Shown in pieces: positions 1 to 64,000 of a stretch of DNA of 64,000 nucleotides. Both the position numbers and the translations under genes were made by a program. Position 1 is the stretch's first letter. Each line of letters starts with the position of its first letter. Where the stretch lies: contig OZ004587.1 in NCBI GenBank assembly GCA_963924555.1, forward strand, positions 8,572,075 through 8,636,074, written 5' to 3'. Below the pieces are notes generated by a model. It was not told the DNA's origin. It saw only the letters and a list, made by a program, of their open reading frames with translations, and ran no database searches. Source of the stretch: Crambe crambe (Eukaryota > Porifera > Demospongiae > Poecilosclerida > Crambeidae).

Positions 1-631
1 GGGAAGATTAAAGATAAAGGTAGGTGTGTGGTAGATGACATATAATGACATACTAAGTGAGGGAAGGAAGACTGTAGTCATGTGAATGGTCTAGTGGATC
101 CTCCTATTAAGGACTCTCAGGTCTTCATTTACAGAAATTGTCTAAATTAATTTTGCTCAAAATAGCTCTATTGTTCAAGGGGGCAAGATTGTACCTGGAC
201 CCCCTCAAACTCATTTTTAGAGTAGCAATTTCTGGTTTAAGGTAATTTGAGATTTCTGTATAATGACTCGTGCTTTCAAAGTGCTTTGGTGCTTTTGCTA
301 GTCATGGCATAAGCAGGAAACTTGATTGGTCCAACAATACAGTTTAAACTACATTAAGCATGCATGGCCAGTGGAAGTGGATTGGTGTGACTATCAGTCA
401 GCAGGGGGAGGGGCTAGCATATGGAGGGCATTAATTAATGATATAAAATCTGATATGTTAGAGCTATTCCCACTATAAATATTGTGGAAGTGAATGCATA
501 CACTTGATGTTGTCGTTAGAGCATCAACTCTAGTTGACTGAAGTAATGCACACTGCATGAGCTCATATGTTATTGAAGGGACTTATTTTGTTGCTTGGCT
601 CGTGTTTTATTCTTTATGTTCCCTCCCACAG
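1..631. other. Upstream intron or 5' flank of the death-domain GTPase
   Basis: No convincing exon was found here on either strand. The stretch ends in a pyrimidine-rich splice acceptor (AG at 630-631) that opens the first recognisable exon of the neighbouring GTPase. That exon begins in mid-codon (its first two bases complete a codon), so at least one upstream exon must exist, probably left of the window. Confidence 0.5.
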
Positions 632-3600
632 AACCCTCCCTCACCCTCACTAATCTCACTCAGCTACTACAGGATATGAGGGATTTGGATTGTGCGAGTC
701 ACATTCTCAACATCCCCTTCCCAGTGTATATGCAATCTAAGAAGTTCAGTGAGTCAGAGTTTGTGAAGGCTTTGGGGGAGTGGTACCTGAAAAATTACCC
801 ATGTCCATCATGGAGACATGTGGCTCGTGGTCTATATAAGGAGGGGGAGCATGGAGTGCTGGAAGTGTTGAAGAGTCGCTACCTTAAAGGTGAGTCTTGT
901 GGTCTGTGATGGTTTCTGGAACTGTAGCATCATTACATGTGAGCCTCATCTCCTCTCTCTCACTATCCTGACCTGCAGTGGTTCCAACAGTGATAATCAC
1001 AGAGAGACTAGTTGGGAGTGTACATTGATTGTATGGGGAGGGGCATTAGGTTAAATGGGGAAATAGATTGAATGTCTGTATGAGTATTTACTTAGATGAG
1101 TATTAGCACCACCCCCAAACATGGACCATCCCACCCCCATTGTTTGTTTTTTTTTGTTATCTGGGATTCCTAGTGCATATCCTCCCATCTCATAGAGTTG
1201 GTCATCCAGGACTTCTGATATGTGTTTATTAGGATGATTTTTCAAGTCCACTCTAAAGTCGATTTGATATACCTCAAGAGTAAGGGATGTGGGGACACTC
1301 CTTGATCCAATCAATCTGCTACCCCCCCCTCGAATACATATCTCCTGCATACCATACAGCACGCCCCCACTTCTTAATTAAATCCCCCCTTAATATTCAT
1401 ACCTCTGTAGGTGAAATACCTGCTACAATCATGTAGTAATACTTTTGATTGTAGGTTCGTCTGAGTCACGTAGATTGTACAACGAGGCAATGAGGGAAGG
1501 ATCCATCAGAGCTCAGATCAATAAAATCCTCCTCTATGGAGCTCCCGGGACAGGCAAGTCCAGCTCCATGGACCTGTTTGTCGGTAACCCTCCGAGAGGG
1601 GTTAGAACGAGCACACCTCTGGCAGCTCGTCCAATCACTATGTTCCATCTTGGTGTCACCAGCAAGGAGTGGAAGAAACTTCCTCCAGAGGAAAGAAGAC
1701 GAATATTATCCAGAGCCATAGCTGCTCACTCTCCTCCTGATGCCACCCAGTCCCCCGAGGGTTCTTATTCTCCCGAAAGTTCTGATTCTGGTGAGGATTC
1801 TGACTCTGGTGGTGAAATGTCTACTGGAATGGAAGGTGGTAGCGATCCTAAATGTAGAGAAGCTCACACCACAGAAGACAGATCTTCAACACACGATCGA
1901 AATCTTCGAGTGCACCCAGTGTCTCTCTCTAGTCCAACAGCCGCTAGAAAACCAAAGCCAAAGAGAAAGAGCTCACTGCCATCCATTACCACACATGACC
2001 AACTAGTAGAGCTGATGGACGAGTGTTTCAAGTCAGACAAACCCCTATCTACCTTTCGTAAGCTCTACCTGATTGACTCTGGAGGGCAACCACAGTTCCA
2101 TGAGGTGCTACCCATATTTCTTCGTCGAATGTCGTTGTATATTTTTGTCTTCAAGTTATCAGAAGAGCTCGCCACCAAACCCATGGTGGAGTATTTCAAT
2201 GGTAGTGGGAAGTGTGTGGGGACCCCTTACCGATCATCCCAGTCTAATGAGCAGCTGTTGAAGCATTGTCTCCGCACCATGCATACTCACAGATCTGACA
2301 GAGGTGAGTGTTCCAGAATCATGATCGTGGGGACCCACAGGGACGAAGAACATAAGTGCACGAGTGAATCGCGACAGGAGAAGAATAAGAAGTTAGCAGA
2401 TATACTTCTTCCAGTGTTCAAAGATGAAGTCATCTACTACAAGCAGAGTGAGTTGATCTTTCCAATCAATGCCAAAGATCCTGCAGAATTTGACAAATCC
2501 ATTTCAAAGAATGTCCAAGGTTTAGTCCTAGACGAGTGTAAGCCTGTCTCTATAGATGTGCCTCTCCGGTATTTCTCTTTGGAAATACTCCTAGAAGAAG
2601 TGAGCCTTTCTCTAGATAGAGGTGTACTGAGTAAAGAAGAGTGCCTTAGAGCAGCAAAAGATCTCTACTTTGATGAGCACTCTCTCGATGCGGCTCTCCA
2701 GTTTCTAGATGAGATTTCAGCAGTCTTCTATTTCCCTGAGATTCTGGAGGGTGTTGTATTCACCAACCCTCAGGTCCTCTTGGACAAGGTGACCGAGTTG
2801 GTGGTGAAGATTTTCTGCTTGACGGAAAATATAGGTGGTGAGCCTATAGGATTAACTGGAAGCTTGCAGAAGTTCAAAGAGCATGGCATCGTTAGCTTAG
2901 ATCTTCTCCAAAGGGAAGAATTTAACAAGCATTACGTTCCTGAAATCTTTGCTCCAGTAGATCTGGTGAAGCTGTTCAAAGAGTTGCTTATTATAGCCGA
3001 CTTTAGTGATTCAGAGTACATCATGCCTGCCCTTCTTCCTGTCCTGGAAAAGGAGAAGGTTAGTAAGTATCGCGTGTCCAATGATTCCACTTTAGCTCCC
3101 CTTGCTCTGTCCTTCCCTCTCGGGGGGCCTCGTCTCGGCACCTATTGCAGTCTTACCTGCTTTTTGGTCTCCCATGACAACCAGTTTCCTTGTCCTTGGA
3201 AGATCATGCTAATCCCTAGTTCCAACACTCCAGCTTGCCTCAGTCGTAACTGCACCAGGTTTTCTGTTCCTCGCTACCCTGGCTTCATCACACTCATAGA
3301 TACATTCACACATTTTGAAGTACACGTGGACACCGCTGAGAAAGTGCACAGCAAGATGTCTTCCTTTGTCTCCCGAGCCATATCTGCAGGTCTGAGGAAA
3401 GCAACACAGGTCCTTGGCTACAACAACTCCATCCCATCGAAGGCACTGCTCTGTCCATGTGATCGTGATGGGAGTGACCCTCATGTCGCCACGTTTGGAG
3501 ATGGAATCTGGACCTGCAGTCGAAATCCAATTGAATTTGGAGACCTCACTTCAAGACAGCTGCCATGGTGTGAACAAGAAGATCCTCTTCCTACAAATGG

Positions 3601-3928
3601 TATGTCTCTTTATGCATACAATGTACATTACTATTTCATGTCGATTATTCTCTTGCATGCAGCACCACTGGACTTGAGGACAGTGCAATGTGCATTGTGG
3701 GATGCTAAATGCAAGTGGTATAACCTTGGTCTGGAGCTTGGCTTGGACAAACCAACTCTCGATGCAATTAAAGTTGACTGTCAAGAAGTGCAGGACCGTT
3801 TTCGAGAAGTTCTTTCTAAATGGCTCAATTTAGTGACCCCATCATGGAAGGCACTGGTGAAGGCCCTGAGGGCACCCACTGTGGACTTTCCTCATATAGC
3901 CTCCAAGATTGAAAGCAAGTATATTTGA
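632..3928 (+). CDS. Death-Roc-COR-Death multidomain GTPase (5' partial)
   Basis: Three exons are visible: 632-889, 1455-3599 and 3663-3928. The phases match at both junctions, and the third exon ends in a TGA stop. The first exon encodes a death-fold domain. The second starts with a P-loop (GAPGTGKSS), then a Ser/Glu/Asp-rich insertion, a G3 motif DSGGQPQF and a G4-like motif VGTHRDE, which is the usual Roc-domain form of NKxD. A COR-like region follows (SLEILLEEVSLSL, DAALQFLDE, GVVFTNPQVLLDKV). The last exon is a second death domain (LGLELGL...LDAIKVDC). ROCO proteins are regulatory GTPases; with death domains they probably act as signalling or cell-death adaptors through homotypic death-fold contacts. 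The intron at 3600-3662 is 63 bp and stop-free in frame, so retention would add 21 residues. The 5' end lies outside the window. The family call is firm; no one-to-one ortholog is claimed. Confidence 0.8.
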
Positions 3929-4191
3929 TCAAAACACTAGACCTTTCCCCCCCTAAACCCTGTTTCTATATTAGCAACTATTCAATTTTTTTTAAATATT
4001 AAATTTTTTCCTCATAAAGTTTATATCATTAATGGCTTTATTTGAAAAAAAATTTTTTTAAAAATAAATGGGTCAATAATTTTTGAGGGTTCAAGCACTT
4101 TTCCTTCGTTAACATTTTAATTTTTAAATCCTGTGAATATTCTGCAGTGGCAATGCATAAAATAGTCATTTTTTATTGCTGAATTGAAGCT
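3929..4191. other. Convergent intergenic region
   Basis: AT-rich spacer between the stop codons of the convergent death-domain GTPase and the Atos homolog. It must hold both polyadenylation regions. Beyond A/T runs I see no gene or repeat in it. Confidence 0.6.
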
Positions 4192-7107
4192 CTAAAGTTG
4201 ATTGTGTGAGTGTCTAACTAGTTCTCCTGCTACTAACACTGGTGTGGTACTGATGGCACTGGAGGTGATGGTGGAGGGACTGTATTTGGGTTGATTGGGA
4301 CCCTCTGTTCTGGTGTACAGGGAGACTTTGCTGTGGTCAGGGTCAGTAGTGTCTGGTGCACGACGGGCAAATATCATACGAATGTCACGATGCAAGTAAA
4401 TACGTTTAGACTTGGAACAAAGAAACCTGCAGCAGCAAGAACATAATCATCTGAATTTACCACTTTGCTGTAAGAATGTCTACTTGCCTGAGATGAATGA
4501 GGTAGTGGAGGGCTGGGAAGTAAGTGGTGGGTGTGGCAGCCAAGTGGTGTGGGCGTGAGAGGGTTTTCTGACGTAGGAATGTCTGTGTGAGAGGGGGCAT
4601 ATCTGAGAAGTCGTAGGTGACTATGTAGATCTTGACCACCATGTGGTTGGGATTAAACAGTGTCTGTAAGAAACAGTCCATAATCTTGATCAAATAGCTA
4701 AGAACACTCTCTCAACTTACCACTTGAACTGTTCCTTTGCGAGGGACCTGATAACCTCTTTTCCCAACTCCTGATAAATCAACTTGCCCCTATTATTATG
4801 AGAACACAAAAATGTAAAATGCAGTAACACACTTACAATGGGGACCCCTGACACTTAACCCTCAGGTTAAGAGGCATCCTTACCAGATAGGGTGAGGTTC
4901 CTCCATGATTATCATCCAGACTATAGAATGCAGCGTTGACAGGCAAGACAAGATGAGGGGGACAAAAGGACCCACTAGCCGCCACCTCCACAGTGAAACC
5001 CTCAACCTGTCCACATGGCTCAAGACGTCCATTCAACACCGACTCCTGCATCATATGCATGTAAAGGTACATCACATTACACCCACCTCCATTCCATTGA
5101 AATCTAGTATACTAAGGTGTGCATTATTTATGAATAACAATCTGATAGTACTTGAAACTTGCCTCAAAAGTTCCAAGCAGACATAGACTAGGGACAAACA
5201 CAGGAGCTGAGTTACAGCGCTGTGGGGGGACTCTCGTCCGTGGTCTCTGCAATGAATAATCACAGTACAGAATTGATCTCCCTGACTTACCCACTGAGTG
5301 AGAGTGACTTACCTTGCAAGTAATGGCACAGGATCTGCGTTTCACTCCTCCCTTCACTCCACCTGCACGCATGTAGGAAGAAGGGACAGGACTGCTAGCA
5401 GTCGGGGGAATCACACCAGTTTGTCTACCAGATGAGTTTACAGGTGGTGGAACAAGACCTGCTTGTCCACTAGACCAGTTCACAACACCTGTTCCTGAGT
5501 TGGCAGCTGCTTTAAAGGGTGAGGTGACTTCAGAGTCTAAATGAAACGCTTCCAACTCCTTCTCTAATGAACTGACAGTCTTGTCACCAATGTCTTCCGA
5601 TATATGCATGTGGTCAAAGGTCAGCTTGTCCGCAAGGCCCACCAGCAACTTGGGACTGAGAGGGGAGGGGAGGGGTGGAGAGAACGGGAACCCTTCCCTC
5701 ATCGAGTCCCTCGCCAAGCAAGCCATTTGTGCTGAACTCAGCATTAAATCAGGCAGGGACTTCCTCTCAGTACTTTGACCTTTTGAACTTTGACCCCAGA
5801 ATGGTTCTCTGGTGTGAACTAAGTTCTCGGTGGAGACTTGGGGGAGGAGCTGCTGGGGGATGCAGGAGAGGCGTGGCAGGGAGGTAGTGGACACTAGGAG
5901 GACAGAATGGGAGGAGAGGGGAAGAGGAGGGAAGGAGTGATAGTGGGGAACATAAGGAGAAAATCCCCCGGAGTCATCCTTTAGGGCACACACCCTATAC
6001 ACCAGCTGAAATGGGAGAGGAGTCAAGGAGGAATGACAGGTGGTCCCTCCTACTTCCTGCCACGAGCGTATCTGAGAGAAGTGGAGGTGAGAGTGGATTG
6101 CTTGGAGTAGCAATTGTGGAGAAGAGGGGGCAGAGGAGAGAGGAGCTCTACAAGGAACAAGAACTGAATTCAACTGTGACCCCTTAGCAATGATGCTTTA
6201 GAATAAAAAGACCCTCTCTAACACTGGAGTTCTCCCGGCACTCTTAAATGAAATCCCATTCCCTATTAATGCCCACCCACCTCTTGGCAACCAGTTGTAT
6301 ACCCCATCGTTCCAGCAACAAAGTTGGTGGGTCTTCATGCACTTCCTTCATCTGACCTCTGACCTCAATGCACACAGGAAGACCTTGACTCCACAAAGAG
6401 TGGATAAGAGATGGCAGAGGCTGCAAATTAATACAGTTCAAAGTACAAATGGAATCATGAATTGATTTGTAGTGTATCACAGATGGATTTGTAGTGTATC
6501 ACAGATGTGTTATCCTCTTCATGGAAGGTTTCAGGAGATTACACATGGTTGTTATGCATACTAGCATCACAGTCTTCCAACCACAAAATCAAACATTACT
6601 GTTACTGCATTATAGCACTTCCAATTAAGACTAACCTCAGGTTCTTCTCTGAGGGAGGGTTGATGAGGACTGACCCCTTTCACTTCAACTCCTTTGTCTC
6701 TAGAGTGGGTTGCATCTGAGTCATCATAAGACATCCTAGCGGTGAGAATGGCTTGGCCTATATCCATGACCAGTGTCGCGACATCACTACTGGATCTCAC
6801 TGAGGAGACAGTAGTGGTAGTCTTTAAACTCTGCTTAGTCACCCCTGAACCATTTGATTTTTGCTGGCTCAAAGAACTCGAGGAACCGCTGTTCCTGTCA
6901 GCATCTTCCTCTATTTAGAAGGAAAGTAAATTCTTAAACCCTAGCCCTAGCCCTAGCCCATATCAAGTTAACTATCTGGTTGACCCAGCCATTCGATATT
7001 CATTACCACAGATGACAAAATACTCTGCTAGCTTATAGCCCCAAGCCATTCATAACTAACTCACCCAGTGGAGGCAAATTTCGGGACAGTCTCTTTAGGA
7101 TCGGCAT
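4192..7107 (-). CDS. ATOS: Atos/FAM214 homolog
   Basis: Nine exons on the minus strand were modelled: 7065-7107, 6636-6910, 6277-6420, 5313-6182, 5163-5246, 4884-5045, 4721-4789, 4488-4663 and 4192-4426. They total 2058 nt, 685 aa. The N-terminal block (LIHSLW...PPTLLLERW) and the C-terminal blocks (TRVPPQRCNSAPV, FEESVLNGRLEP, SGSFCPPHL, AFYSLDDNH, LFNPNHMVVK, TFLRQ, IYLHRDIR) are hallmarks of the FAM214A/B (ATOSA/ATOSB) family. Drosophila Atossa is a nuclear transcriptional regulator, so a nuclear role is likely. The central exon is low-complexity and Ser/Pro-rich. Two introns (5046-5162 and 4427-4487) require GCAAGT donors, because only those keep the conserved reading frame. The donor of the third exon is less certain: 6277 keeps frame, while the nearby GT at 6279-6280 does not. 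The start is the first ATG, 43 bases before the first donor. Confidence 0.87.
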
Positions 7108-7657
7108 GGCTACCTCATCACTCATTCGATCCTGATCTAAGCTTCTCACTTCCGAATTCTCTCTCACTCTTCTTCAGACACTACAATAATTTCGCTGACA
7201 TGACGAAATCTAGAGTTGTTCTAATTAGCTCATCACTAAGCAACCATTACGTCACACTGAATAATTTCGCGCGCAAAAATTATAATGGTGAATAATAATA
7301 ATTGTGTGCATACAAAAAAGGGGGAAATACAAGTTACCAGTAACTTTATTCTTTGCATGATTCTTACAAAAATTAAAATTAATATTCTGTAAAAGTGCAC
7401 AACTTATTTCAACCAAAAGAGAAAGAGAAGCATCGTCTATAAAGTCATTTTAGAAAACTAAAAGCCAATACTAATTCACTACATACAAATATACATACAT
7501 TATACATACAAACATACATACAAAACATGCATCAGAATAAAATAACAGAACACCTGAATCAAAAAAAATATTTTTTTTTTTAGAAAAAGCAGACTCTATA
7601 ATAATCACTTCACAACATAGAGTGAACCAATGCTTCATACCAGCCAAAAAGAGTCCT
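7108..7657. other. Atos promoter side and E-protein 3' UTR
   Basis: This spacer holds the upstream region of the Atos gene (read leftwards) and the 3' untranslated region of the E-protein gene, which also reads leftwards and ends at 7658. It is AT-rich, with short CATA-type repeats at about 7485-7525 and an A/T run near 7560-7585. I see no coding sequence. Confidence 0.5.
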
Positions 7658-10600
7658 TTATTCCTGATTTAAATCAGTTCTAGGAAGAACATTGCTACTG
7701 CTGGTCGATCCCAAAGCAGGTGAAAGAATTCTTCCACTTCCTTTAGCCTTCCTGAGTGTTGGACTAACACTGCCATTGGTTTTTCTCTTCATATGGGCCT
7801 CATTCTTCACCCGTGGAATCTTCTCTGTCGGAGTCAATGGGGGAGGTGAAGGGTTGTATGGAACAGGGTATTGGAATGAGCTTGCTGGAGAGGTGGTGGA
7901 CTGGAATGGAGATGAAGCTCCGGCAGTCGAAGCTGCTGACGAGTAGTAGCTGGTTGGTGAGATGGATCTGGAGGCATTAGAAGAAAGAGGGAGGGAGAGA
8001 GGGAGAGAATCGCCTCCTGAAATCCCCTCAAAGTCAAAGCCTGAGGGTCCGGGGTTGCCTGTTGGTGTGAGGGGGACAGGGGTGGAGCAGGAACCAGTAC
8101 GAAGAGCTGCTTTCTCTTCCTCTCTCTTTTTCAAGCAAGCTGCCTTAGGATTCAAATGACGATCTTTTACCTGCATAGAAAACAGTGATAGAATAATCTG
8201 TCTGCCTCTATGCTTTGGCTGTTGGTACTGTACCTGGGACTCTAGACTGGATATGACAGCCACAGCCTGATGCAGAATCATCAGCTTGGTTTGTGCCTTC
8301 TCACATTGAAGATAGTCATGGCAAATCTCACCCAACTCCTTAAACGCCTCATTAATATCACGTACACGAATCCTAATACATGTTTCTTTCATTAACAATC
8401 CTTTACCATATCACCCAAATAAAGTTTTTTTGTTGTGCCCACCCTTTACCTTTCGCGTTGGTTATTGGCATTCCTCCTCTCCTTCTCTTTGCTGTGTCTC
8501 TCCTCGTCTGTGCGATACTTGGTCCTCTTGGCCCCTCCTTTGGTCTTCCTCTGGTTGATGGGACTCACTTGATGAGAGTTGGAGGTGGGAGGGACAGAGG
8601 AGATACTCTCATTGCCTCCCCCTGCCTGGATGAGAGGGGGCGGGGGCTTCCGATCACCAGATGAAGAATGAGACACTAGAGAATTGAAATGAATGGAACC
8701 TTCCATATCCCCATTATATAAATTGGTCACAATGAGGTTATTAAACCTCCACAACCCCATTATATTAATAATGAGGTTGTCCCTACTAATTAAGCCTCAT
8801 TGGCTAACCTTCTGTATTATCATTGGCAGTGACATCATCATTACATGTGGCTGAGATGGCTGTGACAAGGGGGAGGCGTTCAGAGATGTCCTCTCCAGGG
8901 GGCACGTGCATCACTTCCCCTCCACTACCCAACTCCTCCACGTGGTTAGCCATGACTGAGATGGCATCATCCAGACACTGTGAGGAAATGGATCAGATAA
9001 CACTCTACATACATTATGCAAAGGATGAGCAGAAGTTTACTGAGGATGAGCAGAAGTTTTACCGAGGATGAGCAGAAGTTTACTGAGTTATACTAAGGAT
9101 GAGCAGAAATTATACTAAGGATGAGCAGAGGTTTACTGAGTTATACTGAGGATAAGCAGAAGTTTACTGAGTTATACTGACCATGTGTTCATTGTTAGCA
9201 GAGACAGAAGGTTGCCATTGGTGGTGAACATCAGATATATGGGCAGACTCTGGTGAATAAATCTATTCACAAAAATTGATCACACAGTAAATGCTGCATG
9301 ACTTTGTATAATAGCACTCACCAAGCAGACTTCAGACTGAGAGTTGGCCGAGCTTTTTCTGGAGAGATTAGTGCAGGCCTGCTCAGGGGGGAGTGGTCTC
9401 GAGTCGACGAGAGTGGGCGTCCCTGGAGGGGCGTGTCCTGGGTAGGATGGAGGAGGTTCCATTGGAGTGGTGGCATGTGGAGAAACAAGGATTGGAGCGC
9501 CGTGGAACAACTGTACATAATGCAAGATAGTAATGTCTTCCAAATAATGCACACCATAGGACATACCAAGTCACCAGTGGCTGGGTTTTGGTGGAGGACC
9601 AGTTGAGGGGCTGCAGGGGGAGGGGGTGGAGGAGGATGGAAGGCCGTGGGTGTGGACGGAGTAGGGGGGTGGTAACTTGGTGGTTGCGCAAAGTGTGCTG
9701 GGTGATTGGGAGGGGGGAAGTGAGGAGTGGTGGGCGTGTTTGGTGGGTGTGGTGGCGGGATAGGCGGTCGGACAAGCGCTTCCTCGGAGGGACCAATCAC
9801 AAAGTGCTGTTCGGGAAAAGACGGGGAGCGGATGCAATTGGGACTTGCATATTCAGGGGACATGCCCACCCACGGGTGTTGGAACGTGAACCCTACCCCT
9901 TCCATATTATTCACTCTCCCTGTCTTCATTTCTCTATGTCCTGCAAAAAAAACAAACAAAAAAAAACCAGAACAATAATAATAGTCATTTGAACATGCAG
10001 TATTTCATAACACTTCCAAAAATACTGGTAGTACTGAAGCAAATTATGGTAGCATGAATATCATTTTCATAACACTGCCAATAATAGGATACGGTAGTAC
10101 TGAAGCAAATAGCATGAATACAGAATTTCATAACACTGCCAATAATAGAGTACTGTTATGTGACAACATTGTGACAAGACATTTTAGCTTTCAAGAAAGC
10201 AGTGTGCATTGAAGTGGCTAGCAGAGCATGGGAAGTGAGTGAGAAGGAAACTGACCATTATGAAATAATTTCCGACCACTTTATTGTTTTCCCATAGTAC
10301 TGAGAACCCATAGCAACCACTGGCCAGACCCTCACAATACTATGACCAAGTCTACTACTCTAAGACTTCTCTCCAGTCAGAAAGCTTAGGCTCTCTCCCA
10401 AGACTGTCATACCACTCACTTGCCCAATTAAACACTGACTTCTTTTTAATAACGAACATAAAAGGCAGTCTCGTGCATGCACAAGCTGCTTTAGTGCTCT
10501 ATTCTGAGGAATATACTAAGTTTGTAAGCTCACACATGAATATTTGGTGTATGCAGATCCTTAAAAATATCTATTCTGAGGAACAGCACACCCCAAAAAA

Positions 10601-13600
10601 TTGAATATTCTAATTATGATCAGTAATTAGAGGTCTTATGGAACAAAAATGCAAAACAAAGTTAGTGGTAACATTTTAAAGGAGTCTCGAAATATCATTT
10701 TTGTTTCCGAGTTATACTTCATTGAATTTTTACATCTCATGTGTCTGGGTGTATTAACAGTACTGACATTTTGGACAAATTCTAACACATTCCTGTCAAA
10801 TTAGACCTCTCAATTGAACTGACTACAGTATCTCTGCAAGCGCTGGACCATATGAAATTCCATCTTGATGCATAATCGCACATCACTGGAAAATAAACAC
10901 AAAACTAGAAAGTTACAAGAAATGTACACTGAAAATGTACACTGTCCAGCAGCAGTGGATTCAACTGCTACTGTTTATTTTTCAACTGCAAAATGAAAGG
11001 TGACAATTTGGTAAAGACGTGACGTGTGATCTGTACGTAGCATTGGAGAGTGGATGGTATGCTTTATCATTAGTGCTCATTCTCCACTAACATACTAGTT
11101 ATTTCTGTCATGGGAATAGAATGTTGAGTATGCAATGGACTACAAGTGACCACACACTTGCTTCATGCACTGACTTGTACAACACAAAACACACCAAAGC
11201 ACTACAACTATCTCAAACATTTTTGAGCATGAGGTGGTGTCCTTGATATTGAGGGTTGGAAAAGAAATTCTCTCTGATGTGCTTACGTTTTGTGGGTGAT
11301 CCACAGGTTGCATGAGAAGGGTCTTCGTTCCCATCCGAGTCATATGTGGAAGCAGAATGAGGTCGCTTGTCCAACGACAAGGTGGGACGATTCCCATCCT
11401 GGGGCAGCTGCAGAGAGAGAGAGAGAAAAGAGGTCAATTTAACCAACATCGAAGGGGAGGGGAGGGGAGAAGAGGGTGGAGCGTTCTGCACAGAGTATCT
11501 TCTCAAATACAGTATGATTATGGTTTAAGCAAGAAGGAATGGTTGAGGTTGCATACCTTGATGAAGTGTGGCCTGCCTGGACCCTTGTGTGAGGTGGCTA
11601 CTGTGTGGAGGGTGCCTGTTGTGCAGGTAGTGAGTGGTGAAGGGTGTGGATAACCACTGTGGGAGGGGGTGGAGCCTGAGTGAAAAAAATATGTACAGGA
11701 TCAAATTATCATTGCAATATTGATGTGGCATACATGCAAAATACATGAAATAAGACACATGCATGTACATGAAGTACATACAGAACACATGTACAAGACA
11801 CATGCATGTACATAAAGTACATACAGAACACATGCATGTACATGTCATGCATGCTACTACAATGTTTATCCAACATTTTCTAGTTTACATAACTGGGACC
11901 ACTGAATAATAATAGTCACTAGTGAAGAGAGCGCCAGCCATAACAGAAAAATATGCAAGATTAGTTGCAGAACGTGTCAGTCCATATGTAGCACGATTGC
12001 AAACAGTTAGAACTGTGCTAGCAAAATTTGCCAAAACATGACAGACTTGGCAACTGCTTCAGATCTAATTCCCGATTCTCAAGTCACAACTGGTAGCTCA
12101 CACAAGAACAGACATTTTACCTGCAAACGTACAACAGAGATCCAACATGGCGAAACTGGTAACAGCCACTAGAGGAAAGTTGACTTTATACAGCGAACAG
12201 TTATAGAAATCGCTTCAATTAGAACGAAACAGCAATCCTAACTGACCTTCAGGCACACTAAACTAACAAGTCAACTCTCACTTTTAGTGTGAAACTTATC
12301 GATCACTACTTCCGAAAGACTGCCCAGCTGAGCACTACTAATGACAAGTGAAGACTGAGCCTCTCATTTTATAGCCAGGGAGGGAGGGAGGGCACACATG
12401 TATCCGAGCTGTTATGATATCGGGTATCAAAATTCAAAATGAATTGACAGTTTCAGATGACTCAAGGTCAATTGGACCGACCACAAGTACCAAACTAACC
12501 AATTACGCATCTACAACCAGCAAAATACATACATACATACATACATACATACATACATACATACATACATACATACATACATACATACACACATACATAC
12601 ATATTTGTGGTGGGGATAGTGAAAGTGCTTTGAATAGTGCCATAACAACTGTTAGTGCAATCCCTCCCTTCCCTTCCCCCCAGACCCACGGGCATATCCA
12701 TGCAGGAAACAGCATGGAACCACCGCTATTTGCATGCTGGACACAGATAATACCCTCTCCATGATTTCAATATCCTCTCGGCACCACAGAAAGACACTTT
12801 CTAGTCTTAGGGGAAGATGGAACTCTATCCGTGCCACAGGAAATTCCACTAAACTATGAGAACTGTATCATCTCTCACAACCACTTCATGAAAAATAGCC
12901 AACCATTTTTCAATGTGAGTGTACTAAAATTAATATCTACATACAAAATTAATACAGTGGAACCACCTTGAATAACAGACAAGTTGGGGCCACTGAAATG
13001 GACCTTTATGGTTTATTCAGAAGTCATTTAATACAAGTACTGGACAGCAACAAGTGTCCTTTACAGAGAGGTGTTCTTTATTTGGAGTGTCCATTATTTC
13101 CACTCTATTGCTATTAATGATCATATCTCTTCGTTGTATCTGCATCTGTTGCATCATCAAACTCAGTCGAAGCCGCCATACAGCATATCATAAAGTGAGC
13201 ATGATGACATTAAGCGTAGAGTTCGAAATCTTGCCATATTGAATGTCAAGTCGATATGATACACGCTTACATTGGACTTGATATGAGTTCACATTACAGA
13301 TAATGACTATTACTTGAGTATCTGGTAGACCAGCAGAACTCAATGATTGAGGGTTTGTAGTGACGTGTAAGGTTAATGTTTATGAAAGCCACTGGAGCAC
13401 AGAGATAATCCACTTGCTCATAGTCGCACACACACACACAGACACAGACAAATATATACATTGTGGCTGGCGAGTAGCAAAGGTCACTCCTAAGGTCATA
13501 CAAACAGTTAATATTATCAATGCAAATGGAGAGATTTGAGAAGGACAACAGATGATATGCTATATATTGGATGTTGATTGCTCCAAGTGAATACACTCCC

Positions 13601-16600
13601 CCAGTCTGTGAATAGATGTCCACTTATGCAACTTGGGAACCTGTTGCCAAGGGATGTGTTTATTTGCCTTGGATACCACTGGACGATAAAAGTACACATA
13701 CCACCCTGGACGGCCTAGGGGAACATGGACCAGTCATACAGGACTAGGGGAACATGGACCAGTCATACAGGACTAGGGGAACATGGAACAGTCATACAGG
13801 ACTAGGGAAACATGGACCAGTCAGACAGGACTAGGGGAACATGGACCAGTCATACAGGGCTAGGGGAACATGGACCAGTCAGACAGGACTAGGGGAACAT
13901 GGACCAGTCACACAGGACTAGGGAGGGGAACTGAACATATCCAACGATTCATCCATGGAGGGAGGAGTACATCTGCATGCAAGTTTGGCATGCATGTTCC
14001 ATGGACATGTACATTTAGCATACATGTTCCATGGAGTATGTGCATCCAGGCATCCTTCTGATAGTACATGGACGAGTATCCATTTTCAGTATGAATCATT
14101 ACTCCAATTGTACCATGTATGTTGCATGTGGCATGTGCATGCATGTACCTACATATAATAGGCAAATGTAAAGTGAGTGGTGGTTTCAAGTCAGTGAGTA
14201 AGCATAGAGCAAGCTAGTTTACTGGAGAAGTGTTTTGACTGGTGGTCGGGTGGTTTATTTTCTAATGGTTATGAGTTTGGTAAACACGATGAGGTCTTTA
14301 CTTTGAGGGGACATTGACCTTGCAATGTAGTACTCCCTCCATGCAAGATGTCTGCAAGCTCCACATCACCTTTCAACATCTGATCTATTGCAACCTAACG
14401 AGCTTACAATTAACCTGCGTACCAAAAGTACAGGCGGCAGACAATCCCATTGGTTGCGTGGATGGTATCGTATGGCGGGAGAGAGGAACACGATCCCTAT
14501 ATCAGGTGACTAATACTGACCACACCATTGTTCCACATTGTACTTCACTCACACATCAGGCACATCAGGGGAGGTCCCCCCAGCTCTGTCAATCTCGCAT
14601 GCACACAATCTAAACCAGTTACTTCAAGGAATGGCCTATAGTATTATTTCAAGGAATCAGGAAGCTGAGAACAGAGTTCAAGATATAACTATTATATTGT
14701 TCCAAGTATTGCCAAAGTTGTTCTTCACAACAGCTTAGAACTAACCAGTTTTTCTCAAGGAATGGCCTATTTCATCACTTCATTTACTCAGGCATCATCA
14801 AAGTTTGTTCACAGAAGCTTAAAATTAACCAGTCCTTAAGTTCAAGGAATGGGATATTTCAAAGTTGCTTATCATACTCACATTGGCTATCTTGACTTAA
14901 CACCATTTTTTTTTTCCAGCATGGTATGGACTAATTCTGATTTTAAATAAATAACTGTTTCAAAATTTTGAATTTTCTTCACATTCGTTAGTCCAGCAAC
15001 CACATCCTCCGACAACATTAGCAGGTGATGAATACAAGCAACAGGCCAGCCAAGCGATATATCTGACCAGCCCTTCCCCAAAAACCACCAGCAAGCCTCT
15101 AACTGCATCAAGCGACCAATCCACTCTCTCAAACTGGCACAGGTGCATTTCTTGAGGCTTAGCAACTACTAGAGAACCGGAGCATATTTTCGCAGAGTAT
15201 AAAAACACAATTATAAGCAAGCGCTTGGTAAAGTGGCTTGTTCCAATTCTCCCAGCCTTCACACAAACCCACATTTCTGCAGCTTCTCCACGTTAACAGC
15301 TGAGAGTCTCGGGCCAAATCACTAACACTTGGGTAAGCTAATTAGCCCTCAGTAAATGCACTGACCTCAAAGGACTCCAGAGACACAGTGACAGTGGGGA
15401 CAGATGTGCTAGAATCTACACCCAGAAAGAACAACTCTGAAAGGTCTACTTATAATATAAAATGTCTTCATTTTCCTAGAAAGTTGAATACAAAATTGAT
15501 GTCTTCATTTTCCCAGAAAGTTGACTTAATTGCTGCTAATTTTGAAATAAAGGATTTGGTTTGATGCATCTAAAGAAAATAGTACCAACTCATACACATA
15601 TCAATACTGTTGATTTACTATGCAGCTAAAGACACTTCAAACAGAAAGCAAAAAAAGATGTACTTACTAAGGTCCACCCCCCCCCTATCTCAGCCAGTCA
15701 GACAGTCTACTACTGGTGCTTCACTTGTGAGATAACCGGCTCACTTCAGTTTACTTCCCCTTGTAAAATTACCCATGACCTATGCTCAGTATGCACTTGT
15801 CATACTCACTCACTCACTGGCTCATCTGTCAGCTGCAAGCATCCTGTCATCACTGGATTCCATTACCCATCAACTGATATCACCTTGCAATCTCCCCCAG
15901 TCACATGATTATCATGCTGTTGTCCTCCCCAGTCACATGATTGTCATGTTGCTGTCATTTTATGTAAATTTTTTTTATCTATCTACTTCATCACCGACAA
16001 GAAAAAAGTTTCTCCATCTTCATTTTTATTTGAAAGTTGATTTAACAGTTGCTATATTGAATTCTCACATCTCAATAATGCGCCAATGAAACAGTGAAAG
16101 CTGTCATACCAACACTTACCAGGAAAAATAATCGTTGCCCTTAAAATCACATGACTATCATGTGATCATAGCATTTAGAGACGAGTATGTACTCAACTGA
16201 GCTGGATGCTGGGGCTCACCCCCCAAATCACATGACTATCATGTGATCATAATGTGTACCACATACCTTGATTGCTGACCATGCAGCTCAATTGCGGCTG
16301 GGAAGGGTAGACTTTAATGGCAGCCTGCAAGACAAAACACAACACCAATAAATAAAAATCTCGTCAGAAGAATCAGATCTCTACTGTGCTCCTAACAAAT
16401 CTCCTCAAAAGACATTATGAGACGTGGAATTGTTCATGGTTAATGTCACAGTTCAATACAGAAGCTGAATGACAAAAATTTATTGTGGACCTTGGTTTTA
16501 AAGCATAAGGAATTCTCAATTGAATCGATTATACCTTATTCTGAGGAAAACTATTCCAAATACTGCCAAATTAATAGCTCACTTTGGAACCCCGATTCCA

Positions 16601-19600
16601 TACACACGAACACACAGCTTCACACAAATATTTAAAAAATTGAAAGTATGACAATTACACTGAAAAATTCTATACCAAAAAAATAGTCGTTCCCTTATAT
16701 CCATGCAACCTATAAACTCTTTTGCAATGATCATCCTCTGTGTGATGCAAGTGGAGTCATAATTGAGACCAATCGGTATTTAACAGCTTCACCACTTACC
16801 ACAAACACTCATTAGCACTGCACACACCTACATTCAACACAAACCCTTTCTGCCCGCTCTTATCGAGTTGCTGGTTCTAAAGCTGGTCAATTATGCACTA
16901 TTGTTAAGTGCTATGGATTGGTACCTGTTGGATGAAGCAGGTAATGCTGATCTATTATTAACAGGGCTCACAGTCCAGGCATGATATCTAGTAGCAGTTT
17001 TAAATGTATAGCAGAATTGGACAAATGAAGAAACTGTGTCCTCTGAGGCACTGCTAATGAGTTACTCAACTCTTTTTGATGAGCCTGATCAGGCAGAGTT
17101 AATATTAAATTAATGAGGTAAGCTTTGAAGCTTAAACAAAATTAATATCCTTCCCATGTTGTCTTTACCAAACCCATTATGCTGAGTAGAAGTTAATGGG
17201 TGGGAAGGAACTTGCTGACTAGTGAGTCTTTGATGTGCAGTAATTAGTCCCTTAAGGAGATCTACAAAACACCAATCTCCTGCTTGCCAACTAACAGGGG
17301 AAAAAAAAAAGGTTTTTTTTCCAAGAATCAAATTCCATTTCTAAGTGGTTGCTCAGACAGGTCATGCCCTGGGCAGGTCACATGAACCAACATGCAGGCA
17401 CATGTGTGGGTTGAAGCGAGGTCATGTGACCACTATAGTTCAATATGTGTGGGTGGTCATGTGACCACTAATGAATTGAATGGAATTTCTGTAGAGGCAG
17501 TCACGTGACCACAAAAATACATTTGTGTGGGTAGAACTATAGGGTTTCAAGACCACTATGACTTATGGTGAAGAGATGTCATGCTAAAATTCTGTTGTTG
17601 GAACTAACATGGAAGGATATGAATCAGACATTACATGCATACTGGGCAGACCGATTGATTGACAGATAAAGAATTCAGTGGATCTTGGGGGAAATCTAAA
17701 CTTGATATGTATGCAAATAGTATGTGCATGTTCCTGGAAGAATGTCACCAACTGACTTTGATACATAGAATCACCCACTCTCTTGGAATTTCCTCATACG
17801 AAACTCCATATTTAGAAAGGAACGTTTATGCTTATGTGTTAGCAAGGGCTAGGGGGGTTCAGAGGGCATGATGTACCTGACAGAGGGGAGGGTTTCATGA
17901 CCCTTAGTATCAAAGTATCAAAACAGCTAACATCAGCTTCTTGCAACATGCCACATCTAAGACTAACCAACACATCACAACTGCATGCTCAGTAGTGATG
18001 TCACTCCAACATCACAACCAACATCACAGCTAACATCACAGCGCAACCTTTCAGGAAGTGATAGATGTTATCTATGGATGATGACAGGATACAAACCCTT
18101 GATCCTATGGAGTAGGAAACCTTGATCATATGGAGGATAAGAGAATACAAAGCCTTGATCCTCTACATGCCTGGGCAAATCACAGTCAACCAAGTGAAAC
18201 TCGACAGCTCAGCAATCTCACTAATAATCATCATCACAGTCCCTTTATAAAAATATTTATAGCAGTTAGATTTAATGGTATTCATAGTCCTGGTCGTAGC
18301 ACTTAACACATTTTGTTAGGAATGTAATAAATAGGTGAGCATTTGCCCCAAAACAAACACACTTCTCTTCCAGCTCTCACTCTATTTCCTTCTCTCCTGG
18401 TCACTCATTTGGTCAATTTTTACCACACAATCATTGAGGAAATAGTATTATTGATCAATATTAATTTCAGAACTGAGTTCTTGTTTTCGTAGTCTGATGG
18501 GCGTGGTTTTGGATGGGCTAGGTTTGATTAGCAGCTTAGTTGCCATGTGCAGAGACTTGTACTGTATGTGGTCAAACAGTTTCACTGGTCTGTCTGCAAG
18601 GATCAGATTGGCTTGGCTCTGTTTAGAGAAGAGCATTAACTCTGAAGGGTTTATTTAGACTACTACACACTTTACAATACAAAGAAAAAGAAAGGAAAGC
18701 AACAGAAATACTTTTTTCTTCGATATTACAAAAAAAGGATAAAATCTTTGCTTGGTCTTCACAGTACTGATAGTGGTTAGCCACACCTACTTCAATACCC
18801 ATTCTGTCTACACATACACTTTCAAAGTCAACCCTCAAATCGTTAAAAAGTTATTCTTCAAAAGTGAACATTAAGCCTGGTAACTGGTTCATCATCCATT
18901 ACTATTGTCCAGCAAGCAACTATTCTTAGTGAACCTCTCTTAGTGAACTTTCTATATCAGGATGCAATTCAACCATTTTTTTAAAGAAGCCAAAACCTAC
19001 CTCTGAAGGGTGGAAACTTCTCTAAAAAGGTCCCAAAGTGTTCACTATACAGAGTATCCACTGTAGACTAGTTCTCTCCCCGCTACTTAACCATGGAGTG
19101 GAAGGATATGCTGAAGGTATTGGAGTATGGTACCATTCTGGACAGGACACCAGTTGATAGTTGTCTTAGTGCATAGAATAGACAAACTGTGGGCACTAAA
19201 GGACACAGAGACCACTAAGAACAACATCAACCTTGTCTTGCAGAGTTCAGATTTGTCATACACCAACCCTCTCCCCGTCCCCTACCCTTCCACTCCCCCC
19301 CCCCCCCCCCCCACCACTCTCCCTTCTATCCTTCACCATTCCACTCTCCCCTCTCCCTTCTATCCTTCACCCTTCCACCCTCCCCTCTCCCTTCCACCCT
19401 CCCCTCCCTCTCCCTCCCCCACCCTTCCACCCTCCCCTCTCCCTTCCCCACCCTTCCACCCTCCTCTCTTCCCCCTCCCCCACCCTTCCACCCTCCCTAT
19501 GACCACTGTGGAACCAGGAAGAGAAAATTCTTTTTTAGGGGCAAGGCTCCAAGCTGACTGATTGTATACCAAACCACAACACTACTCCACTACTACCAAC

Positions 19601-20347
19601 TCACCACTTCAATATACCTCTCTCCTCTTTAACAACAACCCCCCTCCAACATCTCCAGGGGCAAACAACACTCAAGAACCTTTTCTATTCAAAACCAGCC
19701 AGTCAATTAGCACCAATTAACACATCTTTTCACCTCTTTTCCAAGAAGAGATGATGGCTTCATGCTTATGGGACAGATTAATGCAGGAGTATGGACACCA
19801 CTCCAAGACAGGGGTCTAAAGGTCAAGTGACTCACTGTTGATGGACATTGGCATAACCACTTTCATGGTCACTATTGGATGCCAACTAACCCTCGCAAAA
19901 ACAGAGCATATACTTCCAGTTCTTACAACTACTCTCAGCTCACAACATTGGAAAGACATATCTGGTGCACAATGCCGGGCAGCATAGTTGAGCAATAAGC
20001 AGAAAATGCTGTTTCTATGGAAACAGAAGTCCTAAAAGGGAGCATCAAAGAGAGATTTGGAAATTAGATCAGGAGTCAGCAGAGCAAACACCAGCAAAGA
20101 TGGACAGCTCTCACAAACATTATCCCCAAGGCCTTTCAGGAAAGCACTCTTCAAAGTACCACTTGTTTTTGATGTGGTTGATGTTAATGTACATAATCTA
20201 TGAGACTCACATTATATGTTTTAATACTGTGGCCATAAATGTAAAACTAGAGATGATCAATAGGTCATCATGTCAGACTTGAAATGAAATGCAAGATCAC
20301 ATGACAAGGAATAGATGTATGACTATTTTTCTGTTGCATACACTCTT

Positions 20348-20385
<38 letters not shown>

Positions 20386-22241
20386 ATCTGACTATCATGT
20401 GAGTGTATTATAGTAGTGGAAGAGAGTAAAGAAAGAAGTGCTGGACAAAGCTGCTCTAATGGAAGCCAGAGACTAAGTCACAGTGACCCAGTCAGACACT
20501 GTCCAGTGCATTATTAGTGTTAAAAATACATATTCACAGAGGTCAGAGGTCACTTGCCGTCCAAGTCTCATCATGAGATGTCAAATATTAACACATTGGT
20601 CTTATTGAACAAGTGTGACAGTCAGACTCATCGGTAACAATTAACACCAATTTCACACCCAAAAGAATTGGACCACTCAGAATAGTTATAGGTCATCCTT
20701 AACCCTGTCCTGATCTTTTTAAAAAACACATCAGATAAGGGGGAGGGGAAGGAAGGACAAGAAATCTTTTGACCTGAATCTCTGGAAACATCAGTGGGGA
20801 TTAGTGTTCAATATACATTAGTAATACTGAGAGTTAAAAAGTTGAAATATTTGTACATCACTGAGAGTCAGGCTAGCTGAATAACAACCTACACAATGCC
20901 CTGTCAGGATCGATAAGAGCCAAACATTTGCGTGCATAATCAATGCCAACTTACACTACCAACTTTCACATTCTCACTCATCAGATCACAGAAATTCAAT
21001 TACAAGCCAGACTATTGAAGCAGCATATAAACCAGAATATTGAAGCAGTATATAAGCCAGAATATTGAAGCAGTATATAATACTTCCACCTCTCTTGCCT
21101 TTTGCTTAGCCTTTTGCTTTAGTTGACAGGAGAACAAGAAGGTAACAGGGAAATTCTTGTATGACACTCAGCTGCCCATTGTTTGCATTAAGCTGCAGCT
21201 TGTACACTGAAATGCTCATTAATAATGAAATTAAGCGTTCAGCATAGTGGAGTATGAACAACTCAAAGAGGGGGAGGGGAGGGGGAAACGAGGGAGGGAT
21301 CCCACAATTATCAACTGAAAATGTTTACATGAAAGATATGGTACACTATAAGCATCTTGCTATATACAACATTCCACAAACTTAAAAGAGTTCTGCATTA
21401 GACCTGAGGGAAGGAAAACGAGGCATAGAGGGGAACGAGGGGTGAGAGTAGCTAGCACTGCAGATTTGGTGAGGAGGAATTGGAAAAAAGGAAAATAAGA
21501 AATTTTACTCCAGACATACACCGTTCCAAACCACAGTCACACACTCGTGGACAGTACATGCAGTCTCGCTAGTCCACACTTATTTTTTCATGGAGCGGTG
21601 GGAAAATGGTCTAACATTGTCCAGGAATTTTCTGGATAGAAAGTTGAATATTTAGTGGGCATGTATAAAATAACTTTGCGTGCACGAAGTGCAGCGATAA
21701 ACTGCTGTTTGTGCAAAGATTGACATGCACCAGTTTATTTGAACTGACCACACCCAGTTAGAACCACGTGCATCCTGCTTGGCCAGTAAAAAAAATTGCT
21801 GACGGTGCAACACGAAGTCGCTATGCGAGTTTGACCAGACCCTTATTTTTCTACCACCCCATTTAAAAAATAAGTGGGCTGGACTAGCAAGACTACAGTA
21901 CATGTGCGTGCATGTCAGCAAGCCTCTCACATGTATCACACACACACACACACAGCATGCAAATAAGTACTACTCAGATAGTTAACTACATGTCATATAC
22001 ATGTGAGTACATGCACATAGTTATATGCCTTCCTTTGTTCTGTACTCCCAGGAATGTCATACAGGTTGAGCCAGCTAGCAAGAATAGACTACACCACAGG
22101 GCATATCACATTAGCAATTGGCTTAGCCTCAGGGCAATATGCTCTTTCTTTAAGCTAGCTATGAATAGGGCTACTGACCTGTGCGCTGTGCGCTGGGTTT
22201 TGTGTTTCCACTGGATTCCCCGGCATGGGCCCGAATCGCAT
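7658..22241 (-). CDS. Class I bHLH transcription factor, E-protein (TCF4/TCF12/daughterless type)
   Basis: Ten minus-strand exons were modelled: 22179-22241, 16267-16324, 11557-11675, 11287-11407, 9567-9940, 9322-9510, 8809-8977, 8450-8675, 8234-8372 and 7658-8170. They total 1971 nt, 656 aa, a normal E-protein length. The bHLH spans two exons: the basic region ([11 protein letters not shown]) and a helix-loop-helix beginning [14 protein letters not shown]. It is followed by the diagnostic E-protein tail [15 protein letters not shown]. The motif [11 protein letters not shown] matches the conserved E-protein LDDAIHVLRNH motif. The middle is Pro-rich. E-proteins dimerise with tissue-specific bHLH factors and bind CANNTG sites in the nucleus. 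The exons from 11675 down to 7658 are secure. The exon at 16267-16324 is likely, and the first exon at 22179-22241 rests only on frame fit and a good donor. No canonical AD1 motif (LDFS type) was found. The intron at 8171-8233 is 63 bp and stop-free. Confidence 0.88.
8171..8233 (-). other. In-frame, stop-free 63-bp intron after the bHLH
   Basis: The donor follows the codons for SLESQ and the acceptor precedes [11 protein letters not shown]. Splicing it gives the conserved E-protein junction. The intron has no stop and is a multiple of three, so retention would insert 21 residues just after helix 2. Confidence 0.7.
9010..9180. repeat. Minisatellite in an E-protein intron
   Basis: About six imperfect copies of a unit built from GGATGAGCAGAAGTTTACTG, some with an added GAGTTATACTGA segment, lie in the intron between the exons at 9322-9510 and 8809-8977. 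Confidence 0.85.
9995..10155. repeat. Degenerate tandem repeat
   Basis: Two to three copies of a roughly 65-75 bp unit carry the shared blocks TTTCATAACACTGCCAATAA and TACTGAAGCAAAT. They sit in the 1.35-kb E-protein intron 9941-11286. Nothing coding was seen in the rest of that intron. Confidence 0.7.
12121..12148 (-). other. Candidate alternative first exon of the E-protein gene
   Basis: On the minus strand an ATG opens nine codons (MLDLCCTFA) and one extra base, followed by a GTAAAA donor. Its phase fits the next exon (11557-11675), giving a predicted 625-aa isoform that skips the two distal exons. A TATAAAA motif lies about 220 bp upstream. Vertebrate E-protein genes also use internal promoters. 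This is inference from frame and context; no transcript was seen. Confidence 0.4.
12367..12373 (-). promoter_or_regulatory. Candidate TATA box for an internal E-protein promoter
   Basis: A TATAAAA sequence on the minus strand, in the context GCTATAAAATG, lies about 220 bp upstream of the candidate first exon at 12121-12148. Assigned from motif and position only. Confidence 0.35.
12527..12604. repeat. (ACAT)n microsatellite
   Basis: An almost perfect ACAT tetranucleotide run of about 19 units with one interruption (ACAC) near the right end. It creates stop-free frames on both strands that are not genes. Confidence 0.97.
12955..13104. mobile_element. Pogo/Tigger-like MITE, copy 1
   Basis: The left end starts CAGTGGAACCACCTTGAATA and the right end is GTGTCCATTATTTCCACT, its imperfect inverted partner. 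The element is about 150 bp and non-coding. CAGTGGAACC termini are typical of pogo/Tigger-derived elements. Related copies lie at 24352-24510, 42296-42375 and 56050-56177. Confidence 0.7.
13706..13925. repeat. 30-bp minisatellite, about seven copies
   Basis: Seven near-identical units built on CTAGGGGAACATGGACCAGT plus a CATACAGGA-type linker are in tandem. They lie in the long E-protein intron. Unit variation is a few substitutions. There are no unique spacers, so this is not a CRISPR array. Confidence 0.95.
13980..14155. repeat. CATG-rich palindromic repeats
   Basis: Repeated short palindromic blocks such as GCATGCATGTTCCATGGA and TACATGTTCCATGGA occur several times. They could form small hairpins. 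No coding potential was recognised. Confidence 0.5.
15366..15436 (-). other. Candidate alternative cassette exon of the E-protein gene
   Basis: A 71-nt minus-strand segment has a pyrimidine-rich TTTCAG acceptor and a GTCAGT donor. It is open in only one frame ([20 protein letters not shown]). It takes the same entry phase (two bases) and exit phase (zero) as the exon at 11557-11675. Either can follow the exon at 16267-16324 and precede 11287-11407, but including both shifts the frame. That pattern suggests mutually exclusive exons. No transcript evidence is available. Confidence 0.4.
15890..16255. repeat. Dispersed palindromic CACATGA..TCATGTG motifs
   Basis: The block AATCACATGACTATCATGTG occurs twice (about 16146 and 16226), with shorter relatives near 15900-15945. 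Each is a near-palindrome. They lie in the intron left of the exon at 16267-16324. Related GTCATGTGACCACTA motifs recur at 17420-17510. Confidence 0.6.
19284..19500. repeat. Polypyrimidine C/T tract
   Basis: About 215 bp of almost pure C and T on the plus strand is built from CCCTCTCCCTTCCACC-like units and begins with an 18-C run interrupted by A. It makes artificial Pro/Ser-rich frames. It could form H-DNA-like structure; that is inference. Confidence 0.93.
20351..20382. repeat. (CT)n microsatellite
   Basis: An uninterrupted CT dinucleotide run of about 16 units in the long E-protein intron. Confidence 0.95.
21006..21086. repeat. Short tandem repeat, three copies
   Basis: Three copies of a 25-26 bp unit containing ATTGAAGCAGTATATAA and CCAGAAT are in direct tandem. 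The first copy differs slightly (CAGCATATAA). Confidence 0.85.
21547..21905. mobile_element. Foldback/MITE-like element with long inverted arms
   Basis: The left arm (about 21553-21610) contains GTCTCGCTAGTCCA followed by CACTTATTTTTT. The right arm (about 21835-21905) carries the reverse complement, AAAAAATAAGTG then TGGACTAGCAAGAC. The outer edges share ACAGTACATG in opposite orientation. The roughly 220-bp centre encodes nothing recognisable. This is a non-autonomous inverted-repeat element by structure. Confidence 0.65.
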
Positions 22242-22653
22242 TTCTCTACTTGCAGAGTGAACTCGGGAAAGTAGTTGGGTGCTTTCTCCTTTAGTAAGCA
22301 GACTGAATTTCAGAGAATTGCAGTGCTTCGATCCAACAGCACAAGAAGGAGGTAAAAATTCTTTTTTCCAGTCGAGCTTGTCCTCTTTATGTTGTACAGT
22401 ACACCAAATTTCCCTTCACTCATAAAAGTTGACCCCTCTAGCACATTCTTTAGTAGCTGCCCGGGTAACACTTCCCGGAAGTAAGCAATTCCCGCGCACG
22501 GCGCGGCGCTGCGCCGGTTTTCTGGCACGTGATAACACGTGATATGGTTCAAAGGTGACCGTATCATGTGATTTTAAACCACACCTAGTGTCTTGTCTAA
22601 TGCAATGAGCTCGAAGGAAGACTGCTGTGTTCATAGCAACTGAGTATATCAAT
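22242..22653. promoter_or_regulatory. Divergent E-protein/USP8 promoter region
   Basis: This 412-bp interval separates the modelled start of the minus-strand E-protein gene from the USP8 ATG. It contains a strongly GC-rich patch at about 22490-22517, unlike its AT-rich surroundings, and two CACGTG E-boxes at 22526-22531 and 22536-22541. A shared bidirectional promoter is inferred. It depends on the E-protein first exon being correct. Confidence 0.5.
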
Positions 22654-25600
22654 ATGGCAGTATCAGTGAAGCCTCTACATGTGGCCAGCACTCTTGAAGA
22701 GCTGAACAAGAAAGTTGGAAATGAGAAAATGAAATCTAGCACCCCTAAAGTGTAATTTAATAAGTCCCTCTAGCTGTAGTTTTAGAGCAAGATGATGGGG
22801 CATACTCCAGAATTTAACTGGAATATAGTGGTTACCCTGGCAGTGAGGATTAATAGTAACTCTTGAGACCAAGAATTGATAGGCTACAAGTGATTATGCC
22901 AATATGATTTCAGACCAAAACAAATCTTTATAAGAGATTTAACCTTTTGACCCAGTAAATGGCCTATGGAAGACTGTTATAATCCTCACTGCCCTGGGCC
23001 TAGATGTCATATGACTCCTTTTAATATACTTAGCCTATGCCGGACAGCTGATAAGCTCCTGCTGAAGGCAAAAGATGAGATGTTACAAGGAGATGAGGAG
23101 AAGGCCTACATCTTTTATATGAGATTTGTCGATGCCTACAAGATCATCAGCTCCTCAAAGGAATACAAAAAGGACAGGGCAGAGATCACCAAACTGCTCC
23201 CGAAAAGCAAGGTAAGATCAGTGAATTAATTTGTTCCTCCCTGTATCTATATGAACCCACCTACTCTGTACCCCAGGTCACAACTGCATTGGACAACGCA
23301 GACATGCTTTCTAAAAATTTAAAGGACCGTTACTTGAAACTGAATGCTCCTCATCACCAGGAGGAGGTGAAATTAAGTAGCCATGACAACAAGGAGGACC
23401 AGATAGTACCATCATCTCCTAGACCACGCCTACCTGATGGACCACGCCCACTTGATTCTTCCTCCCAACAGGTAGAGTAGTTATAAACAGGAAGTGAGCA
23501 ATGACAACAGGAAGCTATGTCTCTATACTTGCAGCCTTTGATCCCTCTTCCTCCCACTGTACTGGACAAAGAGGGCCATGATAATCACACCCACCCTGCC
23601 AAATCGTCCGCTTCCATCTCACCACAAGACCTCTACCAACTGCTGACTCAGCATCCTGATGATGTACTGGTACTTGACTGCCGGCCAAGGGCAGAGTTCA
23701 ATGCCTCTCATCCAGACACGAAGAAGAAGTTTCCTCAATGGCTCTGTGTCCCTGAGGAGACCATTAAGAATGGGTAAGGAATGTTATTTGTCTGTTTATG
23801 TTATTGTTTACTCATCATGCATTCTCGTATGCAGTGTCACTGACAGGAGTGTTATGTCATTTCTGTCGGCAGCCGGAAAAGAAAGATGGAAGGGTCGTGG
23901 GAGTGTGAAGACCATAGTGCTGGTGGACGATCACTCCACTATGGACTCCCTGGTGTCGGCAGGCGATGGGGAAAGCCCCCTGCCCCTATTGGCCTTGAGA
24001 GATGCTTTGTATAAGGTCAGACCTTGATTAATTTCAATGTTCCCTCCTGTCTCTGAGCCAAACTAATTTCATTGTTCCTTTAAACTTGTCTTTGAGCCAA
24101 TCATTACATCTAATATTTAGTTTGATACCACCACACCACTGACCTCTGAACCTTTGATTCTGGAAGGGGGTTACGCCCTGTGGCACCTGACCTACGCAGT
24201 CACCTGTGTGGGGGCGTACAAACGTAAGACCAGCTCCACTTCTCTATCCAGCGAGGCAGACGCAAACAAGCAGGCCACGTCATCAGCAACAACAGATAAG
24301 GAGACATTTGAAATGAGTTATCCAACCGTCCCTGAGATCAGGTTAATAAGCATGGAACCTCCAATGAAGGACACTGGGAAAGAGGACAAACCTTTCAATC
24401 TAAAAGTACTTTTCTATAGCTGCTCTATACATAATAAGGGCAAAGAGACTACCTCTCTACAAAGGATAAAAGGCTGAGTCCCAAGTGTGTCCATTATTTG
24501 GAGGTTCCAAATCCTACTTCGTGTTGAATGTGTTACTTTATATAATGCACACCATGTACATAGGGAGTTGCCCCAAGAGGAGGATGGTAATAGTAATAAG
24601 ATGGAGATTAATAGTGAGGAACAGGACTCTCACGTCCCAGATGTCGAAACCATGGAAACAAATGCCGTACCCATCCAGCAGCAATATCATCACGTTCCCT
24701 TGCACCCCACCTCTCAGGCCACGCCCACATTGCAGCAGCAGCAATATCCTCAGATGAATGCACAGTATAACCCCCCACAGGCCCAGCCATATATGGAACC
24801 AATTGCCACTCCATTTATGGGTGTGACAGCACCACTCCCACCTCCACCCTCCACTATCCCAGTGGCCCTGTCATTAGAGGGGGAAAACGGATTAATTGGT
24901 CCAAGTCTAAGCAGCGAACACGACCTGTTTTCAGACTATCCACAGTTGATGATACAAGACAACTATGAAGACCATTTACCCACGGACCAGTATAATGATG
25001 CACCTGCAAGCGTGACGACCATTACCGACTCATCCACTGCTATTTCATATCCTGCAATGTCGGATCAATCAGCCATGCAGACCAACACTGCTCCACAGCG
25101 ATACAGCCACCAGCAAACACAGCCTTATCAAGGTGGATCTGAACATGTCCCCCCTAACAACGCAGTTGGCCCCTCACAAAATAATGTTTATCCCCAAGCT
25201 CGAAGCTCACAAGTGCAGTACCAACCTCCTAACCAGGGAGGTCTTCCTCAGCCTTCTAACCAGGGACGTCTTCCTCAACCTCCTAACCAGGCATATCCTG
25301 CGCAACAGCTGGTTCAGCAACATGCCACTCCTAGCAATCCCGGGGCTCAGCAGCAGGTGCAGTACCCTCCCACTAGCAATCCCGGAGGTTTGCCAGCTCA
25401 GCAGCAGATACAGTACCCTCCCATTAGCAATCCCGGAGGTTTGCCAGCTCAGCAGCAGGTACAGTACCCTCCCACTAGCAATCCCGCAGGTTTGCCAGCT
25501 CAGCAGCAGGTACAGTACCCTCCCACTAGCAATCCTGCAGGTTTGCCAGCTCAGCAGCAGGTACAGTACCCTCCCACTCAACAAGCGCAACCCCAGCCAC

Positions 25601-28600
25601 CACCCCCTAGCAATGTCACTGGTCTGCCACACTCACAATACCAGCATCAAAATCCTCCTCTACAGCAAACTACAACCTCCAGTTATCCAGGTGGTATACA
25701 ACAACAACAACAAAATTATCAACAACAGCAGCAGCAGCAACCACAACAACAACAACAATATCCTCAACAACAGCGGCAACCACAACAATATCCTCAACAA
25801 CAACAAAATTATCGACAACAATATCCTCAACAACAGCAACAACAGTATTCCCAACAGCTACCACAACAACAACAACAACAACAACAACAACCTTCCATCC
25901 AACAAGTGATACAAACTAATGATACAAGGTTCGGGGCTCCACTACCACTCCAATACCCTAACACAGGACCCTCTGGTGTAGCCCCACCTACCTCCAGTGA
26001 AGCCCCTCCTATCTCTAGTGGGTCCCCTCCCAATCCCCGAGTTGCTGTGGGACTGATCCCTCAACCCCCATCTTACCCAGAGTCCCTTTCTCTTCCCTCC
26101 GTTCCTCCTGGAGACCAGCCACTCCCCCCACCCATCAGCATACCTTCAGAACAGCTAACTCAGCAAAATTCCACGACAAGTCATGTGACTGCCACACCCA
26201 CACCTCAAGATCAAGTGGCACCACCCAATCAGAATGAACCAAAAGGGCTGGACCCTAAATCAGACGAGGGTGGAATGAGAGGTAAAGATGAGGAGGTGGA
26301 GGCAGAGAAGGCAAAGCTTCGTGAGTTACGATCACAGATGGAGTCTACAATGAAGCAAATGCAAACACAGCAAGAAGAGAATGCCAAACTTATGGCAAGG
26401 GAACAGGCAGAATTGAAGGCACAACGCGAGAGTCACGCTAAGGCCATGCAGGAAGAGAGAAAGGCTTTCGAGGAGCTGAAGAAACAGTATGACAAGAATG
26501 TTGCCTCCATGGTGGCCGAGAAACAGCGCTACCAACAGATGCAGGCAGCCAAAGAGCAAGAGGCTGGCACACAGAGGGAGTTTGCTACTCGTACAGGCGT
26601 TCCACAAGGATGGGAGAAAAGATTGGATCATAAAACTGGACGCTATTATTACGTGGACCATACCACGCAAACCACTCATTGGAATCCGCCCACACAGTTG
26701 ATTAATTATCAGATGGAGGTACAGCGTCAACAGGAACAGAGGAAGAAGCAAAGTCAAGATGATCCTGCCAATGCTGCCAATGCTACTGCTACTTCTGCTC
26801 CACAGCAAAGACTTCAGGACGAGGCCATTAGGAGACAGCAGCTACAGGACGAGGCTGCAAGGAGACAACAGCTTCAGAACGAGGCTGCAAGGAGACAAGT
26901 TCAGGACGAGGCTGTGAGAAGACAACGGGATGAAGCAATCCGACGACAGCAAGGTATGTTTGACCATTTGGAACAAAAATTGAAGCATGCAATAATAATT
27001 CAATACGATGCATAGATCACTTTTGACCTAAAATAATTGGTCACAAAAATATTTTTGATAATTTTGAGCTATTGAATTTACAAGCATTCTCAAATTTCAA
27101 TTTTTACTGCAAGTATGTATAATGATTAGGTCAAGTGCCACCAGCTTCTAATCAGGCAAGAGGTCATGTGATCCCTCCTAATGCTAACACTCCTGGTCAT
27201 GTGATGCTTCCTAATGCTAACACTCCTGGTCATGTGATCCCTCCTAATGCTAACACTCCTGGTCAGGTGATCCCTCCTAGCGTTAACTTGAATGCTTCAA
27301 GGCAAAGTGTACAGCAGCCAACACCAGCTCAGTCAATCTCCAACCAAGCCCCGCCCACGTCCAAGGCCACACCCACTAATGAGAGGATCCCATATCAATC
27401 TCCACCACCTGCCAATCAGCAACAAATTCAACAACCACCTCCTAAACCAACAATTGATCGCAGTCGCAAACCTATGGTAAGCCTCAGAGGTCGCAGTCTA
27501 TCATGACTGACCTTTGGTTGACTTTTTCTTTAGCCAACTGTGGATCGTAGCAAGAAGCCAGTGGTGCTGTGGACCCCAGCTGAGTTCAAACAGAAGGAGG
27601 CCGGTCTGCAAGGGGTCTACGGGACTGATGTAAGCCATTTACTCAGTCAATAAGACTTATTTATAGCTATGAAACCCTTTACCCAGTTCCCTTTACCAAT
27701 TAGAGGTGACCCTTTATCCAATTAGAGCTAGAAGTACATAGGTGACTCTTTACCCATTTACCCAGTTGGAGGGCCATTCCAATTGGCAGTGACCCTTTAC
27801 CTAAACATGAAGTGTGCTGCTATCTAACTTTCTCTTAATTGCAGAGAATGTTGCTGACGGGTTTGCGTAACCTCGGGAATACATGTTTTATGAACTCAAC
27901 GTTGCAGTGCCTGAGCCACACTGCTCCAGTTATGCCCTACTTCACTACTCTCAGCTTCCAGAAGGACATTAACTAGTGAGTTAATTAACAGACCCTGGAT
28001 CCCCTCAATACACCCATCGTCTTCTGCAATCAAGGCCAATTATAATAAAATGATTTGCTGTGCATAGCACTGAATCAAACACCTGCCATATTCAGACTGC
28101 AGTTTTTATCCAGTGTCAGACTGTTATAAATAACAAATTTCTGTGCAGTTCGAACCCCATGGGTCACAAGGGTGTGGTAGCTAAGGAGTTTGCATGGCTG
28201 ATGCGTAACATGTGGTCCGGTCGCTACAAGTCGGTCACCCCTAGAGACTTCAAGGCAATGGTGGATCGCTTCATCCCTCACATGCAAGGTCACTCTCAAC
28301 AAGATGCTCAGGAATTCCTTGCCTTTCTGATGAATGAGTTGCACGAAGACCTCAACCGTGTCACCAACTGCGAGTACATCAGCGAACCAGACAGCAACGA
28401 AATGGATGATCGGAAACTAGCCTCCATCGCATGGAAAAACCATCTGAAGCGAAACAGTTCTGTCATCGTAGAGCACTTCCAAGGAATCTATCGCAGCACT
28501 GTCATATGCAACTACTGCAGAAAACGCTCCACGACCTTTGAACCTTTCATGTACCTAAGTCTCCCCATCCCCCCAGGACATGGCCCTTGTACCCTCAAGG

Positions 28601-31600
28601 TCAGTGCTTCAATAGTGGGAAATTTTTTGTGTGGTAAAATTTTCGTGGTTTAGCCAATTTTTTTTGTTTTTCGTTGTTGTTTTTTGTGTGTGTATTAATT
28701 TTTTTTGTTTTGTTTTGTTTTTTTTAACCACAAAAATTAATGAATTTCAGTAATCATTGTTGCATGGGTGGGTTAGGGTCACCCCTTCTTCCAATAAGGG
28801 ACCAGCTATTCCAGTAAGGGAAGTGGGGCATTCCTATAGTGACGGTACTGTTCAAGGAAGTTCTTTCCCAGGTAAGCAGACGGACGGGCAGACAGACACC
28901 TGGCCTGCCTGGGAGGATATTACGGGATGCATGCTGGGAGGGAAGCACATGTACAGTGACAGATGTCAAGGTGGTTATTGTTGATTTATCAAACTACCAA
29001 TGTCAACATTCCTGCTCAGAATAATGTACCTTTGACACTCTCGCCTTATATGCCTAATAGGTATTACAAACTCTCTTTATTTCCTTTCTAGGATTGTCTG
29101 GAGCTGTTTTCGCAACGGGAAACTGTCCCTTGGTAAGTGGTATCCCTCAGTTACATCCCCTTTTCTCACACACCTACTAGTTTGATACTTTCAGGGGAGG
29201 AAATCTAAATGACTAATAACAATGTCTTACTTACACAGAGTACCGGAGTATCGCACATATCTCAATGTCAGTATTTCCATCCCTGTCCTGTAAGGATGGA
29301 ATTTGCGATAATTATGAGTGCTTTCCAGGGTTTATTTCAAGGGCTTCTGCCCCCATTTTTTCACTAGGCATTTGACCACCCTCAAGCACAATCCTGAATT
29401 AAACCCTGCTCTCATTAAAGTAGGTAATGAAGTTCTGTATTTTGCACCATCATCTTCAATGTAGACATTGCAATACTGAATATCATCTCTTCATGATTTT
29501 GTCATAACATTTCACAATGAGGTAGTGGTGTGTCTAGGGATATTCAGTTTCCATCTTGATGTAGACATAGGCATTGTACAATCAGTGGTGTATCACTTGC
29601 GCTGTCCTTTGCACCTTTCCATCACATCCTGCAAGCTTTCAGCTTTCCAATGCCAAAAATCATGTCACAATCAGACCAAAGAGTCCCTTCCTCTCCTACT
29701 GGATCATGTCATTCCTTCACCAATAGAAATTTAGATCCTATTGATAAAGCTATCAAACATCTGTAGCATATGCATCATCTATTGGCATAATTAATTTTAG
29801 ATTGTTTCAATTTTATGTCATCTATTGACATGGTATAGTTGGGCAGGTTGATCACCTTTAAGAATCCATTATTAATTTTATATCATCTGTTGGCATTCTA
29901 TACTCTATATCATCCATTGATTGACTTCCATCCTGAATCCCTCCAATCCATTACTTGATCAGCAAATCTCTTCTGCTTAACAACCATCTTTCAACACGTG
30001 TGCCTTCCCAAACTTTCACTAACCAAATCCTGCTTGCTAGACAGACCTCCATTGACCAGTTCAACCCTCTGGAGTAAAATAGCTTCCTCCTTTTAGCATC
30101 ATTTTAAATCACCATTCAATTCAATGCTCTTTCCTCAATGCAACGTCTTTTCTTGGACTTCATCAAATCATGTGATGATTGAAGAAGTTGTTTTGAAATG
30201 CACGTGTTCATTGCACATGCTCAGTACAATGACATGATTGATTTGTAGATTCTATGTTTTTCCTCAATGTTCCATTATCGTTGCCTCATCTAAATTATCA
30301 TGAATAGGAATACGTGATGAGGAAAGAAGTTGGCTAGGAGATGTGGATATCCTAAGTTAAATGCAAATGCAGTAATTTCCTTGGCCTGGTTGGCAGTTTG
30401 TGTTCTAACATCAACAGCATCCCTATTAAAATATACAACATTATGTCCGCAGATTTGAGGATACAGGAAGGGCCATCATGTAATTCTTGTTATTTTTCTT
30501 TGTAATGCGTTCAGAGATTTCCTGACTTTATGTATAATTGGATAGGAAACGTCGCTTATGAATACTATCATATTGCAATATGGCCACATAGCTCTTGTTT
30601 CAGTCCTCCTTCTATCATAGATCATGAGGATTGAACAATGTTAATAACACTGCACTGATCACTAATTGGTTCTTATATCCACTTAATAGAAGATAGAACC
30701 TGTTGTGATATCTATATTTAAGACAGTGAGAAGGTCCCATCCCACAACGTATATTGTTTACTTTCAATTACAAAAGAGTGACCCCCTTCATTTTCCATGT
30801 TGACATTGAGCATTCCTATTATGTGTGTTCATGTGCACACTGAGTAGAGGCCAAACCTCCCAAGTCATGACTGAGAGAGAAAAGAAATCTTCATCTTCCT
30901 GGTGCTGTAGTCTGAAGGCATTCCATAAGGACTTTCTGGTTTATTTGAGAACTGTAGACATAGGACTAGGGCTGGCTAGGGCCAATTATGTGTGTTCATG
31001 TGCACACTGACAAGTCATGACCGAGAGATGAAAGTAATCTTCATCTTCCTAGTATTCTTGTAGTCTGAAGGAAGAGCATTGCATTCCATAAGGACTTTCT
31101 TGTTTATTTGAGAACTGTAAACAGTTTGTTAGGAAGACGATCAATGTTCTTTTACATGTGCATATGATGCTGATTTTCCATATGGATCATGTTCTCTCTG
31201 ATGTGTTACAGTAATCATACTGTACCACAACATGATGATTTGGTCCTCTCGTGATATTTTTTCCTCTGGTTATTCCATGAGATGCTTTGTTGTAGCTTAG
31301 GTCTGCAGAACTCAATGTACTAGTGTCAGGAAGTCAACCAGATACAGTTTCCTTCTGAGCATTCATAAATAGTACATTCCATCATGTGGTATGATATGGT
31401 GCATACGTACACTCTTTGGGTTGCAGGTTCTTCCCCTTTTCCAGCTTTGCCCCTTCAAATGAGGACATGAATTAGAATTTGTTTACAAGGTAACGATATG
31501 ACCTTATTAATATATATTATCTGAATTATAGCCCCTTGGGCTCTTCCCTTGCCAATTACTTGTGTGGGTAGCCAGGAAGGAAGTGCATTGCATACATAGA

Positions 31601-34600
31601 GAGAGAGAGAGCTGTATATGCAGTCAAGTTCCATTTGAATAAGTCTTCCATATTGGCAATCTTTCTCTGATGTGGTACAAGTGGTATTCACCAGCTTTGC
31701 ATGTTGGTAGCGACCTGTTACATGCAGGACTTCACTGGGAGATGAAATCAGTTGGCTAGAATAAAACATGGGGGACTTTTCATTGATTCACAATCATGGC
31801 CGGATGTGTTCTTTCATGGAATTAAATGGAGGACAGTCCTAGAGGGTATTAATTCATATTAATCTATTACACAACTCAATGATTCTATTGTTGTTCATCC
31901 TGGCCTTGTCAGAAACTTGGCTAATTGGGATGAGTAAATCTTTCATCCTCTTATTATGCAAAGTATGTTCTTCTTTTCACAATAACCTTTGGGTAAACTG
32001 AGCATGTGCGTTCAGCCCCACAATAATCCTAATATGAAACACACCCCTTTTAAATACCGTAATCGTATAAATTTTCGATGGGGTTTTATTTTCTTTTTTT
32101 TTCGTAGTCGATCAGAATCCTCGAAAATAATAAACAAAGTCTTAGTACTATGACGTCATATATGACGACGATGCGCATGCGTGTGTGATATCGATAGCAG
32201 CTGGAAAACAGATAGTCGAGAGTATCATGCTTCGTTACCTGTCTCTCTTGCTTCTACAACGAAGCGTCTCGCCTTCCATAGCAGTCTAGATTTTAGTTTG
32301 GCCGTCGCCAGCCCAGCTTTTCTTGCATGTCACTCGGCCCCAGCAGCAGGCAATGATATAGCTATTAATATACGCGCATGTGCTTGCTACGTACGTACGA
32401 AAATTAGACCTGCGGAAATTTTTTATTATAGGAACAATCCGGAAACCACGAAATTTTAAACCTCCGAAAATTTATACGATTACGGTACATCTCTTTTAAA
32501 CATACCCCTTTCCTTTTCTCTTTCCCAAATATGAAGCACTTCCTGATTTTGATATTCGTAGTACATCCTTTTTCCTTGGCAACCACTAGATGATACAGGG
32601 CTTCTGACTTCCTTGTCGTGCATTATGCAAACTGTATATCTTCCAGCTGAAGCAGGAAATGGCAGTGTTATGCATGTGGCGACATCATCTCTTATTTTGT
32701 GGCCTGAAAACTTTCAGTGTGTCAGTGTCATTGATATTTTGTGTGTATGTGGATGCGTGTGGGTGTGTGGAAATTGCAACAGCCTGACCCCATGTGATGT
32801 GAACTCTGACCCTCATAATAATATTATAGTCCATTTCTTACCCATAATGTGGAGGATATTGCAACAGCTTGATCACATCCTATAATCAGCTTAACTATTC
32901 AATCATTATCTATTGAATAATATTACATCATTGATCATTTTTGTTCTAGTTTTTAGTTAAGTAGTGGTGGATATGAAGGTGTAGAGTGATTACCAAGTGC
33001 TGTATACATGTATAACTCTATCGATGGCTCCCTCCCCCTTTTCCACTTCTTGTTCTTCCTGTCCAGTTTGCCCCGGTTTGTTCTTCCGGTCCAGTTTGCC
33101 CCGTGTGGGCACTGTGTACTTTGGTAGTATTGATAGCTTTCTCTCCCCTTCCTGTTTTCAGAGGGGTCTAGCCACCTCACTTCCTGTCCTCGGAGGGGGG
33201 TACTAATCTCCTCACTTCCTCTTCCTAGTTTCGATGAGGCATGACTCCAATCCAAACTCTCTCAGTCGGTGGTGTAGCAGTGGAGGGTTCGTGACAGTCT
33301 CAGATGTGTGTGTGTGTTTATGTGCAGTGCTACGCTCCATTGAGTTCAACCTCCGCAACCAACCCTTGTCCTCAACTATAATTCCTATAATCCATTTGGA
33401 CCACCTCCACAGTATACCTCTAGATCTCTCTCATGGACTCTATAACCTCTCCTTGGACTCTATAACCTCTCCTTGGCAATAATAATTAGAGACCACCTCT
33501 GCAGTCGTTTCTAGAATCACCACCAATCAACCCTATGACCTCATTGACCTCTGTATCCCCTGGGTAACCAATTAATTTATGTTCCATGGTCCTCAGCACA
33601 TCGGCAACTAACAAAATTTAGTTCAGTTTCACTGAATGAAAATTTGTAAGACTTAAATAGTTACAACTTAGAATATTATGTTAAACATCATTTTTCTTGA
33701 TTATTGCAAATGAAAATAAAACTGGAAGGAAGTAAGTGCCAGTAGAAAATTGAGGCCATCCCAGAATGCTATTCTTTTCATTGGTTGGCGACTATTAAAT
33801 TTTGTATAGTTTCTATTGACTCCTTAAAAGGTAATGCTTGCCCACTTGTGGACATAGTGCACAGGTTCGTTTGTCTGACGGGACGGGACGGATATCTGTT
33901 TTTATTGACAATGAAAACAACACAAGTCTTGCTGGCAATCATGACAATGAGGGAAAAAGAACACAGTTCTTTTATGGAGTCTGTTTCTTTGTGAATATTA
34001 TGTTTATGTGAATGGAGGAAATGAAATGCACATTCAGTTCAAGCTTATCGCAGTTAGATTTAATTTTTTTATGTGATTCTCACACACACATTGAAGCAAT
34101 AGTGTCTATCATTTTCACTGAAATAATACTTGTCTTGAGCAATGTTCATTAAAGTTGCTGTCCACAGTAGGTAGATGGCTTCTCTTTGTTGCACTATCGT
34201 CACCACAATGTATCAGTCATGTGAAGCTCCTTGCTAGTATTGTTGTTATTGTAATACGTAGCAATTCCAAATACTCTTTGAGTGAATCGACTAAAATACT
34301 AGGTCCAAAATGATGACAGCACTTGTGTTAATGCATGATCACATGGTTGTGTATGAGTGGGTGGAATGTAACCTGTTACATTGTTATTATCGTTAATTTT
34401 ATCATTGAATATAAATGTTTGGTTTTTTTAAATTAAGTCTTTATGAATTTTTTGGAAGGAATTGTTCCAGCTGTGGAAGGAGCACTGGTGCTCAGAAGAA
34501 GATAGAGATTTGGCGTCTGCCTGCCATTTTGTTGATATCTCTCATCCGGTTCTCCTATGATGGACTCTGGAGGGAAAAGAGAGAAAACTATATCAACTAT

Positions 34601-36635
34601 CCAGTTGGGTGAGTCAAACTGGTTCACACTCGCCCTCCCCTTCCACTCACGCTCCCCTTCTATCCCCCTTTCCCCTCCCCTTCCACTCACACTCCCCTTC
34701 TATCCCCCTTTCCCCTCCCCTTCCACTCACACTCCCCTTCTATCCCCCTTTCCACTCCCCTTCCACTCACCCTCCCCCCTTCCATCCTTTCCCCTCCCCT
34801 TCCACTCACCCTCCCCTTCTATCCCCCTTTCCCCTCCCCCTTATGATAAATTATTCCATTCCATAATTACTCCATTTAACTACTCCCTCAAACACCCATG
34901 TTATGATAACAAAGAGACTTGTTTCTTCTACCACCTCCTCATTTCAAGTGTGTAATGAAATTGAGTGCTCTAATTGGCGTGATAATGAACTTATACATGT
35001 GGAGTGAGTAATTGAAGGAAAAACAATGTCTAATTAATTTTAGTGGTATGTGTTGCTAATTGGAGTGAGTGGCTGTTGCATAGATTAGGTGCCTTATGAG
35101 TGGGCGTTAGCTATCCTTAATAGATTAGCTGTCTTCATTATATTAAAATGTTGCTCATAAATCTGTGGTTCATATGACATTATTCAAATCTGTTAATGAG
35201 ACTATTGCTAGCATGGTAACTGCCAGCTAATATTTTTTCTTCATGACATTGTCATTTGAGTGGGTGTTGATTTGCCATGCTTGGTAAGACAAGAAGGAAA
35301 TACAAAGGAACAGGAAACAGTTCTGAAGCAAGGAAACAGGAAGCATTCCTCAACTCTATAGAACATGACATAAAAGTTGGATGGTTAATTATTGTTTCAA
35401 GTGTCAGAGTGTATCCCCCGCATGTGTCCTGCATGTGTCCTGCAGGGCCGTATCCCCTTTCACCTTTATAACTCTATCAGTAGTAGTCCATCATTAGCCT
35501 TTGATGTGAGAGCTCCTCCGACATTGATGACTCATCCTGTGTTTGGATGATGCTCTAGCTCTATTTCCTGGACCAAGGGCAGCACCGCACCCTTTGAAGA
35601 GTTCTGTGTGGTTGTGGCATGTGGGTGGGGGACAGGGGATGTGGTGTTTTGTACGGTGCATCTATTTACTGAGGTCAGGAATTCCATTGTACCAGAGTCG
35701 TCCACACATAAATACATAAAGACAGGCAAGTAAAATATAACCAAGTTAGTCACGCACGGGTAGTGGCTATTTGTGTGCAGTACGCCTTATTAAATAGTGG
35801 TAATAGAAGTGCAGAAATGCAAGGGGTTGGATATTAAGTGATGGCTATTTGTAAGATGGCTGACACAAGTCTTGAAACCTAAGGCTCATTGCTATGAGAC
35901 AACCTGCTATTAGAGATCAAGCAACAGCGTAAGGTTTCTTCAATTCCTTGACTTTATGACAAGCTCCCTCAAAGTTCCTCAATGATTAAAATGTGCTCAT
36001 CTTCAGAATAGAAACCTTAATGAGAATGTACTCAATTCCTTGACCTTTACAAAATGTGGTTGCAACATCCCTCTCCAAACTATTCATGTGTAGGAAAGGG
36101 AAACATGCAAATCCACAAAATATGCCCATATGATCTTTTTGGACAGGTCTGAGTAATGTGCATGGCACTGACATACATTTTGTTGTTGTTGCTTTTGTTT
36201 ATTTGTTGTTTTCTAAACAATTGGTGTGATTGTTGTGCAGTAAGACGCCGCTGGATATGACTCAGTTTGTAGTAGGAGACAAGCCCAAGACAAGCTACAA
36301 ACTCTATGCCGTCTCCAACCACTTTGGCACTCAATCAGGAGGCCACTGTAAGTCAGCCATTCATTCTGCAAGGGACCAACAATCCTATAATAGTGATATG
36401 TGGTTAATTCCTCCCCTGTAGATACGGCCGTATGCTTAAATCCCTACAACCAGACATATTATAACTTTGATGATCATGACGTGAAGGAAGCTACTCCCAA
36501 ACAAATCAAGGTATGATTGAATGACTGTTGACTGCAATGACTTGTGAGTTTTTTTATTAATTGATGTAGAGTGGTGCTGGCTATCTCCTATTCTACACTT
36601 CACTGGACCATCAGCCACCTAGAGCTAAATTCTGA
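22654..36635 (+). CDS. USP8: Ubiquitin carboxyl-terminal hydrolase 8 (USP8/UBPY)
   Basis: Sixteen exons were modelled: 22654-22751, 23034-23211, 23277-23471, 23535-23773, 23835-24015, 24121-24341, 24564-26953, 27130-27476, 27534-27629, 27845-27975, 28149-28599, 29092-29132, 34438-34608, 36241-36347, 36422-36510 and 36570-36635. The total is exactly 1667 codons including the stop. In order they encode the N-terminal USP8/MIT-like helical domain ([13 protein letters not shown]), a rhodanese-like domain (SPQDLYQLL...[12 protein letters not shown]), and a long Pro/Gln-rich linker. A charged coiled coil, a WW domain, DRSKKP-type motifs and the USP catalytic domain follow. Catalytic residues are present: Cys box [13 protein letters not shown], His in GGHYTAVC and Asp in FDDH. 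The zinc cysteines CNYC and CSSC are intact. USP8 deubiquitinates endosomal cargo and ESCRT-0. At 1666 aa it is longer than human USP8 because of the linker. A 5.3-kb intron splits the catalytic domain. Confidence 0.95.
24352..24510. mobile_element. Pogo/Tigger-like MITE, copy 2, in a USP8 intron
   Basis: Left terminus TGGAACCTCCAATGAAGGAC and right terminus GTCCATTATTTGGAGGTTCCA are inverted repeats of each other over about 22 bp. The element fills most of the 222-bp intron 24342-24563. It continues the upstream reading frame for several codons, which could be mistaken for coding sequence. Confidence 0.8.
25333..25580 (+). repeat. Coding minisatellite in the USP8 linker
   Basis: Four to five 51-54 bp units encode a [17 protein letters not shown]-type repeat. 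All units keep the frame, and most differences are silent or conservative (PPTS/PPIS, GGL/AGL). A poly-Gln stretch (about 25697-25895) follows directly. Confidence 0.95.
26605..26690 (+). other. WW domain segment of USP8
   Basis: The segment encodes a full WW signature: first Trp in GWEKRLD, then GRYYYVDH and the second Trp in TTHWNPP. Human USP8 carries a degenerate WW-like domain in the equivalent place. A PPSY motif, a potential WW ligand, is encoded upstream at 26065-26076. Confidence 0.9.
28620..28750. repeat. T-rich foldback sequence in a USP8 intron
   Basis: AAATTTTCGTGGTTTAGCC on the left is matched by the inverse TTAACCACAAAAATTAATGA on the right, around a long T/G-rich centre. This is a short inverted-repeat structure, possibly a MITE remnant, in the 492-bp intron 28600-29091. 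Confidence 0.5.
30815..31125. repeat. Imperfect direct duplication
   Basis: Two copies of about 145 bp share TTATGTGTGTTCATGTGCAC, then AAGTCATGAC, ATCTTCATCTTCCT, GTAGTCTGAAGG and CATTCCATAAGGACTTTCT. They begin near 30819 and 30986. The second has a small insertion near 31055. Confidence 0.85.
32055..32487. mobile_element. MITE with 23-bp terminal inverted repeats
   Basis: The left end TACCGTAATCGTATAAATTT(TCG) is the exact reverse complement of the right end (CGA)AAATTTATACGATTACGGTA. The 433-bp element has no open frame of note and carries CG-rich internal patches unlike the surrounding intron. It is a non-autonomous DNA transposon by structure; the autonomous family is unknown. Confidence 0.85.
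34622..34845. repeat. Polypyrimidine tandem repeat in a USP8 intron
   Basis: About five copies of a 40-46 bp unit containing CCCCTTCCACTCACACTCCC and TTCTATCCCCCTTTC start 14 bp after the splice donor at 34609. It mimics a Pro/Ser-rich reading frame. Confidence 0.93.
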
Positions 36636-37440
36636 TCAATCAGCTCTCATTCTTCTTTATGTATACAATATTCATATATAACTGAAGTGAATGATGACAG
36701 TAATTTTTTTGTTTGTTGTTGTTGTTGTTGTTGTTGTTGTTTCATGAATACTGTTCGTCATTAATCATTGCCATTGTTTTGTTTTTAAATCAACATTCCA
36801 TTTATATTTCTTTCATGTATAATAATTGATAATAATAATTATTATTATTATTATTATTTCAGTAATAATTGGAGTATGATAGTACTCTCTAAGTAGGGAT
36901 GGCATGGATTGCCCCATTGCACCAATACAAAACATTTTTTTCATTATTAATAATAAATAGTAAATAATAATGATAGCAGACTACTTCTTTGTTAGTACTG
37001 GGTATGCAGACAAAACGTGCAAGGAGGACATAATATAGCAGGTCAGGAGACGAGACGTCTAGAAGACTACAGATGTATGGCTTCAAAATGACCAATTATG
37101 TGTCTAATGGTTCACCGATCACTTATTTCATCCATGGCCGTAACTGTTTTATGTAAGTACACTTTCTTGCTACTAGCTAGCTATAGGCTACTGACTGAAA
37201 ATGAAGATTAATAAATTAATTTTTATTAATTTTGCGCACGCGGATATTAAACGATCGAGTTGGATCCTGCATCAGTGCAAAGTTCCAGGAATCCTGTCAT
37301 AGGAACATCCTTAGTAGTGCAGCAGTCAAGTAACTATAAAAATCAAGAGATGGGACCAGAAAGTCACCAGACAATCTTACAGAAAATCATTATAGCAGCA
37401 GCTCAGCTACAAGCAACCATCAACAGATATCACTATCACT
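36636..37440. other. USP8 3' flank and promoter of the first FGF-like gene
   Basis: AT-rich spacer with the (TTG)n and (ATT)n tracts. A TATAAA sits at 37335-37340, about 100 bp before the ATG at 37441, and is a plausible core promoter. No coding sequence was recognised; the open frame over 37260-37538 overlaps the FGF-like gene out of frame. Confidence 0.5.
36711..36741. repeat. (TTG)n microsatellite
   Basis: About nine TTG units lie just downstream of the USP8 stop. An (ATT)n run follows at about 36837-36859. Both are in the spacer before the FGF-like genes. Confidence 0.9.
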
Positions 37441-38040
37441 ATGACTTCTCACTTCTTCTTTTTCTTCTTGAATGTGGCAATTTTATACCAGAGTGCTCTT
37501 TCTATGCCGATCACGCCAACATTGACAATCCTCAGTGAAAACTCTGGACAACATGTGGAAATGCTAGAAGATGGAACAGTACGTGCCACTGGAGATCCTA
37601 ACAGCCTTAACTCCCAGTGGTTTATTCGTGCACACGAAAGAGTATTCCGCTTTGAGAATGCAAAGTACTTGAATCACTACTTGGTCATAGCAAAGAATGG
37701 AAACAGGGTATCTCTTCTCTCACAATATCTGAACGAACCTCCCACAGAAGGTTCTACTGCAGAAGCAACTATGTGTAACACCACTACTCAATTGAATGCA
37801 TCCTCAGCCTCAGGTGATCAACCAACTGCCAGTGGGCATGGAGCCAGTGGCAGTGGGACCGAACCAATTTGTTTTTACGCTGATTGGATCCAAGAACAGG
37901 GTAACCGCCCAAGGACTTGGAGGTTGAAAACATTCACAGGTGATTCACACTGCTTTGTGGCCTTTGATAGGAATGGCTACCCAGAAGCTGATCTGTGCTC
38001 TGAAAATTCCAGCAATCTCCTGACCATCAGAGCGAGATAA
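37441..38040 (+). CDS. Secreted FGF-like beta-trefoil protein A
   Basis: A single-exon gene of 199 aa. The first 20 or so residues are a signal peptide: hydrophobic, Phe-rich (HFFFFFL...), then ALS|MP. The mature region follows the fibroblast growth factor pattern: GQHVEMLEDGTVRATGDPNS resembles the FGF block 'xxLQILPDGTVxGTRDxxS', then an aromatic/basic strand (RVFRF) and LNHYLVIAKNG, resembling 'xRYLAMxxxG'. Near the C-terminus CFVAFDRNGYPE resembles 'WYVALxxxGxxK'. FGFs are extracellular ligands of receptor tyrosine kinases that use heparan sulfate. A Ser/Thr/Gly-rich insertion (about residues 101-142) interrupts the trefoil. Few basic residues are seen where heparin-binding would be expected. 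It could be another beta-trefoil family, but the order of motifs favours FGF. The paralog lies 258 bp downstream in the same orientation. Confidence 0.65.
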   Translation: MTSHFFFFFLNVAILYQSALSMPITPTLTILSENSGQHVEMLEDGTVRATGDPNSLNSQWFIRAHERVFRFENAKYLNHYLVIAKNGNRVSLLSQYLNEPPTEGSTAEATMCNTTTQLNASSASGDQPTASGHGASGSGTEPICFYADWIQEQGNRPRTWRLKTFTGDSHCFVAFDRNGYPEADLCSENSSNLLTIRAR

Positions 38041-38192
38041 CAGAACTCAATCTAGACAAATTATTTTTATTTAGGCTTATATCTCTTAAAAACAGATCTG
38101 CTTTATTATTTGTGTATCAAAATATCATATAATGAAATACAGTGGAATGAAAATTATCATAGAAAACAGTGCATTCATATGTGCGCGTGCGC

Positions 38193-38214
38193 AGCATCTA
38201 TGCGCATGCGTGAA
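38193..38214. promoter_or_regulatory. NRF-1-like GCGCATGCGT sites upstream of FGF-like B
   Basis: TGCGCGTGCGCAGC followed by TATGCGCATGCGTG gives two NRF-1/alpha-Pal-like motifs about 20 bp before the TATA box of the second FGF-like gene. Assigned from motif similarity only. Confidence 0.35.
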
Positions 38215-38234
38215 TGATAAAATACAAACTCTGT

Positions 38235-38240
38235 ATAAAA
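38235..38240 (+). promoter_or_regulatory. TATA box of FGF-like gene B
   Basis: TATAAA (in TGTATAAAAGC) lies 59 bp upstream of the ATG at 38299, a fitting distance for a short 5' UTR. Confidence 0.55.
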
Positions 38241-38298
38241 GCTGATATGAGAACTTCAATGGACAGAAAAAAATAGTGAGATCCAGTCAAGGACCATT

Positions 38299-39013
38299 AT
38301 GGAACTTTGGACCAGTTTCATCAGCTTCATGATCATTCTTTCTTCGCTTCAACTCATACAGGTACAACTGAGCCAATCTCTACCAGGAGAGAAAGTTTTC
38401 TACCAACTCCACTCGTGTGCCTCAGGTCGATTTGTGTCTGCATTCAAAGGTGGTAGAGTACATGCTTATGCTTCTAGACCAAGTAAGTGATTCATTATGA
38501 TATTGTCATAAAGCATCAGATTCTGTTGTTATTATTGTATGGTTTTACCATGGAAGTGTAGCTAGTGGATGACTTACACACAATGGAACAAACTTATGCC
38601 AGCTCTATAGTTCCTCAACTAGCTTTCTATCACTAAATGTCTAATTCAACCTGTGCCTTTATCCTCCAGATCGAAATACTAGATTCATCTTGACTTCGAG
38701 GTACAATGCTTCTGCTCATATCTTGACAATGGCTTTCGAGAATGTTAAATTCAGGGATCGATACCTGGTGATGGACAGAAGAAGAAACAAGCTCAGACTT
38801 GCACATCCACAGAATGGCAATGAACAGTTTAAGATCATACCAATCTTTACAAACCCAATCTTCAGAGCAATGCAGGACTATAGAGGCTGTTATGTGGGAT
38901 TCGATCGCATGGGAAGACAGGTAGACCCTTGTTCAATCTCTTCCAATGACCCGCAGGCTTGCTTACGTCTAACAATATTAATTAGGAGAGTTAAGAAGCT
39001 TTACTCAAAATAA
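38299..39013 (+). CDS. Secreted FGF-like beta-trefoil protein B
   Basis: Two exons (38299-38482 and 38670-39013) give 175 aa. A signal peptide occupies roughly the first 24-27 residues (hydrophobic FISFMIILSSLQLI). The mature protein matches FGF strand order: FYQLHSCASGRFVSAFKGGR, then NRNTRFILTS, FRDRYLVMDRRRNKLRLA (FGF 'RYLAMxxxGxL'), EQFKIIPI, and YRGCYVGFDRMGRQVDPCS (FGF 'xxYVALxRxGxxKxG'). It ends LTILIRR. The intron falls at the junction equivalent to FGF1/FGF2 intron 1, just after the 'GxVxGxRxxSD' strand. A basic run (RRRNK, RRVKK) could bind heparan sulfate. Not a close copy of protein A, so the tandem duplication is old. No other beta-trefoil family fits as well, but no profile search was possible. 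Confidence 0.7.
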
Positions 39014-39642
39014 GCTAACTAGTCCAATTCAACAAAGAATGCTAGTTTTTTTCACTAGCTGCTTGCTAACAACCATGTGGAATTTTTAGTACAATTTTTA
39101 TCATTCTGTATATTTCCAACCAAACATCACTTATTATTGTCAATGAATCATCACTTTACATTTTTTGGGAATTTTGCACTTGCAGATGATGCAGTTATCA
39201 CAGTGACGTAGCCAGCCAACTAGAACTGTAACAGAAAGTTAATGTAGCTAACATCGTAATTACGCTCTCATCTGGGTACATATTGAAAGCTAATTATGGT
39301 GGAGTGGCTGGATGAATGGAATGGGGTGGGAGAGTTATGAAATAGCAGTTACGACAATGCTGAAGCAATGTATACTTAGCATGTGTATGTAGGCAAACCA
39401 ATTTGTTGGACTCAAACTGTTGCTATTTTTATAGCTACTTAACTGGTGACATTATACAAACATCTCAGACAGGGACTGGTTTTCATGATGTTCTTGTATC
39501 TACATATATAGCTACATTGCATGCATCTTCTTCTTGCTCGTTTGTATTCCTTATTCCCCCTAAAATAATAATCACTTTTCTATCTATTTATGCGATATAG
39601 TTCAATATTACTATAAAAAATAATATACATGACATTGTAATA
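39014..39642. other. FGF-like B 3' flank and ALG13 promoter
   Basis: AT-rich intergenic spacer of 629 bp. I see no coding sequence, repeat or clear core promoter motif beyond scattered A/T-rich runs. Confidence 0.5.
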
Positions 39643-41040
39643 ATGAGCCAAGAGGATAGGAAGGATGTGGATGGAGTAAAGGGTGTGTTCGTGACAGTTG
39701 GGACCACAGAATTCGATGACCTAATCAGAGCCTCAACTACCAATGAATTTTATCAAGTAGGTAAGCTTTTAGCTGTAAAGGGGTGTGTTCTAGTTAAAAT
39801 AGCCGTACCCCTTTGGAGGAAGAATATCTGGATGATTTGTACAGCTCTTGGTGGAACAAGGCTATGAGAAACTGACGATACAGATCGGCCGTGGGTGCTA
39901 CACCCCCAGTGCCCCGCCCTCCACCTCCAACCTTGAAGTCTCATGGTATAGGTACAAGGACAGTCTGCAGCCCGACATGCAAGCTGCCTCCCTCATCATC
40001 AGTCATGGAGGTACAAGTAAGAGAGATAGACGAATCACATTATCTTCTAGCCTACTTGCATAGGAGTTGGTTGTATCATGGAAGCATTGACTCTGGCCAA
40101 ACCTTTAGTTGTGGTCATCAACCAGGCACTCATGGACAACCACCAGACAGAACTGGCACAGGAACTCAGTTCACGAGGACATCTCCTCTATACCACACAC
40201 AAGTCAGTCAAGTGTACTGTCATTAATAGTTGGGATTTATTGGGACTTAGTACTCCTTAGTACTCCATTGGGACTTTCACCATTGGGACTATCTAATGAT
40301 CCTGCCTATTGGATCACTGTGAATCCCCCTGGCTAGCTCCACGGGACTATCTAATGATCCTTCCCTATTGGATCACTGTGAATCCCCCTGGCTAGCTCCA
40401 CTTGTTGACACTGTTTAACATGTGACTATGATTCTTGTCACGTGGCATCTGTTTAAGTACACAAGAACATTCTTCCCAACTTATTTATAGAATCAAAATT
40501 AATGTTAGTTCAGTGTTTTAATGTAGAACTTTCTAAGCTTTCAGCATGATGCCTAGATTCACTTTTTGACTGTTAAAACCTCACATTAAAAGTTCCCAAG
40601 GCTATATTATATAGACTTGGGAAATTCCCTTGAGACCAATAACATTCAAATGTGATTTCAAGCATTCAGCATGATGCCTAGGTTCACTTTTGACCATATT
40701 GGTGGCATAAAAAATTTAGCTGTTTTTCAGAGATTTCCCAATGCTATTAATTTGGGAAATTTTTAAACCTAAATCGGTGACATAAAAAATTTAGTTCTTT
40801 TTCAGAGACTTCGAGAAATTTTTTGAGGCCAAATGTGAATCTTTCAGCATGATCACCTTTGACCTTGATAATTAGTTGTGGCAACTTAAGTCACATTATG
40901 CCATGTTTTTGTTTTGTTTTTTCCCTAGAGAGCTGCATGGTGTGGTGGAGAAGTTGCCAAGTGTGCAGCTGGTCAAGTATGAACCTGGGGACACACTCAA
41001 ACTGGGGAAGGAGATAGACAGGATTATGGGCTTCACATAG
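39643..41040 (+). CDS. ALG13: UDP-N-acetylglucosamine transferase subunit ALG13
   Basis: Four exons (39643-39756, 39845-40010, 40064-40202 and 40929-41040) total 531 nt, 176 aa, close to the single-domain ALG13 length. Conserved blocks are present: VFVTVGTTEFDDLI at the N-terminus, LTIQIGRG, YRYKDSL, LIISHGG (the UDP-sugar-binding region), KPLVVVINQALMDNHQ and ELAQELSSRGHL. ALG13 is the catalytic half of the ER-membrane ALG13/ALG14 transferase that adds the second GlcNAc to dolichol-linked oligosaccharide. There is no signal peptide, as expected for a cytosolic subunit. The longer vertebrate isoform carries OTU and Tudor domains; they are absent here. Intron 3 (40203-40928) holds repeats. Confidence 0.95.
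40285..40400. repeat. 58-bp tandem duplication in ALG13 intron 3
   Basis: Two copies of GGGACTATCTAATGATCC followed by TATTGGATCACTGTGAATCC and CCCTGGCTAGCTCCAC lie in direct tandem, with a few differences. Confidence 0.9.
40525..40860. repeat. Dispersed repeat family, ALG13 intron copies
   Basis: The core TTCAGCATGATGCCTAGATT plus TTCCCAAGGCTATA and GACTTGGGAAAT occurs in about two and a half tandem, imperfect units. The same family is found in the NEK-type kinase intron at 62945-63245. Confidence 0.85.
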
Positions 41041-41435
41041 CAATTAATTATAAACCCATTATTGAAAAATTGATAGTCACATTCCTCAGCACGGTACAGG
41101 TGGAAGATTGGTAGAACTATCTTTACCAACATTAACAGCTGTAACAAGTGTATATACACAGATGTGTCCCTCCACTGGACCACTGAATAGAGGGGAAGTT
41201 GCTATTTAACTGAGCAACTTGACCATGTGCAAGTAAGCACTTCACTAAGTAATGCAGTTTCATCATAACCATGTTGGATCAGATATGTAACCAGGAATTT
41301 AAAATTGTAACTATAAATAGGTATACAATAATGTGGAAGGTCTCCTTCCAGGATAAATTGAAGCATTATAGTTAATAATGTTGTTGCCATGTAATGCATT
41401 GGTCGAGACAAATATGATTCATAAACAATTGATAG
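41041..41435. other. Convergent spacer, ALG13/ANKMY2
   Basis: AT-rich intergenic spacer between the stop codons of the convergent ALG13 and ANKMY2 genes. It should hold both 3' UTRs. No repeat or gene recognised. Confidence 0.55.
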
Positions 41436-43325
41436 TTAAGTCGAGGTGGGTGTGGTCCATCGCTTGCAGAGTTTCTTGTGATTTCCTTTGGTCCAGGCTA
41501 ACTGCTGACACTGCACACTACAGTACCATGCCTGAGGGGACAGCAGTAATAGGAATGAAGGAGGACAGCAAAGGCAACTTCTCCATAGTGGACAAGACAC
41601 GTATGGGATTCCATTGTTCTGACCTTTTTGCAGCGAGAGCATTTCTTGAGTGGCTCTGTTTCGTGTTTGCCACATGTTAGACATGACTCGGACACAGCCA
41701 TTGCTCTGACAACAGCATAAAAATGATAACCATGAAACTGAGAAACTCTTCCAACACTCACCCTTTATCACCAAGGACCACGGATACCAATAGAGTGTAC
41801 GCATTAGGGTGATCTCCCTAGGAAGGGGGAACATGTGCATTAACAGTAGCAATGACAACCTGGATCAACCTCACAGGTAGAGTCTTGGCCAGAGATGCCA
41901 CCATCTGTTTTAGAAGGACTATATGGGGGTGGGGGAATTCCCTCAAGCATTGCCGTAGCAACATGTCCATCTCCACAGGTTTACCATCGTCACTGAAAGT
42001 CAGCATTCTGTCAATAACAACATCAATTGAATATTACACTTGTGCACCCATTCAAAAGTATCTACCTTGATAGAACAGGACTAATGCCATTGCTATGAAC
42101 AAGTTGTATGAGGAAAGAGAGGTAGTGGACCTTCATGGCAATATTCTCACGCTGCTCATTCACCAAATCTGTTCCAAGAGAGTCAAGGAAATTCTTGATA
42201 GCCCCACAGCTATCCACCAGTGCTGGTTCCTTCTCGAGCTCCAAAAGAACCTAAATTCACATTGCACAATAACAGTAACTACATCAATCAGGTAGTGGAA
42301 CCTCCAATAGAGCGACACTCTGAAAGAGGACAAACCTCTCAACAAAGGATGATCTAAAAGTGACCTTATACAGGAACTTGATGATAGGATGGGTCCCAAA
42401 CATGGTTTCAATCTAATTCTCTTAAGGATACAAATTGTGGGGTTATACTCCTCATTGATTGTGGTGTGGTCACCTTGACAGGATGAAAATGTGTAGCAAC
42501 TAGGAGGGTGTGGATAGGTGTGACCAAGGAGGGAGAGAGGCGTGGTCTCTGTGAGCCCTCCACTGGTTTCACATACTTGTCCAGTTCACCAAGGGAGAGG
42601 TAATTGGAGATGACTTGAGCACACTCGTGCTGACCTACGAAAGTGAAAATCCTATGAACATCACATGGGGTTATTTGGCAAACCCCCTCATCATTAGAAT
42701 GACTTTAATATCACGGATATGTTATTATACCTATGAAAGCAGCCATGGTGGATGCAGTCTTCCCCAAGTTATTGACTACACCTTTCTTTGCACCTCCCTT
42801 CAGTAGCAGCTCGACAACCTGTCGTTTCCCTAGTAGCAGACCACACCCATCACTCTCAATTATACAAAAGGCTACAGCAAAGAATACACTCTATCATACC
42901 TGCAATGGCAGCAAACATCAGGGCAGTGTACTGCAATAAGTAATGATTGTCGTTAAACCAATCAGAATGGCGGAATGCAGTGTGCTAAACTCACCCCATC
43001 TTTCTGTTGGCTGTTGTTCACATCTGCTCCACTGGCAAGGAGTTTTTGACATGCTTGTATGTGGCCACGATAGGCACAGTGCATCAATGGAGTCATGCCA
43101 TCCTGTTGATACAGTACATTAGAGTTTATACATATGAAGATCCTTTACCTTATCAACTACATCGACATTTGCCAGAGAGCCACTTTCTAGCAATTTCATA
43201 AATTCTTTAGAATCAAAATTAGCCTCATCTGCTCGATATTATATTGCAGTTATTTATGATGGCTGTTTTCTAAGAAATCACTAACCAAAAGAGCATAATT
43301 CCAGGAGACGTTCACCGACATCCAT
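41436..43325 (-). CDS. ANKMY2: Ankyrin repeat and MYND zinc-finger protein (ANKMY2)
   Basis: Minus-strand gene with many short exons. It starts MDVGERLLELCSF at 43325. Ankyrin repeats are clear (DGMTPLMHCAYRGH, DGYTALMFAAIAG, ASGADVN), then HTLLVATHFHPVK and MKVHYLSFL, and ECLREFPHPHIVLLKQ-type sequence (CLREFPHP), all as in ANKMY2. The C-terminus is a MYND zinc finger: CLTCGKHE...KKCSRCKK then WYCSVQCQQLAWTKGNHKKLC. It stops at 41436, soon after the finger, so the long acidic tail of vertebrate ANKMY2 is missing. ANKMY2 binds FKBP38 and controls adenylyl cyclase delivery to cilia and Hedgehog output in vertebrates. A partial pogo-like MITE lies in an intron at 42296-42375. The 85-bp spacer to the SAFB-like gene is shared. 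Confidence 0.9.
42296..42375. mobile_element. Partial pogo/Tigger-like MITE, copy 3
   Basis: AGTGGAACCTCCAATAGAGC followed by AAGAGGACAAACCTCTCAAC matches the left half of the USP8-intron copy at 24352. No right terminus is recognisable, so it is a truncated copy in an ANKMY2 intron. Confidence 0.7.
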
Positions 43326-43410
43326 TATCAAAATATTCGCATAATTAGAACGAGAAATTTCTTAAGACTTGACGCATGCGCACAAGAGCACATTGTATCT
43401 CGTGTACAAG
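43326..43410. promoter_or_regulatory. Bidirectional ANKMY2/SAFB promoter
   Basis: Only 85 bp separates two divergent start codons. It contains GACGCATGCGCAC at about 43372-43384, an NRF-1-like palindrome, a common feature of bidirectional animal promoters. Confidence 0.65.
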
Positions 43411-46400
43411 ATGGCGGAGATTTTGTTGGGTGGAAAACGTCTTGGAGATCTGAAAGTAACAGAATTGAAGAACGAATTGGAAAAGAGAGGCCTACAGAAG
43501 AAGGGAGTTAAGAGTGTTCTGCTGAATCGCCTCAAAAACGCGATCCTACGCGAAGCCTTGGCTCTGGTGAGAGTTTGTGGTATTCTTACAAGCTAATCCT
43601 ATTAAAGGCTCACGTTGTTGCACGTTTGTTTACTGTTTGTTTAATTTGTTAGGATGAAGGTGATGGAATTGATGAAGGAGGAGATCTGGAGGTCAGCCAT
43701 ACTGAGAGTACAATAGTAAGTGTGCAATGTGGTCCATACAATGTAGTTGTTGTATTATTTGTATTCATTGCAGGACGAGATGAGTAGAGATGTTGAAAGT
43801 GGAGTGGGTGAGCAGATGGAGGAGATGCCGGCACCAAGTGAGGAGGTTGAAGCAGCCCCTCAACCAGTCATTACATCTGGCCAAGAGCTCCTGGCTGAGT
43901 TATCTGACATTCCCCCAGTTCAGCTATTGGATGGTGGCAGTGAAGACATGGATATGGTGCGTCGTCAATAATTTATGTATTTATCACAGGACTTACTGCA
44001 TATATCACATGACTTTATACAGAGTGATAGTGATGATGAAGTGCTGAATCCTGCTCCTTCATGTGGTGAGTTTACATGTCAAGTGTTACACGGTCGCATG
44101 ATGTAGTTTGGTTATTTTGTGTTGCTATTGACTGCATGTGATGGCCTCACATGATGTAGTTTGGTTGTGTTGTGTTGCTATTGATTGCATGTGATGGAGC
44201 ATGTATAGACAAGGATAAATGGATGGATGTATGACATGGTTAATGAATGTGTGGTACTCTTTGTGCTGACATCTTGCTTGGTGTGTTAACCCCTTCAATA
44301 TTGTGCATTGAAAACAACTATTTCAAAGAGCAAGGTGCTGAAATATTTGTTTTTTATGTTGACTTGATCTGCTGCGTCTGTGCTTGTCCTACGAAGTTGC
44401 ATTTTGTGTGCCTCTATCTTGCTGAAGAGGAATAAGAATTTTTTTAGGAAAAAAAAACGGGGCTCTCTAATTAGAGTTGTTTCTGACAACATTGGGCTTG
44501 CAAGAACAGGTGCTGTAAGACATGCATTTACTGGTGAGCATAGGACTGACTTTCATGAAGTGCTGGCATGGTGCTCAAGTCTTGTCTGGGATTGCTTGAA
44601 ATTGTCATTCATAGCTATGCTGCTCTTAGATAGGGAAGACTGTTATTACATACAAGGATAACAAAATCCTTTGGAGAGCTTTAGTTTGTATTTTTTTCAC
44701 TGAGATGCAGGAGTGTATTTTCTGGTAGCGCATAAGGGATGGATGTTGAGTGTGTTTGCTGGTAGCACATAAGGGATGGATGACTTGGAGAACATGTTTG
44801 CTGGTAGCACATAAGGGATGGATGACAGGCAGTAATGGGACAACTTGAGTAACGACACGATTATTTTTGGCTGCTTTTCATGAGTTATTCCTATTGTCGA
44901 CTGTTGTCACATTAAGGACACTGCCTTCACTGGTGGTAACTGAAATCTGATAGGTTACCACCTGCTACACACTTAGACAGCATGAGCTAAGAACAGCATG
45001 AGCATGAATATAAGATTAGCTACGTATCTGTGCTCTTACTCAAAAGCATTTCTCTATGTTGCATGGACTTGCTATCTGCTGTGACCCTTGCCTTGCACTC
45101 CCTTACCAGAAGACCATGAGCCTATAGCCACCACGCCCACAAATGAAGCCGACCAGGGGCACATGTCTGGTGCAGAAGAAGCCCCTCCCATCCTGAACCC
45201 TGCCCCAGCTGTGGTGCCTTCCCCTGACGATAGTGCAAAGGAGATTACTGAGCATGAGAGAAGTACGGGAGGCGAGGAAGAAGATGCCAGCTGCTCTCAA
45301 GATGAAATTAAAGATACTGAAGACATTTTTAGCAAAGAAGATAACTCTGGTGGTTTAGCAGGTCGTCATGACAGTGTGACTATTGACCCCAGTTATAATC
45401 CTAATGGAGAAGAAGAGCTGCTTTACGAAGGGGATTTAGACATGGAGGACTTGCCTCCACCCTCCTCTTCCAAGCCTGCAGGTGCCAAGGAGAAAGAGTC
45501 CTCACAAGATGAAGGCTTTATTGTGTCAGTCCATGAGACGGGGATGGAATTGGACATGGCTGAGTCCCTCTCTGTTCCTGCCACTGATCAAAGTGGCGGG
45601 AAAACTGGCAAGGCCACAGCCTCCTCCTCCACTAGCAAGTCGAATTCATCTTCTTCGTCACAGAGCAGCAAGAGACAAAAACCATCTTCCTCACCTAGCA
45701 AGAATGTTGACAGGTTTGTCTAGTTTCTTTGTCTCCTTTTAACCCTCCCCTTCCCTCCCTCCCTCCATCCCCTCCCTTTTCTATAAGTTCTCTCCGCAGG
45801 TCAGCATATCAACGAAGAATGCCTCCAGCATGAGATGCTCAATGTAATCAGAAGCTGCTCAGTCTGCATGGCATGGCATGGCATGGCTAGCATTCTTCAA
45901 GTTGTATTTTCTAAAGATCTGAGAGCTGCTTGTCTCTCTAGGTTTATCTTGTCCACTGACATTTCAAATTAGCTCCGCCCATCTTCTTGTGCACAAAGTT
46001 GAAAATAGTCTGTATGTAGAAAAACAACAAAAAACAAACAGAATTGTTGATGAGTAGACTCTGGTTTAAAATTGTATGACGCAAAGAGAATGAAGAATGG
46101 ACAATTTCGTCACAAGCAAGAACTGCTGCTGGGAGATGTAATGGAGAGGAAAGATTAATCTTCTGATGCGTAGTTGAACTCCTGAAGGATTGGAAAAGCA
46201 AGTGTTAACGTGTGATTGGTAATGAGCGCATATTGATAACCTGAGTCTACCATCACTGCACCCTCTCACATGCTAGCATATCCGTCCGCACTGCATCAAA
46301 TGTATCAAGAGGGAATGGCTCTTGCTATGACAACGATGGCAGTAGCCACAGCGCACCCTGTGGCAGGCGATATTCCTGATACTTTCTGTCCTAAACATTC

Positions 46401-49262
46401 ATGTGTGTTCCCTTACTATGAGCTGCTGTTTCTTTCTCTCCCTTCGTGTTAGATGCAGCCTGTGGGTGAGTGGTCTAGTGTCTTCTGTTCGAGCTCTCGA
46501 CTTGCAGACCTTGTTTTCTCCTTATGGACAAGTAAGTCTTTTTAAGCTCAACCTTGGGCCAATGTATGACTCTCGCTTGTGATGTGTTTGTTGAAGGTGG
46601 TATCTGCCAAGGTAGTCGCTAAGTCCAGGACCAAGCAGCTCCGCTTCGGGTTCATCACCATGTCAACTGCTGACGAGGCACAATGCTGCATCCGCGAGCT
46701 AAATGGAACAGAATTGAAAGGGAAAAAGATAACAGTGGAACTGGTCAGTCAGATCATATGCAAATCACATAACTTGCATCATATCTTGTATTGTTTCCTT
46801 CCAGGCCAAATCACAGCCTCCCATGAATAAGCAGGCTGCTAAAGACAAAAGTGCAGGGGGTGTGTCTGGTAGTCGGGAACAGTCTGGGGGAGGTGGTGGA
46901 TCTTCCTCCAGTAGTGACAGGAAACAGTCCGGTAGCACCCAAAAAACAGTCATTAGTCTTAAGGTACATGACTTACAATGGTGGCGGGCATTATCTAATG
47001 TGGTGCTCATTAATTAAAATAAGTTATATTTTAGTGGTGTGCATTAATTAGGGGCGGAATCGAGATGATAGTAAAAGTGGTGGGAAGTCTATTGCAGACA
47101 AAGTGGTGGAGCGAAGTCGTCGTTCAGTGGAATTGAGAAAAGTAACAACCTCTTCTGAGAGAGACAGAGAAAGAGACAACAGACGCAAATCGGCCCCCAT
47201 TCCTCGAAGGTAAAATACCCATCAATTATACAATGCAAGCTCTGGTCTCAATGTTAATTTGCTTTAGGTCGCGCAGTCCTCCTCGAGGTCATCGACCCCC
47301 ACGCCCACATTCTCGCTCCCCTCCACACATCAGTGTGCACCACCGACTGGGTGCTGCTCCCTCCCGCAGTGCTGGGGGACACCCTCCTGAGGTAGTCCGT
47401 CGAGAATTGGAGAGGGACATGTACCTGAGAGACAGAGAGAGACAGGTAAGGATGGGGCAAGGAGGTTTGAGGTGGGTGTGGTAAAATAGTGTGCGTTCTT
47501 TCAGTCTGTTCTTAGAAATGCTGGGATGGGGAAGCGTGCTCTGGGGGTGGAATACTCCAGGGCCCCCGTCCCCCTCAATGAACCCCGGGTAAGCGCTTCG
47601 GAGTTTTATAGATAGAAGGAGATATTCAAAGGAGTAATCTTTACTTACTAAAGACTTTGCTTGACCTTTTAGGTTGAAATAAGACTGCAGGAGAGACGAT
47701 TGGAACACAGTCGTCACCAGGAAATCACCCTCAGGCGCCAGCTGGAAGCTGAACGCACACGAAGGGAACATGATATGGCAAGACGTATGCAAGAAGTCAG
47801 GGAGAGGGAAAACAGGTCAGTCGTGATCCATGCCTTGTATCCCTTTGCCTCGTGTTGTAGAGGTTGTGATCAGCCTTTTTTTTTTTTTTTTTTTTAATCG
47901 TTTGTAGGGAGCGTGAAATACGAGAAAGACAGTTAGCTGAGCAAGAACGTGCCTTCAAGGAGAAGGAGAGAGAGCTCAGGGAAAGGGAGTATCGTGAACG
48001 TCAGAGACGAGAGGCATTGGAGAGGGAACTGAGAGAGAGGGAGGCACGTGAACACCAGATGAGGGAGAGGGAGAAAAGAATGAAAGAGATCCACGAGAAG
48101 GAGCTAAGAGAACGCGAGATGCGAGCTCTCAAGGAGCGAGAGTTGAGAGAACGTGCAGAACGTGAGGCTAGGATGCAGGTGAGCTGAACAAGTGGTGGTA
48201 TGTATGTACCTGGTTTACATGATCTGCTCCTTCCAGGCCGAGCGTGAGAGGGAGTTGAGGGAACGAGAAAGAAGGATCAAAGAGGAACAGGAGCGTGTGG
48301 AGCGAGAGAGGCGTGCCCATGAAGAGCAGCAGCGTTGGTTACGAGAAGAAGCCGCACGAGTGGCCCGTGTGAAGGAGGAACAAGTCCGTCTGGAGCGAGA
48401 GAGAGAGCGGGAACGCGAAGATGCTGAGAGGAGAGAGAGGGAGAGGAGGCAACGCGAGGAAAAGGAGAAACGGCAGGAAGAAGAACTTCGTTCCAAGAGG
48501 GAGCAGCAGAAGAGGGAAAGGGAGGAGTTGGAGAAGCGGATTCAGAGTCAAACTAGTAGTGGACGTTTGGGGAAACGCCCACCTTATCAGGATACTGGTG
48601 CATATGACTTGAAGAGACCTGCACTCTCATCTGACAGTTACATGAACTCTTCTTCTTCCAGCATCTTCCACAGACTAGAGCCACAGAAAGATCACTCCAC
48701 GTCTTCCCTCCAAGGTGGAGGGGGAGGTTCCTCTGCACCGTTAATTCAAGCCAAAGAGCTTCCTCGTGTGCCCCCAGATGTGATCACTGCAGCAACACAA
48801 GCTCTTGAAAACATTCGCAAGTCGATCCCTACTGTCCCACCAAGCATGGCTGGACATTTGCCAACTTCAAGATCCACTAGCTCGTCATTGCAGGCTCAGA
48901 TCCAGCAATTGGCAGCCGCTACTGCTTTGGCCAACTCAGCAGGAAGAGGTGGTATGGATTACCGAGGAGGTGGAGGAGGAGGGAGCGGAGGTGGTAGCAG
49001 TGCACTGGGTTATCAGATGCTGCGAGGATTGGGTACTGGTCAGGGGGGTGGAGGGGGAATGATGTCCAAACCCCCTCATGGTGGAGGTGGGGGTGGTGGC
49101 GGAATGGTGATGGGTGGAGGGAAGTTGCCCCCTGAGGATCAACGGTACAATCGTCGTCTTGGAGGTAGTGGTGGTCGGAGTGGAGGAGGAGGAGGAGGAG
49201 GTGGTGGATACAGAGTTGGAGGAAATGGACCACGTCAAGGAGGTGGATACAAGAAGTATTGA
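43411..49262 (+). CDS. SAFB: SAFB/SLTM-like scaffold attachment factor (SAP-RRM)
   Basis: The N-terminal exon encodes a SAP DNA-binding domain (LGDLKVTELKNELEKRGLQ). Acidic exons follow, including a long Glu/Asp/Ser-rich one (45109-45714). An RRM is assembled from at least three exons: RCSLWVSGLVSSVRALDLQ (RNP2), the strand-helix segment VVSAKVV, and LRFGFITMSTADEAQ (RNP1). Then come Arg/Ser and Arg/Glu-rich helical exons (47100-48540) and a Gly-rich tail ending in GGGYKKY. This order (SAP, acidic, RRM, RE-rich, Gly-rich) is that of SAFB/SAFB2/SLTM, nuclear proteins that bind matrix attachment DNA and RNA and modulate transcription and splicing. The start is the ATG in good context at 43411. 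Introns between 44064 and 45108 hold tandem repeats. The 3' end has a decayed copy at 51781-52245. Confidence 0.92.
44085..44205. repeat. Tandem duplication in a SAFB intron
   Basis: Two copies of a 66-68 bp unit containing CATGATGTAGTTTGGTT, GTGTTGCTATTGA and GCATGTGATGG are in direct tandem. Confidence 0.9.
44715..44825. repeat. Tandem repeat in a SAFB intron
   Basis: Three copies of a block containing GCTGGTAGCACATAAGGGAT and GGATG occur with short variable linkers, in the 1-kb intron before the acidic exon. No exon was seen there. Confidence 0.85.
45715..46452 (+). other. SAFB intron before the RRM
   Basis: The donor follows the codons for NVD and the acceptor precedes CSLWVSGL, restoring an Arg codon across the junction. 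A stop-free frame at 46270-46452 inside the intron has no homology I recognise and is not needed for the model. Confidence 0.75.
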
Positions 49263-49380
49263 AATTATCTAATTCTCTACCAGAACTATACATTATACAT
49301 AATACATGTGTACATAATTCTTACAAGTTTGTATTGAGAATTTTGCAAGAGCAAAGTTACATCATAAATATTTGAATATG

Positions 49381-51550
49381 CTAACTAGTAGATGGAACTG
49401 TGTGTTCTTTGATGTCCTTCATGCAGACTGGACATTGTGAACTTTCCTTCAACCAGTTGTCTATGCATTTTCTGTGGAATGCATGGAGACAAGGCAAACG
49501 ACGCAATAGTTGACAATTTTTGAATTCATTAAGACATACTGTGCATTTCCTACAAATATGATAAAAGATAGGAACCCTTTTAAGGATTGGTTGTTTTATT
49601 AACTCACTTTTCTTCACTGGTTTGATCTCTGTCTGCGTAGAAGTAGGTAGAAGAGTGTTGGGAAATGGTCTCACTGTCCACTCCTCGACTGACATCTTCA
49701 AGTTCCAACAAAGCCTGCTCCAAAAAGCATGAGCATTAAAGATCAACCATTTATCACTTGAGGCTTACCTCATATGACATATCAATGTCATTATCAGGAG
49801 GAGGAGGAGGAGGTCTGTACACATAAGGGACGTATCGTTGCCGTCGCCATGAGGGTGGTGATGGTAGGTTGTCGTCAGCAGGTGGTGAAGAGAGTCTGGC
49901 ATAATGAGGTCGGTATCTTCCGTGATCCACTCCATTATACTCCCCCTCCTCATCTAGAGCTGATCGGCCATAGTTTGGATCAACCAATCTCCTGCCCATT
50001 ACATTGTTATCTCGTGAAACAGGAGGACTAACAATGCCACTGCTTTCAACTGCAGAGAAGTGAAAGAAGTAATGGCCTGCAGTCAATTAATGCACACCCA
50101 ATTGGTACTTACCTCTCTCTCTATACTGACTCGACCCACCACCATTATCCTGTTGTATCCGTTTTGCTGACTCAGCATCCAATTCCTCCTGCATCAAACG
50201 TGCCAGTTCATAGTCACTAGCAGTCTCCACACTCCTCCCAACAACACCGCCATGTCTCCTCTTATCTACAACTGGTCGTATTGGATTCGGGTAGTAACTA
50301 TCATCAGCTGCTCTGCTGTACTCGTCTGATTGCAGGATATTGGCAAGTGCAACGTCACTGGAGGTGCTCCCAGTGGCCATAAAAACTGCTTCCGAAAGTT
50401 GGTGTGCCTCTGAAGATGAAAAACCTTCTGCACGAGACACTGAACTCACAGATGTAGGTGTGTGTGAAGAATTTTTCGTTGGTTGAGCCTCTTGGATAGA
50501 TTTTGGAGAAGAAGGCAGGATGAAGTTTTCAGTTACAGAGATTTGTTGAACTATTGTGGAAGCAGGTGGCGAGTCAGTTGTGTGAAGAAATGGTGTTGTA
50601 GTAGGTAAAGGTCCAGTATCAGAAGCATCTAGGTCATTTATAAACCAGCCACTTACACCTCTGGAGGTAGAGGGGTATGGTTCTCGATATGGTGCCCTCG
50701 AGGGCTTTTCGATTCCAGCAACACTACTTCCACTGCCACTTGATAGAGCAAGACTCTGTGGTACTTGTCTTCTACACTCTTTATCTTTTGACTCACTTTG
50801 ATGATATCTCCCCTTAGAAGTGCTACTTCCAATAGATACAAGACTACCAACTTCTTTTCTCCAATACTCTCTCCCAGACCAGTCTACATGTCTCGAGCTC
50901 TTATTCCCAGCCTGCTTATAACTGGAGGTTCCCTGCTCCTGCTGAGTACTGATGCTGGCAATACGCAAATCAAGATTTTTCACTTCTTCTCTCCAGTACT
51001 CCCTCCCAGGCCAGTCTCGATGTCTAGATCTCTTGTTAGGAGTCCGTTGAGAACTCGTTTGTGCCTGTTGTTGTTGTTGTTGTTGTTGTTGCTGGCTCAA
51101 CTGCTCTCTCAGGATTGCTGCCTCAGCAATGGGCGTGGTCCTAGTCTTTATGGTGGGTTGGGCTTTGTGAGTGGGCTTGGCTGTGCTTTTGCTAGACTCT
51201 GAAGATCGAACCTTCTCTTCAGCTATGGATTTTTCATTTCCCGCCAACGTGGCGCCTGGAGTAGTCAGACCCTCCTCCTTTCCTGGAGACTGCAACTGAT
51301 GGTCTTTGCTCTCCTGTCCTGTAGGACAAGTACCCTTAAGTTGATTGTCCTGAAAACTTTCTTTGTCGATCTCCAGCTGCACTGCAGTGGTTGTAGTGAT
51401 TGCAGTGGTGTGACTGGTCTCAGTTGTTGAGCTGGTCTCATGCATCTTCATTGAGCTGGGCACTTGGAAACTTGCTGGTGTTTTCAGCCTAAAATAGTCT
51501 GGTCCAAGAAGTTTAGGGGGTGTGGTCACTGGACTGGAATCGTAGGCCAT
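49381..51550 (-). CDS. RING-H2 E3 ubiquitin ligase, RNF38/RNF44-like
   Basis: Four minus-strand exons (50113-51550, 49769-50049, 49608-49714 and 49381-49549) give 664 aa with matching phases. The C-terminal RING-H2 reads CTVCLNEF...[19 protein letters not shown]...CPVC. With the preceding [14 protein letters not shown] it follows the RNF38/RNF44 pattern 'YEALLxLAERLG'. RING-H2 domains recruit E2 enzymes; substrates are unknown. The long N-terminal exon is low-complexity with a poly-Gln run (about 51075-51105). It carries an internal duplication ([16 protein letters not shown] and [16 protein letters not shown]). A helix [15 protein letters not shown] resembles ubiquitin-binding MIU motifs. 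The 58-bp intron 49550-49607 is required: reading through gives a longer frame, but the wrong sequence before the RING. Confidence 0.85.
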
Positions 51551-51780
51551 GTTGATGGGACAACTACAACTAACGAATGCTTAAGAGCTGATACATTTAA
51601 GGAGAAAAAATTGCTAAGTCATTGTTTGCAAAGTCATGCTGGAAACAATAGAAATGCATTGTCATGCTATGAATAATTTAAGAGTGTTAGCATACAGTAC
51701 ATAGCAGGTCTAAGAACATCGAGATGTGATGGTACATGGTCCCATTGGTCCCAAGTAGACAATTGGACCTGGTCCCATTC

Positions 51781-52245
51781 AGAGTCAAACTAATAGGGGA
51801 AACGCCCACCTTACTGGTGCATATGACGTGAAGAGACCTGTACACTTCAAGATCTGCTAGTTGGTCATTGCAGGCTCAGGTCCAGCAATTGGCAGCCGCT
51901 ACGGCTTATTACCGAGGAGTTGTAGGAGGAGGGGGCGGAAGTGGTAACAGTACACGTACCACTGGGTTATCAGATGGTACTGGTCAGGGGGGTGGAGGGA
52001 GGATGATATCCAAACCCCCTCATGGTGGATTGGGTTATGGCAGAATGGTGATGGGTGGAGGCTGGAGGGAGAATCAGCAGTACAATCGTCCATACAAAAT
52101 TTCTAATTCTACCAGAACTGTTTTCATTCTTTTACCAGATGATTCATGATAACTATTACTAGTAATTCATAATCTCAAAAAATGGACATACGTAAGAATA
52201 CAAACTTGTAAGAAATAATGTGACATGGAACAATGTGTTCTTTGA
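51781..52245 (+). pseudogene. Decayed partial duplicate of the SAFB 3' end
   Basis: Starting at GAGTCAAACTAATAGGGGAA, this stretch matches the SAFB last exon from about 48546 in the same orientation. Shared blocks include AAACGCCCACCTTA, GGTGCATATGACGTGAAGAG (parent GACTTGAAGAG), CAGCAATTGGCAGCCGCTAC and AAACCCCCTCATGGTGGA. Roughly 230 bp of the parent (about 48625-48855) is missing. The match continues past the stop into the 3' flank (CTACCAGAACT) and reaches the RING gene's last exon (TGTGTTCTTTGATATCCTTC, parent near 49400). It has no start, promoter or splice context. It is a segmental DNA copy, not a retrocopy, because it crosses into the neighbouring gene. Confidence 0.85.
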
Positions 52246-52412
52246 TATCCTTCATGCTGATAATTAAAAATCATTCCTATCATAAAATAAAGAGAGAGAT
52301 ATAATTGGGGAGTTCACAAACAGTGTCCATGTTGCCAGTGCACCAAATTATCACAAACAATTAAGAATAAACAAGGGGTCCCAGAACATCGAGGGGTCCC
52401 TGAAGAATGTGA
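52246..52412. other. 3' flank of the LIMP-2-like gene
   Basis: Spacer between the SAFB-derived pseudogene and the stop of the minus-strand CD36-family gene. No feature recognised. Confidence 0.5.
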
Positions 52413-54865
52413 TTATACATTGTTGTGGAATGAGATGGACGTTTTCTTGCGTTTGTGTCTCTGTATTGCCAGTCCCACCATGCACATTACAGACACCACC
52501 ACCAACAAACCTACACAACACAGCAAGAGAGCATCAAACATTCAAATCCTCTACAAACTGTCGGTTATTATAGGTCAATGAAATCATGTGATGTGATGTA
52601 GTAAAGGCCAGAAGTAGCTGATGAAGCACTCCACTCATGGAAATCTCACCCTATTGGTGGCAACCTTAATAGTAGCTAAGCTCTGAGTGAGTGCCCCACA
52701 TCACCACTTGTTCTACCCTCACCTGCTAGTCCCACTACAGCCCAGACACCATACGACACGCCATATTTGACAGTGTAGACTTTCTCCATGAACTCATTGG
52801 CCAGTTCTGTGGTGACAGCCCCTCGCTGCTCTGCGTAGAAGATTGGAAGCATGGTCCGATCCGGGACGTTTGCAAACTCTGGGATGTCTGGGTTCCTCAC
52901 TAGTTTCATGTTGAATTGGATTCTCTTGGCTGCATTCATCACTGCACCTACAACCATCAAATTCAAAGTTTGAAGCAGTAGGAGCATGACAAGACCATGT
53001 TGAAACTACCTGTGATAGGCTCCACCCCCAAGTAAGAGTCATGAATGGAAGCATTAGGGTTCATGCCAGACACATTCTGGCGATAGTCTGCATCGGCATG
53101 AAGGAAATGCGGCTTGGAGGCATATATGGGCACGTTGTCAGGTGTTACACTGGATAAGTCGAGGACTCCACTCGGGTCATTAGCAGGGAATCCTTCTTTT
53201 AACTGAGTCGTGTTCATCAGCTCAACATCAGGAAGAACGAACTTGTAGAGTGTAATGCCATGATCCACTATGTCAGAGTGGTAGTTAAAGTAACCAGATC
53301 TGCAGTACGACAAACGATGTAACAAAAATTCCACTGCAGAATTTCACTAGAATCACCTGGACAACTCGTTAATGAAGACATAGAGCGTCTCATCCCTACT
53401 GATATCGGGATGGAAGGAATAGCCACCTGTACCATTGATCTGAGAAGCATACGGGTCTCCCCAACCACTCATATTGAAGTGACCATTCCACTGAATATAT
53501 CTGGACACATTGGACAGGTTGCCCACACCTGTATACACCATGTTAGGTGTCTCAACTGTGCTAACATTCTGTTAGAATAAATAAATATAATTGACTTCAG
53601 CACACAATTGAAGGGTGAACATTAGTGCTTACCGAGAAACCAAAGACTGGTTTCAAGCCTTTTTTAACTTTGCTGAGGACATGGAGCATAGAGTCTTCGT
53701 AACCCCAGAGAAGATCTGATACTGTTTTACGGATGAAGAGTCCCTCCCAACCAGTCTTCTTCTTTGCTTCATCTAGCAACTTCATCACTTCTTCAAGCAC
53801 TTTGCTATCTCCCACCATCCCATCAATGGTCTTAAACACTCCCTAAGCATACAGCACAGCATGATATTGAGTTCACATATACAGCAAAGGAATCATGTAT
53901 ACAGTTCAAGTGAGACTTATTGCCTTCCTCTATTCCTCTATCTCTTCTACCTCATTACCACCACTCAATGGCCATTGTGCTTACAATGAGAGGAACATTG
54001 ACCGTGGTGATGTAGTCCCTGTTGGGGTCGTTGCCATGGCTCATCTCTCTGTCCCACGTGTATGTGATATTAGTATTGTATCTCAGTATCGTGTCACCTT
54101 CCAGCCACGTCAGATTAAAACAAGTACGATTCTCCCTACAAACATGCCATAACATGTGGACTAAAAAGATGACCATATTTGGAGTACCCACACACCCTTT
54201 CATCTGGGAGTGCCCCACACAAATTGGGATTCTTTACTATCGTAATCACTTTTTGCATCTTCAAGTGGCACCGGGATCAATGGAAGTTGCGGTCACCTCT
54301 GGGTGCCAATAAACAAAGACTGCATACCTGAAAACGTAAGGGCCCATCTCTTTGAGAATGGGTTTGGCTTTCTTGTTGGTCACTTCGTATGGATTGGTGA
54401 GGTTGAAGAAGTAGTAGGTGGAGTATAGGGGAGCACTGGATGACTTGAACTGATCAGTAGCTGTGGACCCTTGCACCAACTTCACATGCTGTAGAAAGTT
54501 ATGTCACTCAACTACTATGCACTCACTCTACAAGCTGTGACATCACCATGTAACCTTTATTTCCACCACATTAACATCACCTTATGAAGCCATACCACTG
54601 CACCACACCCAAAAACCAAGTTATCTGTGGGCCCAGCTACATTTCTCACGCAGTTAACTAAAGCACTCACATCACTAATGGCATCTTGCACCGTCTGGTC
54701 CAGCTTGGAGTGTAGAACAGAGCCGAGTACCAGTGCCACGGCGCTCAGGACCAGGATGAATACCAGCAAGGACGCACATAGTACAGGGTGTTTAGCACAG
54801 CAACCTCCTTGCTTCTTAGCATCTCCGATCAAAGGCTGCAGCTCAGATTCTCTGTCGCTAGACAT
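52413..54865 (-). CDS. CD36/SCARB/LIMP-2 family scavenger receptor
   Basis: Minus-strand gene of about eight exons. An N-terminal cytoplasmic stretch (MSSDRESELQPLIGD...) is followed by a membrane helix (LLVFILVLSAVALVLG). The large luminal CD36 domain has many N-glycosylation sites (NLT, NVS, NGT, NTT, NAS). Family blocks are STYYFFNLTNPYEV, KEMGPYVFR, GWEGLFIRKTVSDLLWGYED, and GVEPITG...QFNMKLV. A second membrane helix (LLVVVSVMCMVGLAI) precedes a short basic tail ending in SISFHNNV. CD36-family proteins transport lipids or act as scavenger or lysosomal receptors. The family call is firm. LIMP-2-like lysosomal location is suggested by an acidic di-leucine signal (ELQPLI), but it sits at the N-terminus, whereas vertebrate LIMP-2 carries it at the C-terminus. 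It shares a 192-bp promoter with the Rab gene. Confidence 0.93.
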
Positions 54866-55057
54866 TCTAGGAACTTTTGTTCTCAGTTCTCCTTCTGCTT
54901 CTTAACAACCTGTCGTTCACCTTTTTCGAAAGTGCATGTGTGAAGCTCGATCGAGATCGTACGATTTTTTGTTTTCAGTTTGTAGTGGTGACGACCTTTA
55001 CCAGACCATCGGTTACTAGTTACAACCTTTACCAGACATTTTTTTTTTTTTTTTTTA
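54866..55057. promoter_or_regulatory. Bidirectional LIMP-2-like/Rab promoter
   Basis: A 192-bp spacer between divergent start codons. It contains a T-run of about 18 immediately before the Rab ATG and the palindromic TCGATCGAGATCGTACGAT near 54944. No TATA box was seen. Confidence 0.55.
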
Positions 55058-56434
55058 ATGGCGACTGAGTTGAATCTTCCTCAGCCGGCTGGCAGGCATA
55101 AATCTACAGGTCCCACCTATAAAATTCTCATCATAGGCGATAGCAATGTGGGGAAGACTTCGCTTCTCAACAGGTACTGTGATAACAGCTTCCAAGGAGA
55201 ATCTCTTATTGCAACAGTAGGTGAGGACTTGTACTAGTTTAGCCACTGGGTTGAAGCTGACTGGCTAGTCAATAATCTTCCCTTAATTAGTTTCTAGTTG
55301 ACCAGATAAACTGGATATACAAGTGTATCTAGTTTATCTGCATTATGCCTCACTTTAATATTGTACAAGCAAAATTTTTCTCCTATGGGTATTGACTGTA
55401 GTGCTGGATGTATGGCAGTAAACCAATTGTGTCAAACTGAAAGTATTTGATTTTGTAGGAATAGACTACAAGACGAAAATAGTTACTCTGGAGGAAGAGA
55501 CTGTAAAACTTCAGATATGGTATGTCTGTTACATGTACGTATTATATTGAGATGTTTTCACGTTTATAAACTAAGCTAACTGTAATAACACATTCAATAT
55601 TGACATTCAACTTATTATTGTAGGGACACAGCAGGTCAGGAGAGATTTAGGACTCTAACAAATGCATATTTCAGGGGAGCCTGTGTAAGTGTTTGACACC
55701 CAAGAGAGAATTTCGTTAGGGTTTGATGCACATTCTGCAGGGGGCTGTGTTATTGTATGACATCACATCAAGGGACACTTATTCCAATGTGGTGGGGTGG
55801 ATGGAGAGTGTAGAGGAACATGGCTCCACCAACATACGCATCGCCATTGTTGGCCACAAGAGTGACCTCGAAGATGACAGAGTGGTCACCGAAGAGGAAG
55901 GCAAAAAGGTTGTGTTTGTGCTTCACTGTGTATATACACCAGTTGACAACTTTCACTTTTGTTTATGCAGTTGGCAGAGAACTTTAACAGTTTGTTTTTT
56001 GAGGCAAGTGCAAAGGAAGGCATTAACTGTGACAAAGTAAGCACGTTGCCAGTGGAACCTCCGAATAACGGACACTCCAACTCCTTTTGTGTATTAAATG
56101 ACCTCTGAATAACGACACCTCTCTATGAAGGACAATTTCAGTGGCCCAACCTGTCCGTTATGCACAGGTTCCACAGTAGCTCCGGAGTAGACTGTTCAGG
56201 TGTAATCATTCATCTTTGTTCAGATTTTTAGTGAACTTGCTGCTAGTATCAAAGTAGAGAAAGATTCAGCTAGCTGTGTGAGTACATGCACTTTGTCATG
56301 TCATCCAGAGACTGAGTGATGGAGTACTTTGTGTATACTTGCAGGTCCAGCAGTCCATCATGACAACCATGACCACTAGTACCAATGTGGACTTATCTGG
56401 AGACGATTCCAACAAGCAGTCCTCGTGTTGCTGA
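55058..56434 (+). CDS. Rab family small GTPase
   Basis: A multi-exon gene of about 230 aa starting MATELNLPQPAG. G1 GDSNVGKTSLL, switch I ATVGIDYKTK, G3 WDTAGQERFRTLT, G4 GHKSDLE (a His for the more common Asn) and G5 EASAKEG are present. The C-terminus is CC, which permits double geranylgeranylation. Rab GTPases recruit effectors in vesicle traffic. The effector region resembles Rab3/Rab26-type proteins and the GHKxDL G4 occurs in Rab39, but I cannot assign a subfamily. A MITE lies in the intron at 56050-56177. The first exon ends at 55220 and the second begins at 55459; other exons are short. Confidence 0.93.
56050..56177. mobile_element. Pogo/Tigger-like MITE, copy 4, in a Rab intron
   Basis: The left end CAGTGGAACCTCCGAATAAC and right end GTCCGTTATGCACAGGTTCC(ACAG) are inverted repeats. 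At 128 bp it is the most compact copy. Internal AATAACGACAC repeats the terminal motif. Confidence 0.8.
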
Positions 56435-56591
56435 CTCAGCTAAACTAGATAATCACAGAACAGTTTTTTTTTCCTCAGGTCCACAAGTTCTTTTCTTTGA
56501 ATCCAGATATCACATCATTTTTACCCTCCTTTAAATTTTTTAAATTTTTATATTTTTTAAATATATAAAACTTATAAATTCTAGTTGTGTG

Positions 56592-58787
56592 CTACCACTT
56601 GCCACCTTTCTTCTTCTTAGATTTCTTTTTGTTGGTTTGAGGATGAGGTTTAGCCTTCGGGGAAGCAACAGGTTTCTCACCCCCTCCATCTGTAGAACAA
56701 TCACCACACTCACTTATAATTCTGCTATGTACCTCACCACTCTCGACATACCTGTCCCTGAATCTATTGATGTCTTGGTAACGGGTTTACTAGCATCCAA
56801 CTGGCTCATCAGGTTTGTGCTAGCAATGTTGGTACCCTGTGTTCCCCTAGCTGTGGGTGCCATCCCTTTCCTGCGACTCTTCCTGTAATAGGACCGCTCC
56901 CTCAGAGGAAGCCAGCGCTCGGGGTCAGGGGTCACACTGGGGTCATAGTTCTTGGGTAGACGTGGTTTTCTCTTCTTCTTCTTACTTTTGATGATGACAT
57001 CGTCTGTTTTCCCAGCAACCTGCAGTACGAGTAGTCAAATAATGAACATAACAGACAGGAACCTATCTTACTTCATGTATACCTCAGATTTCTGTGCTGG
57101 TTTGCGTGAATGCCTGAATATGGGCATTTGCTCCATTGTGTCAATGTCAGTGAGAGAAGTGGAGGTTTGAAATGGACGCAACAGATGAGAGCTGATCTCC
57201 TCTGCCTTCTGGGGGTCATAGTGAGAGTATGCCGACACCAATAAAGCCTTCAATTTCAAGTTGTCTTGTTCTTCTTTCATGACTTTCTCCAGGACACCAA
57301 CTGCCAATTCAGGACGAGCATGTGCCAACTGATACTCTGCGACCTGTATGACTAGATTTGTCCTGGTTTGTTTGCTAGCTTGCGACGAGTCCATCCAGTG
57401 GTTGAGCGTCTGTGCTAAAACATTCATGGCCTTGTCTATCTCCCCTGCCCCCGCATGTAGCGTTGCTAGAGTAGTGGCCACACCCACATAACGAGGGAAA
57501 GTTGGAATAGAATGAAGTGTGTGACACACCTGAGAGGTATCTCCGTGGTTCAAATGCAATTGAGCCAATAGGGCATACACTTCCACACCAGCTCCTGTGT
57601 GACTCTTCACATGGTTCTCAAGACACTCCAGAGCAGTGCTCGTCTTCCTCTCGCGATTCAGGAGGGCCACTTGGGCGAGTGTGGGAAGATCCGAGTCAGC
57701 ATGAGCACTGGCCTTAAGTTGAGCTGCAAGTTCACGACACAACTCCAACTGGTTAGTTTGCAGGGCAAAGAGACAACGATTAAACAGAATCTGTTCTTTC
57801 TGGGACTGTGTCAACTTCTTTCCGGTACCCTCACTGGCAAGGACTTTGACCTTCTTCTTCGAATCAAAGACATCTTTATCACGATTGAGCACAAGGATGT
57901 TATTGGACGCTATGGCTATTAGGGCTGGGTCATCTGGGCGGAGCTTCAGGAGGGAGTTGTAAGAGGACATTGCTTGTTTCTGGTTCTCTTGAATCTACAA
58001 TACAAACAGAATAGGGCATTCTAGAGGGCAACCACATGATGACCACCTAATGTGAAAATACTTGCTCTACCTGGTAAGAATATCCTTTTTGGACTTGAAT
58101 GATGGCCATTTCTTCAGCCACTTCCTCCTCGCTCAAGCCTTCTTCTTCTAACCTCTGCTGGTGCAGTGACTCCGCCCTCTCCAATAGCTCCATCGCTTCT
58201 TTGCCATTCCCCCTAGCAAGACAACAACAGGCCAGGTTGAAGCACTGTTCCATACTGTCCTTATGTGGTTCTGATAAATCCCCACCAGAGGATGGTTCAC
58301 CTGTGGAGGCCGAAAGGGAAATCGTAGCGTAATAGTTTGCAAATCTCTCTTCATTGGTTTGGTCTTCATGTAGCAAGTGCTGGTATGCCTGCATGGCCTT
58401 CACATACTGCTCTTGTCTGTAGGCTATCTGCGCCTTCAGTTCCATCACCCTCTGCTCTGACTCAGGGAGGGATGATAGAATGCTCAGACTTTCCTTATAC
58501 TTCTCCTTCCGATAAAGGCAGTAGGCCTCCTCGAATGGGTACTGCCTGGTCCCTCCACCACTCCCCTTCTTCTTCTTGTTTTGATTACGTATCAACTCCA
58601 AGGTAGAATCAAATTTGGAGAGATGAATCAGACTCACTAATTTGCAATGTAAGGCATCTGGGTCGTCACGTGATGTATCTAAGATTTGCTGGGAGAGCTT
58701 CAGCGCCTTCTCGTCGTCTTCATCGTCCACTGCTCGCTGCAGACGAGAGAACAGGCGAGGCAACTGCACTTCATCTTTTGCTGCCAT
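56592..58787 (-). CDS. SRP72: Signal recognition particle subunit SRP72
   Basis: Minus-strand gene with exons near 58073-58787, 57082-57995, 56752-57019 and a last short one ending at 56592. The N-terminal half is a TPR array (FSRLQRAVDDEDDEKALKLS, DALHCKLVSLIHL, EAYCLYRKEKYKESL and similar). Near the C-terminus DPERWLPLRERSYYR is the diagnostic SRP72 RNA-binding motif, followed by a Lys-rich tail (KKKSKKKKGGKW). SRP72 binds SRP RNA and SRP68 in the cytosolic particle that targets secretory proteins to the ER. The start is at 58787, the first ATG after the short divergent promoter. Confidence 0.96.
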
Positions 58788-58856
58788 ATTTTCACATTGA
58801 ACACGTGCTTCACTTTTCCATGGAAGTTTAAAGTGTAAAGGTCAAAGGTTACCCAC
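58788..58856. promoter_or_regulatory. Bidirectional SRP72/TRMT13 promoter
   Basis: Only 69 bp lies between divergent ATGs. A CACGTG E-box is at 58802-58807. Both mRNAs must have very short 5' UTRs, or transcription starts overlap the neighbouring coding region. Confidence 0.6.
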
Positions 58857-60446
58857 ATGGCTGCTGGTGAAGAAAGAAGTTGTGCATTTGTGATTTCAAA
58901 GAGAGGCAGGAGATGTCGAATGCAAGCTTCCTCAGGAAGCATCTACTGTGGAGAACACTTGATACATGACACACAGGTGGAGGGCAATATCAAAATCATT
59001 GTGCTGTAACTCAAAAAATAATTTTTTAGGTTTCAAGTACAGGACGGAAACGCATTGCTTGTCCACTAGACCCCTCCCATACTGTCTATCAGGACGTCCT
59101 ACAAAAACACCTCAAGAAGTGTAATGCTTCCAAAAAGCAACTGCCTTCATGTTACTCTCATAGGATAAATGAGGGTCTTTCCCTCGAGTCTTCAGACCCC
59201 TCGGTGGATCTCTCACTCTCACTCTCTTCCTGTCCCCCTAAACACCTCCAGGAATTGATGCAGAGGGTCGAGTTAGCTTATGAAAGTATGCTAAGCAAGC
59301 TGTAGTAAAGTCACAATGCTCATTGTTCCAATATCTTTGCAGGTCATGTGACCAGTATACAACAGGAATTTCTTGCTCACCCATTTATGTTGGATGAACT
59401 TTCTGATCCCACTAATGGGGAGTCTGCCCTCAAGCACTTGCGGCAGCAGGCATCCATCTTGAGCCACCTTGAGAAGGAGGGGCTGCTCCTCTTCCCACAG
59501 GTGTCTTGTTATGTGGAGTTTGGAGCAGGGAGGGGGAAAATGACTCAGTGCATACATAAAGCACTTCACTCCAAACATGTGAGCTTCTTACTTGAGAAAT
59601 CATGACCATAACGACTTAAGTTATTGTGAATGTTATCATACATAGGACTTGAGTGGTGATGGAGTGCAGTACGTGTTGGTGGACAAGGCCAGTTGTCGGA
59701 GGAAGGTTGATGGAGCTCACAGGGCAGCACGGCTAAAAGGAGCTACTTGCCACAGGTGAGAGAAGGATGGGAGAGAGTAAACCCCACCCTGACCACTCCC
59801 CCTCCCTCAGGTTGCTCATGGACATCATGCACCTTGATCTGAATCAGGTTGAAGCATTGAAGGGGCGTGGTGTGGTGGGTGTGGGCAAGCATGTGTGTGG
59901 TGCTGCTACAGACCTTGCCCTCAGGTCCCTCATAAGACTCTTATCCAGTGACAATGATATGGGGACGAAGGTTAATGAGGGCGTGGCAGGGCCTTCTACT
60001 CAGTTATGTGGTGTTGCCATGGCACTGTGTTGCCATCATCGCTGCTGTTGGTCACAGCTGGTTGGGCGTGAGTTTTTGAGTGAACTTGGGTTCACTCCCC
60101 AAGATTTCCACCTAATTAGTCACATGACCAGCTGGGCTGTGTGTGGGACACGCCCCCCTGAGAGAGGTGTGTGGAGTTTGTGTTTTAGTAATGAGAGTGA
60201 ATGTGATGAAAGTGACTATTGTCAGGTGGTGAGGAGGAGGAGGATGGGTTCAGAAGGGACAGGGGAAGGAGGTGGGGCTATGTTCCACATGCTAACGAGG
60301 GGGTGGGGTTGAAGAGCAAGAGACTGATAGACCTTGCAAGACTGAGCTACTTGAGAGAGAATGGATTGGATGCCAGACTCGTCTACTATGTGGACACAAC
60401 CACCTCATTGGAGAATGTGCTACTGCTTGCTAAACCTCATCACTAG
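58857..60446 (+). CDS. TRMT13: tRNA:m4X modification enzyme TRM13 (TRMT13)
   Basis: The N-terminus has a CCCH-type TRM13 finger (RSCAF...CRM...YCGEH). A CHHC (U11-48K type) finger follows, CPLDPSHTVYQDVLQKHLKKC, split here as CPLDPSH then HLKKC. The methyltransferase region has VEFGAGRGKMTQ (SAM binding), YVLVDKASCRRK, GKHVCGAATDLALR, CCHHRC and LIDLARLSYLRENG before a conserved end ENVLLLAKPHH. TRM13 2'-O-methylates position 4 of some tRNAs. Exons include 58857-58976, 59343-59578, 59812-60224 and 60300-60446. The last intron (60225-60299) is purine-rich and inferred only because it restores frame between DYCQ and GVGLKSKRLID. Confidence 0.92.
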
Positions 60447-60870
60447 AACGGACAGCTAACCTAGCTCACTTCCACTCTCTCACTTGTCACTAGAACCTGT
60501 CATTTCATTCCTCTGTTCTGTCAGTACTTATGCAGCTTGTGCTGTGCTGTACTTGATCTGACTTCTCTGTAGATAGCAATGCTGTGAATATCCATCCAAT
60601 CATGTTTATCATCTGATGTGAAGCATATTCATATCCATGATGCGTAGTTATTTCCACATGTTGTGATAATCTGCTGTGTGTGCGTGTGTTGTTTAGAGTG
60701 TTAGGCAATGTTGTAGCAGATGGATAGTGGCTGACATGACACCACAATCACAACAGTGAGTGTTTTTGCTAGACCTTCTCTCTGGTTGCTGAGATGTCAT
60801 TAACTCAACTATTTTGTGTAGGACCTGATCATTTAGGTGCCACACCCCCTGAATCCCCCTGGACCAGAGG
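60447..60870. other. TRMT13 3' flank and NEK-like gene promoter
   Basis: A 424-bp spacer with no recognised repeat. A short ATG-led open stretch near 60737 ending CAACAG|TGAGTG lacks a GT donor and was not used. Confidence 0.5.
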
Positions 60871-63869
60871 ATGAGTGAGTCCACAACAGTTAGCACAGGG
60901 TCACATGGTGAGCCTTGGCAGATGGCAGGGGTTAAGTCCGATGTCTCAGCTGGAGATAGTACTAATGACATCATAGAGAATACCACGCCCCCTTTAGTCA
61001 TCATATCCTCACGAGTCAGATCCCCAGGTGAGCAGAATGTGTGTCTGTCTGTCTGTCATGTGATGGGCGTTTTATGCAGGTGCCTTGGCCAGTTGTGTGA
61101 ATGAAGGTGTGGTTGTAGTCAAGTATCATTATGAGTCCACCACTTTGAGCAAGCTCCTGCAAATGGTTAGTGGCAAGCTTAAAGGTCGTCCTGCGCTTAG
61201 CATCGCTCTCATCATGGATGGCAAAACAGGAACCATCAAATTATGTCCCCAGAAAGTAAGTTCTTCGGTAGTTTGGCCATCTCATCAGTACGTATTTCAC
61301 TTACTTCCCTTTGTCCCTCCCTCTCCCTTCCCCTCTCCTTCCCTCCCCCCTCTCTCTCCCTTTCTCTCCTTCCCTCCCCCTCTCCCTCTCCCTCCCTCTC
61401 CCTTCCCCTCCCCTCCCCTCCCCTCTCCCTCCCCTCTCCTTCCCTCCCCCTCCCCTCTCCTTCCCTCCCCCTCACTCTCTCCCTTTCTCTCCCTCCCTTT
61501 CTCTTCAGATTGTGAGTGAGGCTTCTTTGCGTGAAGATAAGGAAGTGCGAGACTTCTTGGAGCAGCTGGTGGGTTCATATCTTCATCGTGAGAGTGACTT
61601 TGCTCGCCTGGACTTCTTGCTGTGTCCAGCTGCACAACAACAAAAACTTTTTGGAAAAATCAAAGTGTTGGTGGGTGTTCCTGTGTCTGCCTCCAGCGAT
61701 ATCCTGGGGGCACGTGTCTCTGAAGGGTAAGTGAACTCACTGCGAGCCAAAGAATGGGGACATGGGGAGGATGAAGTGACCATCTTCCATCCAAATTAGA
61801 CCCATACGGATTGGAACATTGTACTTTGATGAGAACCGTTTGAAGGAGCAGTGGACTCAGCAACCTCAAACCATGGCTCTCTTTGAAAAGATTCGAACTG
61901 TGGGCAAGGTTAGGACATGGAGAGGACTCCTATGGTTTATCATACAGTTTCCTTTCCCTGGTCCCCTCCCTGTAGGGTGCATATGGAGCGGCTGTTTTGT
62001 ACCGGAAGAAAGATGATGACTCATTGGTTATTCTGAAGGAGATCAACATGATGGAACTGTCCAAGCAAGAACGTAGTCTAGCACTCAATGAGGTGAATGT
62101 AGGTGTATCTTTATACTCTAATTAATGCACACCCTCACTTTTTGCAGGTGCAAATTTTGAGCATGTTGGATCACCCAAACATCATATCTTATTACGACAA
62201 CTTTGAGGAGGATGGCGTGCTCATGATAGAGATGGAGTATGCAGATGGCGGGTGAATCAATATCCCTCATGCAGTGACCTCACTGTGTGATATTTTATTG
62301 TGAATTTTCAGGACTTTGGCTCAGTTTCTACGACAGCAAACCACGCCTATGCCTGAAAATGATATCCTTTTGATGTTCTATAAGATGGTAGATGCTCTTC
62401 GCTACCTTCATGAACACAAGATCCTCCACAGGTATCCATAATCAAGGGTAATATCCGGTGACCTTGGTGGGCCTATCAGGTCACCTGACTTTGTTTACAG
62501 AGACACTGATCTTCTGATGATCCCGAGTCCTTTAGACAAGTGTGGTATGTGTTGTTTCTGCTCGTTATTTCAGGGATCTGAAGACTGCCAACATCTTCCT
62601 GACTAAGGAAGGTGGGGTGAAACTTGGAGACTTTGGGATCTCTAAAGTGTTGACAGCCACCAATGCAGAGGCCAACACAGTACTGGGCACACCATTCTAC
62701 ATCTCTCCAGAAATTGTAAGTGCACCAAGGCAGAGTGACGTACAGTAATAAAGAGTGTTTTCCAATGACTGCAGTGTGAAGGGAAGGCATACAATGCCAA
62801 GAGTGACATCTGGGCCCTAGGCTGCATCTTGTACGAAATGGCATGCCTCGAGCGAACTTTTGAAGGCACTAATTTACCAGCTGTCATCCACAAAATTGTT
62901 CAGGTATTTAACTACATTGACTTAAAATAACAGTCATGAAACATTTTTTGGCAAGGCTTGGGAAATCCGAAAATTGGCCGAATTTTCTCCAAGACCAATA
63001 ACACTCAAATGTGAATCTAAGCACTCAGCATGATGCCTAGATCGACTTTTGAGTATTAAAACTTAAATCCGTCACAAAATTTTTTTGGCCATTTTCGGAA
63101 ATTTTCCAAGGCTATAGACTTGGGAAATATCCAAAAATTGGCAAAAAATTTTCCAAGACCGATAGCACTCAAATGTGAATCTAAGCATTCAGCATGATGC
63201 CTAGATTGACTTTTGAATGTTAAAGCCTAAAAATCTGTCATGAAAAAAATTTTACGATTGGAATCTTGATGTGTTTATAGGTGTCATTTGCTCCCATCAA
63301 AGGAAGCTACAGTGATGGGTTCAGAAAGCTCGTGTCAGACATGTTGCAGAAGGCACCAGAGTCGCGTCCCACCTCCAATGACCTTTATACACAGCGAGTC
63401 GTTGAGCTAATGGTGAAGGAGGAGGAGGAGATGGAGGAAGATGACCCTCCTGACATCACCAAAACAAAGTAGGCAGTCAGTGATTATAAACTGTGTCTGC
63501 CAAGTAGGCAGTAGTGATAATATATTATTATAAACTGTGTCAGTGATAACAGTACAAACTGTGTGTTTTAGATCGTTCCTCTATCATTTGGATTGTCATT
63601 CCTTCCTGTTGAGACCTGTGCCAATGCCCACCATCAAATCTCTCATTGATCATGTGAGACACTGTCCATTGGTCAGTCGATACTGAAGTAATTTTTTTCT
63701 TTCCTATAATTAAAGGTGTCAGTCGGGTATGGGCATGTGTTAGCAGTCACTTATGAGCATGCCGTGTACAGCTGGGGTGAAGGTGGGCGTGGCCAGCTGG
63801 GTCATGGGAACAAGACGTCTTGTTCCACCCCTCAACTCATTGAGGCACTCAAAGGAAGACCAATTACAC
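60871..63869 (+). CDS. NEK8/NEK9-like protein kinase with N-terminal DUF4347-like domain and C-terminal RCC1 repeats (3' partial)
   Basis: Twelve exons are visible, including 60871-61027, 61080-61255, 61509-61726, 61800-61908, 61976-62092, 62148-62251, 62312-62431, 62574-62715, 62776-62902, 63281-63470 and 63717-63869. The first ~250 residues match DUF4347, a domain best known from large bacterial proteins (SVNEG-type start, [31 protein letters not shown]). The kinase follows: Gly loop VGKGAYGAAV, Lys in [24 protein letters not shown] and GTPFYISPE. It is a NEK-type catalytic domain with intact catalytic residues. RCC1 repeats begin ([15 protein letters not shown]), as in NEK8/NEK9, which act in cilia and mitosis. 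The gene continues past the window. The start ATG is the first in frame after the upstream gene. Confidence 0.88.
61300..61507. repeat. Polypyrimidine tract in a NEK-like gene intron
   Basis: About 200 bp of CCCTCTCCTTCCCTCC-type sequence fills the 253-bp intron 61256-61508 up to its acceptor. Confidence 0.95.
62945..63245. repeat. Dispersed repeat family, NEK-like gene intron copies
   Basis: Two tandem units of about 165-190 bp share GACTTGGGAAAT, AATTTTCCAAGAC, ACACTCAAATGTGAATCTAA and CAGCATGATGCCTAGAT. The same family occupies ALG13 intron 3 at 40525-40860. It fills most of the intron 62903-63280. Confidence 0.88.
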
Positions 63870-64000
63870 GGTAAGTGCTCCCTCCCCTTATGCTCCTCCT
63901 CTTCTAGTGCCCCCTTTCCTATTCCCCCTCCCCTTTCTAGTGCACCCTTTCCCCCTCCCCCAGTGTCCCCTTCCCTCTGTATATATGCTGTGATTATCCC
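63870..64000. other. Intron start at right edge
   Basis: A GTAAGT donor at 63870 opens the next intron of the NEK-like gene. The remainder is C/T-rich and the window ends before the next exon. Confidence 0.7.

Follow-up and report, generated by a model that had tools for sequence, protein, structure and literature searches.

Two adjacent genes in the genome of the demosponge Crambe crambe, which we call A and B, probably encode small secreted ligands of the FGF family in its wide sense. They are old tandem duplicates, in which the predicted surfaces towards the receptor kinase and heparan sulfate have diverged. Both genes lie in the window, by which we mean the whole stretch of 64,000 nucleotides that was analysed.

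The two genes have the same orientation (forward strand) and are flanked on the 5' side by a ubiquitin protease gene (UCH domain), with its last exons near 36240-36640, and on the 3' side by an ALG13-like glycosyltransferase-28 gene that runs from about 39640. Gene A (37441-38040, + strand) is a single exon with an intact open reading frame of 199 aa. Its FGF-like domain is split by an insert, or linker, at 37741-37857 on the + strand (residues 101-139), a stretch of 39 residues rich in Ser, Thr, Gly and Ala that is not present in B and that contains two N-glycosylation sequons, N113 and N119. Gene B consists of two exons on the + strand, which upon splicing give an intact protein of 175 aa. 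Exon 1 (38299-38482) encodes residues 1-61 and the first base of codon 62, comprising a signal-peptide-like N-terminus and the start of the FGF-like domain, and exon 2 (38670-39013) encodes the remainder of the domain together with a basic C-terminal tail, RRVKKLYSK. The intron between them (38483-38669, + strand) is a gt..ag intron of 187 bp in phase 1.

By eye, the N-termini of both proteins are hydrophobic and resemble signal peptides, and neither protein has a long domain beside the trefoil region. We were also able to find by eye a putative TATA-box-like element on the + strand in front of each gene: TATAAAAA (37335-37342), about 100 bp upstream of the start codon of A, and TATAAAAG (38234-38241), 65 bp upstream of that of B. 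A bacterial promoter scan gave signal at the level of shuffled sequence. The preliminary description of this DNA had claimed two adjacent genes with FGF-type strand motifs; the genes are there, an intact single-exon A and a two-exon B, and so are the motifs, EMLEDGTVRATGD in A and RYLVMDRR and GCYVGFDRMGR in B. Further away in the window, an open frame of 837 aa (1415-3925, + strand) begins with a P-loop-like stretch, scores weakly for a Death domain (20.1 bits against a cut-off of 22.6), and possibly encodes a Roc/COR-type GTPase; a bHLH domain that looks E-protein-like by eye is found at 7661-8410 on the reverse strand.

The similarity between A and B is well above chance and shows them to be homologous. 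Their best BLASTP segment has E=3e-6, and after removal of the linker from A their global alignment score is 80 (shuffles, 9.5 +/- 5.0) and their local score 92 (shuffles, 26.9 +/- 4.5), with none of 1000 shuffles as high in either comparison. The two proteins are identical at 26% of 123 aligned positions, and with identity this low the duplication must be old, which agrees with the diverged and ancient tandem pair that had been proposed. Common to both are the motif FEN.K......YLV and the motif C.V.FDR.G followed by D.CS; the latter means that a pair of cysteines, C171/C186 in A and C135/C149 in B, is common to the two proteins.

At the sequence level, FGF is closer to both proteins than other beta-trefoils are. 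In Pfam the best family of each is FGF (PF00167), in every case under the cut-off of 24 bits: A scores 19.0 bits (E=0.0015), A without the linker 23.4 bits (E=6.4e-5, profile positions 5-109 of 124), with RCC1_2 as the runner-up family (E=0.073), and B 15.1 bits (E=0.024, residues 35-151, profile positions 3-114). The FGF assignment in the preliminary description was thus upheld by this check as regards the best family and was not upheld as regards the cut-off, which neither protein reaches. No Pfam family was matched by the exons of B taken separately and no PDB chain by exon 2 of B alone, and a search of NCBIfam gave nothing of use.

The PDB was searched at E<=10 with a two-sequence profile, made of A without residues 101-139 and of B. 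Among the best 60 of its 78 matches there were 48 FGFs, 11 designed trefoils, which we take to be FGF1-derived, and one unrelated chain. This set is redundant, with 46 of the 48 FGF chains being FGF1 entries or variants, and most of the FGF1-variant matches within the best 60 of 78 cover only the first lobe (about profile positions 8-42). Almost full-length matches of the profile were obtained with FGF8 (E=0.0019, positions 6-128) and FGF18 (E=0.11, positions 5-132). FGF8 was also the top match of B alone (E=0.33), which matched one unrelated chain in addition. A alone had 9 matches, with designed trefoils at the top (E=9.5e-5), FGF1 at E=0.44 to 0.9 and two unrelated chains, and A without the insert had 21, namely 10 designs, 8 FGFs and 3 unrelated chains, two of them at E=0.013 and 0.026.

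We further used HHalign with a profile built from segments of ten human FGFs. A without the linker aligned to this profile with a probability of 93.1% over 107 columns, A and B together at 91.5% over 98 columns, and B alone at 14.0% over 105 columns. None of 200 shuffles reached the score of A (45.3; best shuffle 21.2), and none of 200 reached that of B (24.7; best shuffle 21.1). On the basis of Pfam, the PDB profile and HHalign, the nearest family by sequence is FGF, rather than fascin, IL-1, ricin or MIR, in line with the earlier claim, and FGF descent of A and B is likely.

Neither protein is a canonical member of the family. The FGF signature PS00247 occurs in all ten human FGFs and is absent from A and B. 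Of the 27 positions that at least 8 of the 10 FGFs have in common, 8 are retained in A and 6 in B, and the cysteine that is present in all ten is kept in A and not in B. At the columns of FGF2 E105 and Y112, which are among the residues that contact FGFR, A has D and P, and B has N and a gap, in a part of the alignment that is uncertain. In FGFs the basic loop before the last strand binds heparin; at this position A and B carry D-x-C-S / D-x-C-S-x-S stretches instead, and B has its basic tail. A carries a net charge of -5 and B one of +18, compared with -3 to +17 for the ten human FGF segments. The intron of B is in phase 1, the phase assumed here for the first intron of FGF2, and stands three codons upstream of the assumed FGF2 site in an ungapped alignment; A has no intron. 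The "canonical" FGF order of the preliminary description does not hold as worded, as the Pfam cut-off is missed, the signature motif is absent, and most residues of the receptor contacts and of the heparin loop differ.

Structure prediction yielded a pLDDT of 39.3 for A as a single sequence and of 41.1 for A with the exons of B as rows, in both cases too poor for AlphaFold to show any fold. A Foldseek search with the model of pLDDT 41.1, which is too poor to be informative, returned 5 matches (best E 5.1) and no trefoil. Since these models are unusable, we infer a single beta-trefoil fold for A and for B from their alignment to FGFs.

Similar to paracrine FGFs of the FGF8/17/18 type, A and B have a signal-peptide-like start followed by one domain, and B aligns almost over its full length with FGF8 and FGF18, at 19.0% and 21.1% identity. 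They differ from this group in having no signature motif, no FGFR-contact Glu and Tyr and no heparin-binding loop, and in the Cys pair that they share. A resembles FGF1 and FGF2 in the DGTV strand turn and in the conserved cysteine, and its best FGF1 match is in the first lobe. Its identity to these two proteins is 21.8% and 19.7%, respectively, and it differs from them in being acidic, in the 39-residue insert and in its signal-peptide-like N-terminus, as FGF1 and FGF2 are made without a signal peptide.

The availability of the genome allowed searching for candidate receptors. Kinase searches gave at least 160 and at least 166 matches, with more than 100 tyrosine-kinase-like exons, and a search for Ig I-set domains gave at least 150 matches. 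Among the matches listed, none pointed to a gene that combines Ig domains with a tyrosine kinase, which is not proof of absence; the nearest I-set and kinase matches, judged by eye among those listed, lie about 59 kb apart. The three best matches of the FGFR1 kinase domain were rejected as FGFRs because of their build, one of them bearing a kringle and being, in our reading, a ROR/MuSK-like receptor kinase, and the other two having only the kinase in their ORF. A cluster of receptor kinases on contig C6 (0.45-0.62 Mb; L065, L066) combines kinase domains of the RET/FGFR/PDGFR type with a non-Ig ectodomain, and its kinase relatives in the PDB are an EGFR construct (E=2e-58), RET (7.7e-49), FLT3 (9.7e-45) and FGFR1 (3.3e-44). 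The genome thus holds plausible candidate receptors of the wider RET/FGFR-type group.

The same searches revealed further loci. A large array of receptor-kinase genes, mostly on one strand, occupies 5.42-6.05 Mb of contig C16 (e.g. L028, L058), with open frames of about 500-880 aa and Thr/Ser-rich stalks, and is apparently intron-poor. Many evenly spaced Ig I-set exons are found on contigs C9 (2.6-3.4 Mb) and C13 (3.5-3.9 Mb), which suggests large tandem families of genes with Ig domains.

We propose that each protein would be one FGF-type beta-trefoil behind a signal peptide, and that A and B are most likely extracellular ligands whose receptors would sit on neighbouring sponge cells. Most of the residues for FGFR and heparan sulfate are missing and the two proteins differ in surface charge, so that they probably engage another receptor surface and have probably diverged in function. 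B could stay near the cell surface by means of its basic tail; A, being acidic and probably glycosylated, would diffuse.

It is conceivable, if rather doubtful, that A and B descend from FGF-type trefoils but have lost signalling by way of a receptor kinase, and that they serve as secreted matrix, glycan-binding or defence proteins. In favour of this reading are the extensive loss of receptor-contact and heparin-loop residues, the acidic nature of A with its 39-residue Ser/Thr/Gly-rich insert, and the lack of an Ig-type FGFR gene among the matches listed. However, the motifs of the lobes follow one another as in FGF, the genome has RET/FGFR-type receptor kinases, and nothing positive was found for a glycan-binding or defence role.

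Less probable still is a descent from another lineage of beta-trefoils, such as fascin, with a secreted A and B that resemble FGF through a common fold pattern and not through ancestry. Fascin shares with A and B the beta-trefoil make-up predicted for them, and it cross-matches the FGF model: a fascin ORF from the same genome, taken as control, scores 236.5 bits with Fascin (PF06268) and 34.5 bits with the FGF model, which is above A and B. Conversely, FGF1 and FGF2 score about 154 bits with FGF, and 27.7 and 25.6 bits with Fascin. With such cross-matching, the discriminating point is which family scores best, and Fascin ranks first for neither A nor B. B scores 13.9 bits with Fascin (E=0.063), below the cut-off of 23.1 bits and nearly equal to its FGF score, but A has no Fascin match in Pfam at E<=10, with or without the linker.

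Trefoil families other than FGF and fascin were compared through Pfam and the PDB alone. IL-1, ricin B and MIR gave no Pfam match at E<=10 for A or B, and none of the best 60 of the 78 PDB matches of the A and B profile was a chain of fascin, IL-1, ricin or MIR. HHalign of A and B with the fascin of this genome gave a probability of about 0.5%, in an uneven contest with a thinner profile of two near-identical sequences. Fascin also differs from A and B in having four trefoils in one cytosolic protein.

The sponge host that had been supposed for this DNA is confirmed by the mitochondrial contig of the assembly (143,139,886 bases in 119 contigs). This contig (C119, 19,532 bases) carries COX1, and TGA is read as Trp. 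It has 22 tRNA genes according to ARAGORN, and 22 tRNAs and both rRNAs according to Rfam, all on one strand, and Pfam confirmed ORFs for ATP9 (ATP-synt_C), ATP8, ATP6, COX1 and NAD4L. A mitochondrial atp9 gene together with a near-complete set of tRNAs on one strand is a demosponge pattern, and not one of cnidarians or bilaterians. The host is therefore a demosponge, and a cnidarian or bilaterian host is ruled out.

We searched the same genome for relatives of the pair. PF00167 gave 10 matches, and among the first 5, which were inspected, L001 is a fascin by Pfam, L002 and L003 resemble the same fascin by eye, and L004 and L005 show no recognisable gene. This search listed neither A nor B and is therefore not sensitive. 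With A and B as queries, we recovered only the genes themselves, a fragment on contig C15 and two weak matches (E about 1.1). FGF18 as query gave one match (E=1.8), which does not look like FGF, and FGF1 gave none; TBLASTN of A and B within the window found the pair only, and A had no relative in a scan of viral contigs. This insensitive profile search and the searches with A, B, FGF1 and FGF18 as queries brought up no further FGF-like gene in the genome.

The fragment on contig C15 (1559842-1559932, L012) is a copy of about 91 bases of gene A with 86% identity, including an 11-base gap, and no flanking similarity was seen. Such a fragment might suggest that one or both ORFs are non-functional, either relics or chance ORFs, but this is hardly credible, as the intact frames and the motifs common to both proteins at 26% identity need long-lasting constraint, and the clean gt..ag intron of B restores its frame.

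An FGF ligand "morpholog" was reported from the sponge Spongilla in 2023, on the basis of predicted structure only (PMC10176882). This paper describes an alignment of residues 61-230 of the Spongilla protein with residues 54-194 of chicken FGF4 (11.8% identity, RMSD 0.89 over 543 atoms), and states that Fgf receptors had previously been annotated in Spongilla. As described there, the morpholog is like A and B a sponge protein likened to FGF, missed by standard sequence methods and with a single FGF-like domain; unlike it, A and B are two tandem genes and are linked to FGF by sequence profile. A eumetazoan origin is stated for growth-factor receptors such as FGFR in another study, where FGF signalling is held to have arisen with Eumetazoa, citing Bertrand 2014 (PMC7260276). 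A search of mostly open-access literature found no further report of a sponge FGF ligand. The idea that such genes would push the origin of the ligand earlier, put forward as a novelty in the preliminary description, is no longer new, since the Spongilla morpholog is already in print.

We suggest, tentatively, that A and B may come from an FGF-type ligand that predated the split between sponges and other animals, and that A and B may signal without the pair of Ig-type FGFR and heparan sulfate, for example through one of the RET/FGFR-type receptor kinases of this genome. If this is true, FGF ligands would predate the FGF-FGFR-heparan sulfate code. Within the literature searched, sponge FGF-like ligands have so far been known from one structural match, in Spongilla (PMC10176882). 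The tandem pair described here, tied to FGF by sequence profile, provides concrete genes for testing the age of the ligand. The changes in its predicted receptor and heparin surfaces are relevant to the question whether the ligand preceded the known receptor code.
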